Source: Panorpa germanica
Lineage: Eukaryota > Arthropoda > Insecta > Mecoptera > Panorpidae
DNA length: 64,000 nt
NCBI GenBank assembly: GCA_963678705.1
Contig: OY783221.1
Span: forward strand, 7,936,001-8,000,000
Reading direction: 5' to 3'
Shown: positions 1 to 64,000 of the stretch, one piece after another
How positions within the stretch are numbered: the stretch's first letter is position 1
Layout: each line of letters opens with the position of its first letter
Position numbers and translations under genes: made by a program
The notes under the pieces: model-generated
The model's database searches: none
What the model saw: only the letters and a program-made list of their open reading frames with translations
What the model was told of the DNA's origin: nothing

Positions 1-306
1 CGGAGCAAGTTGAATGTCTGACTTATCTGAGTGTCTCGTCGAACTAGCGAACATAAAAAGATAAATTTATGTGTGAAACTTTTGTACATCTAACAATTCT
101 GTAAAATGCAGTGTTCCCAAGTAAAGTATTTTGGTTCAATATCTGCGAGTTGAACGAACTGCTAACTGCTAACTGCAATAAATATTAATATATGTACAGC
201 TGTTAAACAGTAAGCCACGCCTCGAAGATTATTAAAATTAACTAAAAACTGTTCAAAAATATAAAATAAATCATTTTTAATTTATATGGTAATAATGTAT
301 CAAATA
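1..306. other. AT-rich flank, no gene seen
   Basis: Unique-looking AT-rich sequence before the first mobile element. I see no open frame of note, no RNA gene and no repeat shared with the rest of the window. Confidence 0.5.
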
Positions 307-742
307 CTTCTAAGCATAGAGATAGAGAATAGAGTGCGCAAGAGGCTGAATACTGTAATAAAGGCAAAGAGAGAGATAGCCGCAAAAGTCCTCTGTGTCT
401 CTTTCGAGTCGAGTACTGTGATTGACTGACGCGCTAACGAAAATATAGCTATACTAGAGCCATGTTGCGTCAGAGTGGGGGGCTGTCGGTGTCTTTATTC
501 ATTTTAAAATTTACTGTATGCTACACTCACTATTACAAATATTTTTATTTTTAATTTAACTATAGCGTCTGCTTGCTTGTTTATCCCCTACCATACCGCT
601 AATCAACCAAGCCGCAACGGTTCTGCTAGGAAGAAACAGATAGGACTCTCGGTAGGCTATCTCTCTCTTTGCCTTTATCACTTCCTCTTACACGCGGCCG
701 TACACTTCGCGTACTCTATTCTTATATCTCTATGCTTCTAAG
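307..742. mobile_element. hAT-type MITE with 8-bp target duplication
   Basis: The element body is 315-734. Its ends are long imperfect inverted repeats of about 80 bp: the left starts CATAGAGATAGAGAATAGAG, and the complement of the right starts CATAGAGATATAAGAATAGA. Both arms also share an inner block containing AAGGCAAAGAGAGAGATAGC. The 8-bp sequence CTTCTAAG flanks both sides (307-314 and 735-742). It fits the nTnnnnAn target preference of hAT transposons, and the ends start with CA as hAT ends do. There is no transposase inside, so this is a non-autonomous copy. The last base of the right duplication is ambiguous because a Harbinger-type MITE begins there. Confidence 0.75.
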
Positions 743-1306
743 GCCCGGTTTTATGGTTCGTCTTACTACCGAACTAAATAGCTAACTCCCGAATTAAACG
801 AAAAATGAGTTTTATCATCAAGGGTTAACGCTAACTCGGAACTAAAATCACGGAGTAAGATATCCCGTCATAAATCAAGGTAATAATATTTAACCCGGAG
901 TAAGTGTGCAACAGAGATAAAATATCATGCTATCTCAGCCAGTTTAGCTATCATTATTATAATATTTTAGGTTATAATATTAAATTATTGTTTATTATGA
1001 ATTTTGTGAGTGACCTTAATCAATTATCAATAACAGATGATGAGGAAGATCAGCTATTATACAAATATAGTACTAAGTTGAGAAATCCGTCATTTTTAAA
1101 ACAATAATTAAACTGAATCTTGCATTCCCATTGGTTTACAACTGTAAACAAATATTCGAATTTCATAAAATATGGTTTACGTCTCTACTAACTAACTCGG
1201 GATTAAATTTGGACCATAAAACCCGATACAAAAATAAGTACCGAACTAAGCTAACTCGGGGTTTCGTAACCCCGAAGTAAATAAAAGACCATAAAACCGG
1301 CCCTAA
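739..1306. mobile_element. PIF/Harbinger-type MITE flanked by TAA
   Basis: The element body is 742-1303. The left end is GGCCCGGTTTTATGGT and the complement of the right end is GGGCCGGTTTTATGGT, with TAA on each side (739-741, 1304-1306). A 3-bp TWA target and GG-starting ends are typical of PIF/Harbinger. Subterminal blocks containing GCTAACTC recur in inverted form, and the right arm carries a second, internal copy of the terminal motif (CCATAAAACCC near 1213). A short open frame at 997-1107 (starts MNFVSDLNQLSITDDEED) may be a leftover transposase N-terminus, which would make this an internally deleted derivative. That last point is inference. Confidence 0.72.
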
Positions 1307-2368
1307 GTAACATAAAGTATATAGGCGGAGAAATACGTCATCGAGCCGTGTATTTTGGGCTCACAAAATATAAATAAAAATCTCACAAAAAGTTGCAACA
1401 ACTTTTATTAATAACTTTTTGTTGTAAGTTTTGTAATAAAAAGGTACTATAGCAATAGTCTGTTCATTACACCACCTAATTTAAGATTTATTTTTGTTTA
1501 TAATTAAGTTATTATAAAGTTATATAACTCATTGAACTGGCGAAGAAGAACTCGATCACTATTTCATTGTTAATTCCGTTCATTTATTAGAAAGTTGCAG
1601 TTACTTTGCAATTTTTCGGATTACAATGTAATAACATTTCTTCTTTCCATTTAAATAATCCAATCAATAAATAATTCATAAATAAGTACAGGGTATTCTG
1701 TAAGTTATATATATTTATAGCGTTCGGAAACTCGTTTCAGTCAACATTAATGCAATAACGGCCGTTAAGCCCCCAACTGCAATAAAAGCAATCAAACTAA
1801 GCATTTGCAAGCAATAACAATGCATTTTGTTTAGCCATAAGCCATAACTCAGATCGGTTGAGTCATCTCGAAGAACATCTGTAACACAGCATCATTCCAA
1901 TAACAAACGATTCATCTCTGTGCTCCCCTTGTTTCATATCCCTCTCTACCTCCCTCTGGTCGGTCTTAAGATCTGCTTGATATTGCCTAAATATAACTAA
2001 ATCTTAAACAAATAAAGTAATTATATAGATACATAAGAATCTAAAAGATTAATGTTAAGTAAATAATTTAGACGTAAATATCTTATGTTAAAATAACTTA
2101 ATCTCTCGTCGGTAGCATGTGATCACAAGATGCCTACTTTACCGATGTTATTTATAAGCTAAATTAAATAAACTAAGACAAGCTGTAATAAAAAATATCT
2201 TAATTTTACATGGGTTTATATTTCGTATGAATAGAATGAATAACTGTTACAAATAATTTTGTGACGACACAGCACAGTCGTAAAATTACCTTTTTTGTCT
2301 ATAGAGTCATAATAATGGAATAACAGAATTTAAACTTCTGCCTGAGTAGAAATTGTGCCTGAGAGAAT
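1307..2368. other. AT-rich stretch holding one repeat copy
   Basis: No gene is seen. The only recognisable item is a copy of a three-member repeat at about 1385-1500. The remainder looks unique and non-coding. Confidence 0.45.
1385..1500 (-). repeat. Three-copy dispersed repeat, copy 1
   Basis: The complement contains a core TTTTATTACAAAACTTACAA followed by CAAAAAGTTATTAATAAAAG. The same core, with few changes, occurs on the plus strand near 14900 and 47980. A block GTTCATTACACC sits beside the core but is inverted relative to the other two copies, so this copy looks rearranged. Confidence 0.5.
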
Positions 2369-2570
2369 AAGAAGATATCATCTAAGACTCCAATTGGGTG
2401 GTTCTGAGATAAACCTAACTGGGGCTTCTTCAACATGGCCTTAATCGTGTACCTATTCTGAATAAGTCTTGCTTAACAAAGAAATATCATATAAGGCAGC
2501 GGTTGGACAATCCCGAGATTAACCTGACTAAGGTTTGCCCGACAGGGTCCTAATCGGGTACTTATATGGC
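2369..2570. repeat. Two diverged tandem units of about 110 bp
   Basis: Unit 1 (about 2369-2459) and unit 2 (about 2481-2570) align with an offset of 109-112 bp. Shared blocks include ATATCAT, GAGATAAACCTAACT versus GAGATTAACCTGACT, and CCTTAATCGTGTACCTAT versus CCTAATCGGGTACTTAT. They differ at roughly a third of positions, so the duplication is old. No protein family is recognised in either unit. Confidence 0.45.
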
Positions 2571-2679
2571 GGACTAGTTTGACAAGTAACTCATAAATAC
2601 ATTTTACGTTTTGTGGGTGTGGTTTCGATCTTTTCTCACATGAGCACACTACTTTTGGTGTTGTAACCAACGAAGACGT

Positions 2680-3456
2680 TTTATAAAATTAAGAATCATC
2701 TATAATTGAAGCTCGATAGATCACAGTTTGTATCAAAATGCCAGAGCTAAGAGCCTCCTCTTGAAATAACCTGTAGTCACGATTTGTACATTAGGCCGCT
2801 CCGCTGTCAGCTTATGGATTCATCAGTATAGAAAACTACTTTTCATTCGCTAGTAGACTGAAATTGATTTTATCTATGCAGAGGCTTGAGTTCGATCACC
2901 CCTGCAAGTAATAACATTTATATTTATTGCATCTCCGCCTCTTTCACCCTACCACTTACTCCCTCACTCACCATCATTCCAACACCCTCTCCTGTCAATA
3001 TTATGTTGTTGAACATTTATATAACAAAATTGTTTGCATTGGGTGTGCCCGTGCCCATGCCTCTCTGTCTGTAGGGGGTAGTTATTATGAAATCCGACGC
3101 GAATATTACTATGATAAGGGATGACTTTAGGGTGTAATTAGAGCTCTTATTGGGTTTTGTAAAATGCATGTATTTGATTAAGATTTTTTTATTATTTAAG
3201 TTTATTTAAAGGCAGTTATCTATCTATATAATTATCTATAGGCATTAAAAATAGGTTTACAATAAGGTTCAACATAAACATAAAAATTGTACCAAATTGT
3301 TTAACAAAGAATTAATTAATTAAGTTTAAATTAAAAGTATTTGCAGCCATATTTTGATAAGTAAGAAAACAGAACTGTGATGCTTTATTAATAATTATCT
3401 ATAAACATTTATTTTGATGAAGAAATTGATGAGACGTAGAGTCACGTAGTCGGATC
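2680..3456. other. AT-rich stretch, no gene seen
   Basis: The overlapping short frames near 2886-3124 are not protein-like. A motif AGTTCGATCACCCC near 2889 faintly resembles a B box of a tRNA-derived SINE, but no convincing A box precedes it. Confidence 0.4.
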
Positions 3457-4141
3457 TTATACTATGAGAGACGTTTCACACCATATCAAGAATAGAATTA
3501 AACCGATTACAACTATCTTAAAACTGCAACTTCTTTGTCCTTTATTTCCTTCGTTTACTCCTAAATTCATTCTTCCATTCCCTCCATTATTTCCTCCTTC
3601 TTCCCCTGTAAAATATCTATCAGGTCTACTTCTCTTTTCAACCTCTTCCGACACCTACTCTTGATGTGCTTTAATTTTCCTACTTCATGCCACACACCCT
3701 AGTTTCTCTTGCTTTACACTACAATATCTACTGCCCCTTTCTCCATTCCCTAGCCTAAACCTTGCTATCGTTTTCTTTTCTTTACCTCTTTGTTTTTCCA
3801 GGTATATCGGCATTCCTTTTGACCATAATTGACTGTATCTGGTATTGTACTTTGCTTCATCCATCCTCTTCATCATATTCTGTTGTTGAACCTCTATATC
3901 TCTTTCCTTTATCACATTCCGTACCTCTCTTCCTTCCTCTATTAGTCTTACTATCCTCGTCGCCGCTATCCCTCTTCCTTCGTAATAGCCTCTTCTCTTT
4001 GACCTTCTTCCATCTTTCTTTCCTGCCTTTGTTCACCACCTCTCTCACGAGTGTCAAGACTTCGTCACTGACAATAAACAGATTAAATAATATGTACAAG
4101 AAACATACAACGTAGGTCTGCATATTAAAATTATTAAACAA
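3457..4141 (-). pseudogene. LINE family 1: reverse-transcriptase C-terminal relic (R1/Jockey-like)
   Basis: Read on the minus strand (5' end at high coordinate), several frames together give the post-RT tail of an insect non-LTR retrotransposon. Around 3685-3915 the frame reads DEAKYNTRYSQLWSKG, then IARFRLGNGERGSRYC. I recognise this block as the segment ahead of the C-terminal zinc-finger-like region in R1/Jockey-type elements. It then runs into lysine/glutamate-rich sequence. Frameshifts and stops break it into at least three frames (3457-3654, 3685-3915, 3857-4141). The fragment lacks endonuclease and polymerase domains and is a dead 5'-truncated copy. Related pieces lie at 13.7, 19.7, 23.7, 29.2, 46.9 and 60.0 kb. 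Confidence 0.7.
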
Positions 4142-4834
4142 ATAAATTCGTAAAATTTGTAATAATAGTTACTGATTAATTGCCTAAAACAAACAAGCGA
4201 AAAAGAAAACAATGCTGATTAATAAATAAATTAGAAAGAACATGGAAAATAACAAAACCTCTAGCATTATATCCATTGTTGACTGTGACAATAATCGGGA
4301 ATATAATTCCAGACAAAAACAATATGAAAGTACAATGAGAGAACTCTTGTGAAATTTCCAATCGGGAATGATCCATACATCCATATATGCTTATTCAAAG
4401 GCGTCTACAGAAAGGGGGGAAACCTCGGGACACACTGTATAGAAATTTTCATTTGAGATTCTTTCTGCACTGCAATATTTTGTGGACGCCTATGTGCATT
4501 GTGGATACGACCAGAGAGGGAGGTGAATATCAAACACTTATACTGAACTCGAACCTATTTATGAGATATACTCATATATGTACCAATATATGTTACTTTA
4601 CAGAGATGCTTAAACTATTCGAGGAATTAGTAGTAGTTTTTTTTTTTAATTTTATTTTGCGTCGACTTATTTTTAAAACAAATTCTTTCATAGATTTCTA
4701 ATGTTGGTTTTGAAGTCTTATATGTATATGTGTACCACTCAGCTGCCTAATTGTGTAATATAATATTTAGTGTATAATCACTATACTCTATATGCTAAAA
4801 CTCAGTTAAAATATAGTATCGGTCCGAGAGTAGA

Positions 4835-5160
4835 ACTTGAATCATCACCATCATTATAGTCTACAGACGATGCTTTTTGCAATTTACCGCATCCATTTTC
4901 ATGAGGTATTCCTCAACTTAATCTTTCCATCTTGCTCAAGATCTATCTTTCACTCTTACGCTTTTGATTTTCCTGCCAGTTTCTTAACCATTTTATTTCG
5001 GTTCATTCTCTCTACATGTCCTAACTATTGGAGTCTTCTATTTTCCTTCCTTCGATATCTGCTAATTATTTCCATGTTTTCGCACACTGCACCATCTTTA
5101 TTTGGAATAGCTAATATGTATCCCTTGTGTCACATCAGTCTCCATCTCCTTTGACTGCAT
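4835..5160 (-). pseudogene. RTE-like LINE C-terminal relic
   Basis: On the minus strand the frame around 4955-5030 reads RLQ, a stop, then LGHVERMNRNKMVKK. The motif (W/Y)xGHVxRM is a hallmark of the C-terminal end of RTE-type and related insect LINE polyproteins. The frame carries an internal stop at what should be an aromatic codon and ends soon after. The plus-strand frame at 4837-5154 is its antisense shadow. A second relic of the same kind is at about 45990-46175. Confidence 0.62.
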
Positions 5161-6670
5161 TCAGGAAGCAAGGACATTAATAATTGTAACAACATTCATT
5201 TTTGGCTGTTATTCTTGGTTTAACTTTATATTGTCTAAATCAGATGGAAGTTCTGGTTACTTTTTGTATTAATCATGTATTTTTCTGCATTATTTACGAG
5301 CAATAACTATTCTTTATATAGGTTAATAATAACTTATTCTGGGGGCACCGCAAAGCTTTAGACGATCCTGGTTTTTCATAAAAATTAAAGTCTAAAATTA
5401 AGTCCACATGAAATTAGAATATAAAATGAAGAAAACGTGAATTTAATTGAATAAATTGGACTGTCTGAAGTAACTACTCGTTTTCAGTTTTATGTTTCTG
5501 CAGAATTTTTCATTGAAATTTTTAAACGAGATGAAACATGTCGTAATCAGATTTTCTATCTCGTTAAACGCCGCATATTGCAATTAAGATTTTAATGAAG
5601 AATATGACGTGAAACGTTTGATAATTTGAATTATGACGTCACGTTTTAATGAAAGACAGTTTTAAGTTAAATGACAAAGGGGGTGCTGTTATATATGTAT
5701 CTACACGTTTCACAAATAACACTTTTAGGGAAAAATGTAACAAAGCGAGCTCGTCCGGAGCGATGTCCTTTGTGTAATTATCGCGCGTCATCCAGCGACG
5801 TTTAACCTTTTTAGCGGTCCTAAATATTTTTCCATCATGCTATGTTTAAATGCACCTTTAGAAAGAGCTTTTCGCATTTCTGGTTAAGTACAGAACCGGT
5901 TGAAGGTTTTGCGGCATTTACATCCACTCTAAATTTTATTGTACAAAAAGTACTTTTGTTAAAATAGAAGTGCCCTAAAAGCAGGTGTCTGAGCCTACCC
6001 TGGTTAAGAGCAGCTCTTTGTAATCTTTGTATTTTTAATTCTATGCTTCTAAAATTTATTTTATTTTTGTTTTATGAATTTTGTTGTTGACATATGCATT
6101 TATAAATTACTGATAAGCTATGTCTACTTCATGGTCCCTTTACGCCGGATGCAAATGCGTTTTTTATTGCGTTTTTAAGTAATAAAGAATTATACGGAGA
6201 ATATCTTAACTAAATTTAGAGCGTGCAAAACCAAAACATCCGGTTAATTTGATATTAAATTATTTATTTTATTATTATATTAAATTATAAATTATATTAT
6301 ATTTTAATAATTTGATATTAAATATTTTACTTCATTTCAGAAAGTTAAAAAACTTTTTCTTTTCTTAATTGTTTTACGGCAATTTCAACTGTTGGGTCAT
6401 TTCTTTTATACCCGCTGATCACAAAACGTAAACTAGATTATTATTTAAGGTAATAGTTTACCTGATCTTACGTTTTATACTTTACTCAAGTTTGACATAG
6501 TTTTGTTACATTGCCATTAAATAAATATAAAAGACTTTAATAATCTTCTACTAATATATTCTTGATTAATAATTGATATTAATAATCTTGTACAAAAAAT
6601 TTAATTCTCTTCAGATCATAAATTTACATCAAAAGATAACTTTTGTTATGTAATATTACTTTTTATTACT
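5161..6670. other. AT-rich stretch, no gene seen
   Basis: No repeat shared with the rest of the window is evident. A perfect CRE-type palindrome TGACGTCA lies at 5634-5641, with a second TGACGTGA 30 bp upstream. That is a possible regulatory site but is unsupported by anything else. Confidence 0.4.
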
Positions 6671-6671
6671 G

Positions 6672-6862
6672 GTCACGCTTCGCTGTAGCTCAGTCCAATA
6701 TGAAATGAATGGGAAAGCAAATAAAAACACACACAAACGACGATCAACTGGAAAGAAATGAATTCGATTTCGATTCGAAAATACGCGCGTATTCGAACGC
6801 AACATTGTGTCAAAATTTCAAAGCAATTGACCAACTATTTTGCTGGTAAAATGTTTATATAT
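6672..6862 (+). repeat. Dispersed repeat with CACACA and TTGTGTCAAAATTTCA motifs, copy 1
   Basis: It starts near TCACGCTTCGCTGTAGCTCA and continues with ATGAAATGAATGGGAAAGCA, AAAACACACACAAACG, then TTGTGTCAAAATTTCAAAGC and GACCAACTATTTTGC. Three further copies occur at about 11030-11180 (minus), 29101-29890 (minus, interrupted) and 51455-51806 (plus). No coding capacity is visible. It resembles the non-coding ends of insect dispersed elements, but I cannot assign the class. Confidence 0.6.
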
Positions 6863-7540
6863 AAGGATATATGACATTCTGCAATATTCATTTGACGTTG
6901 TGTTTTTCTCGGGTAGCTCCTAATTTTTTGAAAAGATTAAATGATTTTGAATTTTTTTGTTTTCTTCGCACATTTCCTCTTCTTAGTGCAATGGAATAAT
7001 TAAAAAACTAGTAATTGAAAATAAGGTAAAGATATATTTTGTGTTTTACGGAAATTTAAGCTTGGAATTGGCATTCAATTTCATAGCATGAGAAAAATAA
7101 CTTAAAGCAAAATCAAAACATAACATTAGCATTTCTTATTTACTATTTTTTTTCAAACCCGTGCTCAATCACTTGCATCGCATCACAAATGTTTTCAATT
7201 CAACAAAATACAAAACAGTTCCACTTGAGCGACATTCTCCAAGTCTTAGCAATGATGTACTTTTGACTCATACTGTACCCTCGCTTGCTGTATATCACGT
7301 TGTGTATACACAAGTATATTTCTTTATTTCTTTTATGACTAATATCATTAATATAAAAAGGTGATAAAAATTTCTAGGTCAGTTCATTTGAGTGATCTTG
7401 CAATTCATATTTTTTCAACCAAAATGATGTGTATTGTTAGTACAGTACAACGACAATACTGCACACATATAAATATAGAGGAGAAAGATTGTTAAACTGT
7501 GCAGCCAAGCATTCTTTTAGAATCGTTGATTATGTAGTAA

Positions 7541-8089
7541 GAATGGGCTTGTGTCCTCATTTTTTAGTGATCGATTTTTCAATTGTTGATTGAAATTGAT
7601 GTTAATAAATGTGTATTGGCGTGTCTATTTTATTAAATACCTAAATATTGACGGAGATATAGCAATTAAAAGTTTGAATTGTAGTTTTAGCGCTAGAAAT
7701 GGTCGGCCGTATTTGTATGACGTGAAATGCATTTTAACGTCAGTTATTTGTTGAGTAGGTCAGTGCTGTGGTAATGTTTTGTAGCTGTTGGTAGTCAAAT
7801 AATCAAGTCAAGTCAAAGAATGATAAGTTTTTATTTTATTTAACCTTGCTAAGGCAGACATAATATTGAAATTTAATATTTTGATATATAAATACATATA
7901 GCAGAGATTTATATCAACGTTGAATCCCTTTAATAATTAAAGAGACAAAATGACTTTTTTAATTGGGAATATCTCTTAACATATAAGGAGTTATTAAAAA
8001 ATAATTGAACATTTGAGGTTCTAGTAACCCGTTTTATCAATATATAGTACACTTTTATAGAAATTAAGACATAGGACACAAGTCCATTA
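7541..8089 (+). mobile_element. TA-target MITE, copy A (545 bp)
   Basis: The body is about 7543-8087. The ends are ATGGGCTTGTGTCCTCATTT and, complemented, ATGGACTTGTGTCCTATGTC. It aligns along its whole length with copy B at 27459-28082, except for a stretch of some 80 bp that copy A lacks near 7905. The left flank is not a clean TA in this copy, while the right flank is TA. The short frame at 7930-8136 is not a gene. The TA target in copy B suggests a Tc1/mariner-type parent, which is inference. Confidence 0.7.
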
Positions 8090-8773
8090 ATTGAGTCCCG
8101 ATTTCGAAAAGTTACATAAAGTAATTGTGATTTCACTCGTTAAAAATAATTTCCTAACTCATAATGCTCACAATTCAGCCATGTTGCTTATTTGCATCAA
8201 ACAGCGCATACAGTTTTCTGTTTATTGATAAAACTTTTGATAAAACAATTGATTTATTTGCACACCATCCAAGAATGATAAGTGACCTGTAAGAGATAAC
8301 GTTTATGCTCGTATTTAATGGAAAATGTTTAAAGGGCGTCACCCGACCGTTCACCGTTCTATAGAGTTTTATTGCAAAATGTATATTTGCATTGAATTCA
8401 TCGCCGCTTGATAATATTCAAGTGCGGATGTATAATCGAGGTTTATTACTGGCACTCATCGATGAAACTTTCAATATATAATTCTGATAGAATAAAAGGA
8501 TTTTGCTGAACCAATTTTTTTTGTTTGTTTTTACGTGAACCGTGTTTAGTAACGACTCAATGATTTGATTGAAATTTAATATCGCTCTCGGTGTTTTATA
8601 ACGAATTTTTTTATTTAAAGATTTTCCTAAAATTTTATTTTCATTTGTTTTTATATCAATATTTTTATAGTTAATAAAAAATGAAAATACGAGTGTGTTT
8701 TTATATTGTTGATATACATTTTGAAAGCAAAACAAAAGTTTATTTTATAATGTACAAATATATTCTCACTGCT

Positions 8774-8879
8774 TTACAAATAAACCTGTTATAAAATTTA
8801 TAACAGGTATAAAGCCCGCCCGGACAGGCTTATTATCAGTTTATACCTGGTATAAATTTTATAACAGGTTTATTTGTAA
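8774..8879 (+). mobile_element. Foldback element, copy 1 (106-bp near-palindrome)
   Basis: The left arm TTACAAATAAACCTGTTATA and its complement at the right end pair almost perfectly, so the whole element can fold into one hairpin. The GC-rich core (GCCCGCCCGGACAGGC) is asymmetric and gives the element an orientation. Related copies are at 28301-28418 (opposite orientation) and 45675-45778 (same orientation). Outside the arms, the motif GCGG or its complement recurs at the right edge of copies 1 and 2. Confidence 0.72.
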
Positions 8880-8995
8880 GGCGGTTAGTGTATTGTATTT
8901 CTTATAATTGTATTTGATTTTCGGCGTAACAATCTCCATATCATTTTATATAAAATTGCCGTAACATAATTTAAAATCAATTTAATCGAACCTTG

Positions 8996-9060
8996 TGAGC
9001 CCCATTCTCACTCACTGTTTTAGTTTTACTAACTTAATAACTAAAAAGTATATTATTTGT
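8996..9060 (+). repeat. Single end of a terminal-inverted-repeat family
   Basis: The block GAGCCCCATTCTCACTCACT followed by GTTTTAGTTTTA matches the terminal repeats of elements at 32102-32355 and 56016-56346. No partner end is seen within the next kilobase, so this is a truncated or solo end. Confidence 0.45.
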
Positions 9061-10400
9061 TTCATTAAAATTTACGAAAATTAATAAAATATAAAAAATG
9101 GACTTAACGATATTGGCTTCTGAGAAACTTAAATGCGTTGTTTCTAGAATATCTGCTGAAACATAAATTTACAGGTTAAATAAATTTACTTAAACGAAAC
9201 CTAATATTTATTCTAAAAAGGTGTCAAAAAGGCTCGTGTTTTTTTTTCTGATTCTGCATCAAAAAAACGGAAGTTTTATTAGTTTTTTTAATCTCAATGA
9301 GGACCTTTGAACATTTCTAATAGCAATCAAATACAGAACGTTATATATTAGATAACACTATTTTTGAAATAGGTAAACTTTTTATGTTAAATAAACGTTT
9401 TTAGTACTTATACATTACTGTGTTTTGTTTGAGTATTTACTATATTACCATATTTTTATTATAATCCAAATCACGATAGTTCGTCGGTGACTTACACTTA
9501 AAAGAAGTTATAAGAGCGGTATAAATCTATAATACGATAATGAATTTTATCTTATTCGTTTCAATACACATTATAGAAAAATAAGTGAGTCAGTGCTTTT
9601 TAGTTATATCGGCAGTTTATACCCCACAACATGTTTTAAGAATGTGTCGCCGCCGAACTCTCGTAATTTGAACTATAACTGATATAGTTTAATTATAAAA
9701 CTTATATAAATAGTTAATAATCTAATTTCTTATATTTAAATGCTGAGAATTAAATTATAGGAAGGATTTTGCTGATATGCAAATCTTTAAAATCTAACCA
9801 CAAAGCTACACCACATAAGAGAAATAGAGAACATTAGTCTTAAGCTAATATTTAAGATCATTCTACTAAGATCTTTACATCTAAGGTAATTAGCATTATG
9901 TTTATTTAAAATGTTAAACACACTTCAGTTTAATGCAGTAGTATTGTTAAGTTCTGCAAATAACTTCACTTGGAACGTGTTCTTGTTATTAGTAGTACCA
10001 ACATGCAAATATAGAAGTGTGTTGGAAGTTTTATATATTCGACATGTATTTGCATATATTCGTTAATCGTATTTATGCAATATATATGCTGCATAATTTT
10101 ACAGGTTATAATATGTTTTTCTCTAAACTTAATGTTCTTATTTTATTAAAATAATTACATATCTTATAAATGATAACAGCAGACAACGTCTGACCTCCGT
10201 GGGTGTATTGAATCATATTACGGGCACGAACGTATTGTACGAGATCTGACTTCGTAATTACTATATCCCATCTGTTTTCTAATCGAAACAAAATTTGTAT
10301 AGATAAGTTTTTTCTTTTTATACTTTTTTATATTTATTAAATATAATATTATATATAACATTTAACAATTGGTCCAGTGACACAACTGTATCTATTAATT
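9061..10400. other. AT-rich stretch, no gene seen
   Basis: I find no shared repeat and no protein-like frame. The 61-aa minus frame at 10106-10291 has no recognisable features. Confidence 0.45.
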
Positions 10401-10404
10401 ATTT

Positions 10405-10605
10405 CATTTAATTAAGTCCTGAGGCGCCCTCCTCTTCAGTCTGCTGAAGGTAGTGCTGTCTTCCATTAGGTTGATCACTAATGTGTTTATATGGTTCACA
10501 ACTCGGTCTTTGTATTTCACCGTTCGAGTTTTAATTTCTTGTTTCACTAGGTTTAGCAAGATCGTGGTGCAGTCTTTTGTTTGTAATATACCATGGTGTC
10601 TCTAC
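10405..10605 (-). pseudogene. Jockey-type LINE C-terminal relic
   Basis: On the minus strand, one frame gives TPWYITNKRLHHDL. A second frame then gives VKYKDRVVNHINTLVINLME and RLKRRAPQDL before a stop. Both blocks match the extreme C-terminus of Jockey polyproteins: a PWY-x-LH-DL block, a basic tract with HPN-like sequence, and a final RLKR-x-x-P-x-DL. A frameshift near 10560 separates them, so this is a broken 3' end. The Helitron at 10655-11015 follows directly. Confidence 0.68.
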
Positions 10606-10654
10606 AATCAAGCATAATATTTTATATTCCAATCTAGAATCTATGGAATATTTA

Positions 10655-11015
10655 TCTTCTTCTTAATATATATAAATTACGTGTCACGTTGTTCCTCCGC
10701 GATGGACTCCTAAACTACTTAATCGATTTTAATCAAATTTGTACACCCTGTGCAGTTTGATCCAACTTGAAAGATAGGATAGCTTACATCTCAATTTATT
10801 TATCTTATTGCTAATTATTTGTCTATTAATTATCTGTATATGACATATGACATCGGGCGACGATGATGGCGACATCTGTTGACTAGATTGAGTAAATATT
10901 GTGTTGAGTAAATCGAAATCTGTTGACTTGATTGAGTAAATATTCAATAGATGGGGCTATGTAATGTAATATGACAAAAACGTTAGACACAGCAACGCGT
11001 GGCCGGGACAGCTAG
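10655..11015 (+). mobile_element. Short non-autonomous Helitron
   Basis: The element begins TCTTCTTCTTAATATATATA and continues ACGTGTCACGTTG and GATGGACTCCTAAACTACTT, a 5' region I recognise from insect Helitrons. It ends in the GC-rich CGCGTGGCCGGGACAGCTAG, with CTAG as the last bases. It sits between A (10654) and T (11016), as Helitrons do, with no target duplication. It contains two copies of a block reading TTGACT(A/T)GATTGAGTAAATATT. No Rep/helicase gene is present. Confidence 0.7.
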
Positions 11016-11029
11016 TAGATTTATAAAAA

Positions 11030-11180
11030 CTCAATCTTCTTATGTTTGTGCTCGCAAAGCTTGAAAAGTAGTCTGTCGATCTATTTGAAATGTTGACACA
11101 ACGTTGCATTCGAATACGCGCGTGTTTTATTGTTTAGAAAAGGTACCTGGGTTTTCTTTTTTATATCAGAAAGAGACAAG
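11030..11180 (-). repeat. Dispersed CACACA/TTGTGTCAAAATTTCA repeat, copy 2
   Basis: The complement contains TTGTGTCAACATTTCAAATA, GATCGACAGACTACTTTTCA and GCACAAACATAAGAAGATTG, matching the copies at 6.7, 29.7 and 51.5 kb. It lies 15 bp beyond the Helitron 3' end. Confidence 0.55.
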
Positions 11181-12350
11181 TATTATACCACTCCTGAATC
11201 GGCATAACATGAGCAAGTTTTTAAAGTAATTTGCTCATTTCGTTGCTCAAAGACGAAATTAAGGTTTTAACTCAAGATTAAACTAGAAATTATTCGTATT
11301 TTACATAAGTCATCAACAAAATAATGCTTGTGTCGTCTTAAGGAACTATTCACGATAGCGTAGAAATAAAAAAAACTAAAAGAGAGAGAGAGAGCTATCT
11401 AAGAAAACGCTGACACTAACATTGTTAAAAAATAGAGAATTCAAAGAACAACTTTAAACTGACGATATCTCGAAAACCATGCTACTTTTACTAAGATCAT
11501 GTTAGGCTTATTCGATGCGTCTGAGGCTGGTTTACATTCGGTGTCATTTTTGCGATACCCTGTATATATGTTGAATAACTTCTTACAGTAATTATAAAAT
11601 AAAAAAGGATTAGTGTTTTTATTTGTTTTCGTGCTAACGTTTTTAAGACGAAGGGCTTATATTGTACATACATATACCTATATACTCGCATGTACATTGT
11701 TCAAGTTTTTAAACTGTAAGCCAGTGAATGTAATGTTGCACTAAATCAGCCCATTTATATTTTCACATACTCGTGTTGTCGGCTGTTGGCGTTGGAGCAG
11801 AATAACTACCAGCACTCTTGCCCCACTTATCGGAGAGGTAACAAATCAACGTTTTTATTGGAGTGCACCCCTATTTATTTTATTGTTGTGCTTTCCAGAA
11901 AACAAAATATGTGCTACAATTGAGCACAGTACTGTTACAGCTATATTAGACGTATATTCCCCAGCAAAAGAATATAAACTATTTCAAATATGCTTTTATT
12001 GAGTTGTTGTTTTTTTCTTATTGCATTCTTTACTTGAAGGAAATTCATTTTTATATTGAGTTTTGTATGTTTCAAGCTTATATAAGATCTAGCTCAGACT
12101 TAAAATAGCTCGGGAAATGTCTATTTCAAACATTACTACAAGATTTACTGGCTTGACTTTATAAAACTTTTGTGTCTACCATCTTCAAGCCTTGTCAAAA
12201 GGATTACAGTTGTATATTTATATTATTTCATTTTACTAATCTATTGAATATTAGTTTAATGTTGTAATTAGCTTCCATTTGGTATTACCTTTCGTAAACC
12301 GTCCATATTCTGTTGTATTTCCATTGCATCAAACTGCGCTTAAACCACCA
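11181..12350. other. AT-rich stretch, no gene seen
   Basis: It includes a short (AG)n run near 11381-11393 and a less AT-rich patch at about 11780-11850. The minus frame at 11497-11697 is not protein-like. Confidence 0.4.
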
Positions 12351-12359
12351 TCTTTCCGC

Positions 12360-12535
12360 TAGTCTTCTTCCCTACTTTTTTCATTCTTCCTTCTTCTTGT
12401 TTTGTTGTCTTTCATCCTCTGATTCCTCTTCCGCCTCATCATCAAGATCTTCTTCATTTACCAAGAATATATGTTTGCCTTGCCTTTTCTTCCTAAAATC
12501 TGTTGTCAATATGTGGGCGTTGGTAAATAAAGATT
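12360..12535 (-). pseudogene. Unassigned acidic coding relic or purine-rich low complexity
   Basis: The minus strand reads TNAHILTTDFRKKRQGKHI, then FLVNEEDLDDEAEEESEDER and QQNKKKEE before a stop. It looks like the C-terminal end of a real protein more than a simple repeat, but I cannot name the family. A similar acidic stretch, also broken, is at about 49285-49500 on the minus strand. Both could be remains of one mobile-element protein or host pseudogene. Confidence 0.3.
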
Positions 12536-12591
12536 TTGGTTTTCTCCTGTTAAAATTTCTACTAACATCTATGTATGAATATCTATTTTAG

Positions 12592-13670
12592 TTATATCCA
12601 CTCACAATTTCAATAGCTGGCTACGTGAACTGTATAAGATAGAATAAGACCCTCTATCATATTTGGCAGGTGTATAATCATATCCGGAAGACACAAATTA
12701 TATCAGGAAAACAGCTGAGCATATAATTTTACACCGGGATTTTGTTGTCACGGAAGGAAAATGGATCTCATTTGACTAGCTCATTAGACTAGACATGTTG
12801 ACTGCACAGAATACAGCAAAAACAATTTCTAATTTTGCAGAGTTTAATACAATGTAAAATCTTTTGATATATCTAGACAGCGCATAAGTGCTTTTCAAAA
12901 TAAAACTGTTTATTTTATATCAATAAATAAACTTTCATTTTATTAAATATTAATTTAATTTTACATCAAGCACCACTTTGACATATTTTGCTCTAACGTA
13001 CAGTTTGTTTTTACTATTTTCAATATCGGTTTCAATCACTTGACATTCTGTTACTACGTGGTACTTTTAATGACCTAAATATCTACGTATTCTCTTCCCT
13101 AATCTCCATATAACCCCCTTTTAATCAGGGTTATTCAATTATACTTTAAATGTGGTTAATTTGGTAAATGACGTTATACTTTGTTCATGAGCAAGTGGTT
13201 TCGCAGAGGACCACTAATTGGACTACATGTAATAATCGGATCGCGTTTTTGAATAATTTGTGTTTAAAGGGAACCACTCGTATTTAAAAAGGTTAATGTT
13301 TGTGATAACTGGGTCGGCTACTATTTTATTCAATATTTTGAATTCAATTGGTCATCTAAATAAAAATTTACGGATATATTTTTAGCTGATTGCAATAGTG
13401 GCACAATTCAAGAATACTTGTTTATATTTTTTAAAATACAGTTTTTCTATTACTTTATTCTTTTTATTGAAAGGACAATTGAATTCAATGTTTTATTAAA
13501 AATTTTGTCACACACGAAATTCAATTCAAACAATTCTAAATACTATAGAGACGTATGTACGTATTTATTATCTCCACTTAATCTTTGCACTTACAATCTC
13601 CTTACTCTTATTTCACAATTCATTTCCAAATTTAAGAAGATTGGAGATTCATATCATTGACTTCGTTTAA
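12592..13670. other. AT-rich stretch, no gene seen
   Basis: No repeat shared with the rest of the window and no protein-like frame. The plus frame at 13418-13660 is of random AT-rich composition. Confidence 0.45.
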
Positions 13671-13674
13671 GTGT

Positions 13675-14110
13675 TTGGCGCAACTCTTCTCTACACTTTT
13701 CTACTTCTGCTGTCCTTAATCTTTCTCCTTTCTCTCTAGCTACAGTTGCTGCAGATTCCTCTCACTTTCCACCTTCTCCCAACATCTACTCCAGCTGTTT
13801 TTCATTTTCCTCATCACTTCTCCAATATTTACTTCCTTATTCTTAGTTTCCTAGCCTGAACCCTGGGATCATTCGAATGTGTTTGATTTTCTGCTTATAT
13901 ATCTGTATATCTGAATTCCTAAATCTTCATTATCCTCACCTGCAGTTGTACTACTATGTCCCTTTCTATTACGTTCTATATCTTCAAAATCTCCAGCATT
14001 TTCTACATCCTTCACGGCCGTTCATCTTCTTTTAAATTGTTCTCTACTTTCCCTTTTCACCTAGCACTCCTGTCCAGTACTCTTAAGTACTTAACTAGCG
14101 AATTTTTCCA
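13675..14110 (-). pseudogene. LINE family 1 relic, antisense
   Basis: The plus strand is strongly pyrimidine-rich and aligns in patches with the relic at 3457-4141 (for example CCTAGCCTGAACCCTGGGAT versus CCTAGCCTAAACCTTGCTAT). On the minus strand, fragments such as KMKNSWSRCWEKVESERN and lysine/glutamate-rich runs appear between stops. It is more decayed than the other copies. Confidence 0.45.
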
Positions 14111-14829
14111 ATAGTTATTTCTTATACTACATGTTTTTGCAAAGTTTGGGAGCCGTCCCTATGCTGATTTAAGAGAAGGGATCGAAGACAAATGTATGAA
14201 CACATTTATATAAAAGAAATAATTCAGACGTACGTCGTAGTTCCACTCCTTGAGATGACATGACCTTGGCTATATTCCGTCTTAAGGTCAAATCAAAACC
14301 ACAGTAATGCAATCAATGAAGGGCACACAAAGGTCAAATAATAAAATGCATAAAATACATTTTAAAAGTTCAGAATTTCGAGGTCAAGTCATGTTTTATC
14401 TAATAAAATACAAATGTCCTGATTCACTCAGTAGTCATAAAAACACGGAAGTAGTAATGGTATTACCACTGCTGAAGAATAGAGGTCACCTTTTTGTTGG
14501 TTATTAGGAAGGAATGACTTGCACAATGTTTGTTTTGATAAACAACTTTTATATAAAAACATTTGTAAAGATTTCGTAATTAGTAATTCATTCTGCGTTT
14601 TTCAAGCACGTCGTTTCAAATTGAGGTTTATAAAGTGCTATTGAATTTCCGTTTCATGAAATATTTCAAATTTTGAGAACATTATCTCATTTGATAAATA
14701 ATAACTCCGCACTGATAATATTTTACACAAAGTACACGTGAATCTAGTAATATTTCATGTTTTACAATTTACTAAAAATTAATATAGTTTTGCAACATCA
14801 TTAATCTTAAATTAAGTGGTTAACTGGAA
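14111..14829. other. AT-rich stretch, no gene seen
   Basis: The plus frame at 14307-14507 (66 aa) has no recognisable domain. No shared repeat is seen. Confidence 0.4.
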
Positions 14830-15000
14830 TTGTAATAAAGTCTCTTCATTACACATAAGCATTTTAGCTTGTAACTTTGTAACTTTTTAACTTTGAACTT
14901 TTTATTACAAAAGCTACAACAAAAAATTATTAATAGAAGTTATACATATTATTATTATCTACAAAAAAGCTCTTAACAAAATTTTTGAGAGAGTTATAGT
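14830..15000 (+). repeat. Three-copy dispersed repeat, copy 2
   Basis: It contains GTCTCTTCATTACACATAAG, then the core TTTTATTACAAAAGCTACAA and CAAAAAATTATTAATAGAAG, then TTATCTACAAAAAAGCTCTT. The last block matches, inverted, the left arm of the copy at 47790-48025, which implies a parent element with inverted arms. Confidence 0.5.
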
Positions 15001-15009
15001 TATCCAGAT

Positions 15010-16300
15010 AAACAAGAATAACTGATTACACCCTCATATTCAATATGGCGGCCGAGTGGAGACATTTTCCATGTCGAATATTAAATCTTTCCCTATCCTC
15101 TTTGCTAAATGCTAAATATACATTAATCCTAACAAAACAACGCAGCAGCTAATAAAAGTATATGTTGGTTTTTTTTATATATAGTTTCTCGGGCTTCCTA
15201 GGCACGTAGCCTTTTATCGCCCCTAATATTGTTCTGCTTCTTCTTATACGTTATATCCAGACAACAAGAATGATCTATTCATGGCTACTACAGTATATAT
15301 GTTGGTTCTGATTGAATTAGAAGAGGAATGTAAACAGGCTGAATTTTTTTAAATCTAACTGCATAAAGGATTAATAGCCAAGTGATCTTATATTTTTCAA
15401 CCTCACACACACAGCACCCCCTTCCCGCACCACGGCACACGCTCAGCAGCCCTGTATCGTTCCTTCCCTTACATGGCCTGGTACATGCGGTTAAATACGT
15501 CCATAATTTGATATCAATATCAACATAAATATTTTCATTTAATCCGCATAAATATATATTAGATTAAAATATGTTTTAACACTACGGCACCAGACCATGT
15601 CTTTTCCTTTTCCTTCATAATTGATATCGATGTAAGTAACACCCTATACTTACGGACTACAAAATCACAATTTCTGCTGTCCAATAAGAGCATATATGTA
15701 AAACCAATCAAATCAAGTTTCTTTCCACGTCGTTACATTTAAAGTGTTCGGATATTATATCGTCCTTATACCTTTGTTTCCACCCCCGCTGAGATTCATG
15801 GGATATGGAAGGGTAGCTGTGGTAGAGGATGCGGCGGTGCGTGATGTTTGAATAATATGTATACATTGTTTTTACCATCCACTGGTTTATTGATATATTT
15901 TTCATAGAACCGCACAAAAAAAAATAGGTGCCTTATAAAATATTTATATTAGCCTATGTCGGGAAGGATTTCCCGAGGATATTGGTTTTGTTTGGTGGGT
16001 TAAGTTGCAAGTATTGAACAACTAGTGGAAAGAAAATCAATGGAATGTCGGAACACTATGATATGTCGCTGTGTATAGAACTGTGCGTGTCTGATACGCA
16101 TAACACTAAACCAGTCTCTTAAACTAGAGCCTATGTATTATACGCATTTAGTATCGATCAAAGTTGTTGTTTCACTGTACCAAAATTACGACCAATGTTG
16201 ATCAGCTGATAGTTACTAAAATAAATTGCAAATAAAAAAAACTTAGCAGAAAAATTTGTGAAGTATAATGTGTTAGTTAACCCTCAGTTAAAAGTTATAC
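15010..16300. other. AT-rich stretch, no gene seen
   Basis: It includes an A8 run and less AT-rich patches near 15410-15480 and 15780-15845. No protein-like frame and no shared repeat are seen. Confidence 0.4.
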
Positions 16301-16600
16301 AGGGTGTTTGGTAGCAAGGTGCAAAGCCTTAAGGGGATGATAGTTGAGACCATTTAGAACATTTAGAGTATTACATATAATTCAATGATTGCTTTTTGTT
16401 CAAGCGTCATTGGGAGGGCAAAAAAATATGTTTTTTCGACGAAAATAATACCTTTTTTCGCGGCGAAAATATAATATATTATCTTATGAACTATAAGAGA
16501 TAAAATGTTGAAATTTAAAATCCAATGGTTGCTTTTTGTTCAAGCGCCATTGGGAGCAGAAAAAATACATTTTCGCCGCTCTAAAAAAAAATTACGCCCG
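16300..16600. repeat. Hairpin-forming 34-bp repeat in two copies, next to ACAGGGTGT
   Basis: A unit of about 34 bp (16383-16416 and 16522-16556) is repeated with an offset near 140 bp. It runs TCCAATGGTTGCTTTTTGTT then CAAGCGCCATTGGGA in the second copy. Each unit starts and ends with inverted CCAATGG/CCATTGG, so it can form a stem-loop. The segment starts with ATACAGGGTGTTTGGTAGCA, a motif often found at mobile-element ends in arthropods. The element class is not clear. Confidence 0.45.
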
Positions 16601-16683
16601 AACTTCTAAGTATTTGTACGTAGAATCTCCCGCTGATTCCATATCTGGCAACCATTTTAAAATCAGTTCATAATATCGCATCC

Positions 16684-17401
16684 TTAAGGAGGTACAGTAC
16701 GTACCGTCAATGTAAAAAGTTTATCTCTCGGTAATACGAAATGCAAAATACGAAGTACATGAGGGACGAGCAAACATTGGGACTGTACCTTTGAAAATGA
16801 ATTTTTCACTTCTCTATTAAACTGCTTTTTGCTTGTTAAAATGATTTTTTATGCATATAATAGTTTAATAAATGAAAAATTACCTATAATTAATATCAAA
16901 TTTATATTAATTCAATTTAAATACAAATTAAATATTTTGTAAAAGGAATAATAAATTTTGCAACGCTGCAAATTTACGTGTGTTGACGCATGTGTGATTT
17001 GGTTCTTTCACCAATAAATTGTTATATTTTATATAATATTTATTCCGATTTTGAATTTCCCGCTCAAATTGGCATTTGCAACGTTGCCGGCTTTTATTTA
17101 AATATTTTCGTAAATAGGTATCCTTTTGATAATTTTCTGTTTGCAATAGTTACAGAAAAGGTTATTTTATATACACCCAGTTTTTGAAAGCCGTGTCACC
17201 ATTTTTTTATAGTATGTGGTGAAATTGAGCTAAAAATTATGATTTGTATGGAAAATGACTATTTTCAATCATGTATAAAAAGAAAACTATGAACCCTAGG
17301 TCTCTAAAATTTTGAGACAGCATGTATTTTAACTATTTGTATCGACCCTCCAAATTTCACAACGTTTTCATCATTTACGTTAACGTCCTGTACCTCCTTA
17401 A
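16684..17401. mobile_element. TTAA-flanked MITE (piggyBac-like target)
   Basis: The body is 16688-17397 (710 bp). The left end is GGAGGTACAGTACGTACCGT and the complement of the right end is GGAGGTACAGGACGTTAACG, with TTAA on both sides (16684-16687, 17398-17401). TTAA duplication is the piggyBac signature, but the terminal bases are not the usual CCC start, so the superfamily call is tentative. The internal frames (16928-17146 minus, 16990-17187 plus) do not look like a transposase. Confidence 0.6.
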
Positions 17402-19680
17402 ATGATCAAGCATGTTCGCCAAGACAGTTACCAAACCAAGATCCATTCCATTGGTTAAACGAGACTGGCCAGATCCCAAAAAATCTAGTTCACCATTTTG
17501 GAAATAATAATCTGAAAAGTACTCATCCAAAAAAGGAATAAATGTCTACCCAGACGTTTCATTGTACGTATGGATTAAATTCATATGGCTTTAAAAAAAT
17601 TCAAATGAGAAACTTTTCCATTTGAATTGCCATCTCTGGAGAGGATACTGAATTAAGTGAAAACCGGAAATATCTAACCCAAGCTTACATTTGGAAAGGG
17701 ATTACGTTATATAACGTCATAGAGCGGCGCCTAAAATATCAATATGGCTTCGACACAGTTCTCGAAATTAGGATATGAATCCAGCAGCTTGAAATTATAG
17801 CTTCAATAAGTGTATAATATTATAATAAATTTCGTATTATAACATAATTATAATGTGAGAATAATTCACCTATTATTATTTTGGCAGACGACCTAATGCC
17901 TTTAACTATATGCTAGGCTATTATTCCAATTCAGGAGGTATATAAGGCATGAACTTATGGCGCGATGCTGTCACATTCGCGCCGCGGCGGCCGACTGCGC
18001 CAAATAAAGTTATCAACTAGTTATACCTGAATGTTTGTACAGCGTTCGTGATTCATACAATACCTATGCGATCTATTAACTAATTAGGGTGTAACATAAC
18101 CATGCGAAAAATATTATAGAGCTATTCATGTGAATGGTGTTAAACTGGTTTATTGATATTACACGTATTATCTGTATTATTGATCGGAAATGTGCCACAT
18201 GCTTTAAATCAAAATAAGTAATATGTTTCGGTACCAAAGGATGCGATGAACGTTTGATTCAAATATTGTAGATGGACATGATAAGTTTCCTACTACACGC
18301 TGGAACGAATGTTTGATCACACTGACACTGTTTAATAACAACTTTATTATTTCCTCAAATATTACTGAAACTGAAAAGTATATTATACTATAAATTTACC
18401 CCGGTGGTTTAAATACATATATCTCAAACGCTGTATCAATATTTCAATACCACAAGCACTAACAATTCATGCAATGTTTAGCAAAGTTCAAAGGTCAACA
18501 GATATTCTGAATCCGTTAGCATAGGTACTCACCCATACAACGAAACTCTGAGTAATTTCAGAGCTAAAATGTTTTTGTTTATTTGTCAGATTACTGGATT
18601 GTTTGTTTGTTTGAAAATTATTACTATTGCAATTATTTTCATTTTACTATTTGTTCAATTGATTTTCAAAAAATTATTATTGTTTGTTCTTTTTATATGA
18701 TACAATGGCATTTTGATAGTTTTATAGTCAATAAAAATGTATTTAGTAACACAATCCATTTATTTATACAAAATATATGTTTCTTAATTTTTATTACAGT
18801 GATATCAAACTGCTAATTGTTCTTTTTGTTAAGTTAAATATTTTATTGCTATTAGCAACATAAAATGACCTTCTTTGGATCAGTAATATCGTAAAACAGT
18901 ATAGCAACTGAATCCATGTGAATTTCCATTGGTAATTTATATTCAGCATTTAACAACAGCCACTGCTGAAAAAGCATAACTCTCCGACAAAGTTAAACAT
19001 CACCAAACCAGAGAATATTCCAGAAATTTTAATATTTCTCTAAACTAATAAATTATTCACTTATGAATTATTTATAAACCCAAGAATAATCAAAATGAAA
19101 TATTTTATAGTAGTAATCTATTTGAGAATATAAATAACTGATCAGGTGTTTCAAATTACCCGCGCTTTCTCCCTTACCGTTCTGTTGCTATACGCATACC
19201 TTTAGAAATAAAGTTCAGTGAAATATATTCCTTGCGTGTTGTGACTACCAACATTAACATTAAGCGCGTTTGGACTCGGTAATGTTCTAGCTGGAAAACT
19301 TAATTTTCATTTTGTATAACAAAGGTAAAGATTTTATGATACAAGGTATAAGAAATGCGTGGCTTATATTTTCAGAGAATTTAATTTATGAGGGGTGTTA
19401 ACGTCTTAGGCGTTGGCTTAAAAAATACAATATATTTAGGTAAGAAAACTGTGTAAGGAATCCACCTGGTTAACTTGTAAAGCTTGTCGAACAAAGGTGT
19501 TGTAAAGAATTAGAAGAATTTCTACATTTCAAAAACAAGGAATTCTTGACTATACGTTTGATCCATGGATCAACTTTCTGGGTTTCGTTGTTATCAGAAT
19601 TAATTTGATTATTTGTTTATAATAATTATATCTGAAAGGGGGTGGTATAGTACATACATATATATAAAGCTACAATACCA
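17402..19680. other. Mostly AT-rich stretch with one GC-rich patch, no gene seen
   Basis: A GC-rich patch, GCGCCGCGGCGGCCGACTGC, sits at about 17980-18000 in otherwise AT-rich DNA and could be a regulatory island. No frame in the interval resembles a protein. Confidence 0.4.
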
Positions 19681-19684
19681 TAAA

Positions 19685-20078
19685 TATTGTTAACATTCGA
19701 CGGTAATGGGACTCAGCATCGGACATAGGCCAACATTACATAAAGTTAAACAGTTAAACGTCAGTTCAGAAAATAGAGGATTTGCGGAAACGAGATAAGG
19801 ACAAGAGGTGGATGACGGAGATAGAGACAATAATAAAATAGTAAAGGAAGAGAGTCGAGAAGAAATAGTAAAGGTAGAGAAACAATGAGGTGTAAGGTGC
19901 AAGAAAATATAGGAACAAGAGTATAAAATTCAAACATTGTTGTTGGAATTATTAAAAATGTTAGAATAGTTTTAAGTTTAGGTTAGCAATGAGATGTAAT
20001 TACGTGATTCAATATTGAAAGAATGTAAAGTCTGACACACACATTAAATTAATAAAAAAAAATAAAGTAAAAAAAAAG
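19685..20078 (+). pseudogene. LINE family 1: last codons and 3' UTR
   Basis: The plus strand reads DKDKRWMTEIETIIK then a stop. It corresponds to SEGKRWMVEIEKRNEERN in the copy at 46.9 kb. A 3' UTR rich in TTTTAAGTTTAGG follows and ends in an A-rich tail near 20050-20075. Only the extreme 3' end of the element is present. The minus-strand frame at 19690-19902 is its shadow. Confidence 0.6.
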
Positions 20079-20639
20079 AAGGTAACTGAATATTATATCA
20101 CAATATGAGAAATATTACGTGACAATGTTTTACGCTGACTAATTATTTTCTACGACCATTAACATCTACACCGATGGCGGCTCTAGACAGTCTCACGACC
20201 ACAACACCCTTCTGAGCACACTACCGCTCATTGAGCTTTTCAACGAATTATAATGGGGAACGATAAATACAAGCACTGGACCGTATTTTGTCAAATGATT
20301 TAAACAAGTACTTAGAGAACAAATTTAAACTTATGACCCGCTAAACTTATCTTACATTTATGTAATAGTTTACATAAACAGAACCTAGTAATATTTAATT
20401 TGAAAAGGTTTTATTTTATTATTATATAGGTTTTATAATTTTTTGAAAGATGTGTTATGATTATGTTGATGTTAAAAAATTAGGTTTATTTTTAAAATGC
20501 TATAAAATAGTGTTGTATATTAGGTAACATTATTTGCTTAACAGTTAATTTTTGTAAGTTTAAATAAACCTTGATGAAACTCTGGTCTCTATGCGATTTA
20601 GAATCGCCATACAATTACTACGTATATGTTCACTAACAC

Positions 20640-20740
20640 AACCCTTTTATCATAGAAAACGTAACTTTATTATAAAAAGATACTAGCAGCTTTCGATCCC
20701 CAATGCGAGGTCATCTTCACGTAAAACAAATTATAAAATT
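20640..20740 (-). repeat. Possible Penelope-like or LINE 3' end fragment
   Basis: The complement reads GTGAAGATGACCTCGCATTG, then GGGATCGAAAGCTGCTAGTA. The combination GAAGATGACCTCG...TCGAAAGCTGCTAG resembles a non-coding block found beside some insect retroelement 3' ends. I assign it tentatively to a Penelope-like or similar element. No coding sequence accompanies it. Confidence 0.3.
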
Positions 20741-20845
20741 ACACTCTCTACTGGCACACTATTCCCTTGTCAATATTGGGCACCACGTTAAAAAGTGCAA
20801 GTTAAAACTAACACAAAATGACTCCCGTTACAATGAAGCTGTTTC

Positions 20846-20878
<33 letters not shown>

Positions 20879-20882
20879 TAAA
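20846..20882. repeat. A17 run followed by (TA)9
   Basis: Seventeen A residues (20846-20862) are followed directly by alternating TA to about 20880. It could be the expanded poly-A tail of a retroelement lying upstream. Confidence 0.8.
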
Positions 20883-20884
20883 TA

Positions 20885-22940
20885 AGGCTCTAAAAACTAC
20901 GCCTATGAATTGAATCATTTTATGCTCTGTGGTTTTCGTAAATTATATAAATGTAAATTTTCGCCTTGAGCTCAATTCTATAAATATATCATTTTTATTT
21001 CCAGCATTTAATTTCTTCTTTTTCTTTTTTTCTTTACTTCACAGAAAATTTCTACTGTCATTACCCAGTATTTTTGTAACCTCATTTTTATTTTTTATAT
21101 ATTTTATCCTTGATGAATTACGACTTGGTGCGTGTCTATCTTGACTGTAAACTCAGTTACAGAAGCTACATTTATTAAATTACTTCAAATGAAATATTAA
21201 GACCACTTTTAGAAACTTTTTTTTTTGTGTTTTGTAAATAATAGAATCACTTTTTTAGTGCGGTAGCTATAACATATCATTATTAAATATTTCTGTTATA
21301 AAGTTATCGGGTTTAAAAATTGTTTTCACAATATATATAATGATAACCTTCCAAGTTCGTTTTCAAATATTATAGGGATCTTATCTTTAGTTCAATCTCT
21401 CCTATTTCTCTTTTCATATTCATCTATGTTCTTCTTATGGTCTTATGGTCGTTGAAGACAGCAACACAAACATGTGACACATTTTATGTTTCAGTCGCAC
21501 TTAAGGCCTACTTCGATGCCCATGTTTTGATTAAGGTGTATTTGGATTTTGTGTAAACTATCATGAAATGAAGCTTCTACTTTAATGTTTATTAATTCAT
21601 CACTGTTACGAAATAATCATCAAAATATATCAAATGCCGCTTTCCTTATATACGGGCATTGTATGTTTCACGTGCAATTTTGATCTACATACATGTGAAG
21701 CATATTATCAATAAGGACACATGAAACACAGACTTCTACGGTACAATGATAAACTGTTATAAAGTTGGATGTCATATTTATATAAATATACATATATTAA
21801 TTAATCTCTCAATATATTTGTATAGTAGAACCAGTGGGTTATCAATATTCATCAAAGGGTAAATATTTGTGGAGGATTCGTGGGTAAACCACAAGAATTT
21901 CGAGTAGGGTGGGTCTCTTTTCGAATAAGTCCCACGAATGTTATTTCTAATATGTATACAGTAATTGCTCAATATATTAATACATTCCCAACATCTATAC
22001 CGTGTTTGAAAGCACCACTTCCCCCCACTCTTCGTAAAATTAAATTGCTCTAAGTCTATTTCATTGATGAGATATCTTCGAAACATCGAAATTTGTAGAT
22101 GAGTATGCAGTTATATCTATAAAATTGTATTCATTGTCTGAAACAAAATTATAATTCAGTAGAACTTGAGTAGAATACCGCTAATAACTCGAATATTGTC
22201 TCGTTGTTATCTCAAAACTCAATATTTGTAGATATCTCACTAATGAACGATCTATATACGAATATTGTACATAAAATCGTCATAAGAAACCTTGAAAGTT
22301 TCACCCAGTATTTATTCAGAGAGCTATTGATTCCTGTCTTCATAATTAATCAATCAAGACGATCAATCCTTGTCATATTAAATATATAAATATGTTTAAC
22401 TCATAGGTAGCAAATTGATTTGTATTGCAAGTTTTAAGGTTGTTCAGTAGCCACACGCTAAGTCCAAGCTTTATTTTTACTTCTCTTGCAGTGTAAGGTT
22501 TACACTTACCAGCTTGCCACAAGCTAATTACTGCTGCTATTTTAATGAAAGATGTCGTTTTCTCAGTAGATATATAAATAAGCTGCAGGCCAAAGTTAAT
22601 TAATGTGTTTAGTTTTTGTTGATGATGTATTTATTCGGTTATATTATTCATTACATTTTAATTAACTAAAACAAATAGTTAATTGTCATTGTTATGGAAT
22701 TTCTGTATTGATTCTGTAAACAGTTGAGTATTTGGACTGCCATTACCACTGCCACTGCCACTTCAAGCGGAATCATTTAACTTTAATAATAAATATAGAA
22801 CAGTAAACATTACACGATTTTTATTGTATTTATATTTAACAAATTAAAAATATGTTCTCTTATCATGTGCTTGTACACTGTAGTTTAAAAAAAATTTAAT
22901 ATTTATAATATAAACTTTTATTTTAATTTTATTTAATGTC
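20885..22940. other. AT-rich stretch, no gene seen
   Basis: The 102-aa minus frame at 21778-22086 is the longest here. It contains several tryptophans and cysteines, but I recognise no family in it. No repeat shared with other parts of the window was found. Confidence 0.4.
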
Positions 22941-22944
22941 GACT

Positions 22945-23000
22945 TATTGTATTGTATTTATTTTATTTATTTATTTATTTTATATTTTATTTATTGTTTA
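22945..23000. repeat. TTTA-rich simple repeat
   Basis: Imperfect tandem TTTA/TTTTA units, at the 5' edge of a LINE family 2 relic. Confidence 0.7.
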
Positions 23001-23640
23001 TATTTATTTCTCATTTCATTTTCTAAGTTACCAAATATTAAAAATCTATTTCAATTCAGTACTTTATTGTATACATTGCAATTTACAATTAAAATCCTAA
23101 AGAAAATCCCAATCAATAAATTTGGAAATTGAGATGAAAGTGAAATTACCTTCACATGAAATTTTGAATATAATCAAAAAATTTAACTTCAATTTTAGAG
23201 ATCAAGATTTCATTAACAAAAGCCAGTTAAAAGGAAAAGATTATTATATTTCATTCAAATTTAAGTAAAAAAACATGGTTTAGAAATGAGTAACGCAAAA
23301 TTATATCAACTATAATCAGAATCAAAAGTAATCATTGCAAAACTCCAACTCACCTGTACAAAATTAATATTAAATCCGACGATAGATGTCAATTAACTCA
23401 TCATATTATATTTGAATGCATAAATTATAGTTTAGAATCAAAATTTAATAGTGAAATATTAGATGTGATTAAAACTTTTCTTGTTAATACTAAATTTTTG
23501 TTAAGTGATTCAAAATTAATTAGTGAATTATTTAAATATTTAGAAATTTGTAAAATAGAATTATAAAATGTTAAATATGTAAAAAAAATGTTAGATGGTG
23601 GCTATGACAAATAAATGTCAAGGCAAATAAATTAAAAAAA
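23000..23640 (+). pseudogene. LINE family 2: C-terminal relic with 3' UTR and A-rich tail
   Basis: The plus-strand pieces read KLPSHEILNIIKKFNFNFRD, later KSDDRCQ, HIIFECINYS, then SEILDVIKTFLVNTKFLLSD and ISELFKYLEICKIEL before a stop. They match the open 121-aa tail at 54904-55269. Relative to that copy, the zinc-knuckle-like stretch has lost CGEEGTLD, and stops interrupt the upstream part. The 3' UTR runs through GGTGGCTATGACAAATAAAT to an A-rich tail. It is a dead, 5'-truncated insertion. Confidence 0.68.
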
Positions 23641-23644
23641 ATTA

Positions 23645-23820
23645 AAATCTATCTTGCTCTCGTTTCTCCTTACTCCCTCCAGCCATACTCTTCCTTCACT
23701 CTTTATCTAATCGAAACGTGCTCTAATTCTTCTTCATCCTTCCCGCACATCTTACATACTTTCTTCTTCTTTTCTCGAATATCTACGTCCCAAAATTTTC
23801 CAAACAGACCTGCTTATGCC
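23645..23820 (-). pseudogene. LINE family 1 zinc-finger-like relic
   Basis: The minus strand reads WDVDIREKKKKVCKMCGKDE and then EELEHVSIR. This is the CX2C...H part of the C-terminal finger that follows the ARFRLGN block in family 1. It lies against the 3' tail of the family 2 copy. Confidence 0.52.
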
Positions 23821-24461
23821 AGAATGAATTTAAAGATATATCCAAGTAGAAAAATAAAAAATATATATGTATATAAAAATGTACCATTATTTTCCATTGT
23901 AACCCATTGGCTGTAATAACATTGGTATTGGAAGCACTGCGCATGCGCGACCAAGAGAAGAGATGATTTATGCTGTAAACGTAGAAATAGATGCTGCAGA
24001 CCTCACAAGTTCTGACGCAGCTCTCTTTTCATGACATTTTTCACTAATATTGTTTGCCGGTCTCGGTGTATAACGTAACGTACATGCATTTCAATTTAAA
24101 ACTTCATCTTTTTACAATACATATTTTTATGTTCGCCTTCCTGCAGAGTACAGTCACTACATTCTAAATGTATTGTATTTATGCTTATATAAATACATTC
24201 AACTGCGCACAAAAAAATGCACACGGTGAAAATTGTGCACACGAAAAAGTGCAGTTGAATATAAAACATAAATAATTAACAACTGTACCTGAACCTTGAC
24301 TTTGTGATTTAAATACGAAGAATAAATGGTATAATCACTTCCACATTAATTAAAAGCATTTTTCATATCTTATGAATGGCTTAATTAGCTTCTATACAGT
24401 ATAATGATTTAATTATAAATTTCTTTGATTAGCTAAGCAGGTAATAATACCATAATGGATA

Positions 24462-24515
24462 CCTTATGCCATTGACTGCAATGCACCAGTGGCGAACTGT
24501 CCTCATGGCATAAGG
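24462..24515. repeat. Perfect 11-bp inverted repeat
   Basis: CCTTATGCCAT (24462-24472) and ATGGCATAAGG (24505-24515) can pair around a 32-nt loop. The function is unknown. Confidence 0.6.
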
Positions 24516-24529
24516 CAATCAAACTAAAC

Positions 24530-27456
24530 ACAAAAGTTACCTATTACGTAAACGATTTTACCTATTATACAACGTTTTTTTAACCTATTTTACTGCTTTT
24601 TGAAAAACAAATCTACGCGTTGGCATCTCATAAAAGTTCTTATGAATTTTTTTAAATATTATAAAACCTTAAGAAGTATTTTTATATATTTTTAAAAATT
24701 AAAGGCTTTTAGAATAACTATAAAATAATTCCTTTTTAGTTTTAATAAAATATTAGATTGTAAGATAACATTTAAATTTAGTAATCATACAAATTTATCC
24801 AGGGTAGATTGGAATATTGTTTTAACTCGGCCTCTGATAACAAAGTTTTATCTTACATTTAAGGGATTCATTGGTGTGTCAATTTCTGTCAAATATCCAA
24901 TTCTCCAATGTTCAAATTATCCAGTGACAGTGTTATAAAACTATAGCAGGTTTTTGCAGAACATGTGCAAATAGAACAAATTTTGAAAATTTAACTTACA
25001 ATTTAGGGGGCAAACAAAATTAATGTCAATATTTTAATATTCGTGTATTTAGAGATGAAAAAAGAATTATTCGCTTATCACTTAACCTAAAACTTGTGCA
25101 GAAATATTTATTTATTTTGTGCGGTATTTATTTTTATGAACTTACTTTGTATACATAAGCAAAAATTTATCCAGAATTATATGCAATTTCCACGAACACA
25201 ATGCAAGAACAAATAATAATATATTTATTGAACATTTTCGAACAACAAGAGGTAGCCTTAGACCTATATGTAAGCGCAGTAGATGCTTCAACGCCATACC
25301 TAGTCATATATCAGTCTTATATATTAGTCTTATACATTATGTATGATTTGTGTATACTTTAATAAAAAATCATACAAAATCATCCGAGAAAAACACAACT
25401 TCAAAGGACAATTACAAGATGTTATGGCAAACGACTCGGTTAACATTGCAGCACTACGAGAATTTCTCATACCTATGAACAAGTATATGAAAAAGAATGC
25501 GTAAATATATAACTCTAGGTGAAAAACTTGATACACAATATACGAAATAAAAATAAAAGTTGATTTGATAATTCCCACGGGATGAATTTATTCCGCCACT
25601 GCTTTACACTCATTATTTTAATCCAATGAACCGATTTATCTTAATTACAATTTACCCAGACAGTTGTTAAAGTAATCAGCGTAGTTGGGTTTGTGGGCGG
25701 AGTCTTCTTCTGCTTAAATAGACTTGTTACAGAGAATAATGCCTCGTCAGTGTATTGTTATTTATTTATCGTATTCGTAAAACAATGCATTGAGCACCTA
25801 CGCATGGTGCGGCTGCAGACCAGACGGTACGAAGATTTTCCAGTACGCGAATCGTTTTAATTAGTTGGGTGTGGTACTTGTATAGATAAATTATAAGCCT
25901 ATTGTTTAATTAACTCTATTAGAGGTCTACCTTCTCATTAAGAAAATACATCTTCTTATTCCTCTCACTATTGTTGCGTGTCGCATGTTGGAGTCGCACT
26001 TGTGTGGACTGCGTATAGTATTAACGTTTACCGTGTTAAATTGTAGGATTCTGTTAAAAACCAAGTTTTAATTAAATAATGTAAACATAATTTAATCTTT
26101 CACCTACTTACTTTTTATAACCATCACTTCTTATCTTATGACATCTCTCCCTCCTCTCTCTCTTGCTATTTAATCCATCTATTTATCTAATATAATCCCA
26201 GAATATACTACTGTAGTGCATAAATTTGTGCTAAGATACCTGTTGATTTTAAAAGGCAATAACATTATGTATACCAAAATATTCCATTGTTTCAACCCTT
26301 AAGTTTGAAGAAGGGTTAACCAAATAAACTTCCCTCCCCTAATATTGAGGGTTTCTTACTTGTAATAAGCCGGTGTTTTAACATTTTGATCCATGGTGTT
26401 TGACTTTGAATATCATTAAAAATGGCGTCCATCAAGAGGGTAAGGTAATTATTAAAATAAAGTATAATTAAAGTAAAGGATAAAGTATTAATAAAAGCAT
26501 TCAGTGTTTTATTTATTTTTTAATTTAAATTTATTTTGCATAATATATTATTATGATTTTTTTGAGATTGCAAGTCTGTTTTACACAAAACAAGGGATCA
26601 ACTTGAAATGCTAAACTTAAGCTTATGAATGATGAAGTAATTCAACAGCGTAACATTTTTTAACTTTATCGATATTTTCAAACTTCTCTTTCTCTTATGA
26701 ATAAAACAAAACTTAATAAATTATATTTTTTCAACAAAATTGACAAATGCAAAACTAATTTAACCATCCCTTTGTATAGAATATAAATGAACTTCTTTAT
26801 TCCTACCCCCTATAGTTGTGTAACGCAGCATCTACTGTAGCTTCATTTTAAAATAGGGGTGGATTTAAATTCCCTGTGGTGTAATAATTAGTTTTACATT
26901 TTGGTAAAAACTTTTACATAAAATGACTTTATTATCAGCTAATATTTTAAAGCCTTATTTAAAGGGTAAATATTTTAGTCATTATATTTTATGACATAAT
27001 TATTTTTGTTTGATAATACAAGACATTTAGAAAATATGGCATTTTAGAATATTGTATTTGAGGTGGTCCACTAGTAATTCTCTGTTCTACATAATTTGAT
27101 AAAATTTAAATATAAGTGTCTTTAATTTAATTACAAAATTTCAAATGTTTTGACCAGCTGTTAAGCGATATATTATTAATTAAAGTGTACGTATTTAACA
27201 TGCAGGAAGCCTAGAAAGTATAAAGAAGTCCTTGTATTCACGTGTATATCGAAATAAGAAAATACTCCATCGTATTATGCACAGCTTTTATAGCCTCTTT
27301 TTAGCATTATATCTTACTATGCTATAGAGCTTGCGTTTAAGTAGATAGCGTTGTGTCCGTATATATTGTTTTTAGTCCAAAAAAATTATATATTATTCTA
27401 CATGAATTGTTTATAACTTTTGTATTTAATATATTGCTTAAGATATCACTAGTGGA
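24530..27456. other. AT-rich stretch, no gene seen
   Basis: A less AT-rich patch near 25690-25860 (TGGGCGGAG, TGGTGCGGCTGCAGACCAGA) may be regulatory. The 82-aa minus frame at 25330-25578 is unrecognised. No shared repeats were found here. Confidence 0.4.
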
Positions 27457-28084
27457 TAATAGACTTGTGTCCTCATTTTTTAGTGGTCGATTTTTCAATT
27501 GTTGATTGAAATTGATGTTAATAAATGTGTATTGGCGTGTCTATTTTATTAAATATCTAAATATTGACGGAGATATAACAATTAAATTTTGAATTGTAGT
27601 TTTAGCGCTCGAAATAGTCGGCCATATTTGTATTACGTAAAATGCATTTTAACGTCAGTTATTTGTTGAGTAGGTCAGTGCTGTGGTAATGTTCTGTAGC
27701 TGTTGGTAGTTAAATAATTAAGTCAAATCAAAGAATAATAAGTTTTTATTTTATTTAACCTTGCTAAGGCAGACATAATATTGAAATTTGATTGTTCCTT
27801 GAAATATCTGTAAATAATATTTGATATTTGATATATAAATACATATAGCAGAGATTTATGAGATGTAAGGTTGGCAGCGGTTGTGATGCCATATGCATTT
27901 GGAATGCGTACAACGTTGAATCCCTTTAATAATTTAAGAGACAAAAGACTTTTTTAATTGTCAATATCTCTTAAAATATAAGGAGTTATTAAAAAATAAT
28001 TGAACATTTGAGGTTCTAGTAAGCCACTTTATCAATATGTAGTATACTTTTATAGAAATTAAGACATAGGACACAAGTCCATTA
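27457..28084 (+). mobile_element. TA-target MITE, copy B (624 bp)
   Basis: The body is 27459-28082, flanked by TA on both sides (27457-27458, 28083-28084). The ends are ATAGACTTGTGTCCTC and, complemented, ATGGACTTGTGTCCTATG. It is the longer of two copies and contains a stretch near 27860-27910 (GGTTGGCAGCGGTTGTGATG) missing from copy A. No transposase is visible, and the 73-aa minus frame at 27723-27944 is not conserved in copy A. Confidence 0.78.
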
Positions 28085-28300
28085 CCTTAAGTTAAACTGT
28101 TAATTTTTTACGGAATTAATAGATAAGTCACTTTTTTTATTGCATTGCATTTGCATATTTGATTCATTATGAACTATTGTTGCAGCTTTAGTTAAATATA
28201 GTTATGTAGTTTCACTAATTATTGAACTGAAAATTAAATGTGTGTCATCATATTTCGGGAGAAATAGTACATCAATTTAATAATTAGAAATTGACTCTAT

Positions 28301-28418
28301 CCGCGTTACAAATAAACCTGTTATAAAATATATACCAGGTATAAACTGATTATAAGCTTGGCCGGACGGGCCAAGTATACATGATATAAATTTTATAACA
28401 GGTTTATTTGTAAGGCGG
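28301..28418 (-). mobile_element. Foldback element, copy 2
   Basis: Arms TTACAAATAAACCTGTTATA and complement surround a GC-rich core GCTTGGCCGGACGGGCC. Read on the minus strand, the core and its TTATAATCAGTTTATACC neighbour line up with copy 1, so this copy is inserted in the opposite orientation. The palindrome extends outward to CCGC/GGCGG. Confidence 0.72.
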
Positions 28419-28419
28419 T

Positions 28420-29100
28420 AAAAGTTTAGAAGAAATAAAATTATAAGGAAACATTAAAAATTAAAATAGTTGTGCCACTAACTACTCGTTGTTTTAAAAG
28501 CACTACTTTTAATGAATTTTGCTGAGCTCGGATTCGTTTACCGACATCACTATACTTTTGCCATTTTTATTTTTAAGTTAAAGGAACATGATCAGAATTT
28601 TAAATATTGTTTTACATTCCAATATATTTTATATTCATAATAATATATATGTAAATCTGAATATGATCATAAAATATATAAGATAATATATTTGTATTTT
28701 ACAAAAACAATCTTGTTTTATCCTATTCTTAAAATAGATGTCACTAGTTATTATTAAACCAGTAAAAAAACAATAAAATTCCACGTTGAATTAAATAATA
28801 GATATGTAATATTGAAAATACCTGAAGACTGAGTTGATATAATATATTCCTATGCTAAAATAAAACAGAAGTGAATCATTATTTGATATATGACTCAGCC
28901 CACGTATTATTACAAAATCAATTCTAATAATAATATTTATTTAATATGCTAAACAATAATTGAATAACACAGACTGAATGCGGAGTATAATCAATCAATA
29001 ATTGGTTAAATGAAAACTGTTTCTGATTTATTTCGAACTGTATTTAGCTATATAATAAATTGAGGAACATACATAATTTAATATTTAATATTTACTTATA
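28420..29100. other. AT-rich stretch, no gene seen
   Basis: No protein-like frame and no repeat shared with the rest of the window. Confidence 0.4.
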
Positions 29101-29213
29101 GTTTTTATCGAAATTAGCTTTTATCAGTGATCAAAGAATAGTTGTAAGATTTCTTCACGTGGAATAATCCTTATTAAATATATCCGGCGTTTCCACTTTT
29201 ATTAAAAACCACG
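29101..29213 (-). repeat. Dispersed CACACA repeat, copy 3, first part
   Basis: About 110 bp (TTTTTATCGAAATTAG, TTGTAAGATTTCTTCACGTG, GGAATAATCCTTATTAA) match, inverted, 51690-51806. The second part of the same repeat lies at 29686-29890, beyond a LINE insertion. Confidence 0.62.
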
Positions 29214-29680
29214 TGTGACGGATATAGAGACAATAATAAAATAGTAAAAGAAGAGAGTCAAGAAGAAATAGTAAAGTAAGAGAGTCAAGAAGAAATAGTA
29301 AAGATAGAGTGTTTATGCCTGTAATAGACATAAGTGGAGAAGTGAAAACGAAGAGAGAAGGCAGGAAGGATAGTGAAAAGATAATAGAGGGTTTGTCGAG
29401 AGGAGACAAGGAAGGCAAGAGGTGATAGATGAAGATACAGGCAATAAGGAAGGAGAAGCAGGAAACGGTGTTAATAAAGGAGGAGTAGGGGACATGAAAA
29501 GATAGGATCAAGAAAAGAAGAAACAGAAAGTACTATTCGAAGTAGTAATAGTCTAGAATAGTTTAAGTTTAGTTTTAAGTTTGAATTTATATGAAATGCA
29601 TTAAGAAATATAATAATGTAGCTTGTATAAGCCGAAAGGCACACAATTAATATAATAAATAATATAAAAAAAAAAAATAT
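29214..29680 (+). pseudogene. LINE family 1: 3' end inserted in another repeat
   Basis: It starts within the last codons of the element (TGACGGATATAGAGACAATA, as in the 19.7-kb copy). It contains a 27-bp direct duplication (29243-29269, 29270-29296) and then a second, broken version of the C-terminus (GDKEGKR followed by stops near 29405). The 3' UTR includes CTTGTATAAGCCGAAAGGCA and ends in A12 at 29666-29677. Confidence 0.62.
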
Positions 29681-29685
29681 AGTAT

Positions 29686-29890
29686 ATATTACGTATATGT
29701 AAGGTTTATCTTCTTCTTTATTTTATATATAAAAAATTCGCTAACTCGAAAAGCAGTCGGTCGATTGTCTTGAAATTTTGACACAACGTTTAATTCGAAT
29801 ACTTTCTTTCCAGTTGATCTTCATTTGTGTTTATGTGTGTGTGTGTTTTATTTACTTTTTCATTAATTTCATATCAGAAAGAGCCACACC
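29686..29890 (-). repeat. Dispersed CACACA repeat, copy 3, second part
   Basis: The complement gives TTGACACAACG-type and GACTGCTTTTCGAGTTAGCG blocks, then AAGAAGAAGATAAACCTTAC, matching 51461-51645. With 29101-29213 it forms one element interrupted by the LINE. Confidence 0.62.
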
Positions 29891-29934
29891 TCTTATATAA
29901 TTTTTTTTAAGTTTTTGTAATGAAATGTATGTAT

Positions 29935-30008
29935 TTAGTTATCTTTCGAAATAAATTTACATTTTCTGACGGTAATAAAGCATTTTCTGCGTGTTTCATA
30001 ATAAATTA
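29935..30008 (+). repeat. Short repeat shared with 33268-33345
   Basis: TTATCTTTCGAAATAAATTT followed by ACATTTTCTGACGGTAATAA matches TTATCTTTCGACATAAATTT and ATATTTTTCTAACGTTAATA at 33280. About 70 bp is shared, of unknown class. Confidence 0.45.
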
Positions 30009-30029
30009 ACATATTAGTTAAAAGATTTT

Positions 30030-30105
30030 GAATGTTTCTACATTTATTTAATGACAATGTACATAAAGTCAAAGTCAAGGCAAATAAATAAATAAATATA
30101 AAAAA
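30030..30105 (+). repeat. LINE family 2 tail fragment
   Basis: The sequence GTCAAAGTCAAGGCAAATAA, followed by AATAAATA units and A8, matches the 3' UTR end of the LINE family 2 copies (GTCAAGGCAAATAAATTAAA at 23.6 kb). Confidence 0.4.
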
Positions 30106-30109
30106 AATA

Positions 30110-31680
30110 TATCAGAATTTTATTAAATTTCGGTAAATAATAAAATGTAACTTTATCTAAAAAATATTACGTTAAACAATAACGTATGAAAATAAATTAA
30201 ATATAAATTGTTATTTTAAATGTTTAAGCCACAGAAAGTTTATTCTAATCCTTAAAATTGACTCGTGTATCATCCTTACATACTCAGAATACTTATCCCA
30301 ATTATTTTATTTAAACAGCAGCCATTTAAAAATCTAAATCCAAAAAATTAGGTTAATTGGTTACCTTTGTTAATGAAGCAAGTTGCTTGTATTAATAGCA
30401 ACCCCTTCCACTCAATTAACTAATAAAACTTAATTTTAAAGGGTAGATTTTGTTTTTGAACTTTTTTTTTATATACTCTGTACTTAAAGGTTTAATAAAT
30501 ATATAATACAAAGGTTAATTGCTAGAGAGAAATAGTCATCTACTCCTATTTTTTTTGTTTCATTTAACGCATTAAATTATATATCAAAAAGAAAGAGATA
30601 GCTTTAAAATTTCTTTAAATTTTATAACTCTTTCAGTTTCATATAATTGAAGGGTACTTTTGTTAGGGTTAAAAAACGAAATAAAATTTATTTTTAAAAG
30701 TAAAAAACCTTTTAACTTAAGTCTATAAATATACGAAAAAGAAAAATAACCGAGGAAAGGTGTGAAAAACACTTGGGTATAATAATGACCATCCACATAC
30801 TCTTACTGCCTTAGTTTCACTGCAGCGCGTCTTGTTTCTTACTTCAGAGTAGTTCTAATTGTATTTTGGATGCCGTCAGAGGCACTTACTGTAGACCTAC
30901 AGCAGCGCTCGCTCGGTAATAGGAATAAACTGTATGTAGTGGTGGGGGTATCACGTGACTACGAACCGCAGCGATCAATATAAACCTTATAGATTCTATC
31001 TCTATCTTACAAAAGTATTTATGTATTACGATGTCTCTTTCTAACTGAAAAATAGTAAAGAGTTATATAGAATATAGGGTTAAAATTGTCTGGGGGTGAA
31101 TATTCAGGATATGTACTATATAGTCATATGGAATTTGACTGGTGGGGGAAGAAGGGGTAGCGGTCAACTTTATGCGGTAATCAGCTGATTTAAATTAACT
31201 TCAGATGTTTTGCGACCCGCTGTAATTTTGTTTTAGTAGGTTAAAATTATGATTTAAGTACGAGTATATGAAAATAAAGATAAATTACACTTAATTAACT
31301 GGTTGATTTATCTGAATATAAGTACGTAATTTGGTTTGTTTGGTTTTTAATATAATTTCGGGAGATTCTTTATGAATTAAATTAGGGAGTAGTTTAAATA
31401 TCATTTAATAGGATTTTGAAAGACAATTTGTTACAGAGATCATTAGGGTACAATGCTTTGAACTTTGTTGTAACTTTCTGATTACTGTTTATATTATACC
31501 AAAAATTACCTCAACATTTTTACTATAGGTTTGATCACTATAGGTATCACTTATAAAATATACACAAATTTTTTACTTTTTTATTTAACTATATTTTTAG
31601 TAAACATACTTAATCATATTTTGCAAATATATTTAGTACATATTTATATACTAATTTTTTTGTAAAGAAAACGATGTGTA
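30110..31680. other. AT-rich stretch with a less AT-rich centre, no gene seen
   Basis: The patch at about 30810-30975 (CACTGCAGCGCGTCTTG, CAGCAGCGCTCGCTCGGTAA, GGTATCACGTGACTAC) is markedly richer in GC and contains the E-box CACGTG. It could be an intronic enhancer or promoter. This is inference only. Confidence 0.35.
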
Positions 31681-31685
31681 TAATT

Positions 31686-31720
31686 TTAATTTGTTTTTCT
31701 TTTTGTTTTAGGTAAGTGAA
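31686..31720 (+). promoter_or_regulatory. Candidate recursive splice site 1 (acceptor fused to donor)
   Basis: A pyrimidine tract (31691-31709, 17 of 19 pyrimidines) ends in TTTTAG at 31711 and is followed at once by GTAAGTG (31712-31718), a full-consensus donor. This head-to-tail acceptor|donor is the ratchet point known from very long insect introns, where an intron is removed in steps with no exon in between. Orientation is plus. An A-containing sequence suitable for branching (TATAATTTTAAT) lies just upstream. A second donor-like GTAAGC at 31739 would define a 27-nt exon if the first donor is not used. Confidence 0.5.
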
Positions 31721-31739
31721 ATTCCCCTTCAACAATACG

Positions 31740-32101
31740 TAAGCATCCTGTAATGAAAATGAGAGTACGGCTAGAATATTCTACTATCATGATCAATAAC
31801 AAGGTAGTATTTATTATTTAACCATTAAGGATCGTTCATTTATTGTTTTAGAGTCCTCACAAAATCATGGAAAGGCCTACACGCTTTCTTTTTCATAAAA
31901 AATGTAAATTAAAAATATACTTTGTTCAAAAGTTAATAATAGAATTATTGTCTTAGTGTCTTACCAACGTTAAATTTTAGTTAAATCTAATTCAGAAGCA
32001 CTTAGAGATAAGACTGTCTTTAGACAGATTGAGACAACATAATACAAATTAAAAAAACGGAGACAATTAGCAACTTTATCTAAATATAGTTTTGTTAAAG
32101 C
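31740..32101. other. AT-rich stretch, no gene seen
   Basis: Sequence between the candidate splice site and the next repeat. Nothing recognisable. Confidence 0.4.
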
Positions 32102-32355
32102 TCAAGCCCTATTCCCACTCTCCGAGTTTTAGTGTTAATTTAAGGTTTTATCCTAAAATGTAAGTTTCACCTTGTGAAATATAATGAAATAAAATTAATT
32201 ATATTAAATACAATAATTTATATTAAATAAAGATAGTAATTATTACAAAATAATGTATATTACTAACGCATGATTTCACAAGTTCAAAATTACATTTAAG
32301 GTTAAAAGCTTAAATTAAATTAAAACTAAAAATAATAAGTGGGAATGGGGCTTAG
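32102..32355. mobile_element. Terminal-inverted-repeat element of the AGCCCCATTCCCACT family
   Basis: The left end is CAAGCCCTATTCCCACTC...GTTTTAGTGTTAATTTAAGG. The complement of the right end is CTAAGCCCCATTCCCACT...TTTTAGTTTTAATTTAA. About 250 bp, AT-rich, no coding capacity. Related ends are at 8996 and 56016-56346. The target duplication is unclear, so the superfamily is not assigned. Confidence 0.55.
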
Positions 32356-32359
32356 CACT

Positions 32360-33267
32360 GTAACACTTTTATGAACTTTTATGTAATAACTCTTAACATG
32401 AATAATGCTATATATAGTCTTCTCGTTTTTGAACTATGTGTAATTATAAATTTAATTACGTTGATGGTTATAAGTATATAATTTATTTTTAATTATTTAA
32501 ATGTTCTTTCAGTTACATTTACATTGTGGGATTACCACATGTATGTATATTAATATATATACATACGATTATAAATTATATATATGCATATATATGTATG
32601 TATAAGATGTAAGTAATTCGGTTATTATGATATTAAAAAAGTACAGCTACAAATTCATACAGAAATTTTATGACACTTTGAAAATTGTAGATAATGATGA
32701 CAAAATAACTGGATTATGTTCAACTGTTCCCTTTTTAAATTAAAATAGATATCAAGTAAATGAAATTTGTACTAGCCGATTTGTTTGCAAGGCTATGACT
32801 ATGTAATACTACATAATGTGCCTTTGTTTTTAATGAAAAATGTTTAACAGTATTAAAAATAGTTTTTATGACGAATTTACATTAGATATCTAAAGAAGTT
32901 TCACTTCAGCATATTTAACCTCAGACATCTAATTTTGTATTAGAATGCCGATTTCACATCAGAGACAATTCAATAAAACACGAACAAAAACTTGTTTTTT
33001 TGAACAGAAACACCAATGTTTACACCAAAGAGACAGTTCTCAAAACATTTTTGTCTTTTGTTGCTGTTTTAGTAAACAAAACACATTCCTAGAGTCGGTA
33101 AGATCAAAATAAAAAACATGTTTGTTTATGTTTTTTGTGAACATTTGTGTTTCTAAGTTGTTGTTTATCATGTTTATAATTTTTATGGGACACCCAGAAA
33201 AACACTAAAAACAAAACCAGTCTGTCTGTTCAGTGTGAACAGTCTGTTTTCAAAAATGTAACATTAC
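32360..33267. other. AT-rich stretch, no gene seen
   Basis: It contains (ATAC/TATG)-rich sequence near 32540-32610 and several short AAACAC/GTTTTT inverted pieces near 32985-33240. No protein-like frame. Confidence 0.4.
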
Positions 33268-33345
33268 ATATCAAAAGTTATCTTTCGACATAAATTTATA
33301 TTTTTCTAACGTTAATAAAACTATTTCTCAACTAAAATTAATATA
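33268..33345 (+). repeat. Short repeat shared with 29935-30008
   Basis: Second member of a two-copy block of about 70 bp built on TTATCTTTCGACATAAATTT. Same orientation as the first. Confidence 0.45.
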
Positions 33346-33611
33346 CTAGTATTAGTAAACAATTTTATAATGTCTATTACATTTATTCGTAAGATTATGT
33401 TAACAACGGTAATAATACATAAGTTTACGTTTATATTTAGCGTGTACATTTCAACAATGATAAAGCAAATATATTTGTTATTTTCCACGAATTTTATTTA
33501 CGTTTTCCAATCCTCTGATTACAGATTATATCCCAAAAGGCCTCAAATGCTTTACACGTACAAAACTTGATGAGATATTGGTAAATTCCAAAACCCTTGG
33601 GGCCACAGAGT

Positions 33612-33762
33612 AGAGTAGGGGCATGGGGATGGGGATGAATTGAAGCCTATGAGCATTATGTCTTAGAGTTAACATTTATGTAGGCGCAGCTTTAGGGTTT
33701 CATCATAAATGTATAGAGGGTTGGGTGGGGGTTTTGTGTCGTGAGTAGGGGTGAGGGTGGTT
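33612..33762 (+). other. G-rich patch with clustered G runs
   Basis: Runs GGGGCATGGGGATGGGG (33618-33634) and GGGTTGGGTGGGGG (33718-33731), then GGGGTGAGGG (33747-33756), are exceptional in this AT-rich DNA. They could form G-quadruplex structures on the plus strand. No coding role is seen. Confidence 0.5.
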
Positions 33763-34120
33763 TAGATCAATTGATATATAACAACTTATAAAATAATAAT
33801 GCTAATTCTACGATATGAAATATATATCTGGGTTAAATATGAAATTGTTCAAGCCTTAAGAATGTTTTAATATTTTTATTGAGAATTTATTATTTGTTAG
33901 ATGTTTTGTATGGGTACTTGCATAAAAGTTTAGAATGTGAATCCTTAAAACGACGTATCATAAAGGTTATCGATACACTGTAAAAATTACTATGCTAAAA
34001 TAGTAACTTTTACACACAGAGTAAATTTAGTGGATATTTATCATTAGTATATTATTCAAATACATATACTTACATTAAAACAATATATTTTATTTGAAAT
34101 TGTCAAGCCGACCACTCACG

Positions 34121-34192
34121 ATCGTTCCAAATGGATGGGAAGGCCTTCAGTGCATTCCATTTGGAATGATATGATTGTATATCATTCCAAAT
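34121..34192. repeat. Cluster of ATTCCAAAT inverted repeats
   Basis: ATTTGGAATGAT (34159-34170) and ATCATTCCAAAT (34181-34192) form a perfect 12-bp inverted repeat. A third, direct copy of the motif (ATCGTTCCAAAT) is at 34121-34132. Confidence 0.6.
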
Positions 34193-34199
34193 CTAATTC

Positions 34200-34900
34200 T
34201 GAGATTCGGATTCGAGTATTAGAGTTCACTGTGCACCTAGTTTAACGACATTTGATTAAATTCAAACGGTTAATTTCATATAATAACCTACAATTAATAA
34301 ATCATCCGTTAATTAAAGAATATATATTGCATGCCAACCTAAATTAAAATGATTAATAACATAAAATTTATGCAAAATTATGATTACAATACATCTACAT
34401 ATTCTACATAGACTAGAGTACTTCAATATAAAATATTAAATAGTAATATACGTATTAATTAAACATAACTAGAGAATGTTGGTACTAGATAGTATGCAAT
34501 TAGCTTAATGGAATTCATAAAAGATCTTGAGTCCGTTAGAGCTGGAGGAACGCGTTTGGATTCGGTCAATAGACACTCTTTGTAGTTGAGCTTCTGTGCC
34601 GTGCCTGAACTGCAGTTCTCTGAGCACGAGAACCGGAGGATGCATTTTTAAGCGTTTCCTCAAGAAGCCATCTAACTAAGCTAATATTTGTATTGCAGTT
34701 GTATTGCACTATATGAGTACAATGTTTGACTTTAATTTGTTGAGGCAGTTCAAGGACATATCTCTTCACGTGCCTTGTGCTGTTAACTTAAGGTGTGTAA
34801 CATCTTCTGAAGAGGACAAATCGAATATATATATGGTTTTCCAATAGGGGCGGCTCGATGTTGACAGTTTATCAAAAAAAAAAATAATGTAAAAGTATAT
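34200..34900. other. AT-rich stretch, no gene seen
   Basis: The 67-aa minus frame at 34566-34769 lies in a slightly GC-richer patch, but I recognise no domain in it. Confidence 0.35.
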
Positions 34901-34904
34901 TTCG

Positions 34905-34985
34905 AAAGTGTTAAATTATAATATTAATTCTAATTGTGGTTATGATGAATAAATGTTAATGCCAATTTAAAGAAATAAAAGAAAA
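34905..34985 (+). repeat. Possible LINE family 2 tail fragment
   Basis: GTGGTTATGATGAATAAATG followed by TTAATGCCAA and an A-rich end resembles the family 2 3' UTR (GGTGGCTATGACAAATAAAT, GTCAAGGCAA). Confidence 0.35.
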
Positions 34986-35007
34986 TGCGTTTCGTGTTCG
35001 GTTACGG

Positions 35008-35262
35008 TACCCAGTAAACATTTTGGAGTCACTTTGACATCATATTGGAGATGTGTATGATTTTTTGTCATGAAAGAGTTCATTTATAGTTCAGTTTCTG
35101 ACAATCGTTCTTATGAAATGTCTGTTTTATCGGCTACAGATGACGGAACCACTCTACCTGTCGGAATACAAATGAAGATAAAGTTGATGCGAACTATAAT
35201 TGAAGTGAAATAGTGATAGAAACGTCACAAAAAGGAACACTTCACCAAATGTTTACTGGGTA
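35008..35262 (+). mobile_element. CCCAGTAAAC MITE, copy 1 (251 bp)
   Basis: The body is 35010-35260, flanked by TA. The ends are CCCAGTAAACATTTTGGAGT and, complemented, CCCAGTAAACATTTGGTGAA. It is about 90% identical to copy 2 at 36026-36269 and in the same orientation. No coding capacity. The TA target suggests a Tc1/mariner-type parent. Confidence 0.78.
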
Positions 35263-36023
35263 TTGTCAAATTTCGTGCCCTGGTTAATACACCTTATAAG
35301 TTTGAAACTATTTCTTAATAATTATTACTTTAACGACGAAAACTACTAGCATATAATCCATTTTTCTAAACGTCATACGTTTTTAACTTCTCCATAAGAA
35401 TCCAAGTTATTTTCGTCCCGGTTTCAACAAATGACATATTTAAAAATAATCTCAGCACTTCATTAAGAAACCATTGGGGTTTAGTCGTCTTCATCTTACG
35501 AGTGGGTGTGTTCACAAGTATACTACACAACTTTTCTAGCTCCCGCTCCAGCTTCAGCTCCAGCAAGAGATAAATATAATTTAAACGTAACTCGTAACGA
35601 AAATAACTAACTCTGACAAGGTAAGATAAGAAAGGAATAGAGATATATATCTCACTCTTTATTTATATTATATTTCATTTGACAGTTTGACATTTATATA
35701 TTGTATATCTAAATCCACCTATAGTTTACAAATATCTATAAATAGGTATCTGTAAATGTAAATATACAGGGTGTCTACACATTTTAGGGGTGATATGGGG
35801 TTAGTTTTATTTGTAACTACACTCTTAAAAAAACTTTATAAATTTTTAAAACATATTTTAGAACCAGCTGTTAAAGAAAATTGAGATTCATGTATATTAA
35901 TTTTCGCATAGAATTGTTTATCATGTTCAACAAAATTAATAACTGGTTCTTAACTTGTTTATTAAAAACCTTGGTTTATATTTTTGTTTCTCAGCTATGA
36001 TTTTAGTTTGAGTCTAACATAAC
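35263..36023. other. Spacer between two MITE copies
   Basis: Unique AT-rich sequence. ATACAGGGTGTC at about 35763 resembles an arthropod mobile-element end, but no partner was found. No gene is seen. Confidence 0.4.
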
Positions 36024-36271
36024 TACCCAGTAAACAATTTGGAGTCACTTTGACATCATATTGGAAACGCGTATGATTCTTTTGTCATGAAAGAGTTCAT
36101 TTATAGTTCAGTTTCACACAATCGTTCATATGAAATGTCTGTTTTATCGGCTACAGATGACTCAACCTGTCGGAATAGAAATGAAGATAAAGTTGATGCG
36201 AACTATAATTGAAGTGAAATAGTGATAGAAACGTCACAAAAAGGAACACTTCACCAAATGTTTACTGGGTA
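36024..36271 (+). mobile_element. CCCAGTAAAC MITE, copy 2 (244 bp)
   Basis: The body is 36026-36269, flanked by TA. Ends and interior match copy 1 at 35010-35260, with a few substitutions and a small deletion near ACAGATGACTCAACCTGTCG. Confidence 0.78.
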
Positions 36272-36856
36272 TAGCTTAACCATAATGGCGGATTTACTAG
36301 AAGCCTGATTATGCTGTAGACCAAAGCGGCAGATTTTTGGTGCGACATATTTGGGGCCAACATTTCTTTATTGTCTTACATATAATAAAAACATTCATGG
36401 TTATATACCTAAATGTTATTAGGTTCACACAAACAATTCCATATGTAATATATTACGTCACATAGGTTTTGCTGTGGTGCGGGAACAAGTGACATAATCG
36501 TTCGCTAAGTGCACTCAGAAATATACCCAAAAACTATTTCTTTTGCAATCTTAACTAAATCGTTGGATTGTAAAAATAATCTACGAACTGACACATTGTA
36601 GAGAGGTCGATAGAGGCGTCAAAATTTGAATAGCTTACTGGCGTCAAATGTGTAAATCTGCAACTGCTTTACCAAACAAAATGTGGCCGATCCTTCACAA
36701 AACTATTATTTAAAAACGCATTTTCTAAATTAAACTGCAATTATGACAGAACTGTACTTTAACTGACAATTGAAAGAACGACTCTTAAACTATAGAATCT
36801 TTGTCCTTAAATCAAAAATTATTGTTTTAACTGGTAATAACATTTATAATATTTTA

Positions 36857-36925
36857 ACCAGCCAAGTTTATCAATATGTAGTACAGTTTTATAGAAATCA
36901 CGACATGGCTCTCAATCCAATTAGT
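36857..36925 (+). repeat. Terminal fragment of the TA-target MITE family (copies A/B)
   Basis: TTTATCAATATGTAGTACAG followed by TTTTATAGAAATCACGACAT matches the last 65 bp of the elements at 7543-8087 and 27459-28082. The terminal motif itself is degraded (GGCTCTCAATCCAATTA). Confidence 0.5.
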
Positions 36926-36929
36926 CCAA

Positions 36930-38080
36930 CGTGCTAAACACAAAATTTGAATTTCACCTTAATACGCATATTATTTTACATACTAAGAGCCTTATTTTTG
37001 TTACTTTTTCTCTGGCGTCATGCGTCTAACGAACATGGTGGCTAAGACTTGATGTCTTAATGGTTCGTCTACCTTGTCGTCTGCTTTTACCCCAATCAAA
37101 AAGGATTACTTTGGTAGCATGAGCTACAAAACGAAATTCGGTTTCTTTCCAACATATCCAAGCCTGACTGTAGACTTCAATAGAAAAGCTACTAGAGAAT
37201 ATGAATGAATTTTAAGTGCGCTAATATTATAGTAAAAGTAATTGGTGATTATATATGTTACATACAGTAATACATATTAAAATACACCCTGTTTACATAC
37301 AAGGCATCAATACGTCTTACAGAAGTTTAGAACGTGACTCCGGGATCATTCCAGGCATTGTCAAAGTCTCAGCTGTCACATTAAGTAACGCGGTACTCAT
37401 CCCTTAGTTCAAGAATAACCTCCTACAGGGTTGAATTTGAAAACAACTTTTGTAATGCTATAAATAATCTGTTTTCCACGCAGAGAAAAGATTTATGTGA
37501 AAATATGTCTCTGAAAAAGTGATTGAAGGTCCTTTTTCGATATTTTGTTTATTGATTCATAAATAGATATGCCATAAATATAATAATCAATAAGGATAAT
37601 AGATATCTTCTGTGATTTTTATGAATACCTTTGTAAATTTCGGTGTAGGACGGCGAAAACTCTTACGAACAAAGTTGGTAAGATTCCTTGCTACTGATTT
37701 TCCTCAAGTCCATTAGTTCGTGTTTACAGGGATAATATTCATTTATGCGTAAAGAGTGCTAAGACATAATCTGTTCCATTTAGGGAGCTTTCTAATGGGA
37801 ACGTATGAGGAAGCACAAGCTTGCAACAAATCTATTTAAAGATAAAATTACTTTCGTTGTCTCTGTCTTTCTCCATCAAAGACGAAATTGTCTTAAAACA
37901 ATCGTATCTTCAGTGTGCGGCTGCTCTTAACAATCTTACAAATAATTTAATTTAAGTCGACGAAGGATAAAGTTTGATTTCCGAGTCTTATCATCTTCTA
38001 ACAATCTAATCTTGTACTTAAAATCTTTATTCAAAAAACTTCACATTTAAAACAAACATTTCTTTAAAAAATAAAAAGGA
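36930..38080. other. AT-rich stretch, no gene seen
   Basis: It includes a slightly GC-richer part near 37320-37430. No protein-like frame and no shared repeat. Confidence 0.4.
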
Positions 38081-38084
38081 AAAC

Positions 38085-38525
38085 TTTTTGTCTTTTTTAT
38101 CTTTGTGGTTGCTTAATGTCAATCTATCTAGAAAATTAAGTCGCCTGCCATTCCCAGATGGTGAAATGTCCCCCCTTTCCACTCGTGTTCCTGTTTTTCT
38201 TCCTTGTTCTCCAGAAGGTTGTGGGATGTCATTTTGTACCAGTTGGGAAGTGACACGGGATCCCAAACAGGTGTTCCTTTGATTGCATTTCTCCTGGGAA
38301 CAGTGCTAGAGGGTTTTCTTCCTCCCCCTTTAATCCACCTTGTTTCAGAAGCTGAAAACACGTTTCGTCTTGATTCATTGTTCTGTATTATGGTTAAGTC
38401 TGTAATGCATAGTTGGAACCACCGCAAAATATTACAAAAAGGGGATTTTTTGTTCGAGATTTTCTGCAGCAGTTCTTACCCCAGTATCCTTGCCATAAAT
38501 ATGACTACAGGATCTAGATAAAGAT
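38085..38525 (-). other. Unassigned GC-richer patch with overlapping open frames
   Basis: A patch of about 400 bp is clearly richer in GC than its surroundings. Two minus frames (38128-38427, 99 aa; 38027-38266, 79 aa) and one plus frame (38204-38521, 105 aa) are open. The minus frames have protein-like composition: RWIKGGGRKPSSTVPRRNAI in one, and DIPQPSGEQGRKTGTRVERG in the other, continuing in GNGRRLNFLDRLTL. They overlap in different frames, so one may continue the other through a frameshift. No family is recognised. It may be a host pseudogene, a mobile-element fragment or an unannotated exon. Confidence 0.3.
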
Positions 38526-38529
38526 GGTT

Positions 38530-41500
38530 GTGGGTGTTGAATTATATCCGGTTAATAAATCCTTTTAATTATTTCCTTCGTTAATCTAGAAAAATATTAT
38601 TTAAAGCTAATTGTGTAATGCGAGATATGTATTCAATGAAACATAAAATTAATAATACGTGCGTATGAAACAATATTATGAAGAAATTAATATAGAAAAT
38701 ATAGTAAAAAAGTTTTTTTATAAATTAATTAGCGCGGGCTTGTTTAAATTACAAATTCCCATTACTTTTTAAACACACCTCATTTATGATTGCTTTTGGT
38801 ATGTATAGCTGAATATTTACAACGTTATAATAAAGTAAAAATAAACAATTTGAATGCCAAACATAGCACACGAGTTTCCCAAACAACAGAGTGAAGTTTA
38901 TTATTAGTTTATTATAATACCTTAGTCGTCTCCTTCTATAAAGTTTATCAGGGATGGACAAATTTTGAATGTTAAGTTCAACGTGCAATGAATATTCAAT
39001 GAATTCATGTATAAGTATTAAGATATTGTATAAGTATTAAAATATAGTTCACTAGCTACAATCGTAGACAAAAGTATAGTCAGATATTAAGTTTATATCA
39101 GTAAAGAACTCGAACACATTTTTAATTTTTTTTCTTTGTGTTGCAAGTATGTTCTTAAGTTCACCACTGATGCCTTTAAACCTTTTTATCTTTTTTAGTA
39201 ACTTGTCAAATAAACTAAAATAACAGTCAAAAGTTTCCTTAGATATACGTTAAAACGATGCCTTTTTATACATTATAGGTATTTGTTAACATCATATTTA
39301 AATTTTACCAAATTCTGTAGAAAAATAGTTTTACGAATGAGCTATGTTGTTGATAGGGAGCGTGAATATTTAAAATAGTAACCATTAAAAGCACATTATG
39401 TGTACACTAACAAATAATTCAGACTACAAATAAACAAAATCTTGCTCAGCCCTGTTATATACACATACCCTTATGTATATACATAAACTTAAACAAATAT
39501 GTGTGCGAAATTTCCTTTGTAACTTCGGTTTCCTGAAACCCATACTAACTTTATAATTAATTTTATAATCCCTTAAGTTGTTAGTATCAAAACAGGTGTT
39601 TTATTAGTCTAAAATAAATATACAAGAACATAAAGTAAAGGTACAGGAAGGTTCTGTAATACGATTTGCTGTACATTGTGCATACCAGCATGGTGGAAAT
39701 TTATTTTAAATTTGGTTTACGCTTTAAAGTTTTATGTTGTAGCATTAAATAAGATGCCCTACAAAGTGCAAGACAATTTGCTATGTGGAAGTAAAACACT
39801 TTTATGTGAAAGAGCATAAAGACTGTTTTTAGTGCTTTTGTTTTTTGCTCTATGTTGTAAAATTGCTTTCAAAAATGTTCACTTGGTAACTGGCTGAATG
39901 AGTATGATGAACATAGGTGATGGTTCCCTTTGCGCCAACACGAGCCGAGTACCAACATATTCGTACAAATACATGTACGACAAAACGGCTGTGTTTCTAG
40001 GCATTCCCGAGTTGAAATTTTGACCTTATTGACGACCTTAAAGAACCCATTCATTTACATAGGATTTTTGCTCCTTCTTTAGGCCTACATGTGGCAGTTA
40101 TCGGACAAATTACGATGTTTAAGCTCAAATGAGGATAATATTTAAAACCTCATATAAACCTAATCTTTCTCTAACTCATTATTTCATATTAATCCCTTAA
40201 CAATAAAATCCATGTCGTACAGGTATAAATACATTTCTTAACATGTTTTTTGTCCATCTCAGGTTTAAACGAGGTTTACACAATAATAAAATAGCTCGGA
40301 CTTAAAATAAAACGAGAATTATGATTTCAATTAGGATCAAGCGAGGGTTATATAATAATGTTTAGTATGAGACGAGGTTCACTTTACTGTTTTCAGAACG
40401 AAAAGAGGGGCAAAGATCCATTTTGGGATCAGGATAGGTCTAAAATTTCGACTCGGGTTGTTTAACTCTTGACGTGGTTTGAAACGTATAAGTTTTTTTT
40501 ATTCTGTAGTAGTTGATTGTGAATGTAATAATGATGTCATATAGGTGACAATAAAAAGAAGGAACATTGGTCATTTTGGGACTTAAGATGCACACAAATA
40601 AAGAGTACAAGTTACCTTTATATATATTCTTCAAATTTGAAATATTTTTATCTTTAGTCGAAATTTAGAAGAAAGGCTTTGAGATCATACCAGTTTACAT
40701 TTTCCCTTTGGAAAATTTTCTGCAGAATGTAACTTATTTGGTTCTCACCTTCCTTGTACTATATACAACAATATCATGTGTCTCATATAATAAGATAGAT
40801 AAAAAAGGATATGATATAATTAGGAGAGTGCGTCGTTTTTACTACAACATTTTTCCATGGCATCTGAGACAATATCTCTCGACAAACAATGAATGCTTTA
40901 GATACATGTTTTATGACGCAACATCGTTTTATGTCACTCTTCAAGTAACAATTTTTGTTACTTTGTTTTAGGACTTTATTATACCATATCGTATTAACAT
41001 AAAAAATATCATAAAAGCATAATTGGGTAATAAATTGCAACCCCAAAAGTTGCCTAAAAACGAAACTCTGTTTATTTTGAATATCTTCTATCAACGTTTC
41101 AACCGCAACGAATGAGAAATTTACGTCTCAATGATTTTATCACTTATCTCGGGTTTTCTTTGGATACATCCATGGATTTTTGTGAGTAAATATTCATTTG
41201 TGTGAGATTCTTTAAGTTTACTTATTAAAGGGTGGTGTATCAATAGAAACTGACTGTTTTCAATTTGTCGCCATTTTGTGTAATGGACACTTTAGTTATT
41301 GAAGTTTAATATATGCATTCTAGGGGCCCGGGAATTTAGTTATAGAACTTTTCTTGTTTATTTCAATCAATATTTTTTGGTTTAGATAGAATAGTTGTAA
41401 ATCTTTGAATTTTTTTTTGTAAAAGTACAGTTTACAGTAAATATTTCCAAATAGATTAAAAATGAAATTCTGAGGGTGATGAGGGTTCAATACAGATATT

Positions 41501-42640
41501 AACAAAATTAGTTGCAACTGTCAATGAGAAATTATTTAGTTCCATTTTAAGATATTATATAATTTATGTCAATGTTTCTATTTACTGTGTATTCATCATA
41601 TATGAATCTCCCAGAAGCGACTGGGGTACTGTTCATCTTTTTATATTTCCTAATTTTGTCATTTGTTGCTTATATATATACTCACACATATAAAGTATAA
41701 ATATAAAGTTTTATTCAAACAATAAGTTAGTCACCTCTAATTGATACACCTTATATAAATAATTTATAGTTACTATAAAATTTACTGTGCAAGACACTCT
41801 TTGAAAAGAATTAATCAACTATGAATAAATTTAACACAAATTTATTTCGATTTCATCCCGAAGAATAATAAGTTTTTCTTCTACTTACGTAATGCATCTT
41901 CAAATAAAAGATGTCTTTCAAAAATCTCAGAGGTTGCTCGTGCCATAGCATAAATAATATGAAATTCGCTCATTAATTAAAAACGAAACCTCAAATGTAT
42001 CTCTAATTTAATTAATATTTTATTATTTTATTACATTGCCCCAGTTTCGGGGTTTGTGGAAAGAATAAATAAAATCCAATTAAATTTCGTTTAATGGGTA
42101 TTACCTAGACGAAACAAATAATAAAACCTTGTTTATTTAATTAAATGAAATGACAAATATCAAATCCTTAAAGCAGAGAGATTCTTTGCCAAGGTTTACC
42201 TGATGTTTGTTAAGAAAACGATTGTATAATTATTTTGTAAGGTGTTATAAAATAGAACGTCATCGTTGCATAACAATTGCTGTAGGTTACTAGTGTATAC
42301 TTTAATTTATTGTATAAAGAAAACATTTTGATATAAAAATATGATGTAAAATTTTCACGCAAAGAAAACAAAAATTTGTTAGGAACTCTTTATGCGTGGC
42401 TAGCGTAAAATATCTTTCAAGGTTCGACTATTTCAGTATGTGGTTGGAGTTGGATATTGTTCTATTGTATCCTTTGGTCTGGCGAATACAATACTTAGCC
42501 GTGATATTTATTTGAGCTCCAATGAAGCGTGAAAACTACCTGTTTAAATCGCGAGTAGGCAATAACTATTGGCACTTCTATAATATTTCACGGTGTCAGC
42601 TGCGTTCGACATCATTAGCCTAATCAACTGTACAGCGCAA
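38530..42640. other. Long AT-rich stretch, no gene seen
   Basis: I found no convincing repeat shared with the rest of the window. The overlapping frames at 40708-40971 (plus) and 40783-41094 (minus) are chance. Weak, diverged similarity between 40396-40440 and 40549-40590 hints at an old local duplication. Confidence 0.4.
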
Positions 42641-42651
42641 CGTTGTGTTCG

Positions 42652-42695
42652 GTAAGTTCTGTAAGTTCTGCAAGTTCAGCAAGTTCACTAGTTCA
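42652..42695 (+). repeat. Four tandem 9-bp units, GTAAGTTCT and GCAAGTTCA
   Basis: Units GTAAGTTCT, GTAAGTTCT, GCAAGTTCA, GCAAGTTCA run from 42652 to 42687, followed by a partial CTAGTTCA. The first two start with a consensus donor-like GTAAGT, but no exon is evident. Confidence 0.7.
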
Positions 42696-42699
42696 AATT

Positions 42700-44035
42700 A
42701 ATGGATTTGCTATGTTTTGCGTATTGGGAAATTGAAATTTATGCTTAAGGCACAATGATTTTGCAGCTGCGTAAAAAGTTGGAGTGAGGTCAATTAATAT
42801 TAGCTATGTACATGAGCGTCCCCAGAAAATTTGACGAGGGTGTTACATTTTTCCTGGTTACAAAGGACATTTTTTACAGTACATATGGTACTTCGTTATC
42901 CGGGAAGGACGACTCGGGTACTTTTGCAACAGGTCTGGGTTTTTCGGTAATTTATCGATTTAAATTGATAATTCAATAATTTATTTCGCGTGGTACAAGC
43001 TAAGTTTACTAAGCTATCAGGAAGGTAATCATTTTTGCGTGGCAAGTGAAAAATAATAAGAAAATTACCCATACTGAAATTTCCTTCACACCGAGAAGGC
43101 GAGTACAGTGTGCTAGGTTTTATCTGGGTTTATTTTAAATTTGTGAGTAGGAACACTGTCTATTCATATATATGTATGTATGAGTATATATATAAATATC
43201 CTTATATAATTTATTATAGGTGTTTCAAATGAGACGATACCATTTGTATTTAAATAATCTTTTTAATAAATGAAGAAAATGACATTTTTTTTAAAACTTC
43301 TGAATTCATGCATATTATGTGTGGAGTATTACATTGACTTTAAATATTTAACCCCGGAAGTGATACGGATTTTAATATTATGGTCCACTATTCAAAGAAA
43401 TCGTTATAACAAAATACAAAATGATTAATTTTATTTCTTCACACCCTGTTGTTATAAAGCTGTTCGCTTGATGAATTATCTAGATTTATGTTCTTATATT
43501 ATAGCTCTTATAATCGCATACTAATCTACAGGTGTATCTGTACTGTAATTAAATTGCAGCAGCTTGTTGTATGAATAATTTAATATTTGTTCATTAATTA
43601 TGTGTTATTTACAAATTTAACGCTATCTTAACATTGTGATATTACTCATTTACTCTTACACTTCACATAACTGTAATAACGATAATTAAATGCAATTATG
43701 ATCCCATTAATACACTTATTTTAAGTATTGTTTAAAGTTTAAGAGGCTGTGCGCGGTAATATGTACTTGTTTAAAACTAATTAAAATAATTAATTAGCGG
43801 CTACTGCATGCAGTTATATGTTTTACACAATAGCATCTAAATCTGGAGTTTCATTCATATTCAAACATTGTCAGTTTTGGAATAACGTAGCACTGAAAAC
43901 TCAGTACGATGTTTATACAGTTGAAACAGATACAACAGACGAGAAAACAAAATGAAATATAAAATGAAAAATAGTAGTTAATAAAGAATTTATCAAGAGT
44001 TGTTATTACATTTATATTTTGAAGAACACTTCAAG
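42700..44035. other. AT-rich stretch, no gene seen
   Basis: Nothing recognisable beyond short TA-rich runs near 43165-43200. Confidence 0.4.
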
Positions 44036-44039
44036 TTTG

Positions 44040-44400
44040 ATCTTAAAGTCAGATGGTTGAAAATCGATCAAATATAAACTACCTGTGTAGTTTTAAAACA
44101 AAATCGAAAGTTTTAATCACATCTAATATTTCACCATTAAATTTTGATCTTTCTAGATTGATAGGTATAGTACTTGGATAGGACTTGGTAGATATGATCT
44201 AAAGTTCCTAATTCGCCACATTGGCATCTATCGTCAGATTTAATATTAATTTTAAACAGGTGAACTTGAGTTTACAATGATTTCTTTTGATTTTGATTGT
44301 AGTTGATAGAATTTTACTTTAAATTTATTTAAACAATATAATTGACAATTAGAATAATAGTACTTGTTAAGTTGACTCTATATTTGTAAACGTCGCTGTC
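44040..44400 (-). pseudogene. LINE family 2 relic, antisense
   Basis: The complement contains the family 2 tail in broken frames. Blocks corresponding to IRIKSNHCK, KINIKSDDRCQC and NGEILDVIKTF are visible, with substitutions and a stop in the zinc-knuckle region. The 3' UTR is missing or replaced near 44040. More decayed than the copy at 54.9 kb. Confidence 0.55.
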
Positions 44401-44404
44401 TACA

Positions 44405-45670
44405 CATCTACACCGTCACACCAAGCAAGTCTAATGATTTTGTATTTTATTTTAACTGGTTTAGATTTAGAAGACAAGAGATATACTTTTTTGCATATTA
44501 ATATACAGCAGCGTTATCATTTCCATTGAAGATCTTGCAATATATTCCATCAACTTTCCAATACTAAAATTTTAATTAATCCGAAAACTAAATGCTGGTG
44601 TTTAAATTACAAAAAGATATACCAAATGCCACAAATATTTGGGATTGGGACGGAGAGTAAATATTTTAGGGATAAATAATTCCTATTCCCATTATAAACC
44701 CTGAACTACATTTGGCCATTATTACGTCATCCTATAATTGTCATCCTGTTATTTATTCAAGTAGAACTCCCTATTATAATATGATACCTTCTGAACAAAT
44801 ACTTTTCAACACGATATTCCATATATCACGTAAATTGGGGTTCTGTGTTGGTCTGCCCTCGATCAATAATGGACACCATATGGGGATTGTAATACATAAT
44901 ACACAACTACATACGCTATATGTATTATCTTATAAAACGAGGAGGTACATAGAACAAATGGCAACATTTACAAATTTGCTGATAATAAAATTATTTTAAA
45001 CTCAACGCTCTTACTAATGAGGTGAAAAATCTATACCGAGATATACCTTGCCATCTAAAAGAAATCGCAATCGTATAACTAGAACAGCCAAAAAGAACAG
45101 ATTAAAAAATACCTCGTGGGCATGCAATTGCATGTCAGCAGTATCATTACGCAGCTGGCGAATTTAACATAGTAAATATGTACAAAACGCATGATATACT
45201 CGTATAACGAAACATAAAAATGTCAATAAAAATTATCTTAAAGGAATTTATAGTACTATTCAGATAAGAAATTGTCTTACTGCACAAGCATTAAGCTTAA
45301 TAGCTTGCTACAAGCTAGTTTCAAAGTTCATTTTCTACCTCTCACATCTTATTATTTTAAATATATGTGTAAATGTCAATTATAATTGGGTTAACCTATA
45401 GTTGATGCACACTAATTGATATTAAACAAAAAAAACTTTAATTTCAATAAAGTTGCCATGTTTTAATTGTTTCAACATACGGTGTAATTAAAAAATTAAT
45501 AATTAAACATCAACGATATCAAATATAATGTTATCAATATATTTTTGTGATACAATTGAAACAATATGGAGTAAACCTAAAACACAATTAAAACAGCTGG
45601 ATTCAGATTAATCATGAATGAATTTGATATAGCACGCAGCGGCGTGCAGATGAGGGAACTCGATTAAAAT
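44405..45670. other. AT-rich stretch, no recognised gene
   Basis: The 95-aa plus frame at 44712-44999 has mixed composition, but no family is recognised. Nearby frames (KFADNKIILNSTLLTNEVKN near 44975-45035) faintly recall reverse transcriptase, but this is too weak to call. Confidence 0.35.
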
Positions 45671-45674
45671 AGTC

Positions 45675-45778
45675 TTACAAATAAACCTGTTATAAAATTT
45701 ATACAAGGTATAAAGCCTGTCGGGAGAGGCTTATTATAAGTTCATACCTGGTATAAATTTTATAACAGATTTATTAGT
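45675..45778 (+). mobile_element. Foldback element, copy 3
   Basis: Arms TTACAAATAAACCTGTTATA and, at the right, a slightly degraded complement surround the core GCCTGTCGGGAGAGGC. Core orientation matches copy 1 at 8774-8879. Confidence 0.7.
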
Positions 45779-45984
45779 GTTTATAAAACTTGTAAAACGT
45801 TTGATTGCTAATGATACATCGATTGTTTTTATATCGTTAATCGATAATTTATGTGACTAATTAATCAAGCTTTTATAGTTTTGTTTTTTGATTCTTTATA
45901 ATTAGTTGCTTTTGTTTGTAATACTAGCTAGTTTACTATGTTCAATGAAATTTTCACTGTTCTTCAGTGGCGCATGCATACATT

Positions 45985-46175
45985 TTACAGGTGAGGTACA
46001 ATTATTTTATATCTGTCAATCACTTGGCGCCTGTTTCCTTCCACCTCGCTCTCTTGAACCCTCTGGATTGCTTTCCATAAGTTTCCTAGTCGTTCAGTTT
46101 TCATCCATTCTTTCTACATGTCCTTACCATTATAGCTATTTTCTCTTATTTTGCTCCATAAATTTTTCTTTCTCA
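45985..46175 (-). pseudogene. RTE-like LINE C-terminal relic
   Basis: The minus strand reads W, stop, GHVERMDEN, stop, TTRKLMESNPEGSRERGGRK. The order GHVERMDEN followed by PEGxRxRGGRK is characteristic of the C-terminus of RTE-type LINEs. Two stops show decay. Same family as the relic at 4835-5160, or a close one. The plus frame at 45906-46256 is its shadow. Confidence 0.66.
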
Positions 46176-46946
46176 AATTCGCAAGAGATAACAATTGCTC
46201 TTCCTCAAAGCATAAGTCACCTACACAATTCCCTTATAAGATACAGTAAAAGATAGTTACATTTTAACTGAAAATAAACTGGACTATATAAACATAAAAA
46301 AGTCTTAGATTCTCTGTTGTATTTTTATATGTCCGCCTCTGTTGCCTCAACTCATATCTTGTTTATTCATCGCCATTGAAATCCAAAACGAGTTGCACGA
46401 AATCCAGGCTAACGCTTCAAACATTTAATTACGTCGTTCAAATATACGAGTTGTACATATTGAAACAATAGGGTAGTGCCGACTTAACTGAAGTGTGTAT
46501 GTAGGATGTTAACAGCAAACAGGTAAAATGAATGTGATAATAATGGAAGATAAATAAAGGTTTATTTAACAGTGGGTTAACTAATTTTGAAAAACAACAT
46601 TTATATATTATGACAGAATTTTTTTTTTAATAATCTCTTCAAAATGAAATATAAACTAACAGTTAGGAAAATCAGGCGCTGTGCACTTTGGGTAGGCAAC
46701 ATTTTTTATTAGTTACATTATAAAAATCGTACCAGATTGAACCTTAATGTATTTACAGTCTAACAATGATTAATAATAAGTATCATCGTAATACATAATG
46801 GTACCTGTTCCTTTTTTGACAATAATCATAAAGATTTACAGATGACTGCGTCAGTAACGAATTTTTGACATGAATTTTTTACCATACTCGATTTTTAAAT
46901 ATATATTTTAGACAATTTTATACAAAAATAATAATTATTAATTATA

Positions 46947-47572
46947 ACATGAGAAGGATTGCCAGATTTAGATTGGGAAACGAAGAGAAAGGAAACAGAT
47001 ACTGAGCAAATAGTGAGGAAAGGATGTGCAGAGTGTGCGGAACGGAGTTTGAAACACTGCAGCACATTAAGTTTTCTTGTCAGAAAAAAGTAATGAGCGA
47101 GAAGAATATTGTGCAGTTGTTAAAGGGAGGCAGTGAAGGGAAGAGGTGGATGGTGGAAATAGAGAAAAGGAACGAGGAAAGAAATCTTCCCCCACGAGGA
47201 AAGGATGTGTAGAGTATGCGGAACGAAGTTTGAAACACTGGAGCACATTAAGTTTTCTTGTCAGAAAAGAGTAATGAGCGAGAAGAATGTTGTGCAGTTA
47301 TTAAAGGGAAGCAGTGAAGGGAAGAGGTGGATGGCGGAAATAGAGAAAAGGAACGAGGAAAGAAATCCTCGTAACGCCAGAGCAGAAGTGATTTTAATCT
47401 CAAGTGACAAAGAGATGAAGAGACAAAGAAGACAAGAGGTGTAGATCTTTTTTTTTTGGAATTGGAATGTAATTAAATCTTTTGGAATATATTAAGCACA
47501 ATGATATGTAATATATGGATTTAGGGCGGAAGAATGTAGTGCCTAATGGCATAAACATTACAATAAATAATA
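46947..47572 (+). pseudogene. LINE family 1: truncated insertion with 14-bp target duplication
   Basis: The plus strand from 46949 reads MRRIARFRLGNEEKGNRY, a stop in place of the expected tryptophan, then EERMCRVCGTEFETLQHIKF and SCQKK. This gives a C-X2-C-X8-H-X4-C finger. Then comes LLKGGSEGKRWMVEIEKRNE. A segment of 181 bp containing the finger and the following basic region is duplicated in tandem. The 3' UTR ends near AATGGCATAAACATTACAAT. The 14-bp AATTATTAATTATA flanks both sides (46933-46946, 47573-47586), as expected of target-primed reverse transcription. The copy is 5'-truncated and lacks the RT domain. Confidence 0.78.
47018..47380 (+). repeat. 181-bp tandem duplication inside a LINE tail
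   Basis: Unit 1 (47018-47198) and unit 2 (47199-47379) differ at few sites (for example GTGTGCGG versus GTATGCGG). Each holds one complete CCHC finger. Unit 1 ends in CTTCCCCCACGAGG, where the duplication shifts frame. Unit 2 then continues into RNARAEVILISSDKEMKRQR. Confidence 0.85.
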
Positions 47573-47784
47573 AATTATTAATTATATTAAATGTTCACAT
47601 AAACTTCACTTTTCAATCAGGGCGGATTATTTCTTTTGAAACGAACAAGGGGGCATCAACAATCATGCGTACCACTTTTGACTAAAATCTCCTGAATTTA
47701 AATTAAAAGAATTGACGTTAAAGGCATTCGATCGTCATCTTGAAAATTTGGATGTAATCTGTTTTTTTTTATATATCTTCAAAA

Positions 47785-48025
47785 TTATAACTTCCACAAC
47801 AATTTTGTAAAGAGCTTTTTTGTAGATAATGATAATATCTGCAGCTTTTATTAATAATTGTACTAACTTTTATAGTAAATAGATTATAAGCTGAAACTAA
47901 TCTTAAATATAAATGTGTCATGACAATCTCTTCATTACACTACATCATATTTTAAGATTTTCTATTTGCTTATATCTTTTTTATTATAAAAATTATAACA
48001 AAAAGTTATTAATTAAAGTTGTAGA
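47785..48025. repeat. Three-copy repeat, copy 3, with inverted arms
   Basis: The left arm has AGAGCTTTTTTGTAGATAAT and CAGCTTTTATTAATAATTGT. The right arm has TTTTATTATAAAAATTATAA and CAAAAAGTTATTAATTAAAG. The arms are inverted relative to each other, which suggests that the family is a terminal-inverted-repeat element. It matches 14830-15000 and 1385-1500. Confidence 0.52.
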
Positions 48026-48029
48026 CCTT

Positions 48030-49280
48030 CTTATCCTCATATTAATGGTAATTTGATACGATGCGATGTGTTCTCTCGCCTTCGCTCATGCCGGAAAATG
48101 ATGTACTATAAAGCTACTACTTATATAACTAAGATCAGTGAGTTCATTTTAAAAGTAGTATTGTCACGCTTTCGTGGTCTTTCAGTAGCAGCTTTAGCAA
48201 GAACACACTCCGTATTGTGTTACGCGACGATAAGGAAACTGGAAAACAGTAATCCACGGATTTAACTTTTGAACTTTCAAATGTGACCGCAAAAGCTTTA
48301 TATATGAGCTTTATTTATATACAAATATATGCCTAAAAGAAAACTACATTAATCTCTTAATCTTTATTATCTTAATATAACGAGTATGAAATATATTGTA
48401 TGTGATACACATTGTATGCAACCTTCTCGTTAAACAACAATAGAAATGCATAAATATACTTTTACTTGAATATTCATTTATATTTGTAAATATAATATAA
48501 CTTGCTTGAAGCAATGTAATAACAAAATGTTGTATTCACTTTGGTTCACTCGTTCAGTGAATGATTATGTGTTTACAGAGCAAACAAAGACAATATAATA
48601 TAACAAAGTAGCATCTATTGAAGTGAATAGACTGTAGCTAAATCTGCAAAATGACTTAAAATCCTTTTGCCTGGAGATTTAAAATTCTTTCGGTCTAGAC
48701 AGACTTTCTATCCGGTCTAAAATAGTTTACAAGTGCATCTGTATTTATAAGAGACATACGTAGATCCGGTACATCTATGAGAGTCAGTGATTGTCAGAGA
48801 TAAATAAGCCCCTTATTGTTTTATATTGTGTAATATATTTATTTATAAATTGTTGTTAAATAAATAAAAATGTTGTTTTGTATTTTCTTTTTATATTAAT
48901 TATAAATTGTTGTATATTGAACAGGCGTCGAGAGACGTACTATTTGATCTGGTGTAACCTCCACTTGCAGAAGCATATTCACTTCTATCCAGAGTGAATT
49001 CATTAAAGATTATTTCGGAACTTACCCTTAATGAACACCCCATTTCTCTGACAGAATAAATCGTCACTGAAAATAGTACATTTCTGACTGTTGACAATAA
49101 ATTTTTTCTTTTTTATAATTTGCTGGGCTTCTAAGGATCTCTGTTCTTTTTTCGCCGTTTAAACTATAATAAGTAGCAATATTTATCAAAATAAATTCAG
49201 TCTTCTCAATGACTTGATAGATTAAATCCTTGATAGAACGTCTTAAAGATTTCAGTGCTTGTTTCTTTCCGTTATTCTAT
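48030..49280. other. AT-rich stretch, no gene seen
   Basis: No frame is protein-like and no shared repeat is seen. Confidence 0.4.
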
Positions 49281-49284
49281 TTCT

Positions 49285-49500
49285 CTACTCCTTTTTGTTT
49301 CATTGTCTTCGATTCATCTTCGTCTTCATTATCATTGTCTTATTCATCTTCCTCTTCCCCTTCTCATCTAGATCTTCTTTATCTTCCGCTTCATTTTCTA
49401 CGTCTTCTTCATATTCTTCCTCATGTTCTTCTTCTTCTTTTTCGTCTTATTCATCATCAATGTTTCCTGTTTCTAAACCTGAAGAAATGGCTGAGTGGTA
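49285..49500 (-). pseudogene. Unassigned acidic coding relic or purine-rich low complexity
   Basis: The minus strand reads AISSGLETGNIDDE, stop, then DEKEEEHEEEYEEDVENEAE and DKEDLDEKGK before a frameshift. It resembles the acidic relic at 12360-12535. It may be the N- or C-terminal acidic region of a mobile-element protein, or only a purine-rich expansion. The plus frames here are shadows. Confidence 0.3.
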
Positions 49501-49504
49501 AGAA

Positions 49505-50117
49505 ATTTGAGTTTAACAAAGAGGTTATCATTGAAATCACTGAAACAAACGCCTATTTTGAGTGCTTTGAAAAAACCTATTATTTGGAAGGAATAAAGAA
49601 ATTGGAAAATCGCTAGACTAAATGTATAGAGCGCTTTTTGCCGTAAAAAATATCTTTTATTGAGAAATAAAAGTTTAAGTTAAGTTTTTCACTTCAGGCC
49701 CCTCTATTTCTTACAGTAATCTACCACTGCTAAATGTAATAAAATTTATTTTATGTAAGTGAATTCAAGTGAAACGTATGTCGTGTTTTATACACTGTCA
49801 AAATATGAGAGAAGTTTTGTACTTGGAGTCTATCTTGGTGAAAAGGCCGGTAATTTAAATGTTAATAGCTTTTATATACTGAAAGTAAAGTTTTAAACCG
49901 AAGATAGTTCATAGCTTTACCGCTCAAGTTTAATGCTCAGTTATACTCGTACTTTAAATTGTAGAATTAAAAGTTTTAGTTAGTTGCTTTTTTATTGAAT
50001 TATACATCTGCTGAGATAGTTCACTGCAGTCTTGTGCCAAGAGAGAATATCCTGAACTTGCAAAATAGCAATAAGGAAATATTTATTTCTATTGATCTAT
50101 TATTTGTATTTATAATA
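49505..50117. other. AT-rich stretch, no gene seen
   Basis: Nothing recognisable ahead of candidate splice site 2. Confidence 0.4.
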
Positions 50118-50146
50118 TATTTTTCTTTCTTTTTCAGGTAAGCTAT
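50118..50146 (+). promoter_or_regulatory. Candidate recursive splice site 2 (acceptor fused to donor)
   Basis: Sixteen consecutive pyrimidines (50120-50135) run into CAG (50135-50137) and directly into GTAAGCT (50138-50144). This is the same acceptor|donor arrangement as at 31711|31712, on the same strand and 18.4 kb downstream. If the fused donor is not used, the next donor-like GTAATA at 50196 would define a 58-nt exon, which contains an in-frame TAG in the frame starting at its first base. Confidence 0.48.
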
Positions 50147-50199
50147 GCTGGAAATGTCATTATCTTCAAGACTAATGCGCTATACTACTAGTCTGGTAA

Positions 50200-51454
50200 T
50201 ACTTTTATTTATTAATACATTTTTCTTACGAGTATAACATAGATGGATATCACATAGATGGCGCCACTACTGATTGATTGATTATGATTATTTGATAGTA
50301 TTAACTATCAAAAGATCTGTGCCAAAATTTCATAACATTTCGACTATTACTTTACGAGGTACAATTGTTTTAGTGACGCTACTTTTAAAAACAAACTACA
50401 AGAACGGTTTTGCAGTAGATTGTCAAAAAACCAAGCTTTTTAATTGTAATAAAGATTCTAGAACATCTAGATGATATTTTTTTTTTAATTTTTCTGCTTC
50501 AACATCATTTTATTTTAAATATTCTAACTTCGATAAAAACCGGTCCATATTAATTGCAATTTGCTTGCGTTTCACTGACGATGACAGTGACTGTTCAGCA
50601 GTAATCCCGGGCTACGATTTATTCAGCCGTACACTGCTCTCGGCACGTTTCTCGGATTATTTGCTCAATTTTCACAATCACATCAAATAAATATATACTC
50701 ACTCGTACATATATTTTTATTTGAACATCGATATTTAAATTTATATATCCGATAAAAAAAAAATTCTGCATTGTTTTAATCTACTTGTTAATACTACATG
50801 GTTTGGTTGCTATGAAACCGCTGTGCTCGTGACAGTTCGTACCAGGGGTTGCGCACCTATTTTCCAGGTGTATACTTCGAAATAAATAATGATAAATACA
50901 TAAGTGCATAGATAGTGTATGGTATATCCACTTTAGAAACAATTGACCACCCCTGTTTAATAGTAATTTGATCCGTAAAACGAGAAAATAAATTATTTCA
51001 GGGATGATAGGAGATTAACAACAAAATATAAAATGATTTGTGTATCAAAACGATTTATGCTTTAGAATTAAAATGGTGTAAATATTGAATTTAATTTATT
51101 AATTATTTATATTTACTTTCATTTAATTAAATAAATGAAATTCGCGTACTTTTGTTATGTTAAAACTTTAATTAATAATTCTATAAATATAATTACTTAT
51201 GTAAATTAAAATGAATATTTATAAAATCCTTTAATGATTCAATTGTACTTAATTTTCAAATTATTTCATGCTAGATTAGAAAAGTATTGTTTAATTGAAT
51301 GTTGATTGTTCAGAATGTAATTAAAACTAAACAATGAAATTGAAGGATACGGTAAGATTTAGTATTGTTGGAGATCTTACTTGTTATTGAATTGTAAATT
51401 GAATATTTAAATACCGACTGTTTTTTGAAAGCTGCTTTAATATAGTATACTAGT
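50200..51454. other. AT-rich stretch with less AT-rich patches, no gene seen
   Basis: The patches at about 50565-50660 and 50805-50875 are richer in GC (for example ATCCCGGGCTACG, ACCAGGGGTTGCGCACC) and could be regulatory. No gene is seen. Confidence 0.35.
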
Positions 51455-51806
51455 TAAACGCCGTCACGCTCTGCTGTCTGGTATAAAATGAATTGGAAAG
51501 TGAATAAAACACACACAAATTATGTGTCAAAATTTCAAGTCAATCGACCGACTACTTTTCGAGTTTTGCGAACACAAACAAAAGCAAAGTGAATTTTTCT
51601 ATATAAAGAAAAAGAAGAAGATAAACCTTACATATACGTAACTAGGAGGAAGCCAGCACTATTTTGAGTAAGATAGAACCTATTTAGATTCCACGTAGTT
51701 TTTAAAGAAAGTGGAAACCCCGGATATGTTAATAAGGATTATTCCACTTGTAGAAATCTTACAACTATTGGTTGATCACTGATAGAAACTAATTTCGATA
51801 AAAAGT
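51455..51806 (+). repeat. Dispersed CACACA/TTGTGTCAAAATTTCA repeat, copy 4 (fullest)
   Basis: It starts near CGCCGTCACGCTCTGCTGTC and contains AAAACACACACAAATTATGT, GTCAAAATTTCAAGTCAATC, GACCGACTACTTTTCGAG and AAGAAGAAGATAAACCTTAC. It then ends with the 110-bp block that matches 29101-29213 inverted. This copy lacks the LINE that interrupts copy 3, so it shows the pre-insertion layout, although 45 bp at the junction differ. Confidence 0.62.
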
Positions 51807-51809
51807 AGA

Positions 51810-54800
51810 TCAAATTAAATAAACCGTAAACCGAATTTGAGACAGAGATGGTACAATTAGTATACACTTATTGTGTTCAAAAGGATGTCCAGTCATAACC
51901 AATTCGTTTTCCTTGTTCAATTCCATTCTCTAGATGGAACATTTGCATTTACATTACGTCCAACAAGAGAAAGCTCTTTCCAACCCAGCTGGACGTCTAT
52001 CGTTGCCGCTAATTGGTTGAAATTTTGTAAGTCACATATGTAAGCCATCCTAAATAGATTAAGAAGCAAGCAGAGTCTAGCGCAAATGGAAGCAATATAC
52101 CAAACGTAGCTATACCCGTGCAGAGGTACATGCATGTGTGAATATGAGACCGCAAGAAGTGATTTATTAGCGAAGCGAGAACCTGAATAATAGATTGGTC
52201 TGACAACTGTTAGATTGATGGTTCTCAGTTCAGATGGGAATGTTCTCAGTTGAGTTCTGTATTCCATGTTCCTCCCTATTCACCCCCACCATATTCCCAT
52301 CTTGATTCCAAAGAATTCTGAACTACGAACAATCTATTATGTACAAGGGAGTATGTAATGAAAAAATATGGATCCAATACTATAAATAGCCAGCCTAGAA
52401 GATAAGGTGTTGATATGTTGGTGGCAAAAAAACTGTTTCTTCTTGTAGTTGGATGTCTATAATTTGTGGTGTTGCTAAAGGTAGTGTGATAGGTTATTGA
52501 TAGCTGATGTCGATAAAGATTTTTAACGTGTCAAAGTCACATTTTATGTAATATTGACATTTGCTAAAAAGATGCTGTAATAAATCACCATTACTGAAGT
52601 TAAATTCCTTTTTCTCACTTCTGACTTTGACATTTCATCATCAATAATAATAGAAAGATAGTGTCGGTACAGATGTGGTACAACCACAGCGCTCTTCAGG
52701 CTTTCATCAATCAAATAACATGTTTTTAGTCAGATTGTTATTGCAATAACTACCCGCTAAACGTAAATATGTATATACATGTAAATCAACCATTTCGATA
52801 CTTATGGGCCTAATGAAACAAATAGGTTTTACTCAGAGTTGCATCACCTTACTATCCTTGGACTTTCTTCAAAATTACACTCGATTTCACTCGAAAATGA
52901 AAACAGGGTACTTTTTGAGTTCCCATCAATTCCTCAGCTCACATAATTACGTGAGTCAATTGAATAAAATTCCAGTTTATACTTGAAGCACCCTCGCAGA
53001 ATTAAGGGAAAGTTTAAATTATGAAGTAAAATTAATCGAATTATAATTTTCAGTAACTACAACAGTCAAACTGTAAGAAGAGAGCGATTCAACGATCGCT
53101 AAACTTTTATCCTATTTTGGAAATCTCCTTTCACTTAATGTTAATAACTAGATTACACAATTATCATTAATTAAATAAATCCAATAGTTATGTCTAGATA
53201 TGTTTAATTTTTATTAATCTTACTCTCATAAACCCTGGTATTTCTAATTACGGTTTGCTTAAATCTTTTAAAATACTACCTAGAAACATTACCTACTCAA
53301 ATAAATAATAAATCCTTAAACTAACTTAGACATCCATCTCCAGAACGAATTGTAAAAAGCATACTTCACTAAATTTATAACTAATTTATAATTAAAAATG
53401 ATCATTCCACACATACACACACATATATAAATAAAGGAACCACCCTTAGGATATTAATGTAACTTAATTTGAATAAGTAACACTAGAAAGTTCTAGTTCT
53501 AGTAAGGTTATCTAACTAATTATATTTAGTTTTTTTTTATTTGATATATGAGTGTAACAAAATTGTACATCACAGAACGTAAAAAATGCAACAAAATTCA
53601 AACAAAAGAATATTTCAACTTGAAACCTGAAATACAAGTATACTTTCTCAAGAGCTAAACTTTATTTCTAAAGAAATAAATAATGCAATACAATATTATA
53701 TAAATACCGTAAAGTAACTCCGTTTCGTTTGTAGTAATTAATTTATAAAAGTATAACTTAATTCCATTTTGTGGTTCATTTTATCCCGAAAGTTTACAAG
53801 TATTTCATTTCATTAAATTTATTCGGTACTGGTTTTCAAAATGCAGGAAACTTTTCAATTTAAACACTGGGTAAACATAAATAATATTTATCACATAACC
53901 ATTTAGAAACAATCCATACTTGCTGTAACGTTACACATTTTGAAAATTTGAATTTAGAACTTTATTAGAACAACACATTTATAAAATCATTATTCTCAAA
54001 ATAAAAGAACTAACTTAATTAAGTTAAAACAGGTTTTTTTGTTAGGGTCGCTCAGTTTAGGAACAAACAAACAAATAATTTTAAATTGACACAAATAGTT
54101 TGAAGGTTAGTACTATCTAAAAATCATATGGATTTGTTAATACTGCAATCTACATCTATATGTCATGTATATCCCATCCTACAAACATTACAACATCGAT
54201 TTTTTGGGACACCCTATACACAAAATAATGCACAGAAGTTTTCATCAGCAATAAAAGTAGAAACACCATCAACAAAATAAAGCGGTCGATGGTGGTCGCT
54301 GTAATTGAACTTTTTTATTCAATTCCTGTTTTCAAAAACCACAGCTAAAGTTTGTTTAGGAAAAAAGTCCCCTATTTAATAGTTTTTGCAGAAGTTTAGT
54401 AGGTTGTTGTTTTTAGGGGGTAGAAAACTGTTTTACCATCTGATAACCTGAATCACTCTGCCTGGGGTGATTGAACGGTGAAGTGGCCGATTTCTGATCC
54501 AAATTTTGTTTATTCAAGAGGAAGGAATAGGGAGAAGTGGGAAGACGACGTGTTTAGCGAGATAACTTTATTTCTAATGTAGGTCATGCGGTTTTAGATG
54601 AACGAGGGGTTGGTAAATATTGAATTACGTGAAACGCGAATCTTGTTTAAAATTTGATTACTTAATTAATTCGGAAATATGTCTTATTCTCTACAATGAT
54701 TCCTCATAGTGCAGAGAGCCTCCAAGTATTTGGAAATTTAGTAAAAACAATGTACCTTACATTACTTTTTGTTATTTACCGAAATTTTACATAATTTTGT

Positions 54801-54815
54801 TTGTTACATTGACAT
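51810..54815. other. AT-rich stretch, no gene seen
   Basis: The 116-aa minus frame at 51917-52267 is the longest in the interval. It has no recognisable domain and is overlapped by another open frame. No shared repeats were found. Confidence 0.4.
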
Positions 54816-54817
54816 TA

Positions 54818-55290
54818 TTTTTTTTTTATATTTATTTTCTTCTTTGCCTTGACTTTCTTTCGTCATAGCCACTATCAAATAATTTTTTAACATCTTTTAT
54901 AATTTATAATTCAATTTTACACATTTCTAAATATTTCAATAATTCACTAATTAATTTTGAATCACTTAACAAAAATTTAGTATTAACAGGAAAAGTTTTA
55001 ATCACATCTAATATACCACTATTCAATTTTGTTCTTTCTAAACTATAATTTATGCATTCAAATATAATATGATCCAAAGTTCCTTCTTCACCACATTGAC
55101 ATCTATCGTCAGATTTAATATTAATTTTGTACATGTGAGCTGGAGTTTTACAATGATTACTTTTGATTCTGATTTTTTGATTTTGATTCATTGACATTAA
55201 ATAAATACAAAATGCATTAAAAAAATCTTTCACTTTATATTTAATTTGCATAAAAAGCTTCATTAACACTAGAAATTTATGTCGGAATAT
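54818..55290 (-). pseudogene. LINE family 2: best-preserved C-terminal tail with 3' UTR
   Basis: An uninterrupted 121-aa frame (54904-55269, minus) reads IRIKSNHCKTPAHMYKINIK, then SDDRCQCGEEGTLDHIIFEC, and ends KYLEMCKIEL. Cysteines 57, 59 and 72 with His67 give C-X-C-X7-H-X4-C, the zinc-knuckle-like motif found after the RT domain in several non-LTR clades. The 3' UTR (complement of 54818-54903) ends in A-rich sequence. The RT domain itself is absent, so this is a 5'-truncated insertion. Being open, it is the youngest copy here; others are at 23.0, 44.0 and 61.4 kb. Confidence 0.72.
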
Positions 55291-55294
55291 AAAA

Positions 55295-56010
55295 GCTAAA
55301 TCTTAAATATTTGTAACTGTATTTAACTTTTATAAATATTTCCCAAGTATTAGTTTTACAATAAACTCAGAAAATCAGAAATGTACTTGCTAGTTTAACT
55401 TTTATTCAAAAAACAAAACAGTCATCTACTATTGATACACCTTTTCTATGAAAATTGAGTTTCGTCTAAAATCGCTACCAAACTTTCCTTGTTTTAATAT
55501 ATAACATAGTATTAATTATTTTCTCATACACACATTAATTAATATTTAAATCAATCATGATTAATGTTTACCACTAAACAATTAGCGAAGTGTTAAATAG
55601 ACAATAAATAAATGCTTGCTAAGGACAAAACTGCATAAATATTATAAATTGTTTTGTTGGAAGGCTTTAGGCGTTTAGGCGTTAAGCTCAATGAATATAA
55701 ATTCAGGAAGTCGTTTATCAAACCATTCATAACGTGACGTTAATTTCGCTGTGTTGTCACCCGCAGGTACACGAACGTTACGTTGTGTGACGTCATGAGC
55801 TGATCTCTCTTGTTTTGTGCTATATTGCGGTATGAGTACTAGTATGTTATCGACAGTGATTCTCAAAGAGTGATGACGATAGAATTGAGCTAGTTTTAAA
55901 CGTTTCAATCTGATCGAACACTTTAGCAACGAAAATTATGAATAATAATCTAGTGATTTTAATTTTGTTGGATAGAGAGTTTATGACCGTATAAAATTGT
56001 AAATAGTAAA
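55295..56010. other. AT-rich stretch with a CRE-type palindrome
   Basis: TGACGTCA at 55788-55795 lies in a somewhat GC-richer patch (55735-55860). The 84-aa minus frame at 55675-55929 is unrecognised. Confidence 0.35.
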
Positions 56011-56015
56011 GTATT

Positions 56016-56346
56016 ATTCCCACTCACTGTTTTAATTTTGTATTTCATTTAAATTGTATAGCATATGGGGATCTGCGTAGTCATGCGTAAAATGTGACAA
56101 TCTGTTAAAATGCAGAAGGATTTGTATTTAAAAGAAGTTTATCAAAAATAAAGAAATACAAATTTCTATTACTAATTATTAAAAACAGCAATTTTAATTA
56201 CTCCACATTCAATTTTGTCACGACACAAATTAACTAAACTCAAATTAAAACACTAATGTGACAAGGAATACCACATTCTGAAAACCTGAAATCTAAATTA
56301 AAAACGTAAATTAAAAATTAAAACAGTGATAGGGAATGAGGCTTAA
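56016..56346. mobile_element. Terminal-inverted-repeat element of the AGCCCCATTCCCACT family
   Basis: The left end is ATTCCCACTCACTGTTTTAA (outer bases lost). The complement of the right end is TTAAGCCTCATTCCCTATCA then CTGTTTTAATTTTT. Same family as 32102-32355 and the solo end at 8996. No coding capacity. Confidence 0.55.
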
Positions 56347-56349
56347 GAG

Positions 56350-59300
56350 TTTGCAGTGGTGCGAGAGAGTAATTTCAGCTTATTAGCTAAAATTGATCCT
56401 ATTGACCAGCTAAATTTTTTTGTTTAATTGTTATCAATATTATTTGATTGTGCGCTTACATAATTATGAATGTATTAGGTAGCGGTGTGATTCACAGATA
56501 TGGTGCCTTGACTTTACGTGACTCAGCGTCGGAACTTCTACAGTTTCTTTATTTTGATTTAAATTTCCACATAATGTATGCTCGATTGTACCCGGATAAA
56601 ATTTGACTTAGCTTGTAGTTCACTAGCTGAAGGTAACGCCGATTACTTTTTGAACTTTGCATAAATTTAGAAATGTTTCTCTAAATAATTTGTATCAAAT
56701 TATTTTTAATTTATCTCGTAATCAAGAATCTTAGTAATTTGGAGCAGATATAAAGAAATATGCTCATAAAAGCACAAAACTTTTTTAATGATTGTTTTGC
56801 ATTATATACACGACGGCATAAAACCAATCGAGTTGATAACTTTTTAGAAAAACTTAAAAAAATATTATAGGAAAGTTTGTAGCAGGTAATATATGTGCAT
56901 TATTTAAGTGCGCTATAATCTGTTAGCCATACTTAACGCAGAGACTTCAAAAACGATTCCTTTTCTTCTAGAAAATAACGGAATGTCGCTGCATGCGACT
57001 TCTCACTTCTTTTATTTCTTTTACACGTTTTATTCAATAATTCCATCACGTTTAATGTGGGCAGTACGGATATATAAACATGATATATATATTAATAATA
57101 TTCCCATTGTCTTGCAATACAAGCTTGCTAACTTGCTACAAGGTAATTCCAAGCTTCATTTTACATAGACATTGTAGCAAAGTGTGTAATATTCAACTCG
57201 CTAGCGTGTTATAAGCTTACATTTCTACCTAGGCTTGTCATTCGCACATTACATTTAAAAGAAAAACGTTGTTTATCTAACACATTGTACAAAAATAACA
57301 AATTCACCTCTAAAGACACCTTTTGTTTCTATTTCCATAGAATCCACAAACATTGAAACCATAAAACCATTTAATTATAATTTATAGAGGCTATTATAAG
57401 GTTAATCGCATAAATTTATGTGTGAATGTATATTCATATATTATCTTTAAAGTTAGAGTATGAAAGCCTTATACAAAAGACATGTTGTTAAAAAGAGACA
57501 ACTATATATAATTATTAAATAAAGTAGCCATTAACAAATAATGAAGGTGTTTAAATCTACCCCTTATACATTAATTTATATTTTTTTGAGGTTAAAAGTA
57601 CATTCAACCCTTGCGTCTTGATATTTTGTTTAATTAAACGACGGTAGCATGGGTTTCCTGTTCCTGGAGATATCTGATTCATTAATTCGCTAATTAATTT
57701 ATATACGGCTGTGCTGTACTTCTTATATTTTCCTTAAATTACTTTTTTTACTGCGGTTTTAATAACTGCGGGAATATTTCTTTACTTCATTTTATAAACT
57801 GTTAATTGTACAGCGTCGGACTATTTTCTGAATTATTTGTATCCATATTCAATTCTATCTCGTCACAACATGACACATTATGACATATCCGTCAATATAC
57901 AAATATGGAAATACGTGTCACATCAAAAGAAGCCAACAGATGACCCATTCTATATTTGTTCGAAATATTTTGTGTAAGTTACAGCGCAGAGTTAAAGCTA
58001 TAAAAATGTTTACCAAGTTTAATATTAGTAAGAGTTTTTAATGGATTAATTATGTAAAAAGAAATTGTAAACTTTTGGTGCGTATCCTCATGACAAACAC
58101 ACCTGGAAGACGGAATACCTCAAATTCTCTGTTGTCACTTTACCCTACTCCACATTCATATTGTCTCAAGCTCCCATTTTATAAAATTTTAATTAAAATA
58201 AACTCGTAAAATGTTAGAATGTTACTAAATTTAGTAAATTAGTTTCATAAAATTTCATAAACTAATTAAATTTCCATATGCGAGTTTCGTACACTTCAAA
58301 CGTTGTGAGAATCTGTTAAACAGTTAACGGTTGTGAACCCTCTTCTTGTACAACTGTCTAAAACTTTTTGTGAAAACAAAAAGCATTTGAAAGTATTTAT
58401 TTATAGATTTTAGAACTGTGATCTTTGTAGAATTCCTGTGTTAACGACGCGACGGCCTCCTGGAGACGACGATCATTGCACTGCACTGAGTATGACTTGT
58501 ACAAACTCAAGCGTTCAAATACTCGTACAAATCGTACAGTACTGGAGAGTGATGTCGAGTAAATAGTCGTAGTGCAGTCGAACTAGGTAAACACTATCGA
58601 AAGCATAACTCGAAAGTACTAGTTGAATATTATAAAATATGTAAACACAAACCGTCAACTCATGTATTATTTAACGTAATGTATTTTACCTAAAGTTATT
58701 CCAAATCTCCAAATTATTATCACATTTATTTCGTCATAACTTGACTAGCCTACAACATTGAAGATGCATTTATTTATCTGCACTACACAAGACAAATTTT
58801 GTTGTCTATAATAAGTATGCATATTTACCGAGTGGAACCGAGAATAAACGAATAAACTCGAATAATACATAGTCTAGTTATCCGTAAAAATATATCTACG
58901 GGAACCGAAATAACCCTTGCATGTGTTACAGGACAAAAAGGAACAAAATAAAATGAAACAACTGCAGGAGATAACCGTTTGTACACCACGGATCTGTTGT
59001 CTCTCTCTATCTTAGCTTCTGTCACGTGATTTATTAGTCCTTCGAGCCGATTTTTTATTTTATTTGTGGTTTTGTTAAAAATGTGTGAATGTTTTGCAGC
59101 TGAGAATTTTAGGGAATGGTAGACAACTGGAATATGACATTTGGAGTAATTATTACAGAATATTTGGTGTTAGTCACGCGTAAAATATGTAATATGTACA
59201 TACTATATTTGGTGGATTGACGAAATTTTATATAAATATACTTTGGAGTCCTTTCTTTATTTATAAAGACGATCATCAAGCAGTTACTCATTAATCTGCA

Positions 59301-59930
59301 AGCAAGCATATGTGTTGTAATGTTTTTCAATATTTTCTTACGTATAAGGTAATTTATTTGTTCACTAGCTGACTCGACATGACGTGTTGTCATGTCCAAA
59401 TTTCCTTGATTCCTAGTTTTTAATATTTACATAAGAATTTTTATCATAAAACCATTATCTAGAATGTAAATCGGAATATATCCCTAATGCTCTAAATATG
59501 TTTTCTCTATTCACACAACATTATCTAGATCTTCACCATAGTTTTACATGATATTATATTTTGTTGCGCATATTTCTAGTGAAGTATTCTGACGTGTTCT
59601 GTTACTCCTATGTCATCTTAATGCTAATAGTTGTAAGTTTTTAGTCATAACTCTTAACTACACACTTAACCTCTTAGAACTCTAAGAGACATGCGAGATG
59701 TTTTGAAATATGCCTTCCCTTCCACTTACCGTTCCTCTCCGTATTCCACGCCAGCTTAGTTAGTTTTTTATATCTACATAGGTTTAATTACTTCAAGTGT
59801 TAGTAAAATAGTCATTATTTTTTGCCACACGCGCTGTGTTTAGAATTAGTATAAATATAAACATGCAGAATGTATGAAGTAATATACAATATGTTTCTAA
59901 AGTTACGTAGCGTCTTTTATAGCTTCAAGA
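56350..59930. other. Long AT-rich stretch, no gene seen
   Basis: A GC-richer patch at about 58440-58600 (ACGACGCGACGGCCTCCTGG) is the only departure from background. None of the frames resembles a protein. Confidence 0.4.
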
Positions 59931-59969
59931 AAGAATAGCTAATAACATTAGAGAATATATAGGACAATA

Positions 59970-60480
59970 GCAAGGAACAGACGCGATAGTATAACGAAAA
60001 CTAAAGAACAAGAAGAAAGGATGACAAATATTGATAAAAGCAAATATAATGTGAGATATATAGACTATATAGGAAGAAAACAGAGAAGAAATGTAAGGAG
60101 AATTGCAAGATTCAGAAAGGGAAATGAACAGAAATGTAGTAGATATTGAGAAAAAAGAGAGGAGAGAATATGCAGATTGTGCAAGAAAGAAATAGAAACG
60201 TTGGAGCGTTTATAATAAAGAGTGAAATGAAAATAGAGAAGCTAATGAGAGGAAGCAACGAAGGAAAGAGGTGGATTGCGCAAGTACAGGGAAGAAGGAC
60301 GCAATTAGAGGAAAATAGAGAGTAGCAGTAGAGGGGAACAGTAAAGAAATTGAGGATGTCAGTGAAAAGAGCTGCTGAGAAAAGTAAGGAAAGAAAAAGA
60401 TGGATAGCAGAGGTACAGAGAAGAACGAGGAGAAAGAGAAAGATAAAAACACGGAGTTTATTATTTCCATTATATATTAG
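59970..60480 (+). pseudogene. LINE family 1: C-terminal relic
   Basis: The plus strand reads SKYNVRYIDYIGRKQRRN, then VRRIARFRKGNEQKCSRY, a stop (expected tryptophan), then ERICRLCKKEIETLERL. This is the same order as in the 46.9-kb copy: ARFR-GN block, then CX2C finger with the second His lost. Downstream, the basic GKRWIAQVQGRR block appears twice, the second time in another frame as ERKRWIAEVQRRTRRKRK (60350-60535), so this copy too has an internal duplication. Confidence 0.66.
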
Positions 60481-60540
60481 AGTTTATGTGAAAGAATGTA
60501 CAATGGACAATTATACAAATTTATTACAAAAGTAAAGAGT

Positions 60541-61400
60541 ATGATAAACCGTAGATATCTAAGAATTGATATTCTGCATGCCAAACCATCAATTATTTTA
60601 TACTTAAGGTACATAAGTTAAAATATAAAAACATAAAAGGAATTAATTGTACATTATTCTTATGTATCAATTTTATTGTCCAACAAGAAAGCAATAAGTC
60701 TTTGTGTTGTTTTTTTTCAAAAGGGGCCATTAAAATGCTTATTAATCAGGCGATAATAGTACTAATGTATAGCTATATAAATAAGTTTAAGTCGTTTATA
60801 CTTTGAAACACCCAGTTGTTGAAGATTTTATAAAAAAAAAGTAGTAGCAAACTCTCATACCAAGATTCTCGTGAGCCTGTATCAACCGTAGCTGTAGCGC
60901 AAGAAGTTAGACGTAGAGCCGGCGAACCGTTGAGATCTGTTTCTACTAACGATGCAAAAACTAAACAGAACATGAGGGGGGTGGGGCTGTCAGGGGAGAA
61001 TCATTTATCACAGTTTTGTTTTCAATGATTTTTGTTTTAATTTTAATTAAAATAGAAAATAATATATTAGTTGTCTAACTAACAAGAACAACACATATTG
61101 GATTGAAGTAACTTATTTTGAGAGAGAAAAAGAAAATGTAATTATATTTTAAATTATAAAAACTTCATTATAGAATAAGTAGTGGTGCACAGTTGTCATC
61201 TGAATCGTTGATCCGAAATTTATTTTAATTATTTCTTTTTTTTTCTTTCTTCTAATTAAATCGACTTTAGCTTTTCAGTCTTCTTGCCTTATTATTTTAA
61301 TATACAACTGTATTTCTTTTATACATGTATATCTATCTTTTGATCCATTATATGAGATATTATTTTTATTTTATTCATTTATTTGGCTTAAATTTTATTC
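60541..61400. other. AT-rich stretch, no gene seen
   Basis: It includes a GC-richer patch near 60880-61000 with a G-run cluster (GGGGGGTGGGGCTGTCAGGG near 60974-60994). The small open frames there are unrecognised. Confidence 0.4.
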
Positions 61401-61404
61401 GCCA

Positions 61405-61645
61405 TTTAACATTTTATAATTCTATTTTACAAACTTCTAAACATTTAAATAATTCACTAATTAATTTTGAATCACTTAACAAAAATTTAGTATTAACAGG
61501 AAAAGTTTTAATCACATCTAATATTTCACTATTGAATTTTGATCTTTCTTAACTATAATTTATGCATTCAAATATAATATGATCCAAAGTTCCTTCTTCA
61601 CCACATTGACATCTATCGTCAGATTTAATATCAGATTCATTCTTA
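61405..61645 (-). pseudogene. LINE family 2 relic, antisense
   Basis: The complement matches the 54.9-kb tail from DDRCQCGEEGTLDHIIFECI to the terminal CKIEL region, with a frameshift near 61548. The 3' UTR is absent. Beyond 61630 the match breaks in a local duplication of CAGATTTAATATCAGA. Confidence 0.65.
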
Positions 61646-62213
61646 TTCAGATCTGAGAAATTCAGATATCAGATTTAATATATTTGCCAGAAAATTGTTA
61701 CACGAAATGTGTTCTATAAATTAACAGGCCTTTGTGGAGGAATACCCGCGCCAATTTTTTAAATTATTTTTCCGTATGTTGGTAATACTGTACTTAATTA
61801 CTACACCATACATGAGCAAGATCGGACAACCTGTTTGTTTACAGCAGCTGATTGAATCACTTAACTTCAGTAGCGCAAGATGATTTTTACAATGAACAAA
61901 AAGTTTGCCTTAAATTTTGTGCAGCGAAGGGAATTTTGTGTGCTGACTCACTAAGAATGTTCGAAAAAGCTGTGAATTAGTTTTTTCAGTTTGAATTCTA
62001 AATCCTTTGCAGTTATATCAACATATGGACACCACCATTGGAGTGTTCTGAACCTATTCTAATATTTTTTCAGATTTTATTTAAGATTGTAAATTATGAA
62101 TTAAAAAAAAAAGAATTGAGATTCTTTTCATGTACATTATTTTCAATTTTGTTTCCAAGTACTATAATTAAAAATTAATAAAAAACGTTCTTCTTTAATA
62201 AAGTAATAAACGC

Positions 62214-62296
62214 ATCGATATTCCAGTTCATTAGTGAAACACCTCCGAAAGCGTACCCTCTATTTGAGTCTCACTAATGACCTGGACGATCGATAT
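62214..62296. repeat. 83-bp imperfect inverted repeat
   Basis: ATCGATATTCCAGTTCATTA then GTGAAAC (left) pairs with GTCTCACTAATGACCTGGAC then GATCGATAT (right) with a few mismatches. The loop is about 30 nt. It could be a solo foldback element. Confidence 0.55.
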
Positions 62297-62775
62297 ATTC
62301 ACCAAGTAATATGCACATTTGTAGCATTTACATACAGAGTTTGTTTTTAAAAAAATATGACAAACCTAATTTTTGAAATGGAATTGCACCAGAGGGAAAT
62401 TTATATTTAAAATCTCAGAATAGAATCCATGCTATACGTACATTTTGTGTACATTTGAATAGACGATGTTATCTCATTATTACTACACCAAGCTGAGAAC
62501 AAATTTCTAAATTAAATTTATACCGCGGCGCGCTGATGAGAGGCTGCGAGTACTATGACATCATAGATCTTGATTATGTTTCGCTAGCTTCTCAGATGGT
62601 TGATATCGTATCTGATTTCCTGTTACGAGGAGGATTTTCCTTTGAACTTTGAACTTCTTCTGTAAGCACAGTTTTATATATACCTACTATATGGTCCTGT
62701 ATGGCGCAGCTTCGCGATCAATACGGAGACGAAGAATTACGAAGATAACCGAAGGGTATTTAATTTCGCTGCAAC

Positions 62776-62778
<3 letters not shown>

Positions 62779-62822
<44 letters not shown>
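62779..62822. repeat. (AT)22 microsatellite
   Basis: Forty-four bases of uninterrupted AT dinucleotide, likely polymorphic in length. Confidence 0.95.
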
Positions 62823-62831
<9 letters not shown>

Positions 62832-64000
62832 TTTGTCAGAAGTCAACTGTAATGATGATGATACTTCCATTATATAAAATATATGATAATATTATTGCCA
62901 TCATTTAATTTAAAATATACAATTGTGTATAATATTTTACTTTAAGGTATAATATATATCTCTGATATTATATTTGTACAGATTTACTCTTATTTAATGG
63001 GGTATATCAAGCACATACTAAAAAAAACAAAAGCTCTTCCTTTAAAATGAAGAAAATGTCTCATATTTTACTTTTATTATGTTTATACTTTCAACTGTGG
63101 CGACGTAGTGGTTAGTACGACCGCTTAAGCTTAGTGCATAATGTTTGTAAGCGTCAGCTACATTTACCAGTGTTACAGTTGTTAAAGAAATTTGTTAGAG
63201 TTGCAGTTTCTGCATTAACATATGCGTTTTACGTTTAAACATAAACCAGGGACAAATGTTTATAAAACTGTTGTTAGCTATTGTTTACTAATTTTTTTTT
63301 TAAATAGTGCGTCTTCCGAAGTCCGCAAACTCCTTTTTGCTCTATTTTGGCAGTCGTAGTAATATCGCCTCACGTAATTTAAAGCTAAGCGTCAATTTTA
63401 TGTGCTGTCTTAAATCAATCAATCAATGAAGCATCCGTTGCACCTTTATTTTGAAATTTGCTTCTAAGCTACTTCTGGTTTTTTGGGGCATTAGCGTATA
63501 TTTAACATCCATTTAATGATGCCCCTGGTACACTGCCCACAATGGACCTTTGTTTTTAAAGTCCAAACTAGGACGCGCTTACTTTCTAGGGTAGACTTGA
63601 CTTAAGCAATTATAGAATCAAAAATATCTTGGTGTTGGGGAAAGCGGTGCTACTACTGCTGGCGTCTTCTTCTGTTCAGTATGAGGGTGTTCCTTTTCTA
63701 ACATCTTCTTTGTAGTATCTTTGTCAAAAATGTTGATGGAACGAAGAAGCAATTAAACTAAACGTGTTAAACTTTATTATTTAAGACAGGGCCACCAAAT
63801 TCTGTGGAAAAGGAAAATTTAAATGCAGACAAAAGTGTTGGTAAACTGTAAAATTCAATGCAACACTAGACAGTGTGGAATTAAATTATGAAGTATTTCT
63901 TCGAGTATTGTTTAAGTTGGATCAGGATTTGGATTCAAATAATAAATATTTATCATGAGTAGAAATTTCACTGTGGTCACCAGACTATGATAACTCAATG

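Follow-up and report, generated by a model that had tools for sequence, protein, structure and literature searches.

A candidate zero-nucleotide ratchet point in the giant first intron of the Panorpa germanica MAP1B/futsch gene

Site 1, at junction 31711/31712 on the + strand of the 64,000-nucleotide stretch of Panorpa germanica DNA analyzed here (the window), is very probably a zero-nucleotide ratchet point in intron 1 of the MAP1B/futsch gene, an intron that would leave in three steps by a process described chiefly in fruit flies. The window corresponds to C18:7936001-8000000, the stroke marks a splice junction in motifs and junction coordinates, and the genome searched comprises 464 Mb in 249 contigs. 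The reading of site 1 is drawn from the DNA letters and from comparisons within this genome.

The earlier note had supposed that the window lies in a giant plus-strand intron, and this proved correct. ORFs of at least 60 amino acids were read in flanks of 100 kb on each side, and the flanking exons read from the sequence place the whole window (1-64000, +) in the interior of intron 1, which measures 104,689 bp and runs from C18:7926938 to C18:8031626 (phase 1, + strand), starting 9,063 bp before the window and ending 31,626 bp past the window end. Exon 1 extends from an ATG at C18:7926763 to 7926937 (..TKG, AAAAG/GTAGGA); exon 2 occupies C18:8031627-8031725 (TTTTCTAG/GTTTTC), its sequence beginning FLSWDVGNCHVDLEEEL... 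directly behind TTTTCTAG. The reading frame is open when exons 1-3 are joined, later exons start at 8063395, 8068444, 8076788 and ~8077818, and the 3' part of the gene carries a 10.2-kb ORF ending at 8088565. The hand-joined protein matched PF23415 (MAPB1_N, 3.6e-53) and PF25281 (MBL_MAP1B, 7.6e-112), matches that identify the gene, as modeled from its sequence, as a member of the MAP1B family. The insect MAP1B-family gene found here we take to be futsch. Rfam gave no matches at the gathering score in the window, and none of the 10 ORFs compared with Pfam, out of 13 in the window with at least 110 amino acids, had a match above the curated cut-off (best matches below the cut-off, TMEM192 at 0.0058 and zf-RVT at 0.015); therefore, no nested gene was found by that route.

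The pyrimidine tract and fused donor originally claimed for site 1 were borne out by the sequence: 17 of the 19 nucleotides at 31691-31709 are pyrimidines, AG stands at 31710-31711, and GTAAGTG begins at 31712. Across both strands of the 64-kb window, the string NAGGTAAGT is found a single time, on the + strand. The acceptor, consisting of the polypyrimidine tract and AG (31691-31711, +), is preceded by a putative branch-point motif, TTAAT (31686-31690, +), the A of which is at position −23; YTAAY is likewise common at other candidate sites. The ratchet donor GTAAGT (31712-31717, +) would be used after exon 1 has been joined to the site, and both acceptor and donor were assigned by sequence and scoring. 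By frame reading, a possible cryptic RS-exon of 27 nt (31712-31738, +) follows, with the in-frame translation ...LTKGK-stop. Its possible donor, TAC/GTAAGC (31739-31744, +), is early (+27), poor at −1 and weaker than the ratchet donor.

A second site on the same strand had been claimed as well, and we found it at junction 50137/50138 (+, TTTTTCTTTCTTTTTCAG/GTAAGC). Its acceptor, TATTTTTCTTTCTTTTTCAG, occupies 50118-50137 and its ratchet donor, GTAAGC, occupies 50138-50143, both on the + strand and both assigned by sequence and scoring. Measured along the intron, the two sites fall at 38.9% and 56.5%. Site 2 has no YTAAY at −34 to −14 and no GTRAG donor in +20 to +119; CTG/GTAATA at +58 is the sole candidate for the end of a doubtful 58-nt RS-exon (50138-50195, +), which contains an in-frame stop.

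At both sites a strong 3' splice site is fused to a strong 5' splice site, and the two rank at the top of 264 kb scored on both strands, a set of 650 (+) and 691 (−), or 1341, AGGT sites. A combined acceptor and donor score, the weights of which were not fitted, was 16.1 for site 2 and 13.8 for site 1, with the runner-up at 6.5. A second matrix was built from 40 candidate sites elsewhere in the genome, with both futsch sites excluded, and again ranked the futsch pair first and second of the 1341 (34.1 and 28.2, compared with 11.2 for the third); the 40 training sites themselves scored 22.5 to 41.2 in leave-one-out runs. With a matrix built from the 123 non-futsch sites of the genome-wide set described below, site 1 outscored 109 and site 2 outscored 66 of the 123. 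Leave-one-out scores of these 123 ran from 8.8 to 41.6 (median 33.6), and a few of them are therefore poor.

The window is AT-rich, with a GC content of 0.27-0.34 in 4-kb steps, and such DNA could place a T-rich run beside AGGTAAGT that is never spliced. This origin of site 1 by chance is nevertheless very unlikely. When the intron was simulated with Markov models, a site matching or exceeding site 1 turned up in 0 of 150 copies at order 3 and in 1 of 150 at order 5, and two such sites appeared together in 0 of 300.

If site 1 acts as a ratchet point, exon 1 would be joined in step 1 to 31711/31712 with removal of 40.8 kb (40,774 bp). The product, ...ACAAAAG/GTAAGTG (predicted exon 1-31712 junction sequence, ...GATTGACAAAAG/GTAAGTGAAATTCC), would carry a donor stronger than the original ...AAAAG/GTAGGA; with unfitted weights, AAG/GTAAGT scores 7.8 and AAG/GTAAGC 7.5, compared with 4.7 for AAG/GTAGGA of exon 1. 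In step 2, the new donor would be spliced to site 2 at 50137/50138, removing 18.4 kb (18,426 bp) and restoring the donor ...AAAAG/GTAAGC (predicted exon 1-50138 junction sequence, ...GATTGACAAAAG/GTAAGCTATGCTGG). Step 3 would join the site 2 donor to exon 2, removing 45.5 kb (45,489 bp), and the mRNA would retain no base of site 1 or site 2. The sequence at both sites is such that a donor would be regenerated at the exon junction with the reading frame unchanged. Recognition of the site is probably aided by the candidate cryptic exon that follows it; this short exon would then be skipped because the ratchet donor is stronger.

It is quite improbable that site 1 opens an ordinary alternative exon, cassette or poison, which starts with GTAAGT by chance and is kept in the mRNA like Ubx microexons or NMD exons. 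Although the sequence at site 1 allows a 27-nt cryptic exon body, and expression of some RS-exons in the fly is described in part of PMC8605326, the donors of the candidate exons are weaker than the ratchet donor, and GTAAG[TC] stands exactly at the acceptor in both sites of one intron. Retention of the site 1 exon would give ...LTKGK-stop, a stop at the second codon, and retention of the site 2 exon would give a stop at the twelfth, after 11 further residues; this weighs against a coding exon and leaves a poison exon unaffected. A full-length protein therefore requires that neither candidate exon be retained, and neither can be read in frame as an RS microexon of the Ubx type would be.

Site 1, put forward in the earlier note as a candidate recursive splice site, belongs to a statistically real, strand-coherent class of ratchet-like sites, as seen from motif excess, shared strand, branch points and donors. 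Neither futsch site fits the pattern YYYYYYYYYYNYAGGTAAGT, for which the genome gave 97 matches compared with 7 when its donor was scrambled to GTATGA; the reversed pattern had 33 matches, 22 of which are one repeated 20-mer. Another pattern covering both futsch sites, picked after the fact to admit them, gave 59 matches versus 3 for the control, an enrichment that argues against chance as the source of the motif. The merged list contains 125 sites, or 123 without the futsch pair.

Sites that mark the sense strands of giant introns are expected to have their neighbors on a shared strand. Adjacent sites lay on one strand in 27 of 27 pairs within 100 kb and 33 of 33 within 200 kb, and at wider spacing in 34 of 35 pairs within 300 kb and 36 of 41 within 500 kb. 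The 27 pairs observed within 100 kb compare with 3.4 under uniform placement. Matches to the reversed pattern formed no pairs within 100 kb, three pairs within 200 kb (0 on the same strand, 3 on different strands) and six within 300 kb (3 same, 3 different). In a filtered set, from which the 3 dispersed-repeat sites, the 4 paralogous neighbor pairs and the futsch pair were dropped while weaker neighbor similarities were kept, 21 of 21 pairs within 100 kb were on the same strand (p = 5e-7). The strand coherence of neighboring sites thus also speaks against chance.

Branch-point and downstream-donor features, which the search patterns do not select, were counted in 500 nt around each of the 123 non-futsch sites, the 3 dispersed-repeat sites included. 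YTAAY with its A at −34 to −14 was present at 104 of 123 sites, whereas control stretches of the same 123 gave 15 (−134 to −114), 25 (−94 to −74) and 21 (+200 to +220). GTRAG at +20 to +99 was present at 62 of 123, compared with 22 (+100 to +179), 11 (from +180), 10 (from +260) and 4 (from −130) in controls, and GTAAGT in the same interval at 32 of 123 compared with 5, 4, 2 and 0. Both features had first been noticed on the initial 40 sites, and the 78 isolated, later-fetched sites therefore provide a fair test; here YTAAY was found at 66 of 78 sites (controls 11, 18 and 14) and GTRAG at 34 of 78 (controls 17, 6, 6 and 2). The donor excess was stronger in the 45 clustered sites (GTRAG at 28; controls 5, 5, 4 and 2) than in the isolated ones. 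For the first 42 sites, the GTRAG count, made after the aligned paralogous pairs had been seen, was 25 (controls 5, 4, 4 and 2; antisense 6), and full donor weights (score of at least 6, +15 to +99) placed a strong downstream donor in just 4 of the 42. The enrichment of branch points, obtained without selection by the patterns, again argues against chance, and the excess of downstream donors fits the cryptic RS-exon model of Joseph and colleagues as presented in part of PMC8605326. From strand coherence, branch points and donors we infer a giant-intron setting for the other 123 sites, a setting read directly only for futsch.

That the motif stems from a dispersed repeat carrying splice-like ends is barely credible. 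Three of the 125 genome-wide sites do share 400-520 nt of repeat, and a short repeat begins ~100 nt downstream of site 2, but the latter starts at ~50235, outside the site, and the 501-nt flank of site 1 (31500-32000) matched itself alone in a genome search that skips very common words. The repeat with the RP-like motif is present in 3 copies at C2:25274696, C2:22205700 and C8:16178234, with 78-84% identity. The short dispersed repeat near site 2 spans 50235-50386 of the window, looks MITE-like on reading and has at least 40 other genomic matches, scored among 1541 candidates.

Other repeated or coding sequences were seen on C18. The motif TTAATATTAATTTTxxxCAG/GTGAG recurs at window position 23355 (−) and at C18:8051649 (+), 7913686 (−) and 7908972 (−), and some of its copies lie in or beside ORFs resembling a LINE-like 3' tail (KINIKSDDRCQCGEEGTLDHIIFECINYS). 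At C18:7892153-7896818, a + strand ORF of 429 amino acids, presumably Cbp80-like and so named by reading alone, is followed within ~740 bp by an 881-amino acid ORF on the − strand.

Ratchet-like sites were also compared with other loci. No site of the strict pattern was found near Tet, a gene that is recursively spliced in the fly, or near the Meis-N gene on C4, which we take to be hth-like. The absence of sites there counts against the ratchet reading of site 1, as do the early and poor cryptic donor of site 1, the missing YTAAY and GTRAG motifs of site 2, predicted segments longer than those of flies, and the weaker donor excess of the isolated sites. A lone ratchet-like site at C13:2497789 (−) lies ~132 kb upstream, on the same strand, of a Meis/PKNOX N-terminal match at C13:2365187 (−). 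Homeobox genes were considered as site hosts and set aside, as a comparison by eye of 100 matches, from 150 of 155 candidates scored, revealed no cluster of sites clearly in front of any of them. In the same comparison, a Hox-like run on C21 contained no ratchet-like sites. Nine homeobox matches above 75 bits make up this run, which stays on the + strand throughout its 2.2 Mb (C21:5106693-7270343) and is possibly a very spread-out Hox cluster; C21 is a 48-Mb contig, larger than the others with lengths seen.

Four pairs of ratchet-like sites look paralogous: C6:3618139 and 3688060, C4:14781429 and 14827352, C4:6403408 and 6423031, and C17:6151655 and 6180014. In these pairs the homology is a single block of 123-240 nt around the AG/GTAAGT junction with 77-84% identity, and at E 1e-4 a comparison of the four pairs at 3 kb matched nothing further out to 1.5 kb from the junction. 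Mean identity between paralogous copies was 0.74 at −60 to −30, 0.92 at −30 to 0, 0.88 at 0 to +30, 0.82 at +30 to +60, 0.69 at +60 to +100 and 0.59 at +100 to +150, compared with 0.57, 0.77, 0.64, 0.56, 0.58 and 0.56 in the same bins when these loci were combined in 24 non-paralogous ways; outside −60 to +150, the paralogous and non-paralogous values were equal within 0.01. In three of the four pairs, each copy has a cryptic GTAAGT donor at +42 to +55. The 500-nt flanks contained more such pairs, one of them between contigs (C20:5473393 and C6:7346220, 82% over 165 nt). A query of 261 nt taken from one block found two genomic places, itself included, and a second block found two matches and a short match to another site, indicating that these two blocks are not a large repeat family.

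The paralogous blocks may have arisen either as modules duplicated within one intron or through equivalent introns of duplicated genes. A more speculative reading, less likely than not, is that ratchet points in this genome are self-contained modules of ~160 nt that are copied, often locally, and kept by selection while their surroundings diverge until no longer recognizable. The proposed module would contain the branch point, tract, AG/GTAAGT, RS-exon and RS-exon donor. A literature search combining recursive splicing, ratchet point and duplication found 0 papers.

Zero-nucleotide ratchet points of Drosophila are treated in Pai 2018 (PMC6110457) and Joseph 2021 (PMC8605326) and, reportedly, in Burnette 2005 and Duff 2015. 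The sites described here resemble them in several respects: acceptor and donor are fused at AG/GT, the host is a very long first intron with the sites on its sense strand, an intron has multiple sites, a possible cryptic exon with a weaker donor lies downstream, and its inclusion would break the protein. The predicted segments here are 18-45 kb long, whereas segments of 9-15 kb are typical of flies according to part of PMC6110457, which also states that where a fly intron has two or three sites, the first is usually found ~33% or 25% of the way in, compared with 38.9% for site 1. The main text of PMC6110457 contains 0 mentions of futsch, and no recursive futsch intron appeared among the papers listed on recursive splicing with futsch or with insects. 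Vertebrate RS-exon splicing (Sibley 2015, as related in part of PMC8605326) resembles the route proposed here in that an exon is defined through a downstream donor and the donors then compete. Mammals have few fully suppressed intronic ratchet points and many expressed RS-exons, according to the same part of PMC8605326, whereas the form proposed here is the fly-like zero-nucleotide one.

For mosquito, bee, beetle and sea urchin, Shepard 2009 (in a section of PMC2773006) reported that large introns have an excess of RP sites; for the bee, a passage of PMC8553928 notes one exon that is not a substrate of recursive splicing. The 2009 study resembles the present one in being computational and in finding a sense-strand excess of RP sites in introns above 50 kb of non-drosophilid invertebrates, insects included. 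Its section gives site counts, whereas the present analysis names an intron and describes the strand coherence of neighboring sites, unselected branch points, donors downstream and conserved blocks in paralogous sites. Because the excess has been known since 2009, recursive splicing in another invertebrate is expected and not surprising. Recursive splicing is a known phenomenon, to which the futsch intron 1 site would be an added member that is well supported by its sequence.

The futsch intron, which belongs to a conserved neuronal gene, offers a testable single-gene case beyond Drosophila, with three predicted steps and exact predicted junctions. The genome-wide set indicates that, without RNA, one genome alone can yield ratchet points through the strand coherence of neighbors and through branch points that the patterns did not select. 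Comparison of the paralogous blocks could map the constrained parts of a ratchet point without a second species. If ratchet points are indeed copied as modules, the body of the RS-exon would be under constraint, and expanding giant introns would gain stepping stones through whole-module duplication.
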